NCBI GenBank assembly: GCA_020403265.1
Contig: JADBXZ010000008.1
Span: forward strand, 62,001 to 126,000
From: Bacteroidota bacterium
GTDB lineage: Bacteria; Bacteroidota; Bacteroidia; B-17B0; Aurantibacillaceae
Reading direction: 5' to 3'
Length of the DNA: 64,000 nucleotides
Below are positions 1-64,000 of this stretch, piece after piece. The notes below the pieces were generated by a model. The model did not search any database, was not told the DNA's origin, and saw nothing but the letters and a program-made list of their open reading frames with translations. The translations under genes and the position numbers were made by a program. Every line of letters begins with the position of its first letter. The stretch's first letter is position 1.

Positions 1-174
1 GACCGCAGCGCAAGTGACGCCAGAAATAAAATCATTCAAGACTCCATGGTAAACACCATTAAAAACCGCATGCAGGAACCATTTGTGGTGATTTACGGGA
101 CACCTAACCCTCCACAACAATTGCAGCCGATTAGCACCAATTCACCTGCTGCGCCAACAACTTCAGTTAAATAA
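1..174 (+). CDS. C-terminal fragment of an unrecognised protein (cut by window edge)
   Basis: An open frame enters at base 1 and gives 57 residues before TAA at 172-174. The last 25 residues are rich in Pro, Gln, Thr and Ser, like a flexible tail. I do not recognise the family and the N-terminus lies outside the window. Its stop is 3 bp from the stop of the convergent pyrophosphatase gene, so this is a normal gene end and not a chance frame. Confidence 0.6.
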   Translation, partial: DRSASDARNKIIQDSMVNTIKNRMQEPFVVIYGTPNPPQQLQPISTNSPAAPTTSVK

Positions 175-177
175 TAG

Positions 178-810
178 TTATACGCCTATGTTGAGGTGTG
201 ACTTAAATTGTTTGTTGTAATCCAAAATACTTAACTGAATAACTTTTTTAGCTTCCGCTGCATCATAAGTATCTGTTATTACAACTGAGTTAGTTGAACC
301 TGGTATTGCTTTATAAGTTAAAAAGTAGTGCTTGAGTCTGTTTATAATGCTTTCGGGACAATCCATTATAGATTTGAATTGTCCATAAATTTCATCTTGT
401 TTTAGGACAGCAATTATTTTATCATCGGCTTCTCCTTTGTCTATCATTCTAAAACCACCAATTGGAATTGCCTCAAGAATAATGTCACCGCTTGTTATGC
501 TTCGTTCGCTTAAAACACATATATCCAGGGGGTCGCCATCGCCTTTAGTTACAGTACGTTTAGATTGGTTTTCTGCAAATTCACGAATGTTTTCGTCGCA
601 ATAAGTTTGAGGTATAAACCCGTATAAAGCCGGCACAATATTCGAAAATTTTTGCGGTCTGTCAACTTTCCTATAGCCGGTTACCTTATCAATTTCATAT
701 TTTACGGTATCATTAGGGACCATTTCTATATAAGCTGTTACAACATCAGGGCAGTTACTGCCAATACTGATGCCATGCCACGGATGTGGTTTGAAAAGAT
801 TAACACTCAT
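178..810 (-). CDS. ppa: Inorganic pyrophosphatase
   Basis: Soluble family I pyrophosphatase, which hydrolyses PPi to two phosphates and pulls biosynthetic reactions forward. It has 210 residues, slightly longer than the usual 175-180. The family signature DGDPLDICV is at residues 91-99, with the metal-binding Asp residues in place. The N-terminal part carries the expected P-N-D-T-V-K-YEID block (residues 32-41), and a G-D/K-rich active-site segment follows (IDKGEADDK). The ATG overlaps the TGA of the upstream secreted-protein gene (807-810), so the two are probably co-transcribed and translationally coupled. Confidence 0.9.
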   Translation of the reverse strand: MSVNLFKPHPWHGISIGSNCPDVVTAYIEMVPNDTVKYEIDKVTGYRKVDRPQKFSNIVPALYGFIPQTYCDENIREFAENQSKRTVTKGDGDPLDICVLSERSITSGDIILEAIPIGGFRMIDKGEADDKIIAVLKQDEIYGQFKSIMDCPESIINRLKHYFLTYKAIPGSTNSVVITDTYDAAEAKKVIQLSILDYNKQFKSHLNIGV

Positions 811-1388
811 TTTGTTTTAAAATAACGGTTAAATAGCCAGTAAAAAAGTAAGATAAATGATATTGAAATAACTACCATTGCTATACTTTGATTAAGACTT
901 GGTTTAATGTTTCTATCAGTTGTTACATTTTTCGGTTCCGGAAGAAAATGATGTAATCCAAAATTATCTCTCAAGAATTTTAATTCCTCAACGTAATCGT
1001 TTCCATAATTAACAGAATAAAAATCTTCCTTATCATTAGAAAAATATTTTCTACTTCTACTACACCAGTTTAATTGAGCATTATTTAATTGTTTATGGTT
1101 GGTATAAATTATCCATTCTTCACCAACGTTAAGCCTTAAGGCGCATTCAGAGTTACATTCAAATAATATTGTAAATTTTTGAGTTGCATTTCCCTTGTAA
1201 AGTTCTTCTAATTCAAAAAGTGCTTCACCAGGTTTGTTTTCACACGGTTTTAATGAAATAATTTTGCCTTTGAATATTAGATCATATTTATTACACTCAT
1301 CAATATTTAAGCTTGATAATGGACATTGACATGCTAATCCAATGAAATTGGATAAAACGAACCAACTTAAAAAAAAAGAAAAGCGCAT
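807..1388 (-). CDS. Secreted, membrane-anchored NTR/TIMP-like protein
   Basis: 193 residues. The signal peptide ends near the first cysteines, which form a CQC motif around residues 20-22. The mature region resembles a netrin/TIMP-like domain: N-terminal CxC, then an FKGKI strand, an ELYKG segment, a CNSEC pair and a late C-S-R-S-R. After a linker, one membrane helix (about residues 168-188) and a basic tail (RYFKTK) would anchor it. The function of these bacterial NTR-like proteins is not established. The assignment rests on the cysteine pattern and strand order, so it is tentative. It precedes ppa with a 4-bp overlap. Confidence 0.55.
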   Translation of the reverse strand: MRFSFFLSWFVLSNFIGLACQCPLSSLNIDECNKYDLIFKGKIISLKPCENKPGEALFELEELYKGNATQKFTILFECNSECALRLNVGEEWIIYTNHKQLNNAQLNWCSRSRKYFSNDKEDFYSVNYGNDYVEELKFLRDNFGLHHFLPEPKNVTTDRNIKPSLNQSIAMVVISISFILLFYWLFNRYFKTK

Positions 1389-1453
1389 AAAAATAAATTA
1401 AGTTTGGGTTGTTTAATTTGCTTTAAATTTAAAGTTTTTGAGACTATGGAAAG

Positions 1454-1873
1454 TTAAGGAATGATCGCAATCACTTTAAGTTCAATAGCAATGGGAGTTG
1501 GCAATTTATTAATCTCAAGTGTTGTTCGGCAAGGTAAATTATCTTTAAAATATTCTGCCCAAAGCTGGTTATATTTTTTGAAATCGTCTTTCATATTAGT
1601 TAAAAAAACAGTCACATCAATAATGTTATCCCAGCTGCTACCCGAATCTTCTAAAATGTATTTAATATTTCTGAAAACACTATGGCACTGCGCCTCAATA
1701 TCATAACTTATGATTTGACCATTTTCATCTAATTCTACTCCTGGTATTTTTTTTGACCCTCTTTCTCTTGGCCCAACCCCACTTAAAAACAATAAATTAC
1801 CAACTTTTCTGGCATGAGGGTATAATCCAACAGGTTCAGGGGCTTTACTCGATTCTATTTTGTTTGAGTTCAT
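1454..1873 (-). CDS. RidA/YjgF/UK114-family enamine/imine deaminase
   Basis: A cytosolic RidA-like protein. Conserved features are the GLYPHAR start of the fold, LLFLSGVGPR, the Q-x-x-S-V-F-x-N-I helix and the C-terminal RTTLEI plus ELKVIA strands. RidA proteins hydrolyse reactive 2-aminoacrylate-type intermediates. The PVGLYPHARKVG/LPTPIAIELK wording also recalls 2-aminomuconate deaminases of tryptophan breakdown, but no other pathway genes are nearby. I start at ATG 1873 (139 aa). A longer frame to 1927 would need TTG and adds 18 residues the family lacks. The purine-rich AAAGAAG stretch lies just before the ATG. Confidence 0.85.
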   Translation of the reverse strand: MNSNKIESSKAPEPVGLYPHARKVGNLLFLSGVGPRERGSKKIPGVELDENGQIISYDIEAQCHSVFRNIKYILEDSGSSWDNIIDVTVFLTNMKDDFKKYNQLWAEYFKDNLPCRTTLEINKLPTPIAIELKVIAIIP

Positions 1874-1965
1874 TGCTTCTTTATAGTATTTATGTTTAGC
1901 AAATTTAACGAAATTCTTATTAATCAAGGTTTCCTCTAATCAACTTAAAGTATTAAATTTATACT

Positions 1966-3339
1966 ATGCAAATTAAACAATTATATACTAGCTGTTTAGC
2001 TCAAGGAGCATATTATATTTCGAACAACGGAGAAGCCGCAATTATAGATCCGCTTCGGGAAACAAAACCATATTTAGAGCTTCTGAAAAACAACAACGAT
2101 AAATTAAAATTTGTTTTTGAGACACATTTTCACGCAGATTTTGTAAGCGGTCATGTTGATTTAGCAAAAGAAACTGGCGCAACAATAGTGTTTGGGCCAA
2201 ATGCTCAAACTTCCTATCAAAGCTACATTGCAGCGGATGGAGAAGAATTTAAGATAGGTAATTTAACTTTAAAAGTATTACACACACCTGGTCATACCTT
2301 AGAAAGCACATGTTATTTACTGCATGATGAAACTGGTAAACCGACATGTGTTTTTACTGGTGATACACTTTTTATTGGCGATGTTGGAAGACCCGACTTA
2401 GCAGTTAAGAGTGAACTAACTCAGGAGGATTTAGCCGGTATGCTATACGATAGCTTAAGAAATAAACTAATGACGTTGCCTGATGAGGTGATTATTTACC
2501 CGGCACATGGCGCTGGAAGTGCATGTGGTAAAAACATGAGTTCAGAAACACAGGACACACTTGGAAGTCAGAAAAAGTCAAATTACGCTCTACAAAATAT
2601 AAGCAAACAAGATTTTATAAAAGAACTTACAACTGGTATTATGCCTGCACCACAATATTTTTCAAAAAATGCCATGTTAAATAAAAATGGATATGGTAAT
2701 GTTAACGAAATTATGGCAAAGGCGAATAAGGCATTGGATATAACTGAATTTAAGAAACACCTTGCTGATGCCATTGTTTTGGACGTTAGAAAATCTGTAG
2801 ATTTTTTATCTGCGCATATTCCTGGTTCAATTTTTATAGGTATAGACGGACAGTTTGCTCCTTGGGTAGGAACAATCATTGAAAACATTAATCAAAAAAT
2901 AGTATTAATTGCACCTGAAGGAAGAGAGGAAGAAACCATCTTGCGCTTAAGCAGAGTTGGTTATGATAATTGCGTGGGTTATCTTAATGGTGGAATAAGC
3001 GCATGGATAGATGCTGGTGAAACGGTTGAAAAAATAAACTCCATCACAGCTGAGGAGTTTTCAAAGTTAGGTATAAACAAATCATGTATTATAGATGTAC
3101 GTAAGCCTGGTGAATATGAAAATGGCCACTTAGAAAGTGTTGAAAATTATCCATTGGACTTCATTAATTCTTGGAGCAAAAACTTTAAATCAGATCAACC
3201 TACATATATTCATTGCGCAGGCGGTTACAGAAGCGTTATTGCAGCTTCATTACTAAAAAAACTTGGACACCATCAATTAATTGATATTGCTGGTGGATAC
3301 AACGCAATTCAAAAAACAAACTTAAGTATTGTTAAGTAG
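1966..3339 (+). CDS. Persulfide dioxygenase-like MBL-fold protein with two rhodanese domains
   Basis: 457 residues. The N-terminal metallo-beta-lactamase fold (about 1-235) carries HFHADFVSGH (HxHxDH), GHTLEST and FTGDTLF. Such proteins oxidise glutathione or other low-molecular-weight persulfides to sulfite. Two rhodanese domains follow. In the first (about 258-350) the usual catalytic Cys position reads IAPEGREEE, so it is probably structural. The second (about 360-455) has the active-site loop HCAGGYRS with its Cys. This MBL-rhodanese-rhodanese order is a known bacterial arrangement for sulfide detoxification. A DUF983 gene follows after 6 bp and is likely co-transcribed. Confidence 0.85.
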   Translation: MQIKQLYTSCLAQGAYYISNNGEAAIIDPLRETKPYLELLKNNNDKLKFVFETHFHADFVSGHVDLAKETGATIVFGPNAQTSYQSYIAADGEEFKIGNLTLKVLHTPGHTLESTCYLLHDETGKPTCVFTGDTLFIGDVGRPDLAVKSELTQEDLAGMLYDSLRNKLMTLPDEVIIYPAHGAGSACGKNMSSETQDTLGSQKKSNYALQNISKQDFIKELTTGIMPAPQYFSKNAMLNKNGYGNVNEIMAKANKALDITEFKKHLADAIVLDVRKSVDFLSAHIPGSIFIGIDGQFAPWVGTIIENINQKIVLIAPEGREEETILRLSRVGYDNCVGYLNGGISAWIDAGETVEKINSITAEEFSKLGINKSCIIDVRKPGEYENGHLESVENYPLDFINSWSKNFKSDQPTYIHCAGGYRSVIAASLLKKLGHHQLIDIAGGYNAIQKTNLSIVK

Positions 3340-3345
3340 GGTACC

Positions 3346-3723
3346 ATGAATATTATTTCGATACTGCGCAATAGATGCCCAAATTGTACAAGAGGTAATT
3401 TCTTTATTGCTGATAATCCTTTCAATTTGGCAAAGTTTGATAAAATGAATTCTAAGTGTTCTCATTGCAATGAAGATTTTGAGCGCGAAACTGGTTTTTA
3501 TGTTGGCGCAATGTATGCAAGTTATGCAATAACTATCGCATATGGTGTTGGCTTGTTTCTTTTGCTTGTTCTACTGTTTGATTGTTCTGTCATTACTTTT
3601 TTAATTGTATTTACTATTACACTTATAATATTGCTGCCATGGTTATACAGAACATCCCGCCTGTTTTGGATTAATTTATTTGTAAGAAAGAAAACGAATG
3701 ATAGAACAGCTAGAAAATCTTGA
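3346..3723 (+). CDS. DUF983 family membrane protein with zinc-ribbon-like N-terminus
   Basis: 125 residues matching DUF983. There are two CxxC pairs (CPNC at 11-14 and CSHC near 37-40), the conserved F-E-R-E-T-GFYVGAMYASYA block, and two membrane helices in the second half (about 60-85 and 88-105). The function of DUF983 is unknown. The cysteine pairs suggest a small metal site facing the cytosol. It sits between the persulfide dioxygenase and a PAP2 phosphatase, overlapping the latter by 26 bp. Confidence 0.8.
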   Translation: MNIISILRNRCPNCTRGNFFIADNPFNLAKFDKMNSKCSHCNEDFERETGFYVGAMYASYAITIAYGVGLFLLLVLLFDCSVITFLIVFTITLIILLPWLYRTSRLFWINLFVRKKTNDRTARKS

Positions 3724-4279
3724 TGCCGAGTTTTTATTGTGGATAAATGCCAATAATTCAAACTTAATGGATGTATTAATGTGGCAATTCAGCAAAATTT
3801 TGCCAACAATTATTTTGATATTTATTGTGGCGTTTTTTTTATACAAAAAGATTCATCTTAAATATGCTGCCACTTATCTTTTAGGTTGTGCCTTAGTGTT
3901 CGTGATTGCTGACGGCTCTTCTAATCTTGTTAAACACAGTGTAAAACGATACAGGCCAACGCACAATATTATTTTAAAAGAAAAAATACACAAAGTAAAT
4001 AATTATGAAGGCGGGAAGTATGGTTTCTTCTCCGGACATTCTGCCAATACATTCGGCGTAACTTTTTTTACCTTTATGTTTGCAACGATAATTCATACTA
4101 AATGGAGAAGACTCTTTTTTATTTATCCAATTATTGTTGTTTACAGTAGGATGTATCTTGGGGTTCATTATCCAAGCGATATTTTGGTTGGTATGATAGT
4201 AGGTTTAATAGCCGCATTAATTGTCAATTATGTGATAAGAAATTATTTTCTAAAAGGTTCAGTCAATGCAAGGGCTTAA
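3698..4279 (+). CDS. PAP2-family membrane phosphatase
   Basis: 193 residues, a five- to six-helix membrane protein with the three phosphatase motifs in order: KHSVKRYRP (K-x6-RP), FFSGHSAN (SGH) and SRMYLGVHYPSD (SR-x5-H-x3-D). Family members remove phosphate from lipid phosphates such as undecaprenyl pyrophosphate, phosphatidate or PGP. The exact substrate cannot be read from the sequence. The start MIEQLENLDAEFLLWIN is the usual opening for the short bacterial form, so the 26-bp overlap with the DUF983 gene is probably real and suggests coupling. Confidence 0.88.
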   Translation: MIEQLENLDAEFLLWINANNSNLMDVLMWQFSKILPTIILIFIVAFFLYKKIHLKYAATYLLGCALVFVIADGSSNLVKHSVKRYRPTHNIILKEKIHKVNNYEGGKYGFFSGHSANTFGVTFFTFMFATIIHTKWRRLFFIYPIIVVYSRMYLGVHYPSDILVGMIVGLIAALIVNYVIRNYFLKGSVNARA

Positions 4280-4283
4280 TATC

Positions 4284-5120
4284 ATGTTTTTTTTCCTATT
4301 GATAGGTAGTTGTTTTAAAGCACAATTACCTGAAACTGATATATGGTTATTTGATTTAAAGGAAAAAAAAGGAATAACATTACCTGAAAACCCAAAAAAT
4401 ATCACAAACAGGCAGGGTTACGATAATCAGCCTTTCTTTGCAGAGAATGGAAAATCGATTTACTATGTTTCTATTCGATCAGATATGCAAGCAGATATTT
4501 ATGTTTATCAAATCGGTCAATCTAAAACAATTCAATTAACCAAAACAACTGAGAGTGAATATAGTCCGCAACCAAGTGGCGCTGATATAAATTCTGTAGT
4601 AGTTGAAAAAGACAGTAGTCAAAAAATATACTTAATTGACGGAAAGACGGGTTTGTCTAAAAAAATTCTTGGAGAGGACTCTGTAGGCTATTATCTTAAC
4701 TTAGCCAAGGATACTTTTTTAGTTTACAAACTCACTAATCCGCACAGTTTAGTATTATACAACAACGTTAGTGGTAATTTAGAAACAATTGCTATTAATA
4801 CAATACGATCTTTCAGAAAAATTAATTCAACTGAATTTATTTTTGGAATTAAGGATTCATCAAAAGTGTTCTTTTATAAATACAATATGTTGTTACGAAA
4901 AGCATTGATGTATGCAACTTTTGCTAATCCAAATGAGGATATAAACTGGCATCCCAAGTTGGGGTTGTTAATTTCAGACGGGTCAAAAATAATGCGATTT
5001 GATGAGAAAAGTAAAGCTTGGCTTTTGCTTTTTGATTTTGTTAATTTTGGAATAAAAAAAATTACTCGTTTTGGCTTTGATTCTGAAGACAAAAGAATTG
5101 TTATCGTAAATAATTTGTAA
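4284..5120 (+). CDS. Secreted TolB/PD40-type beta-propeller protein
   Basis: A signal peptide (MFFFLLIGSCFKAQ) is followed by about 260 residues built of TolB-like blade repeats, with motifs such as YDNQPFFAENGKSIYYVS and ADIYVYQIG. These propellers usually act as periplasmic or surface protein-binding platforms. No enzymatic domain follows. Two ATGs are possible. 4266 would overlap the PAP2 gene and put a polar start before the signal peptide. I chose 4284. The stop overlaps the ATG of the following GNAT gene by one base (TAATG). Confidence 0.7.
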   Translation: MFFFLLIGSCFKAQLPETDIWLFDLKEKKGITLPENPKNITNRQGYDNQPFFAENGKSIYYVSIRSDMQADIYVYQIGQSKTIQLTKTTESEYSPQPSGADINSVVVEKDSSQKIYLIDGKTGLSKKILGEDSVGYYLNLAKDTFLVYKLTNPHSLVLYNNVSGNLETIAINTIRSFRKINSTEFIFGIKDSSKVFFYKYNMLLRKALMYATFANPNEDINWHPKLGLLISDGSKIMRFDEKSKAWLLLFDFVNFGIKKITRFGFDSEDKRIVIVNNL

Positions 5121-5563
5121 TGAATTACACCAGAGTTAATAACGATTACATTTTTAGTAACGATAAATCGAAGTTACAAGTAAAGTTGATACATAACTTT
5201 TTAAGTAATGAGAGTTATTGGGCCAAGAACATACCAGTTGATACCGTAGAAAAGGCTATTAAGGGAAGTTTGTGTTATGGTGTTTATCATCATGAAAAAC
5301 AAATAGCATTTGCACGGGTTATTACGGATTGTGCAACCTTTGCCTATTTGGCTGATGTTTTTGTTATAGAGAGATACAGAGGAGTTGGTGTATCTAAACA
5401 ATTAATGAATTTCATCATGGATGATTGTCAGCTAAAAAATCTTCGGAGATTTATGCTTGCAACAAAAGACGCACACACGCTATATGAAAAATATGGATTT
5501 AAATCTTTATCAACTCCTGAAAGATTTATGGAAATAAAACCTTTTGAAACCTATAGCAAATGA
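5120..5563 (+). CDS. GNAT-family N-acetyltransferase
   Basis: 147 residues with a compact GNAT fold. The acetyl-CoA loop reads RYRGVGVSKQLM (motif A, R/Q-x-x-G-x-G/A form), preceded by LADVFVIE and followed by a C-terminal YEKYGFKS strand. The FARVITDCATFAYLADVFV block matches the small acetyltransferases often annotated as acting on unknown amines. The substrate cannot be predicted. It overlaps its neighbours on both sides by 1-4 bp within the plus-strand gene run 3346-10281. Confidence 0.85.
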   Translation: MNYTRVNNDYIFSNDKSKLQVKLIHNFLSNESYWAKNIPVDTVEKAIKGSLCYGVYHHEKQIAFARVITDCATFAYLADVFVIERYRGVGVSKQLMNFIMDDCQLKNLRRFMLATKDAHTLYEKYGFKSLSTPERFMEIKPFETYSK

Positions 5564-7044
5564 TAGGGTTTGGTTTGGTGTTTTTATTAATTCTGTATTT
5601 AATTTACAAAAATGCTTTTTGGGGCTGGGTAACCACACCTTATTTTAAGAATGCAAGTTTAGCCTTGATTTTTTTCTTTAAGGGTTTAGGTGTTTTAACG
5701 TTTTATGCCATATATCAATATTATTATGGTGATATTTTTAATTTTGACAGTGGTTTGTTTTTTAAAGAAAGTAAGTTGTTAAACAATATGGCTTTCGATA
5801 ATTTTGGGGCCTATTTAAAAACTTTATTTGGCTTTCAGGACAACTATCATGACAACTATATATACGAAAACCTAATTAAACCAACACGAAACTGGCAGGA
5901 TGGTAGAATTGATAAATTTTTTTTTAATGACAACCGCACTGTTATTAGAGTCAATTCCGTGTTGCATTTTTTGGCGTTCGATAATTATTTAATTCTGGCT
6001 TTGTACAATTGTCTTATAAGTTATTTAGGCGTTATACTATTGTTTAAAAGCTTTGAAGTTTATCTCACAAAGTATAAAAAATTATTTTTTATAAGCATGT
6101 GTTTTATGCCTTCGCTCTGGTTACACAGTGCAGCAGTATTAAAAGAACCATTAACCCTTTTTTTAGTGGGAGCATTAGTGTTCTTAATTTATCAAATGAT
6201 AGTTTTAAAACTTAACCGGAAAATAAGAATTGTATTTTTGACACTTGGTTTGTTCATAGCTTTTTATTTAAAACCATTTATTGTATATCCTGTAGTTTTT
6301 ACTTCTGCATTATTCTTTTGGTTGAGTATTAGACCTAACTACAGGTATAAATTAGTATTTTGTGTCATTTCTTATACACTAGCTTTTGGAACCATCAATT
6401 TAATTACTTATTTGAGTAGAAATAAATCTGCAATTGAAATTGCCCTGAATAAACAAAAAGTTTTTTTGGATGCCGCCACTGGAGGCATATTTTTACTGGA
6501 TAATACTAAGTTTGTTCGTTTAAATTATGATACCACATTGATAAAGCGAGTAAAGGATAAAGTTAATCATTACACAATAAATTACAATGTGCCTTATATT
6601 TATTGGGAGCATTCGCATCAGCAGGATACACTTTATTGTGGCGCGAATACCGACACTAATAAAGTTTATTCTTTGGTTTACAAGATTTCCAAAAGCCAAT
6701 CTAATTTAGTTTATCCTAAAGATAGTTGGTCTAACGTTGGCATTTCATTTTACTATGCCATTGCATTTCCTCTTTTTTATAATGCTAAAGGAACATTTAT
6801 GTGGTTGGTTTCGATGGAGAATTTTATGGTTTTATGCCTGCTTCTGATAACGTTTTGGTTTTTAGTGCGTGCTAGGTTTAATGCTCATTTATTTCTAATT
6901 CTATTGTTAGTATTGTCATTACTATTCCTCATTGGTATTACAACAGGCAATGTAGGTGCAATTAATCGTTACCGAAGCCTAATACTACCATTCATTAGTT
7001 TTGCATTTTTCTATTCAATTTCTCTTTTTAAAAGCAACAATTAA
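5560..7044 (+). CDS. Polytopic membrane protein of unknown function
   Basis: 494 residues with about 11-12 hydrophobic helices and a large polar loop in the middle (about residues 285-385) rich in Asn, Asp, Tyr and Lys. The overall build resembles Wzy/oligosaccharide polymerase or EpsG-like membrane proteins, but I see no diagnostic motif. The ATG overlaps the TGA of the GNAT gene, and the stop lies 18 bp before the ATG of the permease. I do not assign a function. Confidence 0.7.
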   Translation: MIGFGLVFLLILYLIYKNAFWGWVTTPYFKNASLALIFFFKGLGVLTFYAIYQYYYGDIFNFDSGLFFKESKLLNNMAFDNFGAYLKTLFGFQDNYHDNYIYENLIKPTRNWQDGRIDKFFFNDNRTVIRVNSVLHFLAFDNYLILALYNCLISYLGVILLFKSFEVYLTKYKKLFFISMCFMPSLWLHSAAVLKEPLTLFLVGALVFLIYQMIVLKLNRKIRIVFLTLGLFIAFYLKPFIVYPVVFTSALFFWLSIRPNYRYKLVFCVISYTLAFGTINLITYLSRNKSAIEIALNKQKVFLDAATGGIFLLDNTKFVRLNYDTTLIKRVKDKVNHYTINYNVPYIYWEHSHQQDTLYCGANTDTNKVYSLVYKISKSQSNLVYPKDSWSNVGISFYYAIAFPLFYNAKGTFMWLVSMENFMVLCLLLITFWFLVRARFNAHLFLILLLVLSLLFLIGITTGNVGAINRYRSLILPFISFAFFYSISLFKSNN

Positions 7045-7062
7045 TTGTATCTTAGAGTCCTA

Positions 7063-8784
7063 ATGAGTTTATTTCGTAAAAAGAGCATTGATGTTATTTT
7101 AAAAAATGCTGAGAATGATTCTGGACATTCGATGGCCAAGCATTTAGGCGTTAGAGATTTAACCGCGTTTGGAATAGCTGCAATAATTGGAGCAGGTATA
7201 TTTTCTACCATTGGTAAAGCTAGTGCCGATGGCGGACCCGGGGTTATTTTTTTATTTATTTTTACCGCATTAGCATGCAGTTTTGCGGCCTTTGCGTATG
7301 CAGAATTTGCATCGTTATTACCTGTTAGTGGTAGCGCTTATACTTATAGTTATGTTGCTTTTGGTGAGTTGTTTGCTTGGATTATTGGTTGGGCCTTAAT
7401 TATGGAGTATGCAATTGGAAACGTAACGGTTGCGCTTAGCTGGAGCGATTATTTTACTTCCTTGGTCAGTAACACAACTCCTTATCAGGTGCAAGAATGG
7501 CTTTGTTTAGATTATTTTACCGCAAAGGAACATTATGCAAAAGTTTTTTCATTATTAGTTGGTGGGTTAACATTAGATGAAATAAAGGCAAGTGAGAACG
7601 GGGGTCTTATAGAAGGTTTTTTAGCTTATAGCAATGCGCCTAAGTTATTTGGTATGCGTATTATTTTCGATTTACCGGCATTAGTAATTAATTTATTAAT
7701 AACTATATTGGTTTACAGAGGAATCAAGGAAAGTCGCAATGCCAGCAATTTAATGGTGTTAGTTAAAATTGCTGTTGTTATCTTGGTTATAATAGTTGGT
7801 GCATTTTATATCGATGTTAAGAACTGGAATCCTTTTTTGCCAAATGGTGTTGGTGGATTATTAAAAGGAATTAGCGCTGTGTTTTTTGCCTACATAGGTT
7901 TTGATGCTATTAGCACCACGGCGGAGGAATGCAAAAATCCTCAAAGAGATTTGCCAAGGGGTATCCTATATTCAATTGTCATTTGCACAATTTTGTACGT
8001 TGCCATTGCTTTGGTTATTACCGGTATGGTAAAGTATAGTGAGTTAGCAGTTGGTGATCCATTAGCCTACGTTTTCGAAAAAATTAAAGATTTACATTGG
8101 TTAAGCGGTATCATTGCAGTAAGTGCGGTAGTTGCAATGGCAAGCGTGATGCTGGTTTTTCAATTAGGTCAGCCGCGTATTTGGATGAGCATGAGCAGAG
8201 ATGGATTATTACCTCCTGCATTTTCAAAGATCCATCCAAAATACAAAACGCCATCTTTTTCTACCATTTTTACGGGTTTACTTGTGGCTTTACCTATTTT
8301 TTTTGTTGATATCAATATGGTAACGGATATTTGTTCTGCGGGCACATTGTTCGCATTTTGTTTGGTTTGTGGGGGCGTGCTTAAATTGCGAATGGATCCA
8401 AACGCTCCGCCGTCTAAATTTAAAACGCCATATGTTAATGCACAATATATTGTACCGGCTTTGTTACTATTATTTTTGATATTAGCATTTACAAAATTTT
8501 CTGATACTACATTTTATTTTCTAAAGTGGGAATCTTTGAGCGCTTTTTTCATGAAGTTACCAATGTATACTTTTGTAATTGGTTTTTTTGTAATTGCATT
8601 TCTGTCTTTTAAACATAAATTTTCTTTAATCCCTGTTCTAGGCTTACTGTGCTGTTTTTACATGTTATCGCAGCTTGGTTATAAGAATTGGCTTTATTTT
8701 ACTGTTTGGTTGGTTGTAGGACTTGTTATTTACTTTTTATACGGCTATCATCATAGTAAACTTTCTAAAAAATCTCTCAATTGA
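7063..8784 (+). CDS. APC-superfamily amino-acid permease
   Basis: About 573 residues and 12-14 membrane helices. The opening block GIAAIIGAGIFSTIG is the unwound first helix that binds the amino-acid backbone. Further family signatures are FFAYIGFDAISTTAEE and NPQRDLPRGI. It most resembles the cationic amino-acid transporter/YfnA-type branch. A loop of about 50 extra residues lies between helices 3 and 4 (about 147-195). I start at ATG 7063. An upstream TTG at 7045 touches the preceding stop and adds only six residues. Its end overlaps the SDR gene region. Confidence 0.88.
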   Translation: MSLFRKKSIDVILKNAENDSGHSMAKHLGVRDLTAFGIAAIIGAGIFSTIGKASADGGPGVIFLFIFTALACSFAAFAYAEFASLLPVSGSAYTYSYVAFGELFAWIIGWALIMEYAIGNVTVALSWSDYFTSLVSNTTPYQVQEWLCLDYFTAKEHYAKVFSLLVGGLTLDEIKASENGGLIEGFLAYSNAPKLFGMRIIFDLPALVINLLITILVYRGIKESRNASNLMVLVKIAVVILVIIVGAFYIDVKNWNPFLPNGVGGLLKGISAVFFAYIGFDAISTTAEECKNPQRDLPRGILYSIVICTILYVAIALVITGMVKYSELAVGDPLAYVFEKIKDLHWLSGIIAVSAVVAMASVMLVFQLGQPRIWMSMSRDGLLPPAFSKIHPKYKTPSFSTIFTGLLVALPIFFVDINMVTDICSAGTLFAFCLVCGGVLKLRMDPNAPPSKFKTPYVNAQYIVPALLLLFLILAFTKFSDTTFYFLKWESLSAFFMKLPMYTFVIGFFVIAFLSFKHKFSLIPVLGLLCCFYMLSQLGYKNWLYFTVWLVVGLVIYFLYGYHHSKLSKKSLN

Positions 8785-8786
8785 AT

Positions 8787-9542
8787 ATGACAGTTTTAAT
8801 TACGGGCGCAACCTCAGGTATTGGTTTAGCGTGTGCAAAAATATTCGCTAAACACGGGTATAACTTGGTTTTAACAGGTAGACGAAAAGATCGATTACAA
8901 CAAATTAAAACGGAAATCGAAAAAGAATATCATGTAAATGTACTCACATTAAATTTTGACATCAGAGATCATCAACAATGTGAAGAGGCCATTCAATCGC
9001 TATCCAGAGATAATGTAAAATTGGATATTCTAATCAACAATGCAGGCCTTGCAGCAGGATTAAGCACCCTTCAGGAAGGTAAATTGGAGCATTGGGAAAC
9101 AATGATTGACACTAATATTAAAGGTTTACTTTATATATCAAGAATTGTTTCACGCTTAATGATTGAAAATCGAATTAAGGGCCACATCATTAATATTGGT
9201 TCTATTGCGGGAAAAGAGGTTTATCCTAATGGGAACGTTTATTGTGCTTCCAAGCACGCAGTAGATGCGTTAAATAAAGCAATGCGGATTGATTTATTAC
9301 CTCATCAGATTAAGGTTAGTGCCGTTAATCCGGGCATGGTAGAAACAGAATTTAGTTTAGTGAGATTTGATGGAGATGCTGAACGTGCTAAAAAAGTATA
9401 TGAAGGCTTAAAGCCTCTGGCCGCAGAGGATATTGCCGAAACAGTTTTTTGGGTGGTAAACAGGCCTTCTCATGTTAATATCAACGACATTGTTATTATG
9501 CCTACAGCTCAGGCAACTTCAACCATAAATATTCGGAATTAA
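8787..9542 (+). CDS. Short-chain dehydrogenase/reductase (YdfG-like)
   Basis: About 251 residues of classical SDR. The cofactor loop TGATSGIG is at the N-terminus and the TGRRKDR segment suggests NADP preference. NNAGLA, the catalytic Ser in NIGSIAG and the YCASK tetrad pair are all present. It resembles the 3-hydroxy acid dehydrogenase/YdfG group acting on serine-like 3-hydroxy acids, with the family's NPGMVETEFS block. ATG 8787 is preferred over TTG 8781, which would sit inside the permease stop region. Confidence 0.88.
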   Translation: MTVLITGATSGIGLACAKIFAKHGYNLVLTGRRKDRLQQIKTEIEKEYHVNVLTLNFDIRDHQQCEEAIQSLSRDNVKLDILINNAGLAAGLSTLQEGKLEHWETMIDTNIKGLLYISRIVSRLMIENRIKGHIINIGSIAGKEVYPNGNVYCASKHAVDALNKAMRIDLLPHQIKVSAVNPGMVETEFSLVRFDGDAERAKKVYEGLKPLAAEDIAETVFWVVNRPSHVNINDIVIMPTAQATSTINIRN

Positions 9543-9546
9543 ACGA

Positions 9547-10281
9547 TTGACAAGAACTTCTAAATATTTAATCACATTGGTTTTATGTTGTCAGTGTTTT
9601 GTAATATTTTCTTATCCGCTTAAACATAATCGTAAACGCTTTGTGCAACGTTTTGGTTTGGGTGCATTTTACGGGTTCTATAAAATTAATCAAAATCATA
9701 GCATCAATCCAACACCCAGGGCTGCGGCGTTAATTAGTTATAAATCCGAAATTTATTTAGATCATCGGAAGCAAAGTTCTTTAATGTTCGGCTTAGAGTA
9801 TTTTTACCATGGCGTTAATTTCAACAGCTATTATTTTAAACCGGATTCTTTAAAGTTGTATGATAAAAGTTTTTCTTATCAATATAGTTTGGGAATTAAT
9901 GAATTGGCCCTTCCACTTTTGTATAAGTACTCATTTGTATCTGATAAAGAAGCACTTTTTAGTCCGTATTTGTTTTTGGGTTATAATTTTAGATTCATGC
10001 TGCCAACCACAAGTTTGGTAAGATTAAACGGCAATGAAATTAAACGGGAAAATGTGCAAATGAGTTTTAAAAATCCTTTGTTTTTAAACACACTTAACAG
10101 TGGCGTTCAGATTGCAATTGGTTTTCAAAAAAACAATTACGAAAGTTCCAATTCCGGTTTTTTTGTTGAGTTAATGTGTCGTGCCAATTTTTCGCCGTAT
10201 TTGTATCAAACCAATTACAGCGCCAGTTCCTTATTTATCAATAACACTCATTTAGGGTTAAATTTAGGGTTTAAGTTATAA
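9547..10281 (+). CDS. Outer-membrane beta-barrel protein
   Basis: 244 residues. A signal peptide ends about residue 24. The rest alternates short amphipathic strands with tight turns and finishes in a strand ending in Phe-Lys-Leu (GLNLGFKL), as expected for a small outer-membrane barrel. No ligand or enzyme motif is visible. The start is a TTG. No ATG precedes the signal peptide, so the unusual start is accepted. It closes the plus-strand run and is followed by a terminator. Confidence 0.65.
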   Translation: MTRTSKYLITLVLCCQCFVIFSYPLKHNRKRFVQRFGLGAFYGFYKINQNHSINPTPRAAALISYKSEIYLDHRKQSSLMFGLEYFYHGVNFNSYYFKPDSLKLYDKSFSYQYSLGINELALPLLYKYSFVSDKEALFSPYLFLGYNFRFMLPTTSLVRLNGNEIKRENVQMSFKNPLFLNTLNSGVQIAIGFQKNNYESSNSGFFVELMCRANFSPYLYQTNYSASSLFINNTHLGLNLGFKL

Positions 10282-10306
10282 AAAAACCCTCCAATAAGAG
10301 GGTTTT
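10281..10306. terminator. Bidirectional terminator, probably the original tRNA-Arg terminator
   Basis: Stem ACCCTC / GAGGGT with a CAATAA loop, flanked by A-run and T-run on both sides, so it can work in both directions. It ends the barrel gene. Read on the minus strand it directly follows the copy of the tRNA-Arg 3' end at 10309-10323, which suggests it was the tRNA terminator before an island separated them. Confidence 0.75.
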
Positions 10307-10308
10307 CG

Positions 10309-10323
10309 GTAGTCCCAGCAGGA
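10309..10323. repeat. Distal attachment-site copy (tRNA-Arg 3' end)
   Basis: The 15 bases GTAGTCCCAGCAGGA are identical to 13168-13182, which include the 3' end of the tRNA-Arg gene. Direct duplication of a tRNA 3' end is the usual footprint of tyrosine-integrase insertion. No other part of the tRNA is present here. Confidence 0.75.
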
Positions 10324-10650
10324 TTTTTAATAAGCATCGAAAGCATTATAAATATTGATGTTTTTAAAATTTAATAAAAAATAGTCAGGCAAAAATGAAA
10401 TAAATCCCATCAAAAACATAGTAATTTAATTAATATAAACTTACTTTAATATCATCTATATTAAGCTTTGTTTAAGTGCTTATATGCATTAAAAATTTGG
10501 TAGTCATTAAAATTTAACATTTAATGTATTATTAATAAACGCATAAATAATTAATTATCAGACTTATAGGCTTGTTAAATTTTAAAATAATTTCAATTAA
10601 ATTCTCATAAAAATGAAAAAATTTTTAAAATTTTGTACTAAATTTGTAGC
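10324..10650. other. Gene-free AT-rich left flank of the tRNA-Arg island
   Basis: About 330 bp at over 75% A+T, with stop codons in all frames. No gene, RNA fold or long repeat is apparent. A promoter-like box (TAAATTTG) lies at its right end. If the island once had an integrase, it would be expected here. Confidence 0.5.
10637..10644 (+). promoter_or_regulatory. Candidate -7 box for the small island ORF
   Basis: TAAATTTG matches the Bacteroidota -7 consensus TAnnTTTG and lies 6 bp before ATG 10651. A clear -33 TTTG at the proper spacing is not seen, so this is a partial match. Confidence 0.4.
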
Positions 10651-10815
10651 ATGATTAATAGACTTAGAAAAATAGTGAGTTTAAAGTTTGCTTCAATAAA
10701 ACTAAAAGCTATCAAAACAAGCGAATCTATTAAAGATCATAAAGTTGTTTTAACAGAAATAACAGCAGAAGAGATTGAAGCAAATCGATGTAAGCAGTAT
10801 AAATACGCTATTTAG
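10651..10815 (+). CDS. Small basic protein overlapping the DUF6934-like gene
   Basis: An ATG-started frame of 54 codons placed just after a -7-like box. The product starts MINRLRKIVSLKF, is Lys-rich and has an acidic stretch (ITAEEIEANR) near the end. It overlaps the next gene by 41 bp in another frame. I do not recognise it. The pairing with a larger gene, the shared promoter and the overlap suggest co-translation. Alternatively it is a leader peptide that helps the downstream TTG start. Confidence 0.4.
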   Translation: MINRLRKIVSLKFASIKLKAIKTSESIKDHKVVLTEITAEEIEANRCKQYKYAI

Positions 10816-11377
10816 TAGTATAGAGTCCACTGGTAAATTTTACAATTTTAAGTATAGGTGTTCTAATAAATTAAGTCAAATAGGTTTGATTAAGGATCAT
10901 ATTTTCGTGTTTAGTAATTTTAAAAACGAAAAATTTCAGGCTAATCTCCATGAATATGACATTGGTTTATTTGCAGTAAAATTTTATTCAAAAAAGCATA
11001 AATTAAGTAAGGACAAATATAGTCTGTTGACTAACAATGGAGATGCAATGACAATATTGAAAACTATGGTTGCTATAATGATTTATACTTTAAATCAATA
11101 TCCCAATTATAGCTTTTGTTTTATTGGAAATGCAAGTAAGGACGAACAAACAGAGAAAACCAAACGATTTAAGGTTTACAGTAGAATTATGCAAAGATAT
11201 TTTAGTACAGATAACTTTTCGCATACTAATGATGCTAAGATATCCCTATATAGCATGATAAATAAAAAATCTAATGTTCAATTAATGGCTAGTAAAATTG
11301 CAAATTTGGCACAAAAGGAAATAATTGATAGAGGAAACAACAATGATAGTGTGAGTTTGGCGAGAAATACTAAATAG
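10775..11377 (+). CDS. DUF6934-like protein of unknown function
   Basis: 200 residues. The block VKFYSKKHKLSKDKYSLL, then TNNGDAMTILKTMV, the helix IMIYTLNQYP, FCFIGNA and the TKRFKVYSRIM segment match the pattern I remember for DUF6934, a small Bacteroidota accessory family of unknown role. The start must be TTG 10775 or further downstream, since an in-frame TAA lies 15 bp upstream. The preceding small ORF overlaps it by 41 bp. Such genes are frequent in genomic islands. Whether they serve defence or toxin-antitoxin roles is unknown. Confidence 0.55.
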   Translation: MKQIDVSSINTLFSSIESTGKFYNFKYRCSNKLSQIGLIKDHIFVFSNFKNEKFQANLHEYDIGLFAVKFYSKKHKLSKDKYSLLTNNGDAMTILKTMVAIMIYTLNQYPNYSFCFIGNASKDEQTEKTKRFKVYSRIMQRYFSTDNFSHTNDAKISLYSMINKKSNVQLMASKIANLAQKEIIDRGNNNDSVSLARNTK

Positions 11378-11714
11378 TGCTTTGCTTTGTCCTATTAACA
11401 ATAAAAAAACAAGTATACTTTTAATTATAAAATAAAAATGTAATAACAAAAAAGAGAATATTTAGCGGCTTTTATAAATTATTATATTTTTTGTTCTATT
11501 ATGATATATTGTATTTATATGATTTTTAACGCTTAAAATAGAAAAGATTGTTTGTTAATTGCATACTGCTTCAGTTTAGGAATAAATGAGAAGTCTTTAA
11601 CAAACGGAAAGCCAGCCAGACCGGTTGGCTTTTTAATTAGTTTTTAATCTCGTTATGTTTTCACATATGTTCCTTTTGTTTAAAATCAAAGGAATTTATG
11701 ATTAAATTTATTCT
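11378..11714. other. Intergenic region in the tRNA-Arg island
   Basis: 337 bp of AT-rich sequence without a convincing gene. The only feature I see is the terminator at 11608-11634. The last 40 bp before the next gene contain TTTG and TAAATTTA, a weak promoter-like pair with too long a spacer. Confidence 0.4.
11608..11634 (+). terminator. Rho-independent terminator
   Basis: Stem AAGCCAGCC... / ...GGTTGGCTT followed by TTTTT. It lies 230 bp after the DUF6934-like gene and 80 bp before the next gene, separating two transcription units. Confidence 0.6.
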
Positions 11715-12797
11715 ATGAATCTTTTTAAAAAATTCTTTGGTGGCAAGATAGAACAAAAACTATCAGTTGAAAATGCTGATTTATCAGATGATAAGAATGA
11801 CCTTGATAGTAAAAAAGTTATTGAAGAAGTTAAACCAATAATTACTGAAATAAAAAAGGATGTCCAAAGTCCGATAATCAATAAGGAACAAGTTTCTAAG
11901 AAACCGCAACGTGTTATTACGGAATTTCGTTCTGGCGAATCAATTTATAAGTATCTAGGGATTAATCATGAATTTACAAATCAACTTTATTTTGTTGATG
12001 ATTCCCAAAAAGAAAGTCTTTTGCGTTTTATTGCGGATGTAGAAAAAAAATTCAAGTTAAGTGAAATCGTGTCTTCAAAAAAGTTTGACGTGCTCATATC
12101 AGATAGGTTTCATTATTACGTCGATTCCTATAAGTGGGCTTATAAAAATGATGCCTATAGTCTGGATTCTTCGTTCCCATATTTTTCTGTTACGCAATTT
12201 TTTATATTTGAGATACAATATTTCAATGAAATTCAGCGCGGTGAAGAAATAGAAAGTAAATTGAGTGAGATAAGATTGATAAAAGCAGATAATGAGAGTC
12301 CTGAAATTGCAAGGTTTAATATAATAAATAAGTCTTACAGTAATTTATTTGACATTGATGCCGAGCTAAGGATAATTAATAACTATTTAGAGTCCAAACA
12401 AAACTTTAGATATTACGAAATTGGTTCCCTCATTGATTGCTTAGTTGATTTTTATCTTAAGTCTAAGGATTTTGCTAAAACAGAATACTATTTTAACCAA
12501 CTTTTAGTAAAAGTAGTTCATGAAGATTACGATAAGTTGGAGGATGCATTTATTAACTTTAGTTCTAAATTAGAAGCTTCTAAAGAATCTGCACTGGCAT
12601 TACATTATGCTGAGAGTGGACTTGATTTTCTTCTTAAGCATTTTCCAAAACCCGAATATAAAAAAACAGGTCGGATTTACGGTAAATATATTAATTTATT
12701 AATAGAGCATGGTAAACACGAAGAAGCGTCGAAATTAATTGACGAAGCGCATAGGTATAATGAAGCCTTGGATTTTAGTTATTTAAAGAAAAATTAA
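11715..12797 (+). CDS. Unrecognised 360-aa cytosolic protein
   Basis: The N-terminus (MNLFKKFFGG) is followed by an acidic, Lys-rich linker to about residue 75. An alpha-helical body follows, with YFNQLL, ALHYAESGLDFLL and KYINLLIEHGKHEEASKLI in the C-terminal half, which look like two or three TPR-like helical pairs. No signal peptide or membrane helix. The family is unknown to me. It lies 3 bp before the small lipoprotein gene, so the two are one operon inside the island. Confidence 0.6.
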   Translation: MNLFKKFFGGKIEQKLSVENADLSDDKNDLDSKKVIEEVKPIITEIKKDVQSPIINKEQVSKKPQRVITEFRSGESIYKYLGINHEFTNQLYFVDDSQKESLLRFIADVEKKFKLSEIVSSKKFDVLISDRFHYYVDSYKWAYKNDAYSLDSSFPYFSVTQFFIFEIQYFNEIQRGEEIESKLSEIRLIKADNESPEIARFNIINKSYSNLFDIDAELRIINNYLESKQNFRYYEIGSLIDCLVDFYLKSKDFAKTEYYFNQLLVKVVHEDYDKLEDAFINFSSKLEASKESALALHYAESGLDFLLKHFPKPEYKKTGRIYGKYINLLIEHGKHEEASKLIDEAHRYNEALDFSYLKKN

Positions 12798-12800
12798 ATT

Positions 12801-13001
12801 ATGAAAAAACTTATTTGTTTTTTGCCTTTAGTTTTATTCGCATGTGGTCAGTCGCAAGAAGAATTAAACGAATTAAAGAAAAAAAGGATAGCTGACAGCA
12901 TCGAGAACTTTAATAAAGTCAAAGTTTTAGTTGACAGTCTTAATGAGGTAAGGGCTAAGAATATTGCAGATAGCATTGCCAGTATTTTGACCGATTTTTA
13001 A
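12801..13001 (+). CDS. Small lipoprotein, paralogue of the one in the tRNA-Glu island
   Basis: 66 residues: MKK signal, lipobox LFAC, then CGQSQEELN and a charged helical region with RIADS and ADSIASIL. The protein at 51247-51468 shares MKK, PL, CGQSQEE, KRIADS and LADSIA in the same order. Both sit at the tRNA-proximal edge of an integrated island, although in opposite orientation relative to the tRNA. The function is unknown. Size and anchoring resemble entry-exclusion or lysis lipoproteins, but that is only a guess. Confidence 0.7.
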   Translation: MKKLICFLPLVLFACGQSQEELNELKKKRIADSIENFNKVKVLVDSLNEVRAKNIADSIASILTDF

Positions 13002-13092
13002 TAAAGACCAAGATGTCAGTCATAATCACGCTTTGCGAGTTATAATAATATAGGTGTGATTAACTTCAATAATTTTAGCAAGATTTTAAATT

Positions 13093-13113
13093 GTGGGGAA
13101 TTAGTGGGGAATT
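13093..13113. repeat. Tandem GTGGGGAATT repeat next to att site
   Basis: GTGGGGAATT occurs twice, at 13093-13102 and 13104-13113, 55 bp from the tRNA-side attachment copy. Its location fits an integrase arm-type or excisionase site. No matching copy is seen at the left end. Confidence 0.4.
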
Positions 13114-13120
13114 TCTAAAT

Positions 13121-13158
13121 AAAAAGACCCTAAACATTTGATTGTAAAGGGTTTTTTT
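13121..13158. terminator. Terminator between lipoprotein gene and tRNA-Arg
   Basis: ACCCT-AA-ACA / TGT-AA-AGGGT stem with A-run on the left and seven T on the right, usable in both directions. It would end the island operon from the left and the tRNA-Arg transcript from the right. It replaces the original tRNA terminator now at 10281-10306. Confidence 0.65.
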
Positions 13159-13167
13159 GTTTTAGTA

Positions 13168-13182
13168 GTAGTCCCAGCAGGA
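13168..13182. repeat. tRNA-proximal attachment-site copy
   Basis: GTAGTCCCAGCAGGA, identical to 10309-10323. It overlaps the last 14 bases of the tRNA-Arg gene, so the tRNA stays intact after insertion. Confidence 0.75.
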
Positions 13183-13242
13183 CTCGAACCTGCGACCTAC
13201 GGTTTAGAAAACCGTTGCTCTATCCAGTTGAGCTATGGGACC
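13169..13242 (-). tRNA. tRNA-Arg (anticodon TCT)
   Basis: On the minus strand: acceptor GGTCCCA pairs with TGGGACT (one G-T pair), D-arm AGCTCAACTGGATAGAGC, anticodon stem ACGGT-TTTCTAA-ACCGT with TCT in the loop, and T-arm with GGTTCGAGTCC. CCA is not encoded. It is 74 bp and the target of the adjacent island. Confidence 0.95.
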
Positions 13243-13342
13243 ATATTAAGTAATAATATCTTACTAATTTGGAGTGCAAAGATAAAAAATAAAATTATTA
13301 TTCCAATTATAATTATTTTAGCATTTTAAACGTTATTAAGTT

Positions 13343-15292
13343 CTGAAACTTTCAATTGTTATAGTTAATTACAACGTTAAACATTTTTTAGAACAATGTT
13401 TATATTCAGTTTTAAATTCGATAAAAGATATTGAAGCTGAAGTTTTTGTAGTAGATAATAATTCTGTTGATGGAAGCGTGGCGCTTGTTAAAGAAAAATT
13501 CCCCACAATTAAGTTAATATGTAATTCGGTAAACACCGGGTTTGCCGTGGCTAATAACCAAGCCATTAAAATGGCTGCCGGAGAGTATGTATTACTCTTA
13601 AATCCTGACACCATTGTACAAGAAGACACTTTTGCGAAAACATTAGCTTTCATGGATTCTCATTACGATGCTGGTGGGTTAGGAATAAAAATGCTTGATG
13701 GTAAAGGTAATTTTTTGCCTGAAAGTAAGAGAGGGTTACCAACTCCGGCCGTTGCATTTTATAAGATTTTTGGATTATCCAAGCTGTTTCCTAATTCTAA
13801 AAAATTCGGTCAGTATCATCTAACATATTTAGATAAAAATCAAACACATGAAGTACCTGTTCTCAGTGGAGCATTTATGCTAATGCGCAAAGAAACTTTG
13901 GATAAAGTCGGTTTATTGGACGAAACCTTTTTTATGTATGGTGAGGACATTGATTTAAGTTATCGGATAACAGAAGGAGGCTATAAAAACTATTATTTTG
14001 CCGACAGTAGCATTATTCATTACAAAGGGGAGAGTACTAAAAAAAGCAGTGTTAATTATGTTATTGTTTTTTACAAAGCAATGTCCATTTTTGCCAACAA
14101 GCATTTTAGTAACAGTAATGCTAAGTTGTTTAATTTCCTTATTCATCTTGCAATCTATTTACGTGCTTTTGTGGCTATTGTGGCGAGAATGGTTAAACAA
14201 TTGTTTTATCCTGCGATTGACTTTGTGATTATCTTATCTAGCTTATATCTCTGTAAAACTGTTTACGAAATTAACTTTAAACTCTATCCGAATTTTTACA
14301 GTAAGGAAATACTTAATTTGTTTTTCCCACTCTATACATTAGTTTGGATGACCTTTACTTATTTTAGTGGTGGTTATGATACGCCATTGAAACTGAGCAA
14401 ACTAATACGTGGGGTATTAACTGGTATGGGTTTTATTTTGGTTATTTATTCACTTCTGCCTGAGTTCTATCGGTTTTCACGTGCTTTAATTTTAATTGGT
14501 TCACTTGTCACGCTTATGATTTATATCGTAACTCGCGTTTTATACAATTTTATCGGAATTAAACAATTCAAGTGGTTTAACGCTAAGTCAGGTAACAGAA
14601 TTGCTATTATTGGAAGCGAACAAGAGTTTGAAAGGGTTCATCAGCTTTTAAAACAAACAAGAATAAGAGCTAATTTTATAGGATTTATTAGTAATGAAAA
14701 CAATGGGATTAGAAATACAAATTACATTGGACATTTTCATCAAATTAGTGAAGCTATAGAAATACATCAAATTAATGAAATTATTTTTTGCGCTAAAGAT
14801 ATTTCGTCTGCAAACATTATTAAGCACATGGTAACGCTCGTTACTAAAGGTGTAGAGTTTAAAATTGCACCTCCTGAGAGTTTAAGTATTATTGGAAGTA
14901 ACAGTATTGACACTGCCGGTGATTTATATATAATTGATGTTAACAATATCGGTAGACCGGAAAACAGAAGAAGCAAGCGATTACTGGATATTGGGGTTTC
15001 TGTGTTTTTGCTTTTGTTTTCCATTGTGTTTATTTTCTTTCAAAAGAATAAAATTAATTTCATTAAAAATTGTTTACTTGTTTTGTTTGGCTACCATACC
15101 TGGGTAGGTTTTGGAAAACAAAACCGCAAAGACTTACCATCGATAAAGCCTTCTGTATTGCTCCCAATGGATAATTCAACTTTTTTAACGAATCAGAATT
15201 ATGATACTGTGTATTTCAATTACGCTAAAGATTATCAAATCAATAGTGATTTTCGTCACATCATTAAAAACATTAAATACTTAGGTAATTGA
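13343..15292 (+). CDS. Family 2 glycosyltransferase fused to a polyprenyl glycosylphosphotransferase-like region
   Basis: 649 residues. The first about 215 residues form a GT-A glycosyltransferase: SIVIVNYN, VVDNNSVDGS, LNPDTI (DxD-like) and MYGEDIDLSYR. Five or so membrane helices follow, then a Rossmann-like domain (NRIAIIGSEQEFERV) as in the N-terminal half of WcaJ-type sugar-phosphate transferases. The end reads RRSKRLLDIGVS, the start of a sugar-transferase domain, but only its membrane helix and a YHTWVGFG remnant remain. The N-terminal strand lies upstream of any ATG, GTG or TTG, so CTG 13343 (Leu-Lys-Leu-Ser as Met-Lys-Leu-Ser) is the likely start. A GTG at 13478 would delete the first GT strand. 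Confidence 0.8.
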   Translation: MKLSIVIVNYNVKHFLEQCLYSVLNSIKDIEAEVFVVDNNSVDGSVALVKEKFPTIKLICNSVNTGFAVANNQAIKMAAGEYVLLLNPDTIVQEDTFAKTLAFMDSHYDAGGLGIKMLDGKGNFLPESKRGLPTPAVAFYKIFGLSKLFPNSKKFGQYHLTYLDKNQTHEVPVLSGAFMLMRKETLDKVGLLDETFFMYGEDIDLSYRITEGGYKNYYFADSSIIHYKGESTKKSSVNYVIVFYKAMSIFANKHFSNSNAKLFNFLIHLAIYLRAFVAIVARMVKQLFYPAIDFVIILSSLYLCKTVYEINFKLYPNFYSKEILNLFFPLYTLVWMTFTYFSGGYDTPLKLSKLIRGVLTGMGFILVIYSLLPEFYRFSRALILIGSLVTLMIYIVTRVLYNFIGIKQFKWFNAKSGNRIAIIGSEQEFERVHQLLKQTRIRANFIGFISNENNGIRNTNYIGHFHQISEAIEIHQINEIIFCAKDISSANIIKHMVTLVTKGVEFKIAPPESLSIIGSNSIDTAGDLYIIDVNNIGRPENRRSKRLLDIGVSVFLLLFSIVFIFFQKNKINFIKNCLLVLFGYHTWVGFGKQNRKDLPSIKPSVLLPMDNSTFLTNQNYDTVYFNYAKDYQINSDFRHIIKNIKYLGN

Positions 15293-16485
15293 GTTTAGAA
15301 CAATCAGAGTCGTTGCCAATTTCCAGTGCTGCTTTGCATCAATTTTACGAAAAAAAATTCGCTTACTATACCACTCTAAATAACAATTTAAAAAAATTAT
15401 TTGTACAAAGGTGTTTATACTTTATTAATTACAAGGACATTATAACGGAAGATTATAAATCGGTACCGAATAAAATAAGAGCACTCATCGCCGGTAGTGC
15501 TGTGCAACTTACACTCGGTCTTAAGATTTGGAGCTTAAGTTATTTTGATACCGTTGTTGTTCATCCGGATGTATTTTCTGACCCCAATAACGATCAAAGG
15601 TACTACGGTTTAACCAGTATGGGAGGCAGTATTCGGTTAAGTTTTAAAAGTTTTTTGGGCGGATATGCCAACCCAAATGATAACATCAATCTAGGGTTGC
15701 ATGAATTTGCTCATGCCTTGCGTTTGAACTCTGTTAAGGGCCATGAGCAGGATTATTTTTTTGAGCACTACTATTCTGCATGGCTTGGATCGGCAATAAA
15801 GGCATTTAAAGATGTCCAATCGGTTAATACTTCAATTTTTAGGAGGTATGGTGGAACTAATATGAACGAATTTTTAAGTGTTTGTATTGAGCATTTCTTT
15901 GAATCACCGCATGAAATTAGATCAAATTATCCTTTACTTTACATTAATACGGCAATACTTTTAAACCAAACTCATGAAAATGGCATAACTGAGATTAATA
16001 TAAGAGAAAAGTTCTTCAACATAAAAAACGCAAATTACGACAGTTCACTTACTTTGAATTTTAATAAACTGAAGTTCACGAAAAGATATGTTGTTGTTTT
16101 ATACATTTTAGCAGCTTTCTTTGGAATTACGGTTGTTGAAGTAGGTTTTGTATCTATGCCAAGTTTGTTTTTGGCTTTTCTGTTTACAATTACATTGGCG
16201 AATGTTGAATTCTCCTCAAGGCAATTGGTTATAGCTAACAAACAGGTAACAATTAAAAGAGGCTTTTTATTTAATTTTTTACGCAAAAATTTAAATGTTT
16301 CATTATCACATATTATTTGCTTAAAAGTGGATAGAGAAGTATCGTCGGCGAAAGCGTTTGACTTAATCGTTTATAATCCTGAGGATGATTTTTTTTATGA
16401 AGAGAACTTTATTGCAACGCCTTCAGAAATCCAAAAATTAATTCTGGAATTTAGTAAAAATAAAATCCCTATTTTTAAACAATAA
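15289..16485 (+). CDS. MtfA-like zinc peptidase with membrane and C-terminal PH-like region
   Basis: 398 residues. The N-terminal two-thirds match the MtfA/Mlc titration factor family: IAGSAVQLTLGL, the zinc motif HEFAHAL at 138-144 and NEFLSVCIEHFFESP with the downstream Glu. E. coli MtfA is a peptidase that also sequesters the Mlc repressor. Unlike MtfA, two membrane helices follow (about 262-305) and then a strand-rich segment (RQLVIANKQVTIKRGFL) that resembles bacterial PH/YdbT domains. The start is TTG 15289, overlapping the stop of the glycosyltransferase gene. Confidence 0.7.
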   Translation: MSLEQSESLPISSAALHQFYEKKFAYYTTLNNNLKKLFVQRCLYFINYKDIITEDYKSVPNKIRALIAGSAVQLTLGLKIWSLSYFDTVVVHPDVFSDPNNDQRYYGLTSMGGSIRLSFKSFLGGYANPNDNINLGLHEFAHALRLNSVKGHEQDYFFEHYYSAWLGSAIKAFKDVQSVNTSIFRRYGGTNMNEFLSVCIEHFFESPHEIRSNYPLLYINTAILLNQTHENGITEINIREKFFNIKNANYDSSLTLNFNKLKFTKRYVVVLYILAAFFGITVVEVGFVSMPSLFLAFLFTITLANVEFSSRQLVIANKQVTIKRGFLFNFLRKNLNVSLSHIICLKVDREVSSAKAFDLIVYNPEDDFFYEENFIATPSEIQKLILEFSKNKIPIFKQ

Positions 16486-16493
16486 TTTTAAAT

Positions 16494-17783
16494 ATGAAAT
16501 ACAGTAGCATTTCCTCCAGTTTATTTATAGATAATCGTCAGAAGTTCAAATCACAGTTAAAACCAAATTCAATTGCAGTTTTTGTTAGTAACGACATTAT
16601 GCCAACCAATGCTGATGGAAGCATGGGGTTTAAACAAAACTCAGACTTATTTTATCTTACTGGGGTTGATCAAGAAGATACGATATTAATAATCTACCCT
16701 GATGTGAAAGATGGTAAGCATAAAGAAGTGTTATTTATCAAAGAAACCAGCGAATTAATTGCTATTTGGGAAGGGGCTAAATTAACCAAAGATGAGGCAA
16801 AAGTAGTAAGTGGGATTGAGCATATTTATTGGTTTCATGAATTCGAAAAAGTAAGTAAGGCGCTTTTTTATCAAGCAGAAAATATATACTTAAATGCAAA
16901 CGAACATACCCGACAATATATAGAAACACAAACTGCAGAACAGCGTTTTAATAAAACTATAATAGCAAAGTATCCCTTACATCAGATACAGCGCTCTGCT
17001 CCAATTATGCACAAAATTAGAGCAGTTAAAAGCACCTACGAAATCGAGTTGATTCAGCAAGCTTGTGATATTACCGAAAAGGGCTTTAGAAGATTGCTTT
17101 CGTTTGTAAAGCCTGGCGTTTGGGAATATGAAATTGAAGCCGAATTGATCCATGAGTTTTTAAGAAATCGATCTAGAGGTTATGCTTACGGGCCAATCAT
17201 TGCAAGTGGCGCAAGTGCTTGTGTTTTACATTACGTAGACAATGATAAACAATGCAAGGATGGAGATGTGTTATTATTAGATACAGCCGCAGAGTATGCA
17301 AATTATGCAAGCGATTTAACGCGTTGCATCCCTGTTAATGGGCGCTTTACTAAACGTCAAAAAGAAGTTTATAATGCTGTATTGCATGTTATGAAGGAAG
17401 CAACTAAAATGTTGTTACCAGGCACAACCTTCGAAAAATACAACAAATCAGTTGGTGATTTGATGACGGATCAGCTTTTAAAACTTGGCTTATTGAAAAC
17501 AGATGAAGTTAAAATGCAGAATCCAAATTGGCCGGCTTACAAAAAATACTTTATGCATGGCACAAGCCATTACTTGGGTTTAGATGTGCATGACGTTGGT
17601 TTTTTTCACGAACCAATGCAAGCAGGAAACATATTTACAGTAGAGCCGGGCATTTATATACCACAAGAAAATTTAGGCATCCGTTTAGAAAATAACATAT
17701 TAGTAACTACAACAGGGCAGCTGGATTTAATGAAAAATATTCCGCTTGAGGCTGATGAAATTGAAGCGTTGATGAATCAATAG
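16494..17783 (+). CDS. pepP: Xaa-Pro aminopeptidase (M24B)
   Basis: 429 residues. The N-terminal creatinase-like domain (about 1-170) is followed by the pita-bread catalytic domain. Metal ligands are visible in LLLDTAAEYANYASDLTR (two Asp), HGTSHYLGLDVHD (His), FTVEPGIYIP (Glu) and GIRLENN (Glu). It removes an N-terminal residue preceding proline from peptides in the cytosol. The length is typical. It lies 8 bp after the MtfA-like gene and its stop touches the GTG of the hydrolase gene. Confidence 0.92.
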   Translation: MKYSSISSSLFIDNRQKFKSQLKPNSIAVFVSNDIMPTNADGSMGFKQNSDLFYLTGVDQEDTILIIYPDVKDGKHKEVLFIKETSELIAIWEGAKLTKDEAKVVSGIEHIYWFHEFEKVSKALFYQAENIYLNANEHTRQYIETQTAEQRFNKTIIAKYPLHQIQRSAPIMHKIRAVKSTYEIELIQQACDITEKGFRRLLSFVKPGVWEYEIEAELIHEFLRNRSRGYAYGPIIASGASACVLHYVDNDKQCKDGDVLLLDTAAEYANYASDLTRCIPVNGRFTKRQKEVYNAVLHVMKEATKMLLPGTTFEKYNKSVGDLMTDQLLKLGLLKTDEVKMQNPNWPAYKKYFMHGTSHYLGLDVHDVGFFHEPMQAGNIFTVEPGIYIPQENLGIRLENNILVTTTGQLDLMKNIPLEADEIEALMNQ

Positions 17784-18578
17784 GTGTTAAAGAAATGCAT
17801 ATATAAAGGCAGTGAAGTTGCATTTAGTGATCAAGGGAAAGGAAGGGTAGTTGTATTATTACACGGCTACCTTGGTTCACATTTAATTTGGAAAGAAACC
17901 ATAGATAATTTAAAGAAGAATTACAGAGTTATAGCAATTGATTTGCCCGGTCACGGCGGTACTGGTAATTTTGGATATGCACACAGTATGAACTTAATGG
18001 CTTCAGCTGTTAAATCCGTGCTTGATCAATTAAGACTAAAAAAGTGTGTCATTATAGGTCACAGCATGGGTGGATACGCAGCTTTGGCATTTGCCGATTT
18101 ATTCCCTGATTATTTAAAAGGTATTTGCCTTTATCATAGCAGTGCCTACGCTGATAGTGAAGAGAAAAAGACGGATCGCTTAAGGGCAGTGGAGTTAGTT
18201 AAGAAAAGCAGGACTGTTTATACCAAAGCCACAATCAAAAATTTGTTTGCATCAAAAAATTTGAAGTATCTCAAAAAGGAAATTGCTTTCGCAACGGCCA
18301 TTGCTAAATCTACCAAGAAGGAGGGAATTGTTGCGGCCTTATTAGGCATGAAAGACAGACCAAATAGAGATATTATTCTTGGATTGGTCAATTATCCTAT
18401 TATGATGGTAATTGGTGAGCATGACAACGTTCTAAATCATAATATGCTTTTGGAACAAAGCCGATTAGTTAAAAATTTGCACTTACTTTTTTTAGAACAT
18501 GATGGACATTTTGGTTTTTTAGAGTCGCCAATTCAAAGCAATAAAGCTTTGCGAAAGTTTTTACGCCAATGTTTCTAA
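17784..18578 (+). CDS. Alpha/beta hydrolase
   Basis: 264 residues with the alpha/beta hydrolase fold. HGYLGSHLIW forms the oxyanion segment, GHSMGGYAAL the nucleophile elbow (Ser), GEHDNVL the acid region and EHDGHFGFLE the catalytic His. There is no signal peptide. The substrate is unknown. The closest general resemblance is to small esterases and MhpC/PST-like enzymes. The GTG start at 17784 follows the pepP stop directly. Confidence 0.88.
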   Translation: MLKKCIYKGSEVAFSDQGKGRVVVLLHGYLGSHLIWKETIDNLKKNYRVIAIDLPGHGGTGNFGYAHSMNLMASAVKSVLDQLRLKKCVIIGHSMGGYAALAFADLFPDYLKGICLYHSSAYADSEEKKTDRLRAVELVKKSRTVYTKATIKNLFASKNLKYLKKEIAFATAIAKSTKKEGIVAALLGMKDRPNRDIILGLVNYPIMMVIGEHDNVLNHNMLLEQSRLVKNLHLLFLEHDGHFGFLESPIQSNKALRKFLRQCF

Positions 18579-18609
18579 TTCCAAGTTCCTTTAATATTTT
18601 AATTATTTT

Positions 18610-18645
18610 AACATTTTAAGTGTTGTAACATTAAATGTTATAACA
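18610..18645. promoter_or_regulatory. Tandem palindromic operators over the yceI promoter
   Basis: 18621-18645 is a 25-bp palindrome, arms TGTTGTAACATT and AATGTTATAACA with one central A and one mismatched pair. It overlaps a second imperfect palindrome at 18610-18624 (AACATTT...AAGTGTT). Together they cover the -33 element and spacer of the yceI promoter. The MarR-type regulator 700 bp downstream is the obvious candidate ligand (inference). Confidence 0.6.
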
Positions 18646-18653
18646 TATATTTG
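18623..18653 (+). promoter_or_regulatory. yceI promoter (Bacteroidota sigma-A type)
   Basis: TTG at 18623-18625, 20-bp spacer, and TATATTTG at 18646-18653, matching TTTG-N19-21-TAnnTTTG. The gene starts 30 bp downstream. Confidence 0.7.
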
Positions 18654-18682
18654 TAGTCTAAGTTTTAAAATAACATTCAAAC

Positions 18683-19276
18683 ATGAAAAAATTAGTATTA
18701 GGTATTGCTGTCCTTGCTTCATTAAGCGCATCAGCACAAGTAAATTGGAAATTAGATAATTCTCACTCTAAATTAGGATTTAGCGTAACCCACATGATGG
18801 TAAGCGAAACAGAAGGTAAATTCAAAATTTATCAAGGTACGGTGGCTTCAACAACAGAAACAGATTTTACAGATGCTAAAATTGAGTTTACTGCTGATGT
18901 GAATTCTATTAACACTGAAGATGAAAAAAGAGATGGTCACTTAAAAAGTCCTGATTTTTTCGATGCGGCAAAATTCCCTACTATTACCTTTAAATCAACG
19001 AGTATGAAGCCGGTAGCCAAAGGAAAAACGATTTACAATTTAGAGGGTGAATTAACTATGCATGGTGTAACTAAAAAAGTAAAATTAAATGCGATTGGCG
19101 CTACCAAAACAGTAAAAGATCCTTATGGAAATATTAAATACGGTTTTAAGGTTACCGGTGTTATTAATCGTAAAGATTTTGGTTTAAGTTGGAATGCTGC
19201 ATTAGAGGCAGGAGGAGTAGCCGTAAGTGAAGATGTAAAACTTGATTTAAATATTGAGTTAAATAAGGATAAATAA
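18683..19276 (+). CDS. YceI-family periplasmic lipid-binding protein
   Basis: 197 residues. A signal peptide (cleavage near SASAQ) is followed by a YceI lipocalin-like barrel: WKLDNSHSKLGFSVTHMMVSE, the central DGHLKSPDFFD motif, PTITFKST, LTMHGVTKKV and NRKDFGLSW. YceI proteins bind isoprenoid or amide lipids in the periplasm and are often stress induced. The promoter is covered by palindromic operators, and a MarR regulator gene lies immediately downstream on the same strand, so regulation by that protein is likely. Confidence 0.92.
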   Translation: MKKLVLGIAVLASLSASAQVNWKLDNSHSKLGFSVTHMMVSETEGKFKIYQGTVASTTETDFTDAKIEFTADVNSINTEDEKRDGHLKSPDFFDAAKFPTITFKSTSMKPVAKGKTIYNLEGELTMHGVTKKVKLNAIGATKTVKDPYGNIKYGFKVTGVINRKDFGLSWNAALEAGGVAVSEDVKLDLNIELNKDK

Positions 19277-19294
19277 TTCCTAATAAGGTTTATA

Positions 19295-19328
19295 AGAAAA
19301 AAGAGGCACTTTTGGTACCTCTTTTTCT
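19295..19328 (+). terminator. Terminator after yceI
   Basis: AAAGAGG-CAC / GT-ACCTCTTT stem followed by a T-rich run, between yceI and the MarR gene. It separates the two transcripts. Confidence 0.65.
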
Positions 19329-19334
19329 TTTTTA

Positions 19335-19342
19335 TAATTTTG
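19335..19342 (+). promoter_or_regulatory. -7 box of the marR-type gene
   Basis: TAATTTTG matches TAnnTTTG and ends 4 bp before ATG 19347, so the transcript would be leaderless or nearly so. It lies directly after the yceI terminator. Confidence 0.5.
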
Positions 19343-19346
19343 GTAT

Positions 19347-19796
19347 ATGAAGCTGGAGGAGGCAATCCATCAAAAAGCATTTAAATCGCCACAGCAGAAA
19401 TTAATCATTAATCTGTTGTACACCCATCATTGGTTGGATGCATTCTATTCTGAATTTTTTAAGGGAATTGATATCACGACCCAACAATATAATGTCCTGC
19501 GAATATTGAGGGGGCAGTATCCTAATTACTGCAATTTGAAACTTATAAAGGAACGTATGTTAGATCGAATGAGTGATACATCCAGAATAGTAGATAAGTT
19601 AGTTTTAAAAAAGTATGTCGACCGTATGGTTTGTCCTAATGACAGGAGACAGGTTAATTTATTGATCTCAGATAAAGGTCTTGAACTATTAATAGAATTA
19701 GATTTTATTGATAAGCAAACTACCAATATTTGTAAAAATTTATCGGAAAAAGAAGTTCAGCAGTTGAATAACTTACTGGACAAGTTGCGAGATTAA
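19347..19796 (+). CDS. MarR-family transcriptional regulator
   Basis: 149 residues with winged helix-turn-helix topology: ITTQQYNVLRILRG (first helix pair), KERMLDRMSDTSRIVDKLVLKKYVDR (recognition helix) and the wing CPNDRRQVNLLISDKG, the MarR DxR motif. MarR proteins bind palindromes as dimers and usually repress nearby genes until a ligand binds. The palindromes in front of yceI fit as targets. The 5' leader appears very short. Confidence 0.9.
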   Translation: MKLEEAIHQKAFKSPQQKLIINLLYTHHWLDAFYSEFFKGIDITTQQYNVLRILRGQYPNYCNLKLIKERMLDRMSDTSRIVDKLVLKKYVDRMVCPNDRRQVNLLISDKGLELLIELDFIDKQTTNICKNLSEKEVQQLNNLLDKLRD

Positions 19797-19866
19797 CAGG
19801 TTGTTTTAACCAACTTTAAGTCGTATTTTTGTGCCGTTTCAGTACCACTTTGGTATTCAACAAAAA

Positions 19867-20532
19867 ATGGGAAAACATTGGTATAAAATCTTGGCATCAG
19901 TTTTAATTGTTTACACAATTTTTGCCGGATTATTAAACCCGGTGCCCCGCCTGGATATTCTCAATGAAACCATAAGAAATTTGTATTATCATGTGCCTGT
20001 TTGGTTTGCCATGATTTTTATGATGATTGTTTCTTTGGTATACAGTTTAATCAGTTTAAGTAATTCTACTACACAAAGTGATTTAAAGGCACGCGACGCC
20101 GCAGCTATTGGGTTTTTTATGGCAATTCCCGGAATAGCCACAGGTAGTTTGTGGGCAAAATACACATGGGGTACCTGGTGGACATTCGAAGACCCAAAGC
20201 TTAATGGTGTGGCAGTGAGTATTCTAATTTACTCTGCTTATTTTATTTTAAGAGAGAGTATTGAAGATGAGAAAAAGAGATTGAAATTAGCAGCTGTATA
20301 CAACGTTTTTGCCTTCGTAATGATGATGGTTTTTATAATGGTTTTACCACGAATCCAGGATTCATTACATCCCGGTAATGGAGGTAATCCGGCTTTTGCG
20401 AAGTATGATTTGGATAGCGGCATGAGATTGGTTTTTTACCCTGCAGTTATCGGTTGGGTTTTATTTAGTTACTGGCTTTTTAACCTCAAAAATAATTTGT
20501 CTAACATACAACATAAACTTTCCAATGAATAG
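19867..20532 (+). CDS. ccmC: Cytochrome c maturation heme-handling protein CcmC
   Basis: About 221 residues, six membrane helices. The family block YHVPVWF and the tryptophan-rich heme-binding loop WGTWWTFEDPKL are present. A conserved His follows on the far side (LHPGNGGNP). CcmC loads heme onto CcmE in the periplasm. I start at ATG 19867. A GTG at 19831 would add 12 residues not typical of the family. It overlaps ccmD by 8 bp and opens the ccmCDEF operon. ccmA, ccmB and the thioredoxin-like partners are not in this window. Confidence 0.88.
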   Translation: MGKHWYKILASVLIVYTIFAGLLNPVPRLDILNETIRNLYYHVPVWFAMIFMMIVSLVYSLISLSNSTTQSDLKARDAAAIGFFMAIPGIATGSLWAKYTWGTWWTFEDPKLNGVAVSILIYSAYFILRESIEDEKKRLKLAAVYNVFAFVMMMVFIMVLPRIQDSLHPGNGGNPAFAKYDLDSGMRLVFYPAVIGWVLFSYWLFNLKNNLSNIQHKLSNE

Positions 20533-20746
20533 AATGTTACTTTTTTTAATTGCGTTGATGAGCACTACTTCGTTCTTTGCTCAAGCAGCATCAGAACCTC
20601 AAATGGCAGATGCTATTAGAGAAAACGGTAAAATTTATGTGGTTATTGCAGTTTTGGCAATCATTTTTGTTTCTATCATCGGATTTTTAATTTATCTGGA
20701 AAGGAAGATAAAAAACTTAAATGATAAGATAGATAAAAAAAGTTGA
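20525..20746 (+). CDS. ccmD: CcmD family protein
   Basis: 73 residues. A signal-like first helix ending in AQAA, a short loop (MADAIRENGKIYVVIAVL) and one strong membrane helix (about 38-58) followed by a charged tail (ERKIKNLNDKIDKKS). Size, topology and position between ccmC and ccmE match CcmD, which in proteobacteria releases holo-CcmE from the CcmC complex. It overlaps ccmC by 8 bp. Confidence 0.8.
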   Translation: MNRMLLFLIALMSTTSFFAQAASEPQMADAIRENGKIYVVIAVLAIIFVSIIGFLIYLERKIKNLNDKIDKKS

Positions 20747-20767
20747 TGACCTAAAGCACTAAAAAAA

Positions 20768-21154
20768 ATGAAAAAATTGCACATTGTTGGATTACTGATT
20801 ATTGCTGTTGCCATTGGCGTTATTTTTATTTCACTCAATAATACATCGAGTTATGCTGATTTCAGTAAAGCTGCCAATAATCCCGAAGACGAATTTCATG
20901 TGGTTGGTAAGCTAGATAAAACGCAACCTCAGATTTATGAACCTCAAATTAATCCGGACGAGTTTTCTTTTACTATGACAGATAACAATGGCTTAGCAAA
21001 AAGAGTTGTGTTGCACAAAAGTAAACCTCAGGATTTTGAAAAAAGCGAACAAATTGTTTTAATCGGTAAAATGAAGTCGGATGTGTTTCACGCCAACGAT
21101 ATACTAATGAAATGTCCAAGTAAATATAACGATGGTAAAAACCAATTAAACTAA
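20768..21154 (+). CDS. ccmE: Heme chaperone CcmE, CxxxY variant
   Basis: 128 residues. One N-terminal membrane helix is followed by the CcmE OB-fold: FHVVGKLDK, FSFTMTDN, QIVLIGKM and the heme-attachment region DILMKCPSKY. In most bacteria the heme-binding motif is HxxxY. Here the residue is Cys (C116-x-x-x-Y120), as in the CxxxY variants known from some archaea and sulfate reducers. It carries heme from CcmC to CcmF. It sits between ccmD and ccmF. Confidence 0.85.
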   Translation: MKKLHIVGLLIIAVAIGVIFISLNNTSSYADFSKAANNPEDEFHVVGKLDKTQPQIYEPQINPDEFSFTMTDNNGLAKRVVLHKSKPQDFEKSEQIVLIGKMKSDVFHANDILMKCPSKYNDGKNQLN

Positions 21155-21159
21155 CCGTA

Positions 21160-23751
21160 GTGGAGACTATCAAATACATCGGCGAACGAATCTTTATCGG
21201 ACAACTGGGACATTTTTTTGTGATGTTGTCCTTTGTGGCAGCATTGCTCTCATTTGGTAGTTTTTACCTCGCCTGTAAAAAATCAGATTTATTTGTTTTT
21301 GCACGAATAGCTTTTAAAATTCATGCTGTTGCTGTAATTGGAATCATTGCAGTATTGTTTATCATGCTCTTTAATCATTACTTCGAGTATCAATATGTTT
21401 TCCAACATAGCAACAGGGAAATGGATATGAAGTATATTCTCTCTTGTTTTTGGGAAGGACAAGAAGGTAGTTTTTTACTTTGGACATTTTGGAATGTAGT
21501 TTTAGGTTTAATTTTAAATAAACAATTAAAACAAACCGAATGGGAAGCGCCGGTTTTAATGATTTTTTCTTTGGTTCAAGTTTTCCTGGCAAGTATGCTG
21601 CTTGGCATTTACATCGGCGATTACAAAATAGGAAGCAATCCATTTTTGCTATTAAGAGAACACCAAGATTTTTACAACATTCCAGTTCTTCAGTCACCTG
21701 ACTATGTTTCAAAGCTATCCGGTAGAGGCCTTAACCCATTGCTCATGAACTATTGGATGACCATACATCCGCCTACTTTATTTTTAGGATTTTCTTCTAC
21801 TTTAGTTCCTTTTGCTTTTGCCTTAGCTGCTTTGTTCAACAGGAACTATCAGGGTTGGCAAAAAACAGCTTTGCCATGGACACTTTTTAGTATCCTTGTA
21901 TTGGGAGTTGGAATCTTAATGGGAGGCGCATGGGCTTATGAAGCTTTAAGTTTTGGAGGTTTCTGGGCGTGGGACCCTGTAGAAAATTCTTCTTTGGTGC
22001 CTTGGTTGGTGATAGTTGCTGCGGGTCACACCATGATTATTAATAAAAACAAAGGGGGCAGTTTATTTACCACTCATTTTTTAGCCATTACTTCTTTTTT
22101 GTTGGTACTCTATTCCACATTTTTAACCCGGAGTGGTGTATTAGGAAATGCATCAGTGCATTCTTTCACAGATTTAGGAATGACCGGTCAATTGGTTCTT
22201 TATGTTTTAACTTTTATATTTTTGAGTGTTGCATTATTACTTAGCGATTCTTTAATAAGGGTGACTTACGTTGTGATTTCGATTTTACTTTGGTTCGCTG
22301 CATTGTTATATGGCTATAAGAAATTAATACTTGGTGTTTGGAGTGTTTCTTCTTTAGGTTTAATTGTTTACGCATACTATAAATATTTTCCAAAAGAAAA
22401 AGAGGAGGAGGAGCTCTACTCAAGGGAGTTTTGGATGTTTTTAGGTTCAATAGTGTTTTTATTATCTGCATTAATTATTACCTATTTTACTTCGGTACCT
22501 GTTATCAATAAACTGTTTGGGTTGGATAAAGCACCGCCAAAGCCTTATGTATACAACGAGTGGATGTTGCCATTCACCGTTTTAATAATGATATTAGTTG
22601 CAGCAGCACAATTTTTAAAGTATAAAAAAACTGACGCTAAAACATTTTATAAACGTATTTCAAAGGCAGGCGCGCTTTCATTAGTCTTTGGTCTGGCTTG
22701 CTCAATACCACTGTACGTTATCGGAAATGAAGAAAATAATATCTCAGTATATAATTTAATTTTTTACATACTTTTATTTACTTCTGCATTGTTTACTGTT
22801 TTTGCCAATTTTGATTACTGGTTCTCAGTGTTAAAAGGAAAAGTTGGTAAGGCCGGGGCTAGTATTGCCCATATTGGTTTTGCACTAATTGTTTTAGGAG
22901 CTTTAATCTCCACCAGTAAAAAAACAACCCTATCAAAAAATACTGCTGCCCAAAAGGTGAGTAGTTTAGGAACCGAGTTCGACGATCAAAAGAGTATTTT
23001 GTTAACACAGGGAGATACACTTCCCATGGGGCCGTATCTTGTGACATACAAAGGCAAACGCAAAGAAGGAATTAATTATTATTTTGATGTGGATTATTTT
23101 AAACCCGGTGCCAGCGATAAACCTGAATATGATTTTACACTTTCTCCTAGCGTACAAGATAATCCTCGCATGGGACGTTCTCCGGAGCCTGACACTAAAC
23201 ATTATTTGAACAGAGACATTTATACCCATGTAACTTATGGCGTGATGGAAATGGACACGTCAAAAGCCTATTTGAATGCATACAGTGATGCCAAAAATTT
23301 TATTGGTCATGCCGGAGACACTATTATAGCAAGTAATGCATTAGTTGTAATTGATAGTATAAAAGCAGATAAAACAAAGGCTGAATATTATAAAAGTGAT
23401 TCAGAGATAGTTGTTACAGCCGTTTTAAAAGCGATTACCTCTCAGTCAAAAGTTTATTATGCTTATCCTCAATACATCATTAAAAATAATGTTGTAATAC
23501 CTAAAGAAGATGTTATCAATCCTCTAGGTTTAAAATTTGTTTTCTGGAAAATTAACCCGCAGGAAGGTACTGTTGAAATAACTTTAAGTGAAAAAAATTC
23601 CAATACCAAAGAATTTATAGTGCTTGAAGCATACATGTTTCCTTATATAAATGTGTTGTGGATTGGATGTATATTAATGGCCATCGGAACTGGAATAGCC
23701 GTGAGAGAACGATTACGATTATTAAAAGCAGTTAATCATCAAACTCATTAA
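21160..23751 (+). CDS. ccmF: Cytochrome c heme lyase subunit CcmF
   Basis: 863 residues and about 15 membrane helices. The heme-handling WWD block reads WGGFWAWDPVENSSLVPWL. Nearby are HPPTLFLGF and TFLTRSGVLGNASVHSF, all conserved CcmF segments. A large periplasmic region precedes the last helix. It catalyses ligation of heme to apocytochrome CxxCH in the periplasm, working with CcmE. The start is GTG 21160, 6 bp after ccmE. The stop overlaps the proposed ATT start of the next gene. Confidence 0.92.
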   Translation: METIKYIGERIFIGQLGHFFVMLSFVAALLSFGSFYLACKKSDLFVFARIAFKIHAVAVIGIIAVLFIMLFNHYFEYQYVFQHSNREMDMKYILSCFWEGQEGSFLLWTFWNVVLGLILNKQLKQTEWEAPVLMIFSLVQVFLASMLLGIYIGDYKIGSNPFLLLREHQDFYNIPVLQSPDYVSKLSGRGLNPLLMNYWMTIHPPTLFLGFSSTLVPFAFALAALFNRNYQGWQKTALPWTLFSILVLGVGILMGGAWAYEALSFGGFWAWDPVENSSLVPWLVIVAAGHTMIINKNKGGSLFTTHFLAITSFLLVLYSTFLTRSGVLGNASVHSFTDLGMTGQLVLYVLTFIFLSVALLLSDSLIRVTYVVISILLWFAALLYGYKKLILGVWSVSSLGLIVYAYYKYFPKEKEEEELYSREFWMFLGSIVFLLSALIITYFTSVPVINKLFGLDKAPPKPYVYNEWMLPFTVLIMILVAAAQFLKYKKTDAKTFYKRISKAGALSLVFGLACSIPLYVIGNEENNISVYNLIFYILLFTSALFTVFANFDYWFSVLKGKVGKAGASIAHIGFALIVLGALISTSKKTTLSKNTAAQKVSSLGTEFDDQKSILLTQGDTLPMGPYLVTYKGKRKEGINYYFDVDYFKPGASDKPEYDFTLSPSVQDNPRMGRSPEPDTKHYLNRDIYTHVTYGVMEMDTSKAYLNAYSDAKNFIGHAGDTIIASNALVVIDSIKADKTKAEYYKSDSEIVVTAVLKAITSQSKVYYAYPQYIIKNNVVIPKEDVINPLGLKFVFWKINPQEGTVEITLSEKNSNTKEFIVLEAYMFPYINVLWIGCILMAIGTGIAVRERLRLLKAVNHQTH

Positions 23752-24532
23752 AAATAAAAGCGTTGTTATAATCGGATGCGGAAATGTAGCTTACCATTTA
23801 GCTAAACAACTTTCTAAGCAACAACGATTACAATTGCATGTTTACAATCATCGTTCTAATATTAATCTTAAACGTTTTGTTGCTTTAAAGTGTTCTGTTT
23901 ACAAATCACTAAGAGCTATTATTAAGGATGCCGATTTGTATCTTATTTGCGTGAGTGATGCCGCCATTCCCGGAGTTGTTAAGCAAATTACTGATGTTGT
24001 AGGTTCAAACTTAGTTTTGCATACTTCTGGTAGTACCGATTTGAGCGTGTTTCATAAGTTAAAAATTAATGGCGGGGTATTATATCCGTTACAAACTTTT
24101 TCTATGGATGCAGAGGTTAATTGGGATACCACTCCTGTTTTAATTGAGGCAATTCAGCCGGCCATGCGGCGTCAGTTGAAAAATTGGGCACTACTTTTCT
24201 CCAAAACAATACAGTATTGTAATAGTAAAAAAAGATTAGCATATCACTTAAACGCAGTTTTCGTAAATAATTTTGTTAACGCCCTTTATTCGTTAAGTGA
24301 AATTTATTGTAAAACGAACAACTTAAATTTTAGGTTATTGAATCCAATCATTCAATCAACGGTTACAAAAGTCAACAAATACTCTCCTTTGAAATCGCAA
24401 ACCGGACCGGCGAAGCGGGGAGATGAAGTAACAATGAATAAACATCTTCAACTTTTAAAATTGCAACCAATTGAAAAACAAATTTATTTACAGTTAACCG
24501 AATTAATCAAAAAGCAACATGGAAAACTTTAA
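23747..24532 (+). CDS. Rossmann-like DUF2520 dehydrogenase-family protein
   Basis: 261 residues. The N-terminal nucleotide-binding segment is SVVIIGCGNVAYHLAKQL. The middle has LYLICVSDAAIPGV and VLHTSGSTDLSVF, and the C-terminal DUF2520 part contains LNAVFVNNFVNALY. Family proteins resemble ketopantoate/pyrroline-5-carboxylate reductases but have unknown substrates. No ATG, GTG or TTG precedes the glycine loop. The best start is ATT 23747, overlapping the ccmF stop (ATTAA), giving Met-Lys-Asn-Lys-Ser-Val. A TTG at 23834 would remove the cofactor loop. kdsC follows with a 14-bp overlap. Confidence 0.75.
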   Translation: MKNKSVVIIGCGNVAYHLAKQLSKQQRLQLHVYNHRSNINLKRFVALKCSVYKSLRAIIKDADLYLICVSDAAIPGVVKQITDVVGSNLVLHTSGSTDLSVFHKLKINGGVLYPLQTFSMDAEVNWDTTPVLIEAIQPAMRRQLKNWALLFSKTIQYCNSKKRLAYHLNAVFVNNFVNALYSLSEIYCKTNNLNFRLLNPIIQSTVTKVNKYSPLKSQTGPAKRGDEVTMNKHLQLLKLQPIEKQIYLQLTELIKKQHGKL

Positions 24533-25031
24533 ACAAAAACTAACAAAAATTAAAACATTTATTTTTGATGTTGACGGTGTTTTAACTGACGGCAAAGTGT
24601 TTGTTTTTGAAAATGGTGATGTCGTTAGAAATATGAATAGCAAGGATGGATATGCTATTCATTTAGCTGTAAAAAAAAATTATAGAATCGTAATAATAAG
24701 TGGTGGCAATAATGTAGCCATTAAAAATATGCTGATTAAAGCAGGAGTAATAGATATATTTATTAATCAGCATGATAAGTTGCAATGCTATAAGGATTTC
24801 ATTGCTGAAAATGGACTTTCAGAAGAGGAAATTTTATACATGGGCGATGATTTACCAGATTGGGAGGTGATGAGCAGAGTCGGCTTGGCTGTCTGTCCTA
24901 ATGATGCTGCTACCGAAATAAAAGCGTTGTCTCTTTATATTTCTAATAACAAAGGAGGCGAAGGTTGTGTACGTGATATAATTGAGCAGGTTTTGAGAGT
25001 GCAAAATAATTGGGAAATTTCCAATTGGTAG
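24519..25031 (+). CDS. kdsC: KDO-8-phosphate phosphatase (HAD)
   Basis: 170 residues of the C0 HAD subclass without a cap domain. Catalytic FDVDGVLTDG (Asp17 and Asp19), SGGNN, LQCYKDF and YMGDDLPDWEVM are present, as is the C-terminal GGEGCVRD tail typical of KdsC. It releases phosphate from 3-deoxy-D-manno-octulosonate 8-phosphate in lipopolysaccharide inner-core synthesis. Neighbouring the DUF2520 gene is common in Bacteroidota as I recall. Confidence 0.88.
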   Translation: MENFKQKLTKIKTFIFDVDGVLTDGKVFVFENGDVVRNMNSKDGYAIHLAVKKNYRIVIISGGNNVAIKNMLIKAGVIDIFINQHDKLQCYKDFIAENGLSEEEILYMGDDLPDWEVMSRVGLAVCPNDAATEIKALSLYISNNKGGEGCVRDIIEQVLRVQNNWEISNW

Positions 25032-25167
25032 TGATTTTTTGAAATAAAATTCGTAATTTCATTAAAACAAAATTTTGTCATGAAATGGTTGATTGTTTGT
25101 TCATGCAAAAATGATAGAACGAACAAAGCTAATTCCATGTCTTAATAAGAACAATTAAAAGCTACAT

Positions 25168-27693
25168 ATGAAACGAATTTTATTACTACTTGTAATTTCT
25201 ACGTCACTCTGTTGTGTATTACCGGCACTATACAGTCATTTCTCTTTAAACAATAATTTCCAGGAGCATGAGGCTGAAAATATTGAAGCGCCTTATGAGT
25301 ATTTTTCCCAAATCCGTTCCTTTCCTGATTCTGCGTTTGATTACAAAGCTTATTCTGAAGCATTAACGCAAGAGCAACAATTTATTTCAGCTAATCGTTC
25401 GGCATTAAGCGGTAACTGGCAATTTGAGGGACCTACAAACATTGGAGGTAGAATAACCGCTTTTAAAATTCATCCAACTAATTCCGCAATTATGTTGGCA
25501 GGTTGTCCCGGAGGTGGTTTATTCAGAACAACTAATTCAGGCGTAACATGGACACCGGTTTTTGATAACCAGAGCCACTTATCTGTTGGGTGTTTAGCTT
25601 TTAATCCCGGTAATCCAAATGTTGTATATGCAGGTACAGGTGATCCTGATATGCCACAATCATGTTTAGTAGGAAATGGTATTTACCGAAGCTTGGATGG
25701 AGGTGTTACCTGGAGTAGTTTTGCATTAACTAATCATGGGGTTATCACCCAAATATTGGTGAACCCAACAAATACGTTGGTTATCTATGCATCTTCAATG
25801 GGTACACCAATGGTTAGAAATAATACCCGTGGCGTATATAAATCTATCGATGGGGGCTTAACATGGTCGCAAGTTTTATTTATTAATAACGAAACTGGCG
25901 TGAGTGATTTAGTGATGGATCATACAAATCCAAATATCATTTATGCAGCTGGTTTTAGCAGAATACGCACAAACACAGAATCACTAGGTTACTCTATGGC
26001 AACCAGATTGTATAAAACTACAAATGGTGGAACAAGTTGGAGTATCATACATACGGGTTTACCTAATACAAAGCTATCCCGTTTTGGTATCTGTATGAGT
26101 AAACAAAATCCTAACAAATTATATGTCTCAGTTTGTGATTCAACTTATAATTTAGAAAATATTTACGTTACAACTAATGGTGGAGCTTCATTCACCGTAT
26201 GTCCGGGTTCTTCAGCAGCCGCTACAAATTTAGGTGGTTTTGGTTGGTATTTTGGTAAAATTGAGGTTAGCCCAACGAATGATAATGTGGTGTTTACGAT
26301 GGGAATAGAACATTTTAAATCTACTGATGGTGGTATGTCTTTTAATCTGAATCAGCCGCCATGGTGGAATTATAACCCACATGCAGATATTCACGGTATT
26401 CAATTTAAATCTCCTGCCAATTATATAATTGCCACTGATGGAGGTTTGTTTGAGACAACTGACGATGGTTTAAATTATAGTAGAGTTGACAATATCCCAA
26501 ATACACAATTTTACAGAGTTAATTACAATCCATTTACTGTTGCAGAGTATGCCGGAGGAACACAAGATAATGGTACAAATATAGGGGGAGCTGCAAGTGG
26601 ATTAGGTAGTTGGTTTGCTGAATTTGGAGGCGATGGTTTTCAGCCACGATTTGATTTTAATAACTCAATGATTCGATATGTTGAAACACAAAATGGTAAC
26701 CTATGGGTTAGCACAGACGGCGGATCAAATTATAACAGCTTTGATGGCACTTTGAATTCTTCTGATCGAAGAAATTGGGATATGCCTTATGTTTTTGGAG
26801 GAGGTACCAACACAGCAGTAATGTTAACGGGCACTTACAGGGTCCATAAAACAACATCAAACCCTATTGATAATTGGGTGCCGATTAGTCCTGATCTAAC
26901 AGATGGAATTATTTATGCCCCTCGTTTTCATAACATCAGCGCAATTGATAATTCACGATTAAATACCAACCACATTTATGCAGGCACAAGCGATGGCAAT
27001 GTTTGGCGAAGCTTGAATGGAGGAACAACGTGGGATAGTTTGCAAATGACTTTACCTTATCGTTATGTTACTTCGATTCATCCCTCACCAAATATTACCA
27101 ATAATGTTTACGTTACTCATAGTGGTTATCGTTATAATCAATACATTCCTCATATTCATAAGTCAATCAATAATGGAACAAATTGGACAGATATCAGCGG
27201 TAATTTACCTCAAGCCGGCATTAACGATGTATTGATTGTTAACGGGAATGAAAATGTTTTATTTGTGGCGAATGATTTGGGTGTTTACTATACCCTTAAT
27301 GGAGGTATTAGTTGGGCTAGGTTAGGAATAAATATGCCTTTAATAGTTGTAGCAGATTTAGAGTATAATCCAGTTACCAAACAACTTATTGCAGGTACCT
27401 ATGCAAGAGGAATTTTTACATATGACATAACCGGCTTACTAAGTACAGTTGGAAAAAACGAACTTCTTAATAAATCGTTTCAGTTAAACTTATTCCCAAA
27501 TCCAGCCAATTCAATTTTGAATATTTCAGGTGTTGACGATGATAGTCTAATTTATTTGATGGATTTGAATGGTAAAATTTTGAAGAGCGACTCTAGAAGA
27601 GAAGTGGAAGTGAAAGAATTACCATGCGGAATTTATTTTATAAAGGCGAGTGTAGGAGGGCAAATTCAAACAAAACAATTTATCAAGTATTGA
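25168..27693 (+). CDS. Secreted BNR/sialidase-repeat protein with T9SS type A tail
   Basis: 841 residues. After a signal peptide, most of the protein consists of VPS10/BNR-type propeller blades with the Asp-box-like pattern T-x-NGG-x-T/S-W (TTNSGVTW, SLDGGVTW, TTNGGTSW, SLNGGTTW). The C-terminus (NLFPNPANSILNIS, then MDLNGKIL and CGIYFIKA) is a type A sorting domain, so it is exported by the type IX system and anchored or released at the surface. The function of the propeller is unknown. Glycan or polymer binding is typical. Confidence 0.85.
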   Translation: MKRILLLLVISTSLCCVLPALYSHFSLNNNFQEHEAENIEAPYEYFSQIRSFPDSAFDYKAYSEALTQEQQFISANRSALSGNWQFEGPTNIGGRITAFKIHPTNSAIMLAGCPGGGLFRTTNSGVTWTPVFDNQSHLSVGCLAFNPGNPNVVYAGTGDPDMPQSCLVGNGIYRSLDGGVTWSSFALTNHGVITQILVNPTNTLVIYASSMGTPMVRNNTRGVYKSIDGGLTWSQVLFINNETGVSDLVMDHTNPNIIYAAGFSRIRTNTESLGYSMATRLYKTTNGGTSWSIIHTGLPNTKLSRFGICMSKQNPNKLYVSVCDSTYNLENIYVTTNGGASFTVCPGSSAAATNLGGFGWYFGKIEVSPTNDNVVFTMGIEHFKSTDGGMSFNLNQPPWWNYNPHADIHGIQFKSPANYIIATDGGLFETTDDGLNYSRVDNIPNTQFYRVNYNPFTVAEYAGGTQDNGTNIGGAASGLGSWFAEFGGDGFQPRFDFNNSMIRYVETQNGNLWVSTDGGSNYNSFDGTLNSSDRRNWDMPYVFGGGTNTAVMLTGTYRVHKTTSNPIDNWVPISPDLTDGIIYAPRFHNISAIDNSRLNTNHIYAGTSDGNVWRSLNGGTTWDSLQMTLPYRYVTSIHPSPNITNNVYVTHSGYRYNQYIPHIHKSINNGTNWTDISGNLPQAGINDVLIVNGNENVLFVANDLGVYYTLNGGISWARLGINMPLIVVADLEYNPVTKQLIAGTYARGIFTYDITGLLSTVGKNELLNKSFQLNLFPNPANSILNISGVDDDSLIYLMDLNGKILKSDSRREVEVKELPCGIYFIKASVGGQIQTKQFIKY

Positions 27694-27780
27694 TTTTGAA
27701 CACCTCTGCATCTCTATTATATGTTAAAATTTAGGTTAATTCGTTATTTTTTTATATCTTAGCTTATTAAACCAAACAAT

Positions 27781-28773
27781 ATGAAAAAACTTTTATTTTT
27801 AACGGGTCTGGCATTCACCTTATCAAGTAATGCACAATTAACTCAGGCAAATAATGCGCCTGCCCCTGGTGATACTTACAGCATGGCTGTTACATCTCCA
27901 AGTGTACTTTCTCCGGGAGCATCAGGTGCCGGAGCGGTTTGGACTTATACAAACATTACTCTCGGAACAACTACAGGATTTTCATCGGCAGCATACAGCG
28001 CGGCTTCATACAGCCCCTCTAATGTGTTGTTAACTAACACCTCTAGCGAATCATTTTATTATGAGTCAACTTCAAATTATTTAAAGTCATTTGGTGGGAA
28101 TGTAATTTTTAATACCGGCCTAGGTGCCGTACCAGGCACAATAACATATTCAGCGGGAGCTTTTGAAGCCGTTTATCCAATGAGTTTGTCTACAAGTTCA
28201 ACTTCAGCAGTTGGTGGTAGCATTGTTGCATTAAGTAACAATGGAACTTTTGTTGGTAGTGCAAGTACATTGGCAGATGCAACTGGAACTTTAGTTTTAC
28301 CTGGTAGAACCTATACAAATGTAATTCGTGTTAGACTAACCCAATCTTATACAGTAAGTTCAGCATTAGTTAATGGCCCTGTAGATAATGTAGTTTATAA
28401 ATATTTTGCAGCCGGTAAAAAGAACCCTGTATTAGTAATAAGCACATCCACAACTAATTTAGGTTCTCCTAGCACTCAAACTACCGTTTCAGTTGATGCT
28501 AATTATTTAGCAACAGGAATTAATAATGTTAATGGTTCTTCTTCTGAAGTTATAGCCTATCCAAATCCGGCTAACAATCAATTAAACATTGTTGCTGCTG
28601 AAGCAACTTCTTTAGTTATTTCAGATATAACCGGTAAAACAATTTTATCAACCAATGTGAATAATGGTAAATCTGCCATTAACACAGAGAATTTTGTAAA
28701 CGGCGTTTATTTTTACACGCTTTACAATAACAATACTAAACTGGGAGTTGGTAAATTTACAGTTACACATTAA
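27781..28773 (+). CDS. Secreted T9SS type A protein
   Basis: 330 residues. The signal peptide ends at SSNAQ. The middle is Ser/Thr/Ala/Gly-rich, low complexity and strand forming, with no recognisable enzyme motif. The sorting domain at the C-terminus is clear: VIAYPNPANNQLNIVA, ISDITGKTI and NGVYFYTL. It is transcribed alone and followed by a strong terminator. Confidence 0.8.
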   Translation: MKKLLFLTGLAFTLSSNAQLTQANNAPAPGDTYSMAVTSPSVLSPGASGAGAVWTYTNITLGTTTGFSSAAYSAASYSPSNVLLTNTSSESFYYESTSNYLKSFGGNVIFNTGLGAVPGTITYSAGAFEAVYPMSLSTSSTSAVGGSIVALSNNGTFVGSASTLADATGTLVLPGRTYTNVIRVRLTQSYTVSSALVNGPVDNVVYKYFAAGKKNPVLVISTSTTNLGSPSTQTTVSVDANYLATGINNVNGSSSEVIAYPNPANNQLNIVAAEATSLVISDITGKTILSTNVNNGKSAINTENFVNGVYFYTLYNNNTKLGVGKFTVTH

Positions 28774-28791
28774 TTATATTTAATTAATTTT

Positions 28792-28823
28792 AAAGCCATT
28801 CTATTCATTTAGAATGGCTTTTT
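28792..28823 (+). terminator. Terminator after the T9SS protein gene
   Basis: AAAGCCATTCTA / TAGAATGGCTTT stem with a 7-nt loop followed by TTTTTG. A near-perfect hairpin, likely efficient. Confidence 0.85.
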
Positions 28824-28828
28824 GTTTT

Positions 28829-28836
28829 TAATTTTG
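28829..28836 (+). promoter_or_regulatory. -7 box of the yqeY-like gene
   Basis: TAATTTTG matches TAnnTTTG and lies 22 bp before ATG 28859, directly after the preceding terminator. Confidence 0.45.
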
Positions 28837-28858
28837 TAAAATAAGAAAGAGAAGATTT

Positions 28859-29299
28859 ATGAATATAGAAGAAAAAATTAATGCTGATATTAAATCAGCC
28901 ATGTTAGCTAAAGAAGCAAAGAAACTAGAAGCTTTAAGAGCAATTAAATCCGTTGTGCTTTTACTCAAAACTTCACCGGAAGGTTTAACAGAGGAAAGTG
29001 CAATTAAAGCAATTCAAAAAGAAGTTAAGAAGCGCAAAGAAAGTGCAGATATTTACACTTCTCAAAACAGACCTGATTTGGTTGAAGCAGAAATATTCCA
29101 GGCAGAAGTGATGGAAGCTTATTTGCCTAAACAACTAAGCGAGGATGAAGTAAAAGCAGAATTGCAGAAAATCATTGAACAGGTTGGTGCTAAATCAGCA
29201 GCCGATATGGGTAAAGTGATGGGCGCTGCAAGTAAAGCGCTTGCAGGCAAGGCAGACAATAAGATGGTTTCCGTTTTAGTTAAGCAATTATTTGGTTAA
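28859..29299 (+). CDS. GatB/YqeY domain protein
   Basis: 146 residues, alpha-helical and highly charged. LEALRAIKSVVLL, the KRKESADIY helix, the EAYLPKQLS turn and AADMGKVMGAASKALAGKADN are the YqeY signature. The domain resembles the C-terminal tRNA-binding tail of GatB, the amidotransferase subunit. The role of free-standing YqeY is unclear. It is followed after 3 bp by a PLP-enzyme gene. Confidence 0.9.
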   Translation: MNIEEKINADIKSAMLAKEAKKLEALRAIKSVVLLLKTSPEGLTEESAIKAIQKEVKKRKESADIYTSQNRPDLVEAEIFQAEVMEAYLPKQLSEDEVKAELQKIIEQVGAKSAADMGKVMGAASKALAGKADNKMVSVLVKQLFG

Positions 29300-29302
29300 C
29301 TA

Positions 29303-30298
29303 ATGCTATTTAATCCTCAAGATATAAGTCGGGACTTTAAACCCGACTTTTCTTTTTTTAGTCAACATGATTCACTAACTAAACTAGTGCAACATGTTAA
29401 ATACGATGTATTTAATTTTGATGTTTTGAGGTTGGATTTGATGAATGAATTTTGGGGAGGAAATAAATTATTTAAGCTAAAAGAAAATATTCAATTTGTT
29501 TTAGATAATAAACTAAAAGGTGTAGTAACCTTTGGTGGTGCTAATTCCAATCACTTATATGCTACTGCGGCACTATGTAATCAGTTTAATTTGCCTTGTG
29601 TTGTTTTAGTTAGAGGCGAGGCTAAGTTAAGGCAAACAAGTACGCTAACTTTTATGGAAAGCAAAGGGGCAACGATTTATAATTTAAACAGAACGGATTA
29701 TAAAAACAAAAACCAGCCGGAGTTCTTAGCCTATATAGAAAAATTATTTCCGGATTTTCATATCATCCCCGAAGGAGGAAATAATCTGCTTGGCATTAAA
29801 GGGTGCGAGTCTATTTTACCCGGTGTACAAAATAATTACGACTATATTTTGTGTGCTTGTGGAACCGCCACAACCTTCACGGGGATTTATAATGCTTCGC
29901 TTAAAAATCAAATAGTGATTGGGATTTCAGTTCTTAAGGGCGAAAACAGATTAATTCATGATGTTAATGCAACTCTTTTAAACCTTCATTCTAAACCATA
30001 CATTGAGGAAAATAGGGAGTTAACTGAAGAAATAATCAGTTCAACAATTTTAAATGATTACGCTTTTTCCGGATACGCTGCTTTTGATAAGGAGTTAATC
30101 GAATTTAAGAATAATTTTGAAACCGAAACCAGCATTCCGTTAGACTATATTTATACCTCTAAATTATTTTATGGTGCCTCAGATTTAATGAGAAAGAAAC
30201 GAATTTCAGAAACTAAAAAGGTACTAATTATTCATTGTGGCGGATTACAAGGTAATGCGGATTACGAGGCTCGTTACCATTTAACCGATAAACGGTAA
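29303..30298 (+). CDS. PLP-dependent ACC deaminase/D-cysteine desulfhydrase family enzyme
   Basis: 331 residues of fold type II PLP enzyme. GGNKLFKLKENI carries the PLP-binding Lys, TFGGANSNHLYATA the phosphate and substrate loop, and CGTATTFTG the glycine-rich part near the phosphate. These enzymes act on D-cysteine or 1-aminocyclopropane-1-carboxylate. The exact substrate is not readable here. The 3' end overlaps the convergent barrel-protein gene by 25 bp. Confidence 0.85.
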   Translation: MLFNPQDISRDFKPDFSFFSQHDSLTKLVQHVKYDVFNFDVLRLDLMNEFWGGNKLFKLKENIQFVLDNKLKGVVTFGGANSNHLYATAALCNQFNLPCVVLVRGEAKLRQTSTLTFMESKGATIYNLNRTDYKNKNQPEFLAYIEKLFPDFHIIPEGGNNLLGIKGCESILPGVQNNYDYILCACGTATTFTGIYNASLKNQIVIGISVLKGENRLIHDVNATLLNLHSKPYIEENRELTEEIISSTILNDYAFSGYAAFDKELIEFKNNFETETSIPLDYIYTSKLFYGASDLMRKKRISETKKVLIIHCGGLQGNADYEARYHLTDKR

Positions 30299-30999
30299 TT
30301 GATGCTCATAGCTGTGAAAAAATAATTCACAGGTCCAAATTCCAGAAATTTAAATAAGCCCAATCCAACACTAAAATGTTGTGTTAAGCGTGAGTCTTCA
30401 GAGCAAAATCGTTTACCGATTTGTCCTTGCACTGTAAAAGCCTGAAAGGGAATATTATATAAAAGATAACCAATCCTGAAGCGTGGTCCAACAAAAAGCC
30501 CGTTTTTAGAGGTGTTCTGATAGTAATTTAAATCAAATCCGCTGTTCCACATAAAATTCACTTTTTGACCGGTTTGTAAACTACTTAATTGACTGGCTCT
30601 GGTTGTGTTGACATTAAAAAAGTTAAAACCGAAGGGAATCATCAATCCGACGTGTTGTTTCTTTGTTAAAATTCGTTCATAGGCTAAAGTAAATCGAGAT
30701 AAAGCAATATCACTTGGAATGATGCCGATAGCATTAATATATTTTTTTGTAGGTTGAGTAATTGAATCCTTTATTCTAATTAATTTCAGTATACCGGCCT
30801 TTGTTTCAAGTAGTACAAGTTCATTTGAGGGTATCTGGTATATTTTTGCTTCAGCCGTTGTATCGGTGTAGGTCACTTGATTTTCATGTATACTAACAAT
30901 ATTAACATAAAGCACTTTGCCATCTTTGAGTATGAGTTTATCTTGTGCACTCAAAATCAGTGTAACAAAAATAAATAAGATGGTGCAGTTTAACTTCAT
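30274..30999 (-). CDS. Outer-membrane protein with N-terminal small module (paralogue of next gene)
   Basis: 241 residues. Signal peptide, then a short strand-rich module (DKLILKDGKVLYVNIV ... LVLLETKAG, residues about 20-70), then a barrel-like region ending in SINYRLSVKW. The same plan is seen in the adjacent 31000-31806 gene. Barrel strands alternate hydrophobic and polar residues. No catalytic motif is visible. It is probably co-transcribed with its upstream neighbour (0 bp between them). Confidence 0.65.
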   Translation of the reverse strand: MKLNCTILFIFVTLILSAQDKLILKDGKVLYVNIVSIHENQVTYTDTTAEAKIYQIPSNELVLLETKAGILKLIRIKDSITQPTKKYINAIGIIPSDIALSRFTLAYERILTKKQHVGLMIPFGFNFFNVNTTRASQLSSLQTGQKVNFMWNSGFDLNYYQNTSKNGLFVGPRFRIGYLLYNIPFQAFTVQGQIGKRFCSEDSRLTQHFSVGLGLFKFLEFGPVNYFFTAMSINYRLSVKW

Positions 31000-31806
31000 T
31001 TAAAATGTATAACCAATCATTATTGTTATTTGACATCTAAACACATTATTACGTTTATTTCTGGCATTTGAGTCCTCTAAAAACTCATCTGTAAAAGTGG
31101 CAATACCCAATCCAAAGCTTCCCGAAAGAAATAACTGATGGAAGGGTTTACTGCAGAGTCCGTAACTAATAATGTAAACATTTGAATAGGTAGATTTATT
31201 AGTGTATTGCAGTATGCTCGATGAACCGGTAATGGTAATGGGCGTATAATTGAATAAAGTTCGTTTATACATGAGGCTAATAAAGGGGATTCTGTTTTCT
31301 TCAGGATGATCTGACGGAAATTTTACGTTAATAAAACCACCAAATTCAAGATGCCGTTTGGAAGCGCTGAGGTTATTAAATCTAAGGTTGAATAATGTAG
31401 TTCGGTTATTAATATTATATGAAGCAAAAACGCCTAAGTCAGCGTCTTTAGTGCAATTTTTTCGTTCGAAAGTGAAATTCAAATCGCCTAATGCAAATGC
31501 TGCCAGATTGGTTGAAATACTGTTATTAAAGCTTAAATCTCTGGGTCTTTTGCCATTATAAATTACTTCACTTTTTTCGGGCAAATTCAATATTTCGGTG
31601 GTATTATTTTTAAATTGTATGATTAGTAAATCTGCTTTAGGTATTTCATTAAGGTTGTTAAAAGTATCTTCAAACAAAATAAAATCTGAATTGATTTCCT
31701 GAATTTTCCCAACTTGTTTTTCGCCGGTTTTAAAATAGATTAAATCTTGTGCTAGGCCTATGCTGGCTAAGTTAAAAAGGAATATAACAATTAATTGGCG
31801 CACCAT
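31000..31806 (-). CDS. Outer-membrane protein with N-terminal small module
   Basis: 268 residues. The signal peptide ends near GLAQ. The N-terminal module DLIYFKTGEKQVGKIQEINSDFILFED ends with an IIQFKN strand, the same architecture as the first 50 residues of the following gene. The remainder is a predicted barrel ending ITIMIGYTF with terminal Phe. These tandem paralogues probably arose by duplication. The function is unknown. Confidence 0.65.
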   Translation of the reverse strand: MVRQLIVIFLFNLASIGLAQDLIYFKTGEKQVGKIQEINSDFILFEDTFNNLNEIPKADLLIIQFKNNTTEILNLPEKSEVIYNGKRPRDLSFNNSISTNLAAFALGDLNFTFERKNCTKDADLGVFASYNINNRTTLFNLRFNNLSASKRHLEFGGFINVKFPSDHPEENRIPFISLMYKRTLFNYTPITITGSSSILQYTNKSTYSNVYIISYGLCSKPFHQLFLSGSFGLGIATFTDEFLEDSNARNKRNNVFRCQITIMIGYTF

Positions 31807-31929
31807 ACTCGAAATTAAGGTAAGTACTGCTTTAAATCAATCAATTAACACCTTAGTTGTTAAACTCTTGGTTTTAATAACCTTTTTTGCCCGTTTTTTT
31901 TGTAAATTAGTGGCTTAGTTCGTAAAAAA

Positions 31930-33378
31930 ATGGGTTGTAGTGGATGTAGCAGCGGTAGAGGCTGTAGTACTGAGAGTAGTGGCATACCAAAGGGTTGTAA
32001 TAACAATGGAAGTTGTGGTACAAGTGGAGGTTGCAACAAGTTAAATGTGTTTGATTGGCTGGCCAACATGAAACTGCCCGGCGGGCAGGAGCCATTTGAC
32101 ATTGTTGAAATCAGATTTAAAAATTCCAGAAAAGAATTTTTCAGAAACGTTAATAACTTAAGTTTAAATGCAGGTGATGTTGTAGCTGTGGAAGCTTCTC
32201 CGGGTCACGATATTGGAATCGTGTCGCTAACCGGTGAATTGGTGCGTTTACAATTAAAAAAACGGAATATCAATACAGAATCTGAAGAAATTAAAAAGGT
32301 TTACCGTAAAGCTAAACAGTCTGATATTGATAAATGGAAGGAAGCACAAGCGCTTGAGGTAAGCACCATGTATAAGGCACGTACCATCGCTCTAAAATTG
32401 GGTTTAGAAATGAAACTTAGTGATGTAGAGTATCAAGGCGATAAATCAAAGGCCATTTTTTATTATACGGCAGAGGCCAGGGTAGATTTTAGAGAGTTGA
32501 TTAAAGTGTTGGCTTTGGAGTTTGGTGTAAGAATTGAAATGAGACAGATAGGTGCAAGACAAGAAGCCTCAAGGCTTGGCGGCCTCGGTGCATGTGGAAG
32601 AGAATTATGTTGCAGCACCTGGTTAACCGATTTTAGAACCGTTAGTACTAGTGCAGCCAGATATCAGCAGTTATCACTTAATCCATTAAAACTGGCAGGG
32701 CAATGCGGAAAATTAAAATGTTGCTTAAATTATGAGTTGGATAGTTATGTGGATGCCTTGAAAGATTTCCCTGAGATGGAGGGTAAGCGTTTAAAAACAA
32801 AACGTGGTGAAGCCTTTTTTCAAAAGAACGATATCTTTAAACGCACCATGATTTTTACTTACCGTGATGAGCCTGATGTTTTTATACCACTTAAAGTAGA
32901 GCAAGTAAAAGAAGTTTTGCAAGCTAACGCAAATGGTGTTTTACCGGATGATTTTAAAGTAGCCCCAACGATTATAGCAAAGGAAAAGATTGTTGAGCCA
33001 AATTTTGAAAACGTAGTAGGGCAAGATAGTTTAACGCGTTTTGATAAAAGACCTAAACAGAAAAATCAGTCGAGTAACAAACCGACTAACCATAACCCTC
33101 AACGTCAAAAACAACAGGGCAATAAGCAAGTTAATACGCAACAAGCTAATGCTCAGACTAAACAAACGCTGCAGCAGCAACAAAAGCCAAAGCAACAGCA
33201 ACAGCAGAATAAGCCGCAGCACAAACCTCAGAATAAGCCCCAGAATAAACAACAAAATTCGAATCAAGGAAAACCGCAACAAAATCAATCAGATAAGCGT
33301 CAATCCAATCAGCAGAACAGGCCTAATCAACAAAAACCAAATCAAGTTCAAAAGCCAAATGATAAACCAAGCGAATAA
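31930..33378 (+). CDS. ricT: PSP1-domain protein, RicT/YaaT homologue, with Q/N/K/P-rich tail
   Basis: 482 residues. A Cys- and Gly-rich start (CSGCSSGRGC, CNNNGSCG), then the PSP1 core: GDVVAVEASPGHDIG, REASRLGGLGACGRELCCSTW, LSLNPLKLAGQCGKLKCCLNYE. In Bacillus the homologue joins a Ric complex holding iron-sulfur clusters and controlling RNase Y. The CGRELCC and CGKLKCC cysteines are conserved here. From about residue 370 the protein is low-complexity (mostly Gln, Asn, Lys, Pro). The 3' end overlaps gldH by 20 bp, a gene order I recall as common in Bacteroidota. Confidence 0.88.
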   Translation: MGCSGCSSGRGCSTESSGIPKGCNNNGSCGTSGGCNKLNVFDWLANMKLPGGQEPFDIVEIRFKNSRKEFFRNVNNLSLNAGDVVAVEASPGHDIGIVSLTGELVRLQLKKRNINTESEEIKKVYRKAKQSDIDKWKEAQALEVSTMYKARTIALKLGLEMKLSDVEYQGDKSKAIFYYTAEARVDFRELIKVLALEFGVRIEMRQIGARQEASRLGGLGACGRELCCSTWLTDFRTVSTSAARYQQLSLNPLKLAGQCGKLKCCLNYELDSYVDALKDFPEMEGKRLKTKRGEAFFQKNDIFKRTMIFTYRDEPDVFIPLKVEQVKEVLQANANGVLPDDFKVAPTIIAKEKIVEPNFENVVGQDSLTRFDKRPKQKNQSSNKPTNHNPQRQKQQGNKQVNTQQANAQTKQTLQQQQKPKQQQQQNKPQHKPQNKPQNKQQNSNQGKPQQNQSDKRQSNQQNRPNQQKPNQVQKPNDKPSE

Positions 33379-33841
33379 AGCAATTATTTTCTTAATGGTT
33401 GGTATTGCCTTATTTTTTATAAGTTGCAATAGAGATGTTGTTTATAGCAAATATATTACGTTTAAAGATAATGAATGGCATGCCAAAGACAAGGCTGTTT
33501 TTGACGTGGAGGTTAATGATAATCAAAGTTTAAATAACATTTCACTCATGATTAGGCATGCAGACAGTTATCCGTTCAGTAATATTTTTTTGTTTGTTAC
33601 CACTAAATATCCTGATGGAAAGGTGTTAACTGACACCATGGAGGTTGTTTTGGCCAATGGTAAAGGAGAGTGGCATGGCAGTGGTGCCGGAGATATATTT
33701 GATTTAACCGTTCCGATAAAAAAAAATGTAAGATTTCCGCAAACCGGCAAGTATCAATTCATCTTTGAACAAGGCATGCGCCAGGATCCACTTCAGATGG
33801 TGATGGATTTTGGTTTTGAAATAAAAAAGAGTAAAGAGTGA
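33359..33841 (+). CDS. gldH: Gliding motility lipoprotein GldH
   Basis: 160 residues with a type II signal peptide (ALFFISC lipobox). The mature region matches GldH: DVVYSKYITFKDNEWHAKDKAVFD, the YPFSNIFLF strand, and a C-terminal TGKYQFIFEQGMRQDPLQ block. GldH is an outer-membrane-associated lipoprotein needed for gliding in flavobacteria, linked to the type IX secretion system. The start is ATG 33359 inside the end of ricT. The longer upstream frame is Lys/Asn-rich noise from the opposite reading of the ricT tail. Confidence 0.9.
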   Translation: MINQANKAIIFLMVGIALFFISCNRDVVYSKYITFKDNEWHAKDKAVFDVEVNDNQSLNNISLMIRHADSYPFSNIFLFVTTKYPDGKVLTDTMEVVLANGKGEWHGSGAGDIFDLTVPIKKNVRFPQTGKYQFIFEQGMRQDPLQMVMDFGFEIKKSKE

Positions 33842-34464
33842 TTTCGTTTACTAAGGCGGAAACGGTTACCATTCGGCTGCATTTAAACATCATTAACAGA
33901 AGCAGTCAATCGTTTAATTTATTTGAACTTGAAAAAGCCATTAAGCGTCAGTTAGAAGTGGTTTTTAATATGCCACAATACGGATTGGCCATAGAAATAA
34001 ACACAAAAGTTTTATACTCATTTAAACTAAAGCAATTGTATCAACAAATGGTTTTAGCTGTAACAGATCATGTTAAACACGGTAATCCCGCAGAAACCCA
34101 TTTTAAGGGTTTGTTGATGAGTGTTAACAAAAATTTTGTAGCTTCTATTTTGTCAAACCAAAACAAACGAACCTTGGCACACGAGTTTGGACATGCACTT
34201 GGTCTTGACCATCCGCATGCACCGGCTTTGTTTAAGGCAATAAACCCAAATGCGCACCCATTGGAACAACAAATCCCACTTGAAGAACTTCCGTTTAATT
34301 TAATGAGCCAAACCTGGTACGTTCAAAAGGAAGAGGTGCCAATTAACGAGGCATTGTGCTTGCATCCAAAGCAAATACAATTAATAAAACATAATTTAAT
34401 CAATAACCGGCTAAATCAAAATTATTCAATTCATAAAGGTTTATTGACTTATCATTGGATATAA
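33838..34464 (+). CDS. Cytosolic metzincin-type zinc metalloprotease
   Basis: 208 residues without a signal peptide. HEFGHALGLDHPH (about 121-133) is a complete HExxHxxGxxH metzincin motif and LMSQTW downstream is the Met-turn. The rest is short, so it looks like a minimal matrixin-like domain. Metzincins are usually secreted, so its apparent cytosolic location is odd. The GTG start overlaps the gldH stop (GTGA), implying translational coupling with gldH. The substrate is unknown. Confidence 0.75.
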   Translation: MISFTKAETVTIRLHLNIINRSSQSFNLFELEKAIKRQLEVVFNMPQYGLAIEINTKVLYSFKLKQLYQQMVLAVTDHVKHGNPAETHFKGLLMSVNKNFVASILSNQNKRTLAHEFGHALGLDHPHAPALFKAINPNAHPLEQQIPLEELPFNLMSQTWYVQKEEVPINEALCLHPKQIQLIKHNLINNRLNQNYSIHKGLLTYHWI

Positions 34465-34648
34465 AACAGCTAAATTTAGAGTGTTATTTGTTCTTTTGAT
34501 TAGAGTTCGTAACCTTGAACCAACTAATTATTAAAAGCTCAATTTCGAAATTACAAGAGAATAAAAGGGTCAATAAGAATTAACAGCATTTTGGTGAATT
34601 TATCTGATATTAATTTTACTTTGAGTGGCAAAAATTAAATTAAAACAG

Positions 34649-34656
34649 TAGATTTG
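34649..34656 (+). promoter_or_regulatory. -7 box of the following secreted-protein gene
   Basis: TAGATTTG matches TAnnTTTG, 17 bp before ATG 34674. A TTTG lies at 34620-34623, but the 25-bp spacer is longer than usual. Confidence 0.4.
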
Positions 34657-34673
34657 ATAACAATTAATTTATA

Positions 34674-35147
34674 ATGAAACATTCGTTTTTAATACCGTTA
34701 TTATTTCTCTCGATTATAAGTTTTGCTCAAAAAAAGAAGGAAATAAAAAAGTTAGGAATCAAATCACAAACTGTTACCGAAACCATTAATGGAAAAGTAA
34801 TTAATGATAGTAAAACTGTTTACGACAACAAGGGGCAGGTTACGGAAGACTGGAATTACGATAAAGACGGTAACTTAAAAGCAATAACCAAATTTACTTA
34901 CAATAAAGACGGCAATGTGATTGAGGAATTGGAGTACGATGGTAAAAATGTGTTAAAGGAAAAAAGGCTCATGAAATATGATTTAATGGAGCAAAAAACC
35001 GAAGAACAGTTTTTAGATGGTAATGGTAAACAAATTAAAAAGCACACATTTACCTATACAGCCAATGGTTTAAAGTCCGAGAAAAAAATATTTGATGCAA
35101 ACAATACATTAATCTCAACCAAGAAGTACGTTTATACGACAAAATAA
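34674..35147 (+). CDS. Secreted YD/MORN-like repeat protein
   Basis: 157 residues. The signal peptide ends at SFAQ. The mature part is made of short repeats of the form T-x-x-Y-x-x-x-G-x-x-x-E (VYDNKGQVTEDWNYDKDG, FTYNKDGNVIEELEYDG, FTYTANGLKSEKK), similar to YwqK/YD-repeat proteins. Such repeats form elongated beta-structures on the surface. It directly precedes the VTC-domain gene (1-bp gap). Confidence 0.65.
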   Translation: MKHSFLIPLLFLSIISFAQKKKEIKKLGIKSQTVTETINGKVINDSKTVYDNKGQVTEDWNYDKDGNLKAITKFTYNKDGNVIEELEYDGKNVLKEKRLMKYDLMEQKTEEQFLDGNGKQIKKHTFTYTANGLKSEKKIFDANNTLISTKKYVYTTK

Positions 35148-35148
35148 T

Positions 35149-35889
35149 TTGAGTGTTGATTTAAATAGTGTTCTAAGTTCTTTTCAGCCAATTAGTTTGG
35201 AGGAAATGGACTCTGTTAAGTTAATGAACAGAACAGATACCAAGTACATTTTTAATAAAAGTAAGCTACCATCAATTTTAGAAAGTTTAAAGAACGATTA
35301 CCGTTGTTTTTTTATTAACGGAACACGTTTATCCACTTATAAAACCTTGTATTTCGACACAGAAGATTTTTTGTTGTACAGGCATCATCACAATGGAATT
35401 TTGAATCGATATAAATTAAGGCACCGCAGTTACGTGGAGAGTAATTTAAATTTTCTTGAAATTAAATTCAAAACCAACAAAGATCGAACCATCAAAACAA
35501 GAATTAGAAATAAACTGGAAGGTAATTTTGACGCCCAGGCCAGCCAGTTTATTGAAAAAATCATGCCTTATAAAGCTTTGAATTTAAAGCCTAATGTATG
35601 GATCAATTATCAGCGAATTACGCTTGTTAATATTGTAAATGGCGAACGGCTAACAATAGATACCGGATTAGAAATAATAAACAATGATAAGGTTTTACAA
35701 TTAGATAAACTCGTTATAGCAGAGTTAAAACGTGGATCAAAACAATTTTCACCATTTATTAAACTGATGCGTGATTTGCACATACAGCCTGGCGGTATAA
35801 GCAAGTATTGTATGGCTTTGGCACTAACGCAATCAAATTTAAAAACCAACAACTTTAAAGAGAAATTATTAAAATTACGTAAAGTATAA
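35149..35889 (+). CDS. VTC-domain polyphosphate polymerase-like protein
   Basis: 246 residues. The VTC catalytic tunnel residues are visible: LMNRTDTKYIFN (Arg and Lys pair), TLYFDTED, NRYKLRHRSYV (basic strand), FLEIKFKT (Glu-x-Lys) and a terminal region with LVIAELKRG. In yeast this domain makes polyphosphate from ATP. Bacterial copies typically sit near DUF4956 and CotH genes, as here (35892 and 38695). The start is TTG, one base after the stop of the preceding gene. Confidence 0.85.
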   Translation: MSVDLNSVLSSFQPISLEEMDSVKLMNRTDTKYIFNKSKLPSILESLKNDYRCFFINGTRLSTYKTLYFDTEDFLLYRHHHNGILNRYKLRHRSYVESNLNFLEIKFKTNKDRTIKTRIRNKLEGNFDAQASQFIEKIMPYKALNLKPNVWINYQRITLVNIVNGERLTIDTGLEIINNDKVLQLDKLVIAELKRGSKQFSPFIKLMRDLHIQPGGISKYCMALALTQSNLKTNNFKEKLLKLRKV

Positions 35890-35891
35890 TT

Positions 35892-36518
35892 ATGGATTCA
35901 ACAGCCTTACAATCGACAGAAGAACTAATTAAAATGTTGCAAAAATTTGGTGCCAGATTTTTGATTGACATTTTTTTTATGTTCATATTAATACGCTTTG
36001 TTTATTACAGGTATTATAAACGAAGTGATTTGTTTTTTACATTTTTCATTTTCAACATTGTTATTTTCTTAATTAGTTTTTTGTTAAATAAGGTTGAGTT
36101 AAGTATGGGTGCTGCATTTGGATTATTTGCAGTTTTTAGCATGTTGCGTTACCGAACGGAGGATATAAGCATTAAGGACATGAGTTATTTGTTTTTGGTG
36201 ATTGCAATTGGATTGGTCGCTGCCGTCACTAAAATTAAAGACACCAGCGATGTGTATGAATATCTGTTTCTTGGATTAATTAACACGATTATTATTTTAA
36301 GTGCTTATTTATTTGAAAGCAGTTTACTATTTAAAAAGGAAAATGTTCAATTAATTATATATGAAAAAATTGAGCTTATAAAAGCAAATGCAACAAGCGA
36401 GTTAATATTAGATTTAAAAGAGCGAACCGGGTTAAACATTCACCGCATCAGCATTAGTAAAATAGATTTCTTAAAGGATAGTGCACAAATAAAAGTATAC
36501 TATTACGATGCCGACTAA
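35892..36518 (+). CDS. DUF4956 membrane protein
   Basis: 208 residues. Four membrane helices in the first 150 residues surround the conserved GAAFGLFAVFSMLRYRTEDISIKDMSYLFLVIAIG block. A cytosolic C-terminal alpha/beta domain follows (about 150-208). DUF4956 proteins are constant partners of VTC and CotH genes. They may position the VTC enzyme at the membrane (inference). It starts 3 bp after the VTC gene, so one operon. Confidence 0.88.
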   Translation: MDSTALQSTEELIKMLQKFGARFLIDIFFMFILIRFVYYRYYKRSDLFFTFFIFNIVIFLISFLLNKVELSMGAAFGLFAVFSMLRYRTEDISIKDMSYLFLVIAIGLVAAVTKIKDTSDVYEYLFLGLINTIIILSAYLFESSLLFKKENVQLIIYEKIELIKANATSELILDLKERTGLNIHRISISKIDFLKDSAQIKVYYYDAD

Positions 36519-36549
36519 GTCTAACTTAGCGTAAACTTCTTTGAACTTG

Positions 36550-37239
36550 TTAAATACTAAGCGTATAAGCTAACCCAATGATGTAGATGTTTTCAATATC
36601 AGGAATGTTGTATTCGTTTTGGATGAGGTAGTAAAGTGTAAAGTTGTGGCTGTTGTTCATTTCATAATCTACTCCAATGATATTTCTAATGCGGTGAAAT
36701 CTGTTATTGTAATACATATCATTGCCGCGCCATGAACGAATTTGATAACGTAATTCGCATGAAATAAAGGGTGTAAACTTCGAGCCTAAATCATACTTTA
36801 AATCTGTTTTAAAACGTAAAAATTGTTCGGGCAAATGTCCTTTTCTACTGGTTAAATAATCTTGCACCTCAATTTGATATCTTACGCGTTCGGCTAAAGT
36901 AATTTTATTAAACTTTTTTTTAATTGTCGCATCCATACTTAACCGGTGCCTGTGACTTACTGTATTATCGAGTCGAATTTTTTGTATGGCTCTGTAAGAC
37001 GGACTTAACTTGAAGTATTTATTAACCTTATAGTCAACTCCTAAATTGGTATAAAATAAATTAATTCTTTGAAAATTTTCCCTTAACCTAAATTCTTGAT
37101 CAACAACAATAGAAATTTTTTTTGTAATTTTTTTTTGGATTGTAAAAGTTGTCCATAAGCCCGCATCGTTTTCAACCTGAGAAAAGGAGTTGGTAGAAAT
37201 AAACAGAAATAAAAACGCAATTATGAAATGTTTTTTCAA
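36550..37239 (-). CDS. DUF2490 outer-membrane protein
   Basis: 229 residues. The signal peptide ends at SFSQ. DUF2490 pattern: WTTFTIQKKITKKIS, VDQEFRLREN, FYTNLGVDYKVNKYFKLSPSYR and the terminal YIIGLAYTLSI strand. Probably a small outer-membrane barrel. It is convergent with the DUF4956 gene and forms a two-gene unit with the lipoprotein upstream (2-bp gap), placed inside the VTC-CotH group. Confidence 0.8.
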   Translation of the reverse strand: MKKHFIIAFLFLFISTNSFSQVENDAGLWTTFTIQKKITKKISIVVDQEFRLRENFQRINLFYTNLGVDYKVNKYFKLSPSYRAIQKIRLDNTVSHRHRLSMDATIKKKFNKITLAERVRYQIEVQDYLTSRKGHLPEQFLRFKTDLKYDLGSKFTPFISCELRYQIRSWRGNDMYYNNRFHRIRNIIGVDYEMNNSHNFTLYYLIQNEYNIPDIENIYIIGLAYTLSI

Positions 37240-37241
37240 GC

Positions 37242-37655
37242 CTAGTCAATAATTACCAAGTCACCTACATTAATAACTTCTTTTTTCTCTTTAATTTCTA
37301 TTTCTACAAGCGTTTCTTTGGGAATACTTAAAGAGGGCTTGGTGCTATCCTCTCCAATAGCGTATATTTTATATTTTCCTTTACGCAGATAATTAAATGT
37401 GAATGAGCCATCATTGGTGGTTCGCACATTATCACCAACTTCGTTGTTATCTCCATAGATAATATAAACAGATTCTCCGGGCAGGTAGTATTGAGAAAGT
37501 AAAACCGTATAAGTGGGATCATAATTTTTAACAAACAATCTACCTTTAATGGTTGCAAAACCGCCTTCTCCGGGTTGTTTTTTGCAAGCACTAATTATGA
37601 GTAAAAGAGGAAGAATAGGGGCAATTTTAGAAATATATTTTTGGTTTACAGTCAT
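37242..37655 (-). CDS. Lipoprotein with carboxypeptidase-regulatory-like fold
   Basis: 137 residues. Lipobox LLIISAC at 17-23. The rest resembles a CarboxypepD_reg/SdrD B-type beta-sandwich: FATIKGRLFVKNYDPTYT, YIIYGDNNEVGDNVRTTNDGSFTF, KGKYKIYAIG. Likely an outer-membrane lipoprotein exposed to periplasm or surface. It precedes the DUF2490 gene. The role is unknown, but position suggests it works with the CotH/VTC set. Confidence 0.7.
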   Translation of the reverse strand: MTVNQKYISKIAPILPLLLIISACKKQPGEGGFATIKGRLFVKNYDPTYTVLLSQYYLPGESVYIIYGDNNEVGDNVRTTNDGSFTFNYLRKGKYKIYAIGEDSTKPSLSIPKETLVEIEIKEKKEVINVGDLVIID

Positions 37656-37804
37656 AAGCGTATTAATTGCTTTTATTAATCTTTTTGTTATAAAATCAAT
37701 AACGTATTATTTAAGTATTAAATTTGTGTTAAATATATTAATTTTTACAAGTAGTTCCTTTAATTTTAACTTGTATGCCTTTTAAATTCAAAATTTTAAA
37801 TTAA

Positions 37805-38437
37805 ATGAAAACATTACTAAGTATAGTAGCTATTTGTATTTCAATTCATTTCACTAATGCTCAATCTTTTACCGAGCTTGCTTTTCAAGCATGTAAAACT
37901 ACAGTAGACACAAGTGAATCAATCGAAAGACTGAAGCCTTGCCAAGAGACATTTTCGAGATTATTAAAAGGGTCGCCGCAAGATAGTATGGTAATATTTT
38001 ATTACATGCTTACGAATATTAAATTATCCTATTTAACCCTCCCCAACGACAGATTCACTGCTAAGATGTATTTATCAGACACAAAGTCTACTTATCTTAA
38101 ATTAGATTCAGCTTTTCAATTTGGTATAGAATCAAAAATGTTATGGAAGTTTGGAACGTGCATTGCATTAAAATCGATTAACGGTGATGTTGACGAAGAG
38201 GCTATTTTAGAAAATGAAATAAACGAGATTTACCTGAAGAATAAACAGAATGCAAGGGCTAATTTACTCTACGCTTTTTATAATTTTCATTTTAAACGAA
38301 ATCAAAGGGCTAAAATAACAGAACAACAGTTAATTACATCTATAGAATTATTTAAAAGAGAAGAAGCTTTAAAACCAAGCATTTGTTGGGGACAAAGTTT
38401 GGCTAAAAAGTTACTAAGAGACCTAAAATCTAAATAA
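37805..38437 (+). CDS. Secreted protein of unknown function
   Basis: 210 residues. The signal peptide ends at TNAQ. The mature region is alpha-helical, with paired helices (IERLKPCQETFSRLL, SMVIFYYMLTNIKL, ARANLLYAFYNFHF) that look TPR-like. Three Cys. I do not recognise the family. It lies alone between the lipoprotein (divergent) and the CotH gene. Confidence 0.6.
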   Translation: MKTLLSIVAICISIHFTNAQSFTELAFQACKTTVDTSESIERLKPCQETFSRLLKGSPQDSMVIFYYMLTNIKLSYLTLPNDRFTAKMYLSDTKSTYLKLDSAFQFGIESKMLWKFGTCIALKSINGDVDEEAILENEINEIYLKNKQNARANLLYAFYNFHFKRNQRAKITEQQLITSIELFKREEALKPSICWGQSLAKKLLRDLKSK

Positions 38438-38694
38438 GGAGTAATTTAGTCAAATTCTGTTGGTTTTTACATTATTTCAATAAAACCTGATGTTTTCGCA
38501 TCTTTTTTAACAAAAAAACCCATTAAATGAGCTCAAAAAACAAGATTTTGAGTGTTTGTTTTATCTCCAATTCTACAAAGATTTTCGTGTTTAAATATGT
38601 AAATAATAGTTATTAACCGTTCGTGTAAATTTTAGGTTTTAGGTTTAATTAATTGTTATGAATTAACTATCTTTAGCAATACAAAAAGTTAACA

Positions 38695-41600
38695 ATGAAA
38701 CTATTAAATAAAATTTTGACTGGAGCAAACGATGCCAAACATTTCCTGAGTGCTGTTCTGTTTTTCTCATCAGTTAATCTGGCTTCATCTCAAGTGATTA
38801 TTAACGAATATTCTGCGTCGAACTTAACAAGTTTTACGGATAATTTTGGTAACACAGAGGATTTTATTGAATTATATAATACCTCTGCAACACCCTTAAA
38901 TCTTAACGGTTACAAGCTAAGTGATAAAATTTCAAACCTTGGTAAATGGACATTTGGTAACGTAACCATCAACGGCAATAGTTTTTTAAGAATTTGGGCT
39001 TCCGGCAGAAACATTAACACGGGACCTAATTTGCATACCAGTTTTAATTTAAAACAATGTAACAATGATAGAATTGTTTTTTCTTCACCTGCTTTAACAA
39101 TCATAGATTCTACTACAATGTTCAGAACACAGCTCGGTCATTCCAGAGGGAGAACAACAGATGGGGCTGCGACTTGGAGTTTATTTACAAATCCAACGCC
39201 AAACGCATCAAACAATACCGCAACAGCCTATTTTGGTTATGCGCCTACACCAACGTTGAGTGTTCCTGCGGGTTTCTATACTGCTGCACAAAACGTTGGC
39301 GTTGCGAGTTCAGGAGTAGGTGTTACTGTTAGATACACGACCAACGGAAGTGAGCCAACCATTGCATCTGCGCTTTATGCCGGACCTCTTGCTATTCCAA
39401 CTACCAGTGTAGTAAGAGCGAGAGCATTTAGTACAAACCCTTTAGTACTTCCAAGCTTTATTGAAAGCAATACTTACTTTATTAATTCTCCTCACACCGT
39501 TAATGTTATTTCAATTTTTGCCGATAACATTCAAAACTTAATGGGTGGTACGCAAATTGTTCCACGCACTGGTATTGAGTATTTTGATGAAACCGGCGCA
39601 TTAAAAACAGAAGGATATGGCCAAACCAACAAACATGGAAATGACTCATGGGCCTATCCACAAAGAGGAATTGATTACATTGCCAGGGATGAGTACGGTT
39701 ATAATGATGCTTTGAAATACAAAATCTTTAATTCAAAAAACAGGAATAAATTTCAACGTTTAATCATTAAAGCCGCTGCAAATGATAATTATCCATTTTC
39801 AGGAAATACAAACGCTGCAACACTGGGAGGAGCACATATTCGAGATCAATACGTACACACAGTTTCACAAAAAGCAAAATTACATTTAGATGAACGCACT
39901 TGGGCACCCGGTGTTTTATATGTAAATGGTCGTTATTGGGGTGTTTATGATTTTAGAGAAAAAGTAGATGATGTTGATTATATGGAAGAGTATTACAATA
40001 CTAAAAACGATTCGGTGCAATACCTTCAAACTTGGGGCGGTACTTGGGCTGCTTATGGTGGACCACCGGCAATTACAAATTGGAACACATTTAAAAATTA
40101 TGTAGCAGCTAACAGTATGTTGGTACCAGCAAATTATGCTTACGTTGAATCTGTTTACGATACAAAAAGCTTAGCAGATTATGTAATTTTAAATTCTTAT
40201 GTTTTATCAAGTGACTGGCTTAACTGGAATACATCTTGGTGGAGAGCGTTGAATTACAGCGCCACAAACAAAAAATGGAAATATTCATTGTGGGACTGCG
40301 ATGCTACTTTTGATCATTATATTAATTATACCGGCGTGCCAAGCACAAACCCTAACGCTAACCCTTGTGACCCTCAAAGTCTTCCTGATCCGGGTGGACA
40401 AGGACACATTCCAATTTTAAACAAATTAATGACTAACCCTACATTTAAGCAATATTATGTTATGCGTTATTTTGATTTATTGAATTCAGGATTAAGTTGT
40501 ACGCGCATGGTTGCAATACTTGATAGTATGACCAATAAAATTGCACCCGAAATGCCGGCTCAAGTTGCAAGATGGGGTGGTTCTATGGCTCAATGGCAAT
40601 TACACGTTCAACAACTTCGTAATTTTATTTTACAACGTTGTGACAGCGTTTTAAATGGTTTCGACAATTGCTATCAAACAACAGGGCCATTCAAAATTAC
40701 AGTTAAAACAACTCCTGTAAACGGTGGAATTGTTGGTTTTAATTCTTTAACCCTAACTTCTTTACCTTGGACCGGTAACTACCCTGGGAACATGCCTAAT
40801 GTAGTTACGGCAATTCCTAATCCTAATTATTGTTTCACACATTGGACAACCAGTTCCGGTTCAACAATTACGCCGAACACTGCTGCCACAACCATATCTT
40901 TAAATATTGCTGCTAATGAAACACTCACAGCGCATTTTGCCATCAATCAAACCTTAACTACTGTGCCGGATATGGTAACAATTTGTACAGGTAAGGGAGC
41001 AGAGCTATCTGTGTTAAATGGTTTTGAATATATCTGGACACCAACAGTTGGTTTAAGTTGTACAACATGCTCTAATCCAATTGCCTCTCCAATGGTCACA
41101 ACGGTTTACACAGTTGGACCTCATGCTTGTACAAGTACAAAACAAATAACAGTAAATGTTCTACCTTCTCCAACACTTCAAATTGCTGCAAGTAATCCAA
41201 CCTTATGTCAAGGCACAACGTTTACATCACAAATTGTTGCAAATGGCGCACAAACCTACACATGGATTCCGAATAGTTCTATTTTAAGTACGAATCAAAA
41301 TCAAATTTTAGTTAATCCACTTGTAACAACCGCTTATACTGTTATCGGATCAAATAATCAAGGTACCTTAAGTTGCCCTGAACAGGCCAGTATCAATGTA
41401 GTTGTTTTCCCTCAAATTGTGGCAAGTGTGATACCAAGCGTGGTTATTTGTAGAGGAGAAAAAGCCAGAATCACAGCGTATGGCGGAACCAACTACTTAT
41501 GGGATCCACCTTATGGATTAAACACAACAACTTTATCTTCAGTTGTTTCTACAGCATCAAGCAACGTAATCTATACGGTTAATGTTACTAAAGAAGGATA

Positions 41601-42144
41601 TTGCAGTGGCACTGCTACTACAGCGTTAATTGTTAACAGTGTGCCAATTGTTTTTGCAGGCAGAGATACAACATATAACATTGATGAACAAATTTTTATC
41701 ACTGCTAAAGGTACAGGCACAATTTCATGGATAGCCGGTGATTTTATTGCGTGCAAAGATTGTCCGCAAACTCAAATTCAGCCTAACAGAGATGGTTGTT
41801 ACATGGCCGAAGCAATTAATGAATTTGGTTGCAAAGCAACAGATCAGGTTTGTATCGCCATCACTACTAATTACGGTATTTTTATTCCTAATAGTTTTAC
41901 ACCAAATGCAGATGGGTTGAATGATGTATTTAAAATATACGGTAATTCTTTGTTAGAAGTTAAAACCGAAATATTTGATCGCTGGGGTAAATTATTGTTT
42001 ACATCCAATAACATTGAACAATGTTGGGATGGAACCTTCAAAGGCGTAGCTTGCGATTTGGGTGTGTACAACTATAAAATAACATATAAGGGTGTTGACG
42101 GAAAAGTAAATGAAAAAACGGGTTCAATAACTTTGATAAGATAG
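38695..42144 (+). CDS. CotH-kinase protein with lamin-tail domain and T9SS type B sorting tail
   Basis: 1149 residues. Order: signal peptide; lamin-tail domain (about 33-150: IINEYSASN, DFIELYNTS, GYKLSD); chitobiase-type beta-sandwich (about 185-265: RYTTNGSEPT); CotH kinase domain (about 280-640: RLIIKAAAND, GAHIRDQYVH, GRYWGVYDFREKVDD, YSLWDCDATF); Big/Ig-like repeats; and a gliding-type C-terminal domain (IPNSFTPNADGLNDVFKI, WDGTFKG). CotH domains are atypical surface protein kinases. The tail routes it through type IX secretion. The VTC and DUF4956 genes nearby are its usual companions. Confidence 0.88.
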   Translation: MKLLNKILTGANDAKHFLSAVLFFSSVNLASSQVIINEYSASNLTSFTDNFGNTEDFIELYNTSATPLNLNGYKLSDKISNLGKWTFGNVTINGNSFLRIWASGRNINTGPNLHTSFNLKQCNNDRIVFSSPALTIIDSTTMFRTQLGHSRGRTTDGAATWSLFTNPTPNASNNTATAYFGYAPTPTLSVPAGFYTAAQNVGVASSGVGVTVRYTTNGSEPTIASALYAGPLAIPTTSVVRARAFSTNPLVLPSFIESNTYFINSPHTVNVISIFADNIQNLMGGTQIVPRTGIEYFDETGALKTEGYGQTNKHGNDSWAYPQRGIDYIARDEYGYNDALKYKIFNSKNRNKFQRLIIKAAANDNYPFSGNTNAATLGGAHIRDQYVHTVSQKAKLHLDERTWAPGVLYVNGRYWGVYDFREKVDDVDYMEEYYNTKNDSVQYLQTWGGTWAAYGGPPAITNWNTFKNYVAANSMLVPANYAYVESVYDTKSLADYVILNSYVLSSDWLNWNTSWWRALNYSATNKKWKYSLWDCDATFDHYINYTGVPSTNPNANPCDPQSLPDPGGQGHIPILNKLMTNPTFKQYYVMRYFDLLNSGLSCTRMVAILDSMTNKIAPEMPAQVARWGGSMAQWQLHVQQLRNFILQRCDSVLNGFDNCYQTTGPFKITVKTTPVNGGIVGFNSLTLTSLPWTGNYPGNMPNVVTAIPNPNYCFTHWTTSSGSTITPNTAATTISLNIAANETLTAHFAINQTLTTVPDMVTICTGKGAELSVLNGFEYIWTPTVGLSCTTCSNPIASPMVTTVYTVGPHACTSTKQITVNVLPSPTLQIAASNPTLCQGTTFTSQIVANGAQTYTWIPNSSILSTNQNQILVNPLVTTAYTVIGSNNQGTLSCPEQASINVVVFPQIVASVIPSVVICRGEKARITAYGGTNYLWDPPYGLNTTTLSSVVSTASSNVIYTVNVTKEGYCSGTATTALIVNSVPIVFAGRDTTYNIDEQIFITAKGTGTISWIAGDFIACKDCPQTQIQPNRDGCYMAEAINEFGCKATDQVCIAITTNYGIFIPNSFTPNADGLNDVFKIYGNSLLEVKTEIFDRWGKLLFTSNNIEQCWDGTFKGVACDLGVYNYKITYKGVDGKVNEKTGSITLIR

Positions 42145-42181
42145 ATTTGTTATTAATTTTTTGTGCTGAATTAAATTTATT

Positions 42182-43852
42182 ATGAAGTCTAGATATTTTG
42201 CCGGAACGTTTATCAGTATGCTGTTTTGTCATTTTGGGTATTCGCAATGGAATACAAATTCGACAATTAATACACCAATTGCTGTTGCAGCTAATACACA
42301 AAAAAATGTTTCACTATCTTCTGATACAAAAAAAGGAGCATTTATTATTTGGGAGGATAAACGGAATGGGACAAGTGATGATGTTTATGCTCAACGTATT
42401 AATTCTGCAGGTGTAAACAAGTGGGCAGTTAACGGCGTGCCGGTTTGTATTAACAATGCTGAGCAAAATTCTATTTCTTCGGTTGAAGATGGAAACGGTG
42501 GTGTAATTATTACATGGGATGATTATAGAAATGGTGAGTCGGATATCTATGCTCAAAGATTAGACTCTAATGGGGTGGCATTGTGGGCTACGAATGGTGT
42601 TCCTGTTTGCAGTAAACCTTTATCGCAGAAAGGAACAAAATTGGTAAGTGATGGAGCAGGAGGAGCCATTGTGGTTTGGCAAGATTCATTGCTGGGTTCT
42701 ACTGATATATATGCACAACGTATTAGCAATACAGGAACACTTTTATGGACAAGCGCAGGTGTGCCAATATGTACTTCCCCACTAAAGCAAATTCGTCCAA
42801 GAATACAATCAGATAATGCCGGTGGGGCTTTTATTGTTTGGCAGGACAGAAGAATGGGTGTGGAACCTGATATTTATGCCCAACGCATCAATGGTTCAGG
42901 AAATCCATTGTGGGCAGTTAACGGCGTGGTTGTATGTAATGCCATTAATTCACAATCTTATCCTAAAATGAGGGCTGATGGTTCAAATGGCGTCATAATA
43001 GCATGGCAGGATAAACGCAATGCTTTGGATTTTGATATTTATGCTCAACGATTAAATGCGAGTGGTACTGCTTTGTGGGCAACTAACGGTGTGCCGATTG
43101 CTGTTGCTGCTGATAATCAAGAGGAACTTGATATAATTACTGACGGAGGAAGCAATGGCATTATTATATGTTGGGCAGATCATCGTTCTTTTATTGCCAA
43201 CAATAGCGATATCTATGTTCAAAAAATAGATTTATCGGGTAACCCTCTTTGGACGTTGAATGGTATTGCATTAACGGGTTCTACTTTTGATCAAAAGAAT
43301 GCAAATATTGTAGGAGACGGCTCGGGTGGCGCCATTGTTGTTTGGCAAGATTCAGTGCCCGGTAGTCAATGGGATGTGAGGTCGCAAAAATTAAATTCAA
43401 ATGGAGCAATTCAATGGGCATTAAATGGTATTAATATTGGCAACGCTGCCAATTCACAAGCGCAGGTGGGCAGCATAGCGGATGGTGCAGGTGGGTGTAT
43501 TTATGCCTGGGAAGATAAACGCAATGGTTTGGATGATGATATTTATGCACAGCATTCACCTTTTACTACCGTGGGTTTTACAACTGAAGATTTTTCTGCT
43601 TATGGTGGCAAAGTATTTCCTTCTCCTTTTAACTCAACTGCTCGTTTAATCATAAATAACAAAGAGAAGTTAGATTTTGAAAACGGTGTGATAAGGTTTA
43701 CGAACCTTGCCGGAAACGAAGTCTTTATTCGTTACACAGTAAATGAGAATGGTTATTTGTTGTTTAAAGAAAATACGCCGCCTGGAGTTTATTTTTATGA
43801 TTTAAATATCAACTCTCAGCGATTTGTAGGAAAGTTAATTGTTGGTGAGTAG
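42182..43852 (+). CDS. Secreted repeat protein with T9SS type A tail
   Basis: 556 residues. After the signal peptide come seven full and one partial copies of a repeat of about 55 residues ending in the pattern DIYAQRLNSNGxxLWATNGVPVC, with W-Q/E-D-K-R-N-G in each. This resembles the repeat seen in many Bacteroidota cell-surface propellers. The C-terminus (KVFPSPFNSTARLII, FTNLAGNEVF, PPGVYFYDL) is a type A sorting domain. It follows the CotH gene by 37 bp and may be co-transcribed. The function is unknown. Confidence 0.82.
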   Translation: MKSRYFAGTFISMLFCHFGYSQWNTNSTINTPIAVAANTQKNVSLSSDTKKGAFIIWEDKRNGTSDDVYAQRINSAGVNKWAVNGVPVCINNAEQNSISSVEDGNGGVIITWDDYRNGESDIYAQRLDSNGVALWATNGVPVCSKPLSQKGTKLVSDGAGGAIVVWQDSLLGSTDIYAQRISNTGTLLWTSAGVPICTSPLKQIRPRIQSDNAGGAFIVWQDRRMGVEPDIYAQRINGSGNPLWAVNGVVVCNAINSQSYPKMRADGSNGVIIAWQDKRNALDFDIYAQRLNASGTALWATNGVPIAVAADNQEELDIITDGGSNGIIICWADHRSFIANNSDIYVQKIDLSGNPLWTLNGIALTGSTFDQKNANIVGDGSGGAIVVWQDSVPGSQWDVRSQKLNSNGAIQWALNGINIGNAANSQAQVGSIADGAGGCIYAWEDKRNGLDDDIYAQHSPFTTVGFTTEDFSAYGGKVFPSPFNSTARLIINNKEKLDFENGVIRFTNLAGNEVFIRYTVNENGYLLFKENTPPGVYFYDLNINSQRFVGKLIVGE

Positions 43853-43902
43853 CTTTGAATTTGGCTGCAGAGTGCAGTAAATACATGCAATTTAATTGCT
43901 AA

Positions 43903-45111
43903 TCAAATATCTAGATTTTTTAAGCTGAACGAGTAGGTAGATTTTTCTCTTGTCATTTTACCATCCAATTGTGAGGTAAGTGTTTCGATTAAATCTATGC
44001 CAAAATTAAATTTAGTAGGGTCTGATTCCTTCCAGATTCCATTATCCGAGTATTTTAAAACGAAATCGGCTGATGAGGTATTAGTTAATTGAATGGTGAT
44101 TACGCCAATTTCCGAGTTTGTGAAAGCGTGTTTGTAAGAGTTAGATATTAATTCGTTTAAGATTAAACCCAATGGTACAATTGTTTTTAAACCAAAAGGC
44201 ATAATTGAAGTTTCAACCTTAACTTTAATTTCTTTGCTTACATTAATACTTTTGGAAATATTTTCAACCAAATCGTGAATGTAAGAATCAACATTTACAG
44301 AGGATAAATCACTTGTTTGGTATAGTTTTCGATGTATTAAAGCCATTGCCATAATCCGATCAATCGCTTCATCTAATTTTTCGGCCATTTCTGGTTTAAG
44401 GTCTTGTTTTTGTAATCGCAACAAACTTGTGATGATTTGTAAATTATTTTTGACGCGGTGATGTACCTCTTTAATTAGGAGCGTATTTTGTTCATTTTTT
44501 TCTTGAATCAATTCAGTTTGCTTTTCTTGATTTTGTAAGGCAAGCTTTAACTGATTATAAGTGTAGTCTTGAAAAACGATATACTGATAAGCCAAATAAC
44601 CCAAAATAAAAAGCGCAAAAGCAATTTCAAGTAATTCTCCAACCATTATTAAATTTGACCTAGGTTGAATGTTAATGATATGCGTGTTAAGTGTAAAAGA
44701 AAAGAAAAAAACAGTTAATGTAAAATTAATTCCAATAAAGAGTAAACCAATTCGTTTACCAATGCCTATAAATGCCAGAAAAATACATGCCACCATCCAT
44801 AAAAAATCTACATAGTGGGTCATGTTCATCGTCATATTCATCGCCACATGCGATAATATGGTTCCGGAAGAAGCATATAACCAAAACAAGGGTTTGAAGT
44901 TTTTGGTCAGATGTAAATAGACCAAGCTGCCACCGCCCACCAGAACCGGTATAAAGGAAAAGAAAGCAGCCATGGGACTACTTTGAAAATAGAAAACAGA
45001 AACCATCAGGAAAATCAATACAAAAACGATGGAAATTCTCCAAGCCAAAACAAACTTTCCTTTGTCAAAGTAATTTTGAAAAAAGGAGGTATCCGGCGTT
45101 AATAATTTCAT
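43903..45111 (-). CDS. Sensor histidine kinase (HisKA_2/HWE-like)
   Basis: 402 residues. Six membrane helices (about 20-185) without a recognised input domain, a short coiled coil, then EVHHRVKNNLQIITSLLRLQ, the HisKA_2 phosphoacceptor region, and an ATP-binding domain (GLILNELISNSYKHAF, then a short YSDNGIW G-box). No response regulator gene is adjacent, so it is an orphan in this window. The signal it senses cannot be inferred. Confidence 0.88.
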   Translation of the reverse strand: MKLLTPDTSFFQNYFDKGKFVLAWRISIVFVLIFLMVSVFYFQSSPMAAFFSFIPVLVGGGSLVYLHLTKNFKPLFWLYASSGTILSHVAMNMTMNMTHYVDFLWMVACIFLAFIGIGKRIGLLFIGINFTLTVFFFSFTLNTHIINIQPRSNLIMVGELLEIAFALFILGYLAYQYIVFQDYTYNQLKLALQNQEKQTELIQEKNEQNTLLIKEVHHRVKNNLQIITSLLRLQKQDLKPEMAEKLDEAIDRIMAMALIHRKLYQTSDLSSVNVDSYIHDLVENISKSINVSKEIKVKVETSIMPFGLKTIVPLGLILNELISNSYKHAFTNSEIGVITIQLTNTSSADFVLKYSDNGIWKESDPTKFNFGIDLIETLTSQLDGKMTREKSTYSFSLKNLDI

Positions 45112-45342
45112 GCCCTAAATGTAAATTAAATTTATCGTACTTAAATTCACTTAATCAAAAATTGAGTATAAGTCCCCAAAATTGCTCACTTGTCATGATT
45201 ACGTCACTTCAATCGTGTAAAAAAAGAGTATAACCTAGTTAGTCACTTAAAGATACCGGCTTTAATTCCTTTTAATCTTGGAATAAAGACACTTAAGTTG
45301 TTTAGCTCAATCTCGCATGATTAATTCAAGCGGTTTGTAATT

Positions 45343-45858
45343 TTAATGATGGTGATGACCACCCGGGCCATGAACATGACCATGATCAATTTCCTCTGCA
45401 CTGGCTTCACGAACATCTAACACTTCACCAATAAAGTGTAAGTCATATCCTGCTAAAGGATGATTAAAATCCATGTCAACATGGTTATCACTAACTTCTA
45501 ATACATGTCCTACTAATCGGTTCCCATCCTGATCGTTCATCTCAACATCCTCTCCAACTTTAATGCGCTCACTGTCAAACTTTCCATCCACCATAAAAAT
45601 GGATTTATCAAGTTTAGCTACATAATCTTGTTCATAGTTGCCATAGGCTTTTGCAGCACCTATTCTAAAATCAAATTTATCTCCTTTGGTTTTATCACTT
45701 AAGTGTGTTTCAAAATCAGGTAGCACGCCTCCATGCCCAACTAAAAAAACAAATGGGTTTTCGGCTGAGGTTTGTTCAATTAATTCTTCTGCAGATTGGC
45801 CTTTGCTGCCGGTTAGGTAGTAATTAACCGCAACAACTTTATTATGTGAAATTTTCAT
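45343..45858 (-). CDS. SlyD-like FKBP-type peptidyl-prolyl isomerase
   Basis: 171 residues. The FKBP half reads VVAVNYYLTG, FVFLVGHGGVLPDFE, and the inserted IF chaperone domain (about 70-130) DFRIGAAKAYGNYEQDYV. NHPLAGYDLHFIGEVLDVREAS completes the FKBP fold. The C-terminus is His-rich (HGHVHGPGGHHHH), the metal-binding tail typical of SlyD, which helps nickel delivery and protein folding in the cytosol. Confidence 0.9.
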   Translation of the reverse strand: MKISHNKVVAVNYYLTGSKGQSAEELIEQTSAENPFVFLVGHGGVLPDFETHLSDKTKGDKFDFRIGAAKAYGNYEQDYVAKLDKSIFMVDGKFDSERIKVGEDVEMNDQDGNRLVGHVLEVSDNHVDMDFNHPLAGYDLHFIGEVLDVREASAEEIDHGHVHGPGGHHHH

Positions 45859-45889
45859 GTGTGTATTTTTTTTAAAATTAAGATTTATT

Positions 45890-48400
45890 TTAGAAACTAA
45901 TTTGTAAACGTAAATTTATTTGTCGATTTGTCAAATAATTTGGAATGGCATAACGGTTGCCGGTCACATCGGTTACCCAAATGTAGGAAACCGTGTTTTG
46001 AATTTGCAATAGATTAAACACTTCTAAAAATACCCACATTTCCTTTAAGTTATTGAACGCGTTTTTGCGTTTAATTTCCCGGTTGCTTTTAAGAATATTG
46101 TATGCAAATCCCGCATCAACACGTCTATAAGGCGGCATGCGTTTAATTTGTTCCCAACGTTTATGTGTTGGCGGGCCAAAAGGTAACCCGCTTCCAAACT
46201 GTAAATTCAAATTAAATTTAAACTGCGGGCGCTTTGGCAAATAATCCTGAAAAAATAATCCGAAGGTTACTAATTGATCGGTAGGACGAGGAATAAAACC
46301 CGGATCAACTTTTACACTGTCAGTTTTAACCTGGTCAAAGGTGAATCCTTTTACAATTTCTTCACCGGCTTTATTGTAATATAAGTAATGAATATTGTCC
46401 GGACTTTTTTCATACGTTCTCAATAATCCTAATGTAGCCCAGCTTTCTACACCCGGCACAAATTCGCCGTTAATGCGCACATCACTACCTACAACATAAC
46501 CTTTCGCATTATTGTTGGCAAAGTATCTAATTCTCACATTATCTACTTCGTATGGAATTAATTGGTTGAGTTGTTTATAATAACCGGCCATAATTAACTT
46601 AAACGGTCGATTCCACATTTTAAAATTGTAATCACTGGTAAACACAAAATGAATACTTTGCTGTGCTTTTAGATTAGTAACTACTGTGCCATCAATATTC
46701 CGCAACTCACGATAAAATGGAGGTTGATAATAAATACCGCTACTAATTTTAAACAACCAGTCTCGCTTCCAATTAGGCCTTATAGCGAAGGTAACACGCG
46801 GTGATGCAACTAATTGATTATTCAGCGTCCAATAATTTGCTCTTGCACCTGCCGTTAAAACAATTTCAGAACTATCGCTTAAAAGTTTTTGAAGGTTGTA
46901 TTGTGCATACCCCTGAAAGCGCTGACTTTGAAGTGTTATTTTGGTTTTATAAACATCTTCTAAAGTAATAATATTAGGGCTGTAAGGTAAAATGTAACCA
47001 GCCGAATCAACTGTTTTCCATTCGCTTAAACGATCGTTAATGATTTCTTGTTGAGCTCGTGCACCCCATAAAAATTGGCTTTTATTGTTTATTTGGTGAG
47101 AACCTTTATGCTCAAAATTAGCAACTGTAGAACTCAAATAATTTCTGCCGTTATTAATAAATGTCCCTACGCCGCGGTTAAAGGCAACCTGACCAAACGT
47201 TGGTTTCCCAAAATCTGCTTCCAATTCATCAATGTAATATTGCCCTTGCACTGTAAACAATTCCTGCTCTCTGGCATGGTATGCCGATGTGATGAATTTT
47301 AATTGAGTTTTAGCTGTTGGTTTGTAAATGGCCGACACGCCTGTCATTCCTGTCAGGTAACTCATCAACTCTTGTCCGTCAAAATAAACTGTAAAGCGCA
47401 AGGCTTGTTTGGCGGTTCCAAAATTAGTTTGCCTGCTGGCCGGTATAACTAAATAACGGTTACTTGCTAAATTGGTTAACCACTCAACGCTAAATTTTGG
47501 ATTAACCTTAAATGTTACAAAACTTTGAATGTCGCCTGCGTTTGGCCTGTATTCACCTTTGGTGTCAAAAGTTTGCAAAATATATGACAGTGTGCGATAA
47601 CGAGCGCCAATGGTATAAGCCACTAATCTATTTTTACTGATACCTTCGAGTTGAATGTTCCCCCCTAAAAAACTGGCACTGGCTGAACCACCTGTTTTTA
47701 AGGGTCTTTTGTAGGTGATGTCTAAAACACTGCTTAATTTGTCGCCGTATTTTGCTTCAAAGCCACCGCTGCTGAAATTAATTTTTTGAACCATGGCCGG
47801 ATTGGCAAAACTTAAACCTTCTTGCTGACCGCTTCTGACTAAAAACGGCCGATACACTTCGATATCATTTACATAAATTAAGTTCTCGTCAAAGTTGCCA
47901 CCGCGCACCGAGTATCCGCTGCTTAGCTCGTTATTGGAACTTACACCAATTTGAGTTTTTATTAAATCTTCCACATTACCGGTTAAGGTTGGTAATTGAT
48001 TAAAATTCTTTGGTTCAAGGTAAGTACTGCTGCCGCCTCGGCTGCTGAGGTCTTGCACTTCTACTTCGGTGAGTTGATTTTTAAAATTTAATACCGGACT
48101 TAAGTAAATGGGTTTGGTTGACGTAACGAGTTGTTTACTGTATTTATCAAAATTAACGCTGTAAAATACCAAGGTAACGGTGTTGTTGGCAGGTATGGTT
48201 AAACGGTATTCGCCTGTGGTATCAGTTTCGAAACTATTTTTTTCATTACCTTGCTCATATACAATGATGTTAGGTAAAGGCTCGCCATCTAAGCCTTTTA
48301 CTAGACCATTAACAGAAGTTGTTTGAGCATTAAAAGCAATAGTCATAAACAAACAAATTCCTGCTAATAAAACACGGTGAATATGGAATGGTTGGTACAA
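45890..48400 (-). CDS. TonB-dependent outer-membrane receptor with N-terminal carboxypeptidase-like domain
   Basis: 836 residues. Signal peptide, a CarboxypepD_reg-like domain (about 27-110: VNGLVKGLDGEPLPNIIVYE), a plug domain (about 130-230: LPTLTGNVEDLIKTQIGVSS, YSVRGGNFDENLIYVNDIEVYRP) and a 22-strand barrel ending NLRLQISF. It has no SusD partner next to it, so it is not a SusCD pair. The transported substrate is unknown. Confidence 0.88.
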   Translation of the reverse strand: MYQPFHIHRVLLAGICLFMTIAFNAQTTSVNGLVKGLDGEPLPNIIVYEQGNEKNSFETDTTGEYRLTIPANNTVTLVFYSVNFDKYSKQLVTSTKPIYLSPVLNFKNQLTEVEVQDLSSRGGSSTYLEPKNFNQLPTLTGNVEDLIKTQIGVSSNNELSSGYSVRGGNFDENLIYVNDIEVYRPFLVRSGQQEGLSFANPAMVQKINFSSGGFEAKYGDKLSSVLDITYKRPLKTGGSASASFLGGNIQLEGISKNRLVAYTIGARYRTLSYILQTFDTKGEYRPNAGDIQSFVTFKVNPKFSVEWLTNLASNRYLVIPASRQTNFGTAKQALRFTVYFDGQELMSYLTGMTGVSAIYKPTAKTQLKFITSAYHAREQELFTVQGQYYIDELEADFGKPTFGQVAFNRGVGTFINNGRNYLSSTVANFEHKGSHQINNKSQFLWGARAQQEIINDRLSEWKTVDSAGYILPYSPNIITLEDVYKTKITLQSQRFQGYAQYNLQKLLSDSSEIVLTAGARANYWTLNNQLVASPRVTFAIRPNWKRDWLFKISSGIYYQPPFYRELRNIDGTVVTNLKAQQSIHFVFTSDYNFKMWNRPFKLIMAGYYKQLNQLIPYEVDNVRIRYFANNNAKGYVVGSDVRINGEFVPGVESWATLGLLRTYEKSPDNIHYLYYNKAGEEIVKGFTFDQVKTDSVKVDPGFIPRPTDQLVTFGLFFQDYLPKRPQFKFNLNLQFGSGLPFGPPTHKRWEQIKRMPPYRRVDAGFAYNILKSNREIKRKNAFNNLKEMWVFLEVFNLLQIQNTVSYIWVTDVTGNRYAIPNYLTNRQINLRLQISF

Positions 48401-48560
48401 AAGACAGTTTAAAAAAGAATTAACGAATATAAGCCAATAATATTTTGTTTGAATGCTAAAATGCTGTTTGAAACGAAAATAATTGCGTATAAATAGTTAA
48501 TAACATCCCCTCATAAACTTTTAAATAATAATAACTTTATGACCTTAAATTTTAAATTAA

Positions 48561-49829
48561 ATGAACAAAGCAGATGTACTATTAGGTTTACAATGGGGCG
48601 ATGAAGGAAAGGGCAAAATTGTAGACGTTCTAACGCCAAGTTACGATATAATAGCCAGATTTCAAGGCGGACCAAATGCCGGTCATACACTTGAGTTTAA
48701 TGGCATCAAACATGTGTTGCATACCATACCAAGCGGCATTTTTCACCCAACGGCTATTAATGTGGTTGGTAATGGCGTGGTTATTGACCCGGTTATTTTT
48801 AAAAAGGAGATTGATGCCCTCAAGGCATTGGGCGTAGATGTAACAACCAAATTGGTTATCAGCAAACGTGCCCATTTGATCTTGCCTACACATCGTTTAA
48901 TAGATGCAGCAAGCGAGGCAGCTAAAGGAAAAAATAAAATCGGTTCAACCTTAAAAGGAATTGGCCCAACTTATATGGATAAGACCGGTCGCAACGGCTT
49001 ACGTGTAGGAGATATTGAAACCAATGAATTCAGGGAGAAATATAATACCTTAGTAGATAAACATAAGCAGTTATTATCCTTTTATAATTACGATTATAAT
49101 TTAGCTGAATTAGAACCAGCCTGGTTTGCGGCAATTGAGAGTTTAAAAGAATTACAATTTATTGATACTGAACATTACATCAATAATGCCGTGATGAGTG
49201 GTAAACGCGTGTTGGCCGAGGGCGCACAAGGGAGTTTGTTGGATGTGGATTTTGGATCGTATCCTTTTGTAACCAGCAGTAACACTATTTGTGCCGGGGC
49301 ATGTAATGGTTTAGGTATTGCGCCTAACCGAATTGGGAATGTGATTGGAATTTTTAAAGCGTATTGTACACGTGTTGGTAGCGGACCATTTCCAACTGAA
49401 TTAGATAATGAAGTGGGTGAAAAAATCAGACAAATTGGACGTGAGTTTGGCAGTACCACCGGTCGTTCTCGCAGAACGGGATGGCTGGATATCCCGGCAC
49501 TTAAATACGCAATCATGATTAATGGTGTAACTGAATTAATGATGATGAAAGCAGATGTGTTGAGTGATTTTGAAAACATTGAAATTTGTACACATTATAA
49601 TTATAATGGACAAGTGATTGATTATTTGCCATATAATATCGATCCTCAATATTTAAAACCTATTACTACAACGGTAAAGGGTTGGCATTGCGATTTAACC
49701 AAAATTAATCACAAAGATCAATTACCGGCTGAGTTACGAGACTATGTAACCTTTATTGAGAAAGCAACTTCTACGCCAATCACCATCGTTTCTGTTGGTC
49801 CGGATAGAAGCCAGACGATTAAAATGTAA
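48561..49829 (+). CDS. purA: Adenylosuccinate synthase
   Basis: 422 residues. GLQWGDEGKGKIVD (P-loop with the catalytic Asp), FQGGPNAGHT, IGPTYMDKTGRNGLRVGD, AEGAQGSLLDVDFG, TRVGSGPFPTEL and GSTTGRSRRTGWLD are all in place. It condenses IMP with aspartate using GTP in AMP synthesis. Complete and of usual length. trpS follows after 4 bp. Confidence 0.97.
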   Translation: MNKADVLLGLQWGDEGKGKIVDVLTPSYDIIARFQGGPNAGHTLEFNGIKHVLHTIPSGIFHPTAINVVGNGVVIDPVIFKKEIDALKALGVDVTTKLVISKRAHLILPTHRLIDAASEAAKGKNKIGSTLKGIGPTYMDKTGRNGLRVGDIETNEFREKYNTLVDKHKQLLSFYNYDYNLAELEPAWFAAIESLKELQFIDTEHYINNAVMSGKRVLAEGAQGSLLDVDFGSYPFVTSSNTICAGACNGLGIAPNRIGNVIGIFKAYCTRVGSGPFPTELDNEVGEKIRQIGREFGSTTGRSRRTGWLDIPALKYAIMINGVTELMMMKADVLSDFENIEICTHYNYNGQVIDYLPYNIDPQYLKPITTTVKGWHCDLTKINHKDQLPAELRDYVTFIEKATSTPITIVSVGPDRSQTIKM

Positions 49830-49833
49830 AAAC

Positions 49834-50808
49834 ATGAAGCGGATTTTAACCGGCATACAAAGTACCAATGTACCGCATTTAGGCAATTTGCTTGGCGCTA
49901 TTGTGCCTGCAATCGAACAAAGTAAGCAACCCAATGTAGAAAGCTTATTATTTATTGCCGATTTACACAGTTTAACCTCTGTAAAAGATGCACAACAGAT
50001 AAAAGAAAGTACAAAAGCAGTTGCTGCAACCTGGTTGGCATTTGGTTTGGATGTAAACAAAACGATATTTTACCGACAAAGTCGTGTACCGCAAGTTACA
50101 GAATTAACCTGGTACTTAAACTGTTACACGCCATTCCCTATGTTAGCAAATGCACATTCGTTCAAAGATAAAAGCGATCGTTTAAGTGATGTTAATGCAG
50201 GTTTATTTACTTATCCTGTATTAATGGCAGCGGATATTTTATTGTACGATGCGGATGTGGTGCCAGTTGGAAAAGATCAATTGCAACATTTGGAAATGAC
50301 TGCGGATATTGCAAAATCATTTAATTACAGGGCAGGGCAGGAGGTTTTTGTAATACCTCAAGCCAGCATTGATGAGGAAGTGAAGCTAATTCCCGGTACG
50401 GACGGTGAAAAAATGAGCAAGTCCCGAAACAACTTCATTAATTTATTTTTACCCGAAAAGGAATTAAAAAAAGTAATTGGGAGTATTGTTACTGATAGCA
50501 CGCCTTTAGAAGCCCCAAAAAATCCGGATACCTGTAATGCATTTGCTATATACAAAGTAATTGCGGGCAAATCTCAAACAGAAGAAATGCGTCAGAATTA
50601 TCTAAAGGGCGGTTACGGATACGGTCACGCTAAAAATGCCATTTTCGAATTAATTTTAGATAAATATAAAGCAGAGCGAGCTGAATACGCCAGATTAATA
50701 GCCAACGAGCAGGAATTGGAAAATGCATTACGAATTGGAGAGGCGAAGGCCGCAGAACGCGCTAATGCCAAGCTGGCTCAGGTTCGTGCGGTTGTTGGTT
50801 TTTCTTAA
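49834..50808 (+). CDS. trpS: Tryptophanyl-tRNA synthetase
   Basis: 324 residues, a class I synthetase. The PHLGNL version of the HIGH motif is near residue 14. KMSKS reads GEKMSKSR near 192-199. LFIADLHSLTS, YLNCYTPFPMLANAHSFKDK and AADILLYDADVVPVGKDQLQH are family segments. It charges tRNA-Trp. I begin at ATG 49834, because an extended frame from 49756 lies inside purA and adds residues the family does not have. Confidence 0.96.
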   Translation: MKRILTGIQSTNVPHLGNLLGAIVPAIEQSKQPNVESLLFIADLHSLTSVKDAQQIKESTKAVAATWLAFGLDVNKTIFYRQSRVPQVTELTWYLNCYTPFPMLANAHSFKDKSDRLSDVNAGLFTYPVLMAADILLYDADVVPVGKDQLQHLEMTADIAKSFNYRAGQEVFVIPQASIDEEVKLIPGTDGEKMSKSRNNFINLFLPEKELKKVIGSIVTDSTPLEAPKNPDTCNAFAIYKVIAGKSQTEEMRQNYLKGGYGYGHAKNAIFELILDKYKAERAEYARLIANEQELENALRIGEAKAAERANAKLAQVRAVVGFS

Positions 50809-50890
50809 ATAATACTGCTCAACATTCCTCCGGAATTGCTAAACAAAAAGGCATATTTCATGTATTTTCTTCCACTTTAATTTAAAAAAA

Positions 50891-50921
50891 TTTGCTGGTA
50901 AATAAAAAAAGCTTACATTTG
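50891..50921 (+). promoter_or_regulatory. tRNA-Glu promoter
   Basis: TTTG at 50891-50894, exactly 19 bp spacer, TACATTTG at 50914-50921. This is a full match to the Bacteroidota consensus, about 46 bp before the tRNA. Confidence 0.8.
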
Positions 50922-50966
50922 CAATCCCAAATCAAAATTGGGCTTCTACCATAGAAGTAAAATTAT

Positions 50967-51041
50967 GGCCCGTTCGTCTAGGGGTCAGGACACGTCCCTT
51001 TCACGGATGAAACACGGGTTCGATTCCCGTACGGGCTACCA
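50967..51041 (+). tRNA. tRNA-Glu (anticodon TTC)
   Basis: Acceptor GGCCCGT pairs with ACGGGCT, D-arm GTCTAGGGGTCAGGAC, anticodon stem CGTCC/GGATG region with loop CTTTCAC and TTC anticodon, T-arm GGGTTCGATTCCC. CCA follows the discriminator A at 51039-51041. Its 3' end is the insertion target of the island to the right. Confidence 0.95.
51027..51039. repeat. tRNA-side attachment core (attL)
   Basis: CCGTACGGGCTAC, identical to 55962-55974. It forms the T-arm/acceptor end of tRNA-Glu, so the insertion leaves the tRNA complete. Confidence 0.8.
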
Positions 51042-51063
51042 AACCCAATTGGGTTTAACGCTA

Positions 51064-51090
51064 AACCCCCAGTAAAATGGGGGTTTTTTG
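51064..51090 (+). terminator. Terminator beside tRNA-Glu (island side)
   Basis: AACCCCC / GGGGGTT stem with an 8-nt AT-rich loop and six T. It now ends tRNA-Glu transcription in place of the displaced terminator at 55975-56008. Confidence 0.8.
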
Positions 51091-51111
51091 TTTTTAGGAC
51101 TATCCTTTTTT

Positions 51112-51159
51112 GTTGTTACTTTCTGTTACTTTACAACTTTTTGTTACCTAATTGTTACT
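51112..51159. repeat. Left cluster of GTTACT repeats (candidate integrase arm sites)
   Basis: GTTACT or GTTACC occurs four times in 48 bp: near 51115, 51125, 51143 and 51154. The last two form TGTTACCTAATTGTTACT at 51142-51159, which matches 55871-55888 at the other end except for one base. The direct repetition and placement near both att cores fit arm-type binding sites of a tyrosine integrase. Confidence 0.55.
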
Positions 51160-51228
51160 TTAAAATAGTCGTTTTTGATTGTAATTATTAATGAGATTTT
51201 AATTCATCAAATTTTTAGTAGTTTTGAA

Positions 51229-51236
51229 CTAAATTA
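51229..51236 (+). promoter_or_regulatory. -7 box of island lipoprotein gene
   Basis: TAGTTTTG matches TAnnTTTG, 10 bp before ATG 51247. No clear -33 TTTG is seen at 19-21 bp. Confidence 0.4.
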
Positions 51237-51246
51237 GTTAAAAGCG

Positions 51247-51468
51247 ATGAAAAAAATTATTTATTTAGTTCCATTAGCATTATTAAGCTGTGGGCAATCA
51301 CAGGAAGAAATTAATCAAAAAAGGATTGCAGATAGCACAGCCCGTGCCATTGTTATTAGTGATAGTATAAAAAAAGTAAATGATAGTATTTTAAAAGCTG
51401 ATGCAAATAGATTAGCTGATAGTATAGCTAATGTATTAAAGGAATCCTTAAATGAGGCTAAAAAGTAA
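51247..51468 (+). CDS. Small island lipoprotein, paralogue of 12801-13001
   Basis: 73 residues. Lipobox ALLSC, then CGQSQEEINQKRIADS, a charged helical middle with repeated SDSIKK/NDSILK, and LADSIANVLK near the end. It shares CGQSQEE, KRIADS and ADSIA with the lipoprotein of the tRNA-Arg island. It is the only plus-strand gene in the element and sits nearest the tRNA, so it may be cargo with its own promoter. The function is unknown. Confidence 0.7.
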   Translation: MKKIIYLVPLALLSCGQSQEEINQKRIADSTARAIVISDSIKKVNDSILKADANRLADSIANVLKESLNEAKK

Positions 51469-51513
51469 ACTTATTTGATTGTTTAATTAATAATATACGA
51501 TTGTATTTTAGAT

Positions 51514-51948
51514 TTATCTATTCCCTATATCCGGTAAGGGAATATTAGGGAATAAAGGCACTTCCCTATTAATTAAATCGGTTTGATGTTTATCAGTCCA
51601 TCCAAGTTTATTTTTTGCATAGAATATCCCTTTCTGTTCGTTGGCTACTATATCCGCCGCTAATGCTTTAAATAAGCCCTCTATTGTTTTTATAGTGTCA
51701 CACTTATTGAGGTTATTTTCATCATTCAGCCACCTGTAATAAGTCGCCCTGCTTATTGTGGGCTTACCTTGTAATGGTATCCATATTCTTAAAAAATAAT
51801 CAATTGTTGGTATTTTACGGTCATTAATCAAAACTACCTTACCGCTTGCTGTGGGGTGTTCCTTTTTATTATTGATACATTCATTAACATATTGGTTTGC
51901 TAAATTTTCTAATTCATTAAATGTAATAAGTGTTTTAGGTGTTGCCAT
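51514..51948 (-). CDS. HTH protein resembling a phage terminase small subunit
   Basis: 144 residues. A helical N-terminus, then the segment TISRATYYRWLNDENN that looks like a helix-turn-helix, and a second half with IEGLFKALAADIVANEQKGIFYAKNKLGWTDKHQTDL. The last part recalls terminase small subunits of Bacteroidota phages, where a KN-x-x-GW-x-DKHQ/E-like motif precedes a short variable tail. In satellites such a protein redirects packaging. Alternatively it is a plain DNA-binding regulator. It lies 23 bp after the replication gene and ends the minus-strand operon. Confidence 0.45.
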   Translation of the reverse strand: MATPKTLITFNELENLANQYVNECINNKKEHPTASGKVVLINDRKIPTIDYFLRIWIPLQGKPTISRATYYRWLNDENNLNKCDTIKTIEGLFKALAADIVANEQKGIFYAKNKLGWTDKHQTDLINREVPLFPNIPLPDIGNR

Positions 51949-51971
51949 TTTTTCAAAATTGAATATTAGTA

Positions 51972-52901
51972 TTATCTATAATGCTGAGTTGCTTGCTGTA
52001 TTTTTTTGGTTAGTTCGGTTATAAGTTCATTGTTTTTGCTTTGTTCATCAATTTTACTTAGTTTTTTTATATCTCTTTTTAGTCTGCTATAATACTCTTT
52101 ATGTTCAAAACAATTATTTGCTTTCATTTGCTCCACTAGCTTTAAAGCTTCATTTTGACCAATTGATTTAATGTACATTGCAGCCATTTGATTCATAAAG
52201 TCTTTAGGTTTTTTCATCTTATTATAATTAATGTTTGAATGGTTTAATTTATCTATAGCATCATACTCTTCTTTCCATCGCTCAATTAGATTAATGTAAA
52301 ACCTCTCTTCAAAAAGGGTCTTAGCTTTTACTTGGTTTATGTTAAATTGCTGAGGTAACCTACTTACATACCTTAATTCATACCTCAAAACGTTTTTATC
52401 CTGCCAAATCTCAGGCAATAGAACTCTTCTTTTTTTTGCTTCAGCAACTTTGTTGTAAAATAGTTTGACCCTTAAACCATTATTATAATAAAGGCTTGAA
52501 GGTTGCACTAATCTTTTAAAGTAATTGCTCTCACCTAAATATGGGTAATACAATTCAGCCGGGTAATTAACTAAAAAACTTTGTGCTAAATCAATTCTAC
52601 TTATTACAGCTTCACTCATTGGCAGGTGCAAAGTATCTGCTAATTTCTCAAAGGCTCTTTGTGTATCCTGCCTAGTTAGTGTTTTGATGTTATCATTAAG
52701 GTAATACTTGCAAAGGCTACCTTTTAAACTTAGCCCACTATTTGAAACACTAGCTTTAAGCCCCTCAAAATGCCCTGAAAAGAAAGTACTATCTGCTTTA
52801 GAATGCTGGGTAAGATTAGTAAACAAATTAGGGATATTGTTTAACATACCTACCTCAGCAATACTTTGAGCAGGTAGCCATATATTTAATGTATCATACA
52901 T
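51972..52901 (-). CDS. Phage/plasmid replication initiation protein (gene II/X-like)
   Basis: 309 residues. LKGSLCKYYLNDN, then SRIDLAQSFLVNYP (101-114), the short basic strand VKLFYNKVAEAKKR and VLRYELRYVSRLP match the pattern of rolling-circle initiators related to filamentous phage gene II/X proteins. Catalytic residues cannot be assigned confidently by eye. The C-terminal third is helical and charged. It probably replicates the excised element as a circle. It lies between two small genes of the same operon. Confidence 0.55.
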   Translation of the reverse strand: MYDTLNIWLPAQSIAEVGMLNNIPNLFTNLTQHSKADSTFFSGHFEGLKASVSNSGLSLKGSLCKYYLNDNIKTLTRQDTQRAFEKLADTLHLPMSEAVISRIDLAQSFLVNYPAELYYPYLGESNYFKRLVQPSSLYYNNGLRVKLFYNKVAEAKKRRVLLPEIWQDKNVLRYELRYVSRLPQQFNINQVKAKTLFEERFYINLIERWKEEYDAIDKLNHSNINYNKMKKPKDFMNQMAAMYIKSIGQNEALKLVEQMKANNCFEHKEYYSRLKRDIKKLSKIDEQSKNNELITELTKKIQQATQHYR

Positions 52902-52925
52902 GGTGTTGATGTTTTTTGTATCTAA

Positions 52926-53471
52926 TTACAGCTTACTATTAGTGTTTAATCCTAAATAATTAAAAAATGGTTTTGCTTGTTTTCTTAATTCAATTAGTTC
53001 ACTATCAAAATTACCATCAATTAAATTTTGATAATAGTAGCTAATTAAGTTCCTGCCATCCACAATTATTAAAACCTCTATTTCTGTATAGTCCTTGTTT
53101 ATAATAAACAAATAACCATCATTAGCATACTTAAAAAGTGGGTTTGGTTTTTTGTCTTTACCAATGAACGGTTTTTTATTTGGGCAGCCATAACCTAATT
53201 CAGGGCATTCAAAATCTTCAATATAAATACTACTAAAGTTTAAATTATTGTTGGTTAACGTCCACTCAGCAATTCTTTTACTATTGGCATTTACTATTTC
53301 TTTTGCAGGCACTTTATAAAGTGCTAAATGGTTTTGTTTGTTGACAAAAAACGTCAACCCATCATATGCACCTGAATAGCTTATACAATCTAACCGGGCT
53401 TTACTTCTTATTTTATTCTGTTCCCTTATTATTTCAGGCAATACAACAAATTTATATAACGCTGTTATCAT
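52926..53471 (-). CDS. Conserved island protein of unknown function
   Basis: 181 residues, mixed alpha/beta. The N-terminus ITALYKFVVLPEIIREQNKIRSKARLDCISYSG is the best conserved-looking part. Two Cys pairs (ECPELGYGCPNK) could bind a metal. No known motif is recognised. It overlaps the HTH gene upstream by 4 bp (ATGA), so the two are coupled, and precedes the replication gene by 25 bp, suggesting a role in replication or its control. Confidence 0.55.
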   Translation of the reverse strand: MITALYKFVVLPEIIREQNKIRSKARLDCISYSGAYDGLTFFVNKQNHLALYKVPAKEIVNANSKRIAEWTLTNNNLNFSSIYIEDFECPELGYGCPNKKPFIGKDKKPNPLFKYANDGYLFIINKDYTEIEVLIIVDGRNLISYYYQNLIDGNFDSELIELRKQAKPFFNYLGLNTNSKL

Positions 53472-53719
53472 TGGTTAACCCCTCCTTTGGTTTGTTGCTT
53501 TAATGTTACAATGGTGCTTGCTTTTGTTTCAAGTTCATCAGCATTAAACACAGGGTTTTGTTTTAACCATAAATCAATTTGTTCCTTTTCAAAAAACAAA
53601 CATTTGCCAAAGGGTTTATAGGCTGGGATTTTCCCAACTGAAGATAATTTGTACAAATAGCTTTTACTTAATCCTGTGTAAATAGCTAAGTCATTAAAGT
53701 TTAAAATAGTTTTTTCCAT
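53468..53719 (-). CDS. AlpA/excisionase-like helix-turn-helix protein
   Basis: 83 residues. LNFNDLAIYTGLSKSYLYKLSSVGKIPAYKPFGKCLFFEKEQIDLWL is the MerR/AlpA-like winged HTH (helix, turn, recognition helix, wing, then W-L), as in excisionases and satellite activators. The tail is polar. It starts the operon leading to the replication gene and lies 29 bp downstream of a perfect 14-bp palindrome. Probable roles are control of excision or of the operon. Confidence 0.78.
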   Translation of the reverse strand: MEKTILNFNDLAIYTGLSKSYLYKLSSVGKIPAYKPFGKCLFFEKEQIDLWLKQNPVFNADELETKASTIVTLKQQTKGGVNQ

Positions 53720-53747
53720 TTCTTAATTTTTTTGAGATTAATAAAAT

Positions 53748-53761
53748 GGACTTGCAAGTCC
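53748..53761. promoter_or_regulatory. Perfect 14-bp palindrome upstream of the HTH gene
   Basis: GGACTTGCAAGTCC is fully self-complementary and relatively GC-rich in a very AT-rich setting. Placed 29 bp before the HTH gene start, it is a plausible operator. Confidence 0.45.
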
Positions 53762-53825
53762 TAACAACTGATATCGTGTCAAAACTAGAAACAAAGAGAA
53801 AGTAAAAGACTAACCTAAAAATTAA

Positions 53826-53846
53826 GGGTAGTAACTTGGGTAGTAA
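53826..53846. repeat. Direct GGGTAGTAA repeats
   Basis: GGGTAGTAA at 53826-53834 and 53838-53846 (12-bp period), with weaker relatives at about 53875 and 53913. They lie in the intergenic gap before the HTH-replication operon. They could be iteron-like or regulator sites, though only two copies are clear. Confidence 0.35.
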
Positions 53847-53903
53847 AGCAATTGCCAAACCATTAAATAATAAGGATAGTAGTAAAAAAAAAGAATTATT
53901 TAT

Positions 53904-54704
53904 TTAATTACTGGGGTAGTGTTTAAATATTATATCTAAGTTTTTTGTGGACTTAGTTTCACTTTGCTTGTTGTTTTTTAATTGACGTAGTGTAATTTCT
54001 TTGCCTTTAACAGTAAATGAAATAATAATTTTATTATCTCGTTCAATTCCTTTTGAATCAATTTTCAATAAGTTAATTAAGTGTTTTAATGAGCTAATAC
54101 TACCTAACCAATTAATTGGTTTTATATCTGGCGTATTAGTATTATTGAAAAGTTTTTTAAAATCTTTTAACTCCGTTTTTTTGTCAATATAATTTTCTTC
54201 AGTTAATGAACAATGAATATCTTTTAAAAATTTTTTTTGTGATGGTTTTTTTATATAAAAGCCTTTTGAGGGTAATATTCCTTTTTTTGATTTCTTATTT
54301 TCTGGTATATATTCTTTATTTGTTAATTCAGTTTTTATCTTTTGAATTTCTGAAGCAATAAATTTAATAAGTTGCTCAATCTCATTTATAAACCAATGGT
54401 TTTCCTGTTCTACACCTTTAAAATTATCTATTAACCATTTAATATGTTTTTTTGTAAACTCTATTTCTATCTTTAAATGAATAATTAAATTTCCCAAAAA
54501 TTTAATTTTGATATTGGGCTTAAAGCCATATTGATTAAACCACAAAATCAATTTAGAATTAAGTTGATTTGCGTTAATAATTTGAGTATATTCAAGATAA
54601 GGATTGTTGATTTCTTTAAAGAAAACTCTATTTCTAGAAATTATTTTACTGAAATTTTCTTTATAAAAGTCAGAAAAATTAGCTAACAATAATTCATTAT
54701 TCAT
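53904..54704 (-). CDS. Island protein with RteC-like C-terminal module
   Basis: 266 residues, Lys/Ile/Asn-rich. The N-terminal two-thirds are helical. The last 80 residues, INWLGSISSLKHLINLL followed by IIISFTVKGKEIT and a final helix, recall the W-x-G-x3-L...L module at the end of RteC-type regulators and related Bacteroides mobile-element proteins. It ends 3 bp upstream... of nothing but the HTH operon gap, and starts 3 bp downstream of the integrase gene, so it is co-transcribed with integrase. A regulatory role in excision is possible. Confidence 0.5.
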   Translation of the reverse strand: MNNELLLANFSDFYKENFSKIISRNRVFFKEINNPYLEYTQIINANQLNSKLILWFNQYGFKPNIKIKFLGNLIIHLKIEIEFTKKHIKWLIDNFKGVEQENHWFINEIEQLIKFIASEIQKIKTELTNKEYIPENKKSKKGILPSKGFYIKKPSQKKFLKDIHCSLTEENYIDKKTELKDFKKLFNNTNTPDIKPINWLGSISSLKHLINLLKIDSKGIERDNKIIISFTVKGKEITLRQLKNNKQSETKSTKNLDIIFKHYPSN

Positions 54705-54707
54705 TCC

Positions 54708-55778
54708 TTAAAAATTTGCCTCAGGTAGGTTATTAATCGCTTTCTCTTTTAATGATTTAACTATGTGGGTATATCTCTCAGTATATCTAAAACTAGTATG
54801 CCCTAGTAACTTACTTGCTGTGTTAACGTCTGCTCCAAAGAAAATAATATTTGTGGCAAAGCTGTGTCTGGCACAATGCCAAGTAATTGTTTTATTTATT
54901 CCTGCTTTTTTAACCCAAAATTTTAAACCCTTTGTACAAGCTGTATGTGTTGGCAGCTTAAAAATAAAGTCTTTAGCCTTTTTTGGTTTATCTAAAATCT
55001 TTAATGCTGTGGGGTGTAAGTTGATGTTAACCTGTTCTTTTGTTTTTTCTTGTATAAAGTGTAGTTGCTTATTTGTAAAATCAATATTTTGCCATTTGAT
55101 ATTAATGATATCTGAGTACCTCAGCCCTGTGTATAATGAAAACATGAATGCTTTTTTCATTTCTTCATTTGTAGCAGGCGTTTGGGCTAATAGTTGTATT
55201 TCTTCAGGGGTTAACACTTGCTTTTTAATTCCTTGCTTTGCCTTTATGCTTATATCTAGTGTGGGGTCTTTTAATAATATTCCCTGCCTTAGGGCTTGCT
55301 TAGTAACAAGTTTAAATTTTTTAAAGTAGTTAGCCGGGCTTTCTCCATTCAATTTTTCCATTAGATAATTCCTAAACTCATTAACAATACTTGCATCTAG
55401 TTCTTTGGCTGTTAGCGTTTTTATTTCTGCTTCTTTGAGATAGGCTGTAAATTGATTAAAACAAGCTTCAATTACTCTTAAATCTTTTTTCTTATACTTA
55501 GCTTTAAAGTCGGTGAAGTATTCTACAAAGTCAATATTTTGCTTAAACGCTGGGGTCAAATCATAATCATTACTTTCAAGTTCATGCTGCCTTTTAGCAA
55601 GTATTTTTTTTGCCAACTCTTTATTTTTTTTGTTTTGTTCCCTTTGTACGGTGTTTGGCTTTTTAATTAATTTGAGTTGCTGTAGAAACTCATACTTTCT
55701 TTTGCTATTATGATAAATATCTAAATAAAGCGATATTGTGCCATCGTTATTTTCCTTTTCTCTTAATTTGATTCCCAT
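54708..55778 (-). CDS. int: Tyrosine site-specific integrase
   Basis: 356 residues. An arm-binding domain (about 1-80), a SAM-like core-binding domain (about 85-190) and the catalytic domain (about 190-345). Catalytic residues: Arg220 in TGLRYSD, His301 and Arg304 in HCARHSF, His327 in LLGHTS, and Tyr336 in TERYTHIV. All are intact. It would recombine the tRNA-Glu 3' end (51027-51039) with the element's own copy. It sits next to the right att core, the usual placement. Confidence 0.93.
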   Translation of the reverse strand: MGIKLREKENNDGTISLYLDIYHNSKRKYEFLQQLKLIKKPNTVQREQNKKNKELAKKILAKRQHELESNDYDLTPAFKQNIDFVEYFTDFKAKYKKKDLRVIEACFNQFTAYLKEAEIKTLTAKELDASIVNEFRNYLMEKLNGESPANYFKKFKLVTKQALRQGILLKDPTLDISIKAKQGIKKQVLTPEEIQLLAQTPATNEEMKKAFMFSLYTGLRYSDIINIKWQNIDFTNKQLHFIQEKTKEQVNINLHPTALKILDKPKKAKDFIFKLPTHTACTKGLKFWVKKAGINKTITWHCARHSFATNIIFFGADVNTASKLLGHTSFRYTERYTHIVKSLKEKAINNLPEANF

Positions 55779-55793
55779 AACAAGGTTTGATTT

Positions 55794-55888
55794 TGTTACA
55801 CAAATATAAACTTTGTTACTCAGTTAATTTGTTGTTTGTAGCTGTTATTTGTTCTTATTAATACAATTTATGTTACCTTATTGTTACT
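55794..55888. repeat. Right cluster of GTTAC repeats (candidate integrase arm sites)
   Basis: GTTAC-A/T copies at about 55795 and 55814 and the double site TGTTACCTTATTGTTACT at 55871-55888. The double site differs by one base from 51142-51159. The cluster lies between the integrase start and the right att core. Confidence 0.55.
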
Positions 55889-55961
55889 CAGAAAATTAAA
55901 ATTGTTAAATTTGTATTATAACTAATTGATATATATAGTATTATGTTTATAGGTTAGTTAG

Positions 55962-55974
55962 CCGTACGGGCTAC
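55962..55974. repeat. Distal attachment core (attR)
   Basis: CCGTACGGGCTAC, identical to 51027-51039. Only this 3' fragment of tRNA-Glu is present. It is directly followed by the displaced terminator. Confidence 0.8.
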
Positions 55975-56008
55975 AAAAAAAAACACCACAATTGTGGTGT
56001 TTTTTTAT
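55975..56008. terminator. Displaced tRNA-Glu terminator
   Basis: AACACCACAATTGTGGTGTT is a perfect 20-bp inverted repeat with A-run before and T-run after. It lies directly behind the att copy. It probably ended tRNA-Glu before the island inserted, and now ends the DUF2306-like gene from the other side. Confidence 0.8.
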
Positions 56009-56019
56009 TTTAAACTAAG

Positions 56020-56679
56020 TCATACTCCTGCTTTCTTATACTTCCTCAATTCAAAAATAATTAATGGGGTGATAAAAACAGTAGGCCCCAGCCACACTAT
56101 TATTTCGGGCAGATGAATCCAACGGGCATTGTTGTTTACAAAAAAAGCTGTAAAAGCACCAATGTAACTGCCCAACATACCGCCTATATGTGCCAGTAGC
56201 CAATAATTTTTATGCTTCGATTTGCCGCGCAAGCGATGGATGGTTACATAATTACCACGCAACCCAATTACCCCAAACACCATGCTTACTATACCAACTT
56301 CCGTGTGCCCTTTTTTGAGTAATAGGATCGCAAAAGCTAAAAAACCAACATGCATTAAACCAAAAAATACTTCAATGCCCCAGTCAATAATTCCCGGTCT
56401 TTGGTCGAGATGCAACCGTTTTAGTTTAAGCGCCCTGTATGCTGTTAAACAGGCATAATAAGTAAAAAATGATACGCAAAGTAAAAAAATGTTGTTTTTA
56501 TAAACCGATACATAAGTAGCAGTGATAAAAACCACCGTCATGGCATAAAAATAAACGATGCCTGCTTTTTTATGGCGTTTAACATTGTTTCTGAGTATAA
56601 TAGAAACTAAACCACTTATTAAGGCCACACAACCGGCTAACACATGCACAAAAATTGAATAACGAATAAAATTTTCCAT
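56020..56679 (-). CDS. DUF2306-like membrane protein
   Basis: About 219 residues with seven to eight helices. HVLAGCVALISGLVSIILRN, KHKKAGIVYFYAM, and W-L-L-AHIGGMLGSYIGAFTAF are conserved in this family of predicted membrane proteins. Three His in membrane-near positions suggest heme or metal, as in related cytochrome-like proteins (inference). I use ATG 56679. A TTG at 56694 overlaps a -7 box and would not be transcribed. Confidence 0.7.
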   Translation of the reverse strand: MENFIRYSIFVHVLAGCVALISGLVSIILRNNVKRHKKAGIVYFYAMTVVFITATYVSVYKNNIFLLCVSFFTYYACLTAYRALKLKRLHLDQRPGIIDWGIEVFFGLMHVGFLAFAILLLKKGHTEVGIVSMVFGVIGLRGNYVTIHRLRGKSKHKNYWLLAHIGGMLGSYIGAFTAFFVNNNARWIHLPEIIVWLGPTVFITPLIIFELRKYKKAGV

Positions 56680-56691
56680 TGTTTTTTTCGT

Positions 56692-56699
56692 CAAAGGTA
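56692..56699 (-). promoter_or_regulatory. -7 box of the DUF2306-like gene
   Basis: TACCTTTG on the minus strand, 12 bp before ATG 56679. It matches TAnnTTTG and supports the shorter start. Confidence 0.5.
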
Positions 56700-56939
56700 G
56701 ACTGACATCAAGTCTTGTTCCAAATTAAAGGGCTGATTAACAAAGCTTTGGGACAAAGCGCAAGCCTAGGGACGAATGACAATGAAATTTGGGGCGAATG
56801 ACAAAGTTTGATCAGAAGAACATGTTACATTTTTAAAAAAAGGACGAGCTAAACGCCGAAAGCTTTAACTCAATACATGTAAAAACGGCAGCTATAATGA
56901 TTAGTTTTAGCAAGTTTCCTCTTTTTTAGTATCTTGGAC

Positions 56940-56947
56940 TAAATTTG
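56940..56947 (+). promoter_or_regulatory. -7 box of the SpoIIE phosphatase gene
   Basis: TAAATTTG, matching TAnnTTTG, 18 bp before CTG 56966. A TTG start at 56945 would lie inside this box. Confidence 0.5.
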
Positions 56948-56965
56948 ATTAGCGCAAAACCACAA

Positions 56966-59035
56966 CTGAAAAAAAATAGAAACATATTTATTTTAGTTTG
57001 TTTTTACGGCTTATTTCTGAGTGCTCAGGAAGATTCTGCCAGGTATTATCTTAAGTCTAAACTGCCGATAATCACCAGAATTCAAAAATGCATGAAAGCG
57101 GCTTATTTAACCATGAATTATGAAACTTCGGTTACGTTTTATAATAAATTAACCGCATTACCGGAAATTGGTCAAAATCCTGAATATTTGTGTATGGCTG
57201 CCAACGAATTGGCGAACAATGCAGGAGAATTAGGAAAATTAAATGAGGCCACTGCAATTATGAAAGATGCAGTAGAGAAAACCAAGGGCCAATTATCAGA
57301 TACAATGGCAGCAAACAGTTACTATTTTCTGTCATATCTATATTTTTCAATTGGAGATTACGAGCCAGCCGTAAGCACTTGTTTTACATCTTTACAATAT
57401 TCCGAAAAATCCGGCAATAAAAGATTGATCGGCGCGGCCTACAATAATTTGGGTTTAATTTATTCCGAGAAATCATCGCCCGATTTTAAAAAAGCGTTGG
57501 AGTATTTCTTAATTTCCGAAAAGTTATTAAAGCCATTTAAACACCCTGTTACCATGGGCTTGGTTTACTTAAGAATCGGGGATGTATTATCGATGCAAAA
57601 TGAATATGCACAAGCCGAAAAATATTTTGCAAAGGCATTAAGGATTGGAGATAGTTGTAATAGAGTATCCATTCAAAAATGGACATTGGAAAAATATGGC
57701 AAAATGTTACGCCGAATGGGTAATCGTTTAAGGGCATTAGAAATGATGAAACGCTCAGTGGAGATTTCTGAAAGAAACAAGGAGTATATTGGGCAAGCCA
57801 GCACATCTTATGAAATTGCCTCCTTGTACATGGAATTAAAAGATTATGCAAATGCCGCTAAATATGCTGATTCCGCAATTGTTGTTTCGAACAGGATAGG
57901 ACAATTAAATACGCTCTATCAAGCCAGTAAAATAAGAGCTGATGTTTTTGAATTAAAAGGTGATTACAAAAATGCATTGGGTTATTTTAAAAAGCACAAG
58001 TTTTATTACGACTCATTAAATAAAAATGAAAATCTAAATAACATTAATGAGTTAGAGCAAAAGTATAAAACTAAGGCTCAGGAAAAAGAATTACTGGAGA
58101 AGGAAAAATTGTTAGGACAACAACAGGCAGATATCACACAACAGCAAGTGTATAGAAATTATTTTGTGGCAGGCTTAATAGCATTAACTGCCTTTTTGCT
58201 GTTGTTATTTAAAGGTTATCAAACAAAACAACGCACAGCTAACCTACTTACAGAAAAAAACTATTTGATAGAAGAAAAAAACAAAGAAATTTTAGGAAGT
58301 ATTAGTTATGCCAAGCGTATACAGGGCGCCATTCTGCCATCATCACGTATTGTAAAAGCACATTTACCTGATAGTTTTATTTTATACAAACCAAAAGATA
58401 TTGTGGCAGGAGATTTTTATTGGATAGAACAGGTTAATGATGTTGTGTTATTTGCAGCAGCAGATTGCACAGGACATGGTGTGCCAGGGGCAATGGTGAG
58501 TGTTGTTTGTAATAATGCGCTTAATAGGAGTGTAAGGGAATACGGCTTGCGTGAGCCCGGTAAAATATTGGACAAAACCCGACAACTCATTATAGAAGAG
58601 TTTGAAAAAAGTGAGGAAGAGGTGAAAGACGGGATGGATATTTCAATTGTATCTTTTTCGCGCAGAGATTCAGTAATTGAATGGGCCGGGGCAAACAATC
58701 CGCTATGGATTATTAAAAATGGTTCAAACGAAATACTGGAAATTAAACCTGATAAACAACCGATAGGGCAGTATGCCAACATGCAGCCATTTAAAACACA
58801 TCAAATGGAAGTAGCTAAAGGTGATTGTATATACGTTTTTACAGATGGTTATCAAGATCAATTTGGAGGGGAGAAAGGAAAAAAATACAAGGCAAGTCAA
58901 TTAAAAGAATTGCTGTTAAACATTAAGCAGGAGGAAATGGACATTCAAAAAGAAATGATTGAACGTGAATTTGAAAACTGGAAAGGCCTGCTGGAACAAG
59001 TAGATGATGTAACGATTATTGGTGTGAGGGTTTGA
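56966..59035 (+). CDS. Secreted/membrane TPR protein with SpoIIE-type PP2C phosphatase domain
   Basis: About 689 residues. Signal sequence, six or so TPR repeats (about 45-365: GAAYNNLGLIYSEK, GLVYLRIGDVL, ASTSYEIASLYMEL), a coiled coil, one membrane helix (about 400-417), a second coiled coil, and a cytosolic SpoIIE domain: IVAGDFYWIE, AAADCTGHGVPGAMVS, AGANNPLW, YVFTDGYQDQFGG, DDVTIIGV. These residues hold the two metal ions. Such proteins sense periplasmic signals and dephosphorylate partner proteins. The best start is CTG 56966 (then Lys-Lys-Asn), since no ATG precedes the signal peptide. Confidence 0.85.
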   Translation: MKKNRNIFILVCFYGLFLSAQEDSARYYLKSKLPIITRIQKCMKAAYLTMNYETSVTFYNKLTALPEIGQNPEYLCMAANELANNAGELGKLNEATAIMKDAVEKTKGQLSDTMAANSYYFLSYLYFSIGDYEPAVSTCFTSLQYSEKSGNKRLIGAAYNNLGLIYSEKSSPDFKKALEYFLISEKLLKPFKHPVTMGLVYLRIGDVLSMQNEYAQAEKYFAKALRIGDSCNRVSIQKWTLEKYGKMLRRMGNRLRALEMMKRSVEISERNKEYIGQASTSYEIASLYMELKDYANAAKYADSAIVVSNRIGQLNTLYQASKIRADVFELKGDYKNALGYFKKHKFYYDSLNKNENLNNINELEQKYKTKAQEKELLEKEKLLGQQQADITQQQVYRNYFVAGLIALTAFLLLLFKGYQTKQRTANLLTEKNYLIEEKNKEILGSISYAKRIQGAILPSSRIVKAHLPDSFILYKPKDIVAGDFYWIEQVNDVVLFAAADCTGHGVPGAMVSVVCNNALNRSVREYGLREPGKILDKTRQLIIEEFEKSEEEVKDGMDISIVSFSRRDSVIEWAGANNPLWIIKNGSNEILEIKPDKQPIGQYANMQPFKTHQMEVAKGDCIYVFTDGYQDQFGGEKGKKYKASQLKELLLNIKQEEMDIQKEMIEREFENWKGLLEQVDDVTIIGVRV

Positions 59036-59157
59036 GAAACTTGTTTATTTTTGAAATGCAAGGTAAAGGCTACAGTTAATTTTGTTAAGGATCTTTGACT
59101 TATTGATAAACAACATTGCAGTTAAAATGGTATCAACCGAAAAAGTTGTGATTTGCT

Positions 59158-59195
59158 CCCGCCTGCCATTGCAAAAAGCCTCTGAGGCTGGCAGG
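59158..59195. repeat. REP-like palindrome replacing the centre of a CRISPR repeat
   Basis: 38 bp starting CCCGCCTGCC and ending GGCTGGCAGG, with an inner AGCCTC-T-GAGGCT hairpin. It follows base 13 of the CRISPR repeat. The repeat's bases 14-26 are missing and bases 27-47 follow. The outer arms CCTGCC/GGCAGG are shared with the element in the next repeat. Confidence 0.8.
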
Positions 59196-59259
59196 TTTGA
59201 CTTATTGATAAACACCATTATTTGACTTTGCTGTGCCAAATGGAGGGTTGTGATTTGCT

Positions 59260-59299
59260 CCCGCCTGCCTATCGCAAATTATTGTTATCGGCGGGCAGG
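59260..59299. repeat. REP-like palindrome inserted in a CRISPR repeat
   Basis: 40 bp, starting CCCGCCTGCC and ending GGCGGGCAGG, forming an imperfect palindrome. It is inserted after base 13 of the repeat, with bases 14-47 complete after it. No target duplication is visible. The insertion point equals that of the element at 59158. Confidence 0.85.
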
Positions 59300-60931
59300 T
59301 TCAAAATGTATCTTTGACTTATTGATAAACACCGTATTACAATGCGGTTGAAGTAGCAAGTTTGTTGTGATTTGCTTTCAAAATGTATCTTTGACTTATT
59401 GATAAACACCAAACATAACCTAATTAGTACCACGATCGTGTTGTGATTTGCTTTCAAAATGTATCTTTGACTTATTGATAAACACCCAATGCCGGTTGTC
59501 AACAAAACAAAGCCGGTTGTGATTTGCTTTCAAAATGTATCTTTGACTTATTGATAAACACCCAGCAACGGGACTACATCATTACATAACTCGTTGTGAT
59601 TTGCTTTCAAAATGTATCTTTGACTTATTGATAAACACCCTACTCGCTAAGGATGTAATATTGATGGTGTTGTGATTTGCTTTCAAAATGTATCTTTGAC
59701 TTATTGATAAACACCTAGCTACATTATTAGGCGTTTTAACAACACGTTGTGATTTGCTTTCAAAATGTATCTTTGACTTATTGATAAACACCGTATCTGA
59801 AATAAGGGAGAATAAAATAGTGTTGTGATTTGCTTTCAAAATGTATCTTTGACTTATTGATAAACACCTGTTTACTTGCAATACAAACATCTTGGCTTGT
59901 TGTGATTTGCTTTCAAAATGTATCTTTGACTTATTGATAAACACCATTCGTTTGTTTTTTAAAAGACATGGGCTAGTTGTGATTTGCTTTCAAAATGTAT
60001 CTTTGACTTATTGATAAACACCATCTTAGTAGATATACCGCTAAAGATTTTAGTTGTGATTTGCTTTCAAAATGTATCTTTGACTTATTGATAAACACCT
60101 TTCGTCAACTTCAAACAGTCCGTAATTACGTTGTGATTTGCTTTCAAAATGTATCTTTGACTTATTGATAAACACCGTGGTGGTCAGGGCGCATCCAAAA
60201 CCGTTTGTTGTGATTTGCTTTCAAAATGTATCTTTGACTTATTGATAAACACCACTTAGTAAAAATATTGCGCAAGACCTTGAGTTGTGATTTGCTTTCA
60301 AAATGTATCTTTGACTTATTGATAAACACCGGATTTAGTAGGTGAAGAAGTAGAGGTGTTGTTGTGATTTGCTTTCAAAATGTATCTTTGACTTATTGAT
60401 AAACACCCGAGGCCGACGAAGCAATAAACGAGCCGGTGTTGTGATTTGCTTTCAAAATGTATCTTTGACTTATTGATAAACACCATAAAAAACCCCAACA
60501 AACAACCTCAACACGTTGTGATTTGCTTTCAAAATGTATCTTTGACTTATTGATAAACACCTTAATACGTGGGTCAAAGCTTACAAAGTCAGTTGTGATT
60601 TGCTTTCAAAATGTATCTTTGACTTATTGATAAACACCTACGCTGCAATGCCAAAAACTTCTACTAAGTTGTGATTTGCTTTCAAAATGTATCTTTGACT
60701 TATTGATAAACACCCGATTGAATTTGACGAAGTGGTTTATTCATGTTGTGATTTGCTTTCAAAATGTATCTTTGACTTATTGATAAACACCTTTTGATGT
60801 GAGCCAATTGAACTTCCAAAAGTTGTGATTTGCTTTCAAAATGTATCTTTGACTTATTGATAAACACCAATAAACGCATGTGTGGGTTGGGAGGGTAGTT
60901 GTGATTTGCTTTCAAAATGTATCTTTGACTT

Positions 60932-61048
60932 ATTGATAAACACCATATAAGTCGAAAACACAACAAAATCAAGGGTTTTAGGTAAATTTATCAATATAAA
61001 AAATGAGGTTTTATCGAGCAATTATCCACCCTAAAGGTGGATTTTTTG
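60932..61048 (+). ncRNA. Candidate tracrRNA-like transcript beside the array
   Basis: Tentative. GAAAACACAAC at 60954-60964 can pair with the repeat start GTTGTGATTT at 9 of 10 positions. TTTATCAATA at 60988-60997 matches the reverse complement of the repeat end. A clean terminator closes the segment at 61024-61048, and the last repeat's TATCTTTG (60920-60927) could start it. Against this, anti-repeat pairing is weaker than usual, and the true tracrRNA may lie beyond cas9 outside the window. Confidence 0.25.
61024..61048 (+). terminator. Plus-strand terminator behind the CRISPR array
   Basis: ATCCACC / GGTGGAT stem, CTAAA loop, then a six-T run on the plus strand only. It ends transcripts coming from the array and shields cas2 from antisense reading. 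Confidence 0.8.
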
Positions 61049-61057
61049 TTTCTAATT

Positions 61058-61101
61058 GTTCTCGGCTAAGTTTATCCTGAGCCAAGCCGAAGGGCTCGAA
61101 C
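61058..61101. repeat. REP-like imperfect palindrome between array and cas2
   Basis: 44 bp, outer arms GTTCTCGGCT and AGGGCTCGAAC, with CCTGAGCCAAGCCGAAGGG inside. It resembles the TCGA/CTGAG-type palindromes scattered through Bacteroidota genomes. It lies 16 bp from the cas2 stop. Confidence 0.6.
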
Positions 61102-61116
61102 TGACAATAATTGTGG

Positions 61117-62134
<1,018 letters not shown>

Positions 62135-62180
62135 AAGAGTTTTTTACAAATTTTATCTATTAAACCCTCTTAGGGTGGAG

Positions 62181-63146
62181 CTATAATTCCGGGTACAGGA
62201 TTTTACGCTGTTCACCATTAAAACATTTAACAACACTAACTGCTGTGCGCTGTGTAGCAATCATCAGAGGACTTTTTTCACCATCAATTGTTACATCAAT
62301 AGCGGGTATTTTTAATAAAGCGGCTTTATGGTCTTTGGTCATTTCATCAGTTATACCCATTTCTTCTACCATTTGATGTACAATTTGGTCAACATAAGGG
62401 CGGTAGGGTTCCATTAAATCATCGGCCAAGCAATAGGCATTGTATCTATTTTTATGAAAAATACCAAGGGTAGGGAGTAAGCCTGCTGCTACAATACTAC
62501 GAGCCATGGTAGCGCGTAAAATGGCGTAGCCATAATTTAAATAATTATTGGGGGGTGGTCCTTCTCTGTGGCGAACAAAACCATTTACATGCCTGAAAAT
62601 GGTTTGCCAATAATATACGGCGGCAGTTGCTTCACAATTATCGGCATCGCCACTTTTTACATTGCGGTGTAATGGAATTAAATAATCAGCTACTAAAGAT
62701 TTACTTTCTAATGCGGCTGCCTGATTTTTAATTTTTTGAGAAACCGTTTGTTGCCATAATTGTTTTTTTAAGGGCTCGCTGGCACTTAATTGAGCCTCGT
62801 AGCGCTCTTGCTGTATGCTGTTACCCTCAAGGGGTAATAGCATGCTTTGTGGCATGTGGCGGTAATCACAAATAATAACAGCTACATTGTTTTCTTGCAA
62901 GGCTTGCAGCAAACCACTGGTTAAGGTAATTTGAGGATGATCTATAACTACAATGCCAATATCTTCTACAGGAATAGTAGTTAGGGCTTCTCGTTTAAAG
63001 TTGAGGGTGTTCTCATCTCTCGACTCCGCTCGAGATGACTCGCTCAAACTCACATTTTTCTCTACCTCGGGCAAACGAATGTTTAACTGAGCATTTTTGA
63101 TACTTAAATAAGATGGGTTTCCGAAGTATAGAGTTCGTTTGATCAT
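62181..63146 (-). CDS. cas1: CRISPR integrase Cas1 (type II-C) with in-frame REP insertion
   Basis: 321 residues. MIKRTLYFGNPSYLSIKNAQ begins the beta-domain. Metal ligands are Glu172 (CEATAAVYYW), His231 (GIFHKNRYNAY) and Asp242/243 (LADDLMEPYRP). It inserts new spacers with Cas2. Between LPEVEKN and FKREALTTIP the segment SESSRAESRDEN (35-46) is encoded by a palindromic sequence (63014-63037). Homologues I remember have only a few residues here, so about 12 are extra, in a surface turn. The ATG overlaps the cas9 stop by 4 bp. Confidence 0.93.
   Translation of the reverse strand: MIKRTLYFGNPSYLSIKNAQLNIRLPEVEKNVSLSESSRAESRDENTLNFKREALTTIPVEDIGIVVIDHPQITLTSGLLQALQENNVAVIICDYRHMPQSMLLPLEGNSIQQERYEAQLSASEPLKKQLWQQTVSQKIKNQAAALESKSLVADYLIPLHRNVKSGDADNCEATAAVYYWQTIFRHVNGFVRHREGPPPNNYLNYGYAILRATMARSIVAAGLLPTLGIFHKNRYNAYCLADDLMEPYRPYVDQIVHQMVEEMGITDEMTKDHKAALLKIPAIDVTIDGEKSPLMIATQRTAVSVVKCFNGEQRKILYPEL
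63014..63037. repeat. REP-like palindrome inside cas1
   Basis: CATCTCTCGAC-TCCG-CTCGAGATG, arms CATCT...TCGA and TCGAGATG with a 2-base offset. It matches the 'ATCTCGAG...CTCGAGAGAT' palindromes common in flavobacterial genomes. It preserves the reading frame. Confidence 0.65.
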
Positions 63147-64000
63147 GCTTTTGAGATATTGCCTAATCTATCTGCTTTGATTTTTATGCAATAATTTTTA
63201 ATCATAATTCCATCAGTCGAATTTTGGCTTTTAGACTGGGGACTTCCAACACCAAATTCATTTTGAATTGAGTAATCAATTTTTCTTTTTTCTTGCTCTT
63301 TCTTCGAAATATTGAACAATAAATTCGCTACTCTAAACGGAACAAAATTAGCAGTTGTATCGCTACTATCAGTAAATTTATAAATTCTATTTTTCTGTTC
63401 ACTAACTAAGTTTTCAAAATCAATTTTGGATTTGCTGGATATTTCTTCTTGGGTAGGAATGTAAACTAAATCGTTAGGCGACAGATAAAATAAAAGACTA
63501 TCACCTTTTTCGTTTATTTCGGGCACAGAGATCAACCCTTGTTTTTGTCTCTCTATGACAATGTTTAAAGGAATGGTTTCAAAATTTCTTTTTCCATTTT
63601 CATCTTGGTAAATAGCAAAGAACAAGTTTGTACCTTTGGCAGCTTCAACATACTTGTATTTTTTGTTTCCCTTTATTCCCAAAGGGAATTTGTTTCCCAA
63701 TTCAAAAATTCTTGCTTTATAAATTGGTTGATGTAATTTTCCATTATTAAAATCAGCAATATTTTTATTCAAATCTTCAATTCCTTCAGGTGAAAATGCT
63801 ACTTCGGGATTATTGTTTTTGCTTGCTAGGTAATTCCTTAAAATTTTTTGAATACCTGTGTCGGTAATTGATTCTATTGTTTTTAAATCAAAATTCGTGT
63901 CAATGTTTTTTCTTGTAGCCGTTAGTATTTTCCCTTTGGGAATTCTTATTCTTGGCAAGTCAACTTTCCCCGAAATAGTTTCTTTATGTATAGACTTTCG
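63143..64000 (-). CDS. cas9: Cas9 (type II-C), C-terminal part, runs off the window
   Basis: About 285 residues of the C-terminal region are visible, and the frame stays open to base 64000. Readable features are HKETISGKVD near the edge, YKARIFELGNKFPLG, KYVEAAKGTNLFFAIY, FETIPLNIVIERQKQG, LLFYLSPNDLVYIP and a final IKNYCIKIKADRLG, which belong to the wedge and PAM-interacting domains of Cas9 from Bacteroidota. A TTG at 63956-63958 is internal, not a start. The RuvC, HNH and recognition parts lie outside the window. The stop overlaps the cas1 ATG (ATGA). Confidence 0.93.
   Translation of the reverse strand, partial: RKSIHKETISGKVDLPRIRIPKGKILTATRKNIDTNFDLKTIESITDTGIQKILRNYLASKNNNPEVAFSPEGIEDLNKNIADFNNGKLHQPIYKARIFELGNKFPLGIKGNKKYKYVEAAKGTNLFFAIYQDENGKRNFETIPLNIVIERQKQGLISVPEINEKGDSLLFYLSPNDLVYIPTQEEISSKSKIDFENLVSEQKNRIYKFTDSSDTTANFVPFRVANLLFNISKKEQEKRKIDYSIQNEFGVGSPQSKSQNSTDGIMIKNYCIKIKADRLGNISKA

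Follow-up and report, generated by a model that had tools for sequence, protein, structure and literature searches.

The window, a stretch of 64,000 nucleotides from the genome of an uncultured Bacteroidota bacterium (G000), carries a CRISPR array at 59145–60944 that is part of a type II-C Cas9 locus. The array lies on the plus strand and contains 23 full-length repeats, 21 of which have the normal 47 bp form (GTTGTGATTTGCTTTCAAAATGTATCTTTGACTTATTGATAAACACC), with spacers of 29–30 nt and the newest end at the right. The leader region between array and cas2 (60945–61116) adjoins cas2 and unchanged repeats. A further REP-like palindrome was seen in this interval (61061–61101), and the sister species G014 has a different palindrome there. 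Next to the leader, all on the minus strand, were found cas2 (61117–61461; PF09827, TIGR01573), a RAYT-like gene (REP-associated tyrosine transposase; 61478–62134), type II cas1 (62181–63146; PF01867; TIGR03639, E=3.6e-88) and the 3′ part of cas9 (63143–64000; TIGR01865, E=6.5e-129), the rest of which extends beyond the window (1534 aa in all). The genes cas9, cas1, RAYT and cas2 form one operon pointing at the array. This is the gene set of type II-C, with cas9, cas1 and cas2, without csn2 or cas4, and with the array adjoining cas2; the sole extra is the RAYT-like gene, which lies between cas1 and cas2. The tracrRNA anti-repeat (TTTTGAAGCAAATCACA) was located upstream of cas9, outside the window (L049 12790), and is followed by a terminator. 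Positions 23–30 of the repeat (TATCTTTG) fit the Bacteroidota TAnnTTTG promoter box, a putative assignment made by sequence only. In II-C arrays of this phylum, promoters lie within the repeats and transcription runs toward the leader (PMC8092290, PMC10309648). Rfam gave no match across 58900–64000. In cas1, a palindrome (CATCTCTCGACTCCGCTCGAGATG, 63014–63037) is inserted in frame, and the stretch it encodes is longer than in some relatives.

Two repeats of the array depart from the normal form. Repeat 1 (59145–59216, plus strand, 72 bp) reads GTTGTGATTTGCT, CCCGCCTGCCATTGCAAAAAGCCTCTGAGGCTGGCAGG, TTTGACTTATTGATAAACACC, with a REP-like palindrome of 38 bp at 59158–59195 (plus strand; hairpin −14.1 kcal/mol) and with repeat positions 14–26 missing (13 bp, TTCAAAATGTATC). 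Repeat 2 (59247–59333, plus strand, 87 bp) shows a clean insertion after position 13 and reads GTTGTGATTTGCT, CCCGCCTGCCTATCGCAAATTATTGTTATCGGCGGGCAGG and the complete remaining 34 bp; its palindrome, of 40 bp, occupies 59260–59299 (plus strand; hairpin −17.9 kcal/mol). The preliminary description had both repeats breaking after base 13 and carrying palindromes of 38 and 40 bp, with coordinates that proved right to the base, and it was confirmed that one repeat is otherwise intact and that the other has lost 13 bp. A degenerate outermost half repeat had been missed; it consists of the 3′ half only (ATCTTTGACTTATTGATAAACAAC, 59091–59114, plus strand) and lies outside repeat 1 with its own 30-nt spacer. 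Because of this half repeat, repeats 1 and 2, at the leader-distal end, are to be called the oldest two only among full-length repeats; their age follows from the entry of spacers beside cas2. CCTGCC...GGCAGG hairpins occurred twice in the window, both as array inserts, against 0.02 expected from shuffles. An intrinsic terminator was considered for the inserts and rejected by eye, as no T run follows the hairpins.

The inserts belong to a dispersed family. The pattern CCCRCCTRCC...GGCAGG, a palindrome of 35–40 bp, was found in 10 genomes out of the 40 of the genus; two of these ten, G324 and G009, gave 8 and 12 matches. This dispersal bears out the earlier view of the inserts as REP-like palindromes. 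Across the 40 genus genomes the family has the character of a REP, a 20–40-bp palindrome dispersed in many copies, with two exact copies in the window's own genome, both within the array. Classical REPs are palindromes tagged with GTAG or CGTC (PMC3733652). No such terminal tag was present on any element sequence examined, and the elements are therefore termed REP-like only. The earlier suggestion that the repeat holds a target site was not borne out, since the flanks of 23 non-CRISPR copies showed no preference for GCT/TT (position −1 was G in 15 of the 23) and insert positions vary between arrays; lacking a consensus among these 23 copies, a common target site was rejected. A separate hairpin, TCCGCCRCGGCGGA, was noticed within tRNA-like fragments (TAGCTCA-hairpin-GGTAGAG), where it looks like an insertion into a D-loop; the fragments adjoin genuine tRNA genes of G000 and G015 (L156:173, L157:162, L173:182).

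Whether base 13 was hit once or twice could be addressed with G014. At the edge of its contig C46, two repeats read GTTGTGATTTGCT/CCCGCCTGCCACGCAAATGATTGTTATCGGCGGGCAGG/TTCAAAATA..., which is the repeat-2 element at the repeat-2 junction, and a second hairpin is stacked further on. Relatives with inserts after GCT had been named as a check, and these two repeats answer it with the same insert at the same junction. A second array end of G014 (L176:1-600) has 107-bp repeats with two stacked hairpins. In contig C11 of this species, a related element forms a clean insertion at position 26, GTATC/CCCACCTACC...GGCAGG/TTTGACTT. The 5′ junction of repeat 1 corresponds to site 13 and its 3′ junction to site 26, and the 13 bp lost are the exact interval between both sites. 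Given the C46 junction, found twice, a single copied insertion is simpler than two independent hits at one base, and the independent double hit was set aside. Of the other possibility raised earlier, one hit followed by rearrangement, the single hit at 13 is favored by C46, and the rearrangement of repeat 1 is suggested by its 13/26 junctions. As far as these junctions can tell, base 13 was most likely hit once, the copy then spreading with its repeat. DNA identity between G000 and G014 was 91% for cas2 and 80% for the leader, which would fit either old shared ancestry or exchange of the locus. All genomes concerned are metagenome assemblies, and repeats and hairpins are hard to assemble; an assembly artefact is nevertheless very improbable, because two species whose genomes were assembled independently share the insert and its junction, every repeat with an insert is paired with a spacer of its own, and similar inserts are found in several families.

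Palindromes in the middle of CRISPR repeats were also found in arrays beyond these two species, both in the 80 II-C loci, mostly of Bacteroidota, that were fetched by a Cas1 scan and in further class genomes. The oldest repeats of G015 carried TCCGCCGCGGCGGA three times, the four oldest repeats of L080 carried ACCCCGACCCATCGGGGT, and L104 carried TCCCGCCAGAGGCGGGA in its oldest; longer inserts were present in the arrays of L082, L095 and L120. A pattern search for lengthened repeats in 395 class genomes gave matches in 9, with further inserts including those of G186, G082, G133 and G251. This search selects by position, and its cases were left out of the position test. In the survey unselected for inserts, all 12 distinct insert events fell in positions 13–31 of the ~77-nt unit and 0 in spacers (p~5e-8 for uniform placement, with events treated as independent and with inserts that destroy a repeat end under-counted, as recognisable ends were needed). 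In 8 of 8 arrays with inserts, the affected repeats were exactly the oldest block. Inserts of other sequence entered at repeat positions 13, 15, 17, 18, 19, 21, 26 and 31 with variable losses. Repeat 2 and site 26 of G014 are clean, and other inserts replace 2–13 bases or duplicate a few. Searching plasmid sequences gave no match for an insert-bearing repeat. One interval of 178 nt was noticed in the array of L135.

The order of inserts within an array bears on how they spread. In G015, L080 and L104, runs of 2–4 identical inserts are followed by a return to unmodified repeats, which needs recombination with an unmodified repeat. The oldest repeats of G014 C11 run in the order complex, A, B, A, B, B, B, A, with 36 unmodified repeats after them, hairpin A being TCCGCCACGGCGGA (3 times) and hairpin B AGCTTGTCCGCTTTTCAGCGGAT (4 times). 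Copying alone does not explain this order, and several insertions, gene conversion or recombination between arrays are needed. Spread between neighboring repeats might have come mainly from gene conversion or from recombination with arrays of other strains, not from spacer acquisition, as the alternation of A and B in C11 and the finding of identical inserts with two different repeat 3′ halves (ACTTATTGATAAACACC and TGTATTGATAAAAAC) would suggest. However, copying accounts equally well for the identical-insert runs of L080, G015, G251 and L095, and the repeats offer only 15–30 bp of homology on each side of an insert. As the main route we consider it unlikely.

The location of the inserts in the middle of the repeat can be set against the pairing of the repeat with tracrRNA. 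The tracrRNA anti-repeat pairs with repeat positions 2–12 and 14–21 and leaves a bulge at 13. When repeat 2 was co-folded with it, the full duplex was predicted to stay intact and the element to project from it as a side arm. All six repeat variants tested, among them those of repeat 1, A, B and G015, retained at least the lower stem. Inserts in the middle leave the lower stem of the crRNA-tracrRNA duplex and the repeat ends intact, and tolerance therefore explains their position at least as well as targeting does; as the middle of the repeat is where least harm is done, selection can account for the position without a targeting enzyme. We thus regard it as probable that dispersed REP-like palindromes are tolerated mid-repeat in the oldest repeats of a type II-C array.

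From the element family, the junctions, the copy in the sister species and the position in the oldest repeats, all of which were observed, we infer the following course. The element would have entered one repeat after position 13, without loss or duplication of any base, either in a common ancestor with G014 or at some time before the locus was exchanged. The lengthened repeat would then have been copied during spacer addition, giving adjacent repeats with the same insert. Repeat 1 may have lost exactly positions 14–26 in the way that recombination of a site-13 element with a site-26 element would leave it; this step draws on the occupation of site 26 in G014 and on the two inserts stacked in one repeat there. 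Inserts would survive mid-repeat in the tolerant part, the first 12 bases forming the lower stem with tracrRNA, base 13 the bulge, and the last ~25 bases holding the putative promoter box and the repeat end used by Cas1-Cas2. They would stay in the oldest repeats, which presumably no longer serve as templates for new ones and whose spacers matter least.

The same boundary can be read as a sign that the inserts are useful, the hairpin behind the crRNA part stabilizing the crRNA 3′ end or insulating the repeat-embedded promoters. Unrelated arrays repeatedly show different hairpins at this functional boundary, 7 of 17 tested inserts fold much better than shuffled sequences (z −2.7 to −4.7), and the duplex is preserved. 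Against this, the inserts occur only in the oldest repeats and are missing from the newest and most used ones, the TATCTTTG box is damaged in two cases (repeat 1 of G000 and L080), and several inserts are not hairpins (L082, G186, G082). Retention for a function is accordingly doubtful, and tolerance of the inserts is preferred.

Given that a RAYT-like gene adjoins cas2, its possible part in the insertions was considered. The product of 61478–62134 contains the motif MPNHFHFL (HUH) and matches PF01797 with 24.4 bits (cut-off 23); the match to NF047646 (E=5.5e-14, 52 bits) is below the cut-off of 80, and the TnpArep 4ER8 profile matched with E=0.003. RAYT genes were present inside the cas operon and on the same strand in 19 of the 80 II-C loci, in cas9-cas1 or cas1-cas2 slots (L049, L056, L061, L066, L068, L073, L076–L079, L082, L090, L104, L116, L126, L129, L130, L136, L138), and 11 of the best 30 RAYT loci of the class lay in cas operons. 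The operon RAYTs come from several independent lineages, and in L104 cas1 is flanked by two of them, one at either side; a single domesticated clade of cas-RAYTs was rejected by the tree. The same intergenic slots also hold GIY-YIG, DUF559, YhcG, RhuM, BRO-N and AAA genes, and RAYT is provisionally taken to be the most frequent of the passenger genes there. Elsewhere in the class, RAYTs adjoin a DeoC-like aldolase gene (L190, L191, L193, L194, L196, L197, L200), a second recurrent address; in L196, RAYT stands between this gene and an aldehyde dehydrogenase gene. A palindrome, AACCCTTCAAGGGTTTTAAACCCTTGAAGGGTT, is present in the RAYT coding sequence of the window (61851–61883), and the same type flanks or sits within RAYTs of the genus (L263, L264, L266, L268, L269, L271).

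A Y1/RAYT enzyme, perhaps the one between cas1 and cas2, could insert single-stranded palindromes into repeats that are single-stranded during spacer integration, which would make the repeat a true hot spot. Besides the frequent RAYT genes in cas operons, the many inserts in one region and the clean insertion of repeat 2, without target duplication, agree with this. Clean insertion without target duplication is expected of IS200/IS605-like enzymes. Moreover, all 7 genus genomes with at least two elements carry this RAYT, compared with 11 of 33 others (Fisher p=0.0017). However, the palindromes flanking RAYTs of the genus are mostly ACCCT..AGGGT and other types, not CCCGCC..GGCAGG, and with the settings used no flanking palindrome was found beside the RAYT of the window. 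The CCCGCC palindrome as cognate REP of the cas-RAYT is not supported by these flanks, despite a weak correlation in presence. In addition, the 23 non-CRISPR copies share no target bases, the places of insertion and the bases lost differ from case to case, no RAYT match was obtained for G015, which does have repeat inserts, and the cas-linked RAYTs are neither one clade nor the only genes in their slots. A true hot spot is therefore improbable, if marginally less so than any other alternative to tolerance. The earlier suggestion of a palindrome-mobilizing enzyme acting here finds a RAYT gene beside cas2, yet relatives of this gene are flanked by palindromes of a different sequence; targeted mobility is possible, not supported, and a site-specific enzyme is an unlikely hypothesis.

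These results suggest that CRISPR memory is recurrently damaged or decorated in this way; they do not prove that an enzyme targets the repeat. The pattern is real and recurrent and, as a pattern, apparently undescribed: no paper on REPs in CRISPR repeats was found in the open-access literature, in keeping with the preliminary description, which knew of no such case, and none on RAYT genes in cas operons was found in the same literature. A bolder reading is that adaptation exposes the repeat as ssDNA, that Y1/RAYT enzymes, often encoded in Bacteroidota cas operons, land there, and that Cas1-Cas2 then copies repeats that have grown from 47 bp to up to 107 bp, with the result that II-C arrays would accumulate and propagate mobile hairpins; we hold this to be quite unlikely. 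The arrays provide a natural series of lengthened repeats (+7, +10, +21, +40, and a total of about 107 bp where two elements are present) that are apparently still duplicated or exchanged, so that a II-C system could be used to test how strictly Cas1-Cas2 gauges repeat length. They also show, from natural cases, where in a Cas9 repeat an insertion is tolerated, and they indicate that palindromes can occupy CRISPR repeats and mislead array detection. If the cas-operon RAYT were responsible, two DNA-integrating systems would be linked; whatever the cause, the frequent RAYT genes in II-C cas operons merit reporting.

Several known systems can be compared with these findings. Like REP elements (PMC3733652), the inserts are 20–40 bp long, palindromic and dispersed, at times inside genes and structured RNAs; unlike them, they are without a GTAG/CGTC tag and without a demonstrated transposase link, have few copies per genome and lie within CRISPR repeats. 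The cas1 palindrome resembles a Rickettsia-type palindromic element within a gene. As in the RAYT/TIRYT systems (REPtrons, TIRtrons; PMC3733652), the product of 61478–62134 shows a Y1 HUH motif together with a match to the model for REP-associated transposases, and its relatives are flanked by inverted repeats, whereas here the gene is inside a cas operon and the flanking palindromes of its kind do not match the array inserts. A mobile element also interrupts the II-C array of Flavobacterium psychrophilum CN46 (PMC10309648); that case is one full-length IS256 with target duplication, in contrast to the short palindromes that occur repeatedly mid-repeat in the oldest repeats here. Finally, changes gather in the leader-distal repeats as they do in degenerate terminal CRISPR repeats, but here structured elements are inserted instead of point decay, and the repeat ends are kept.
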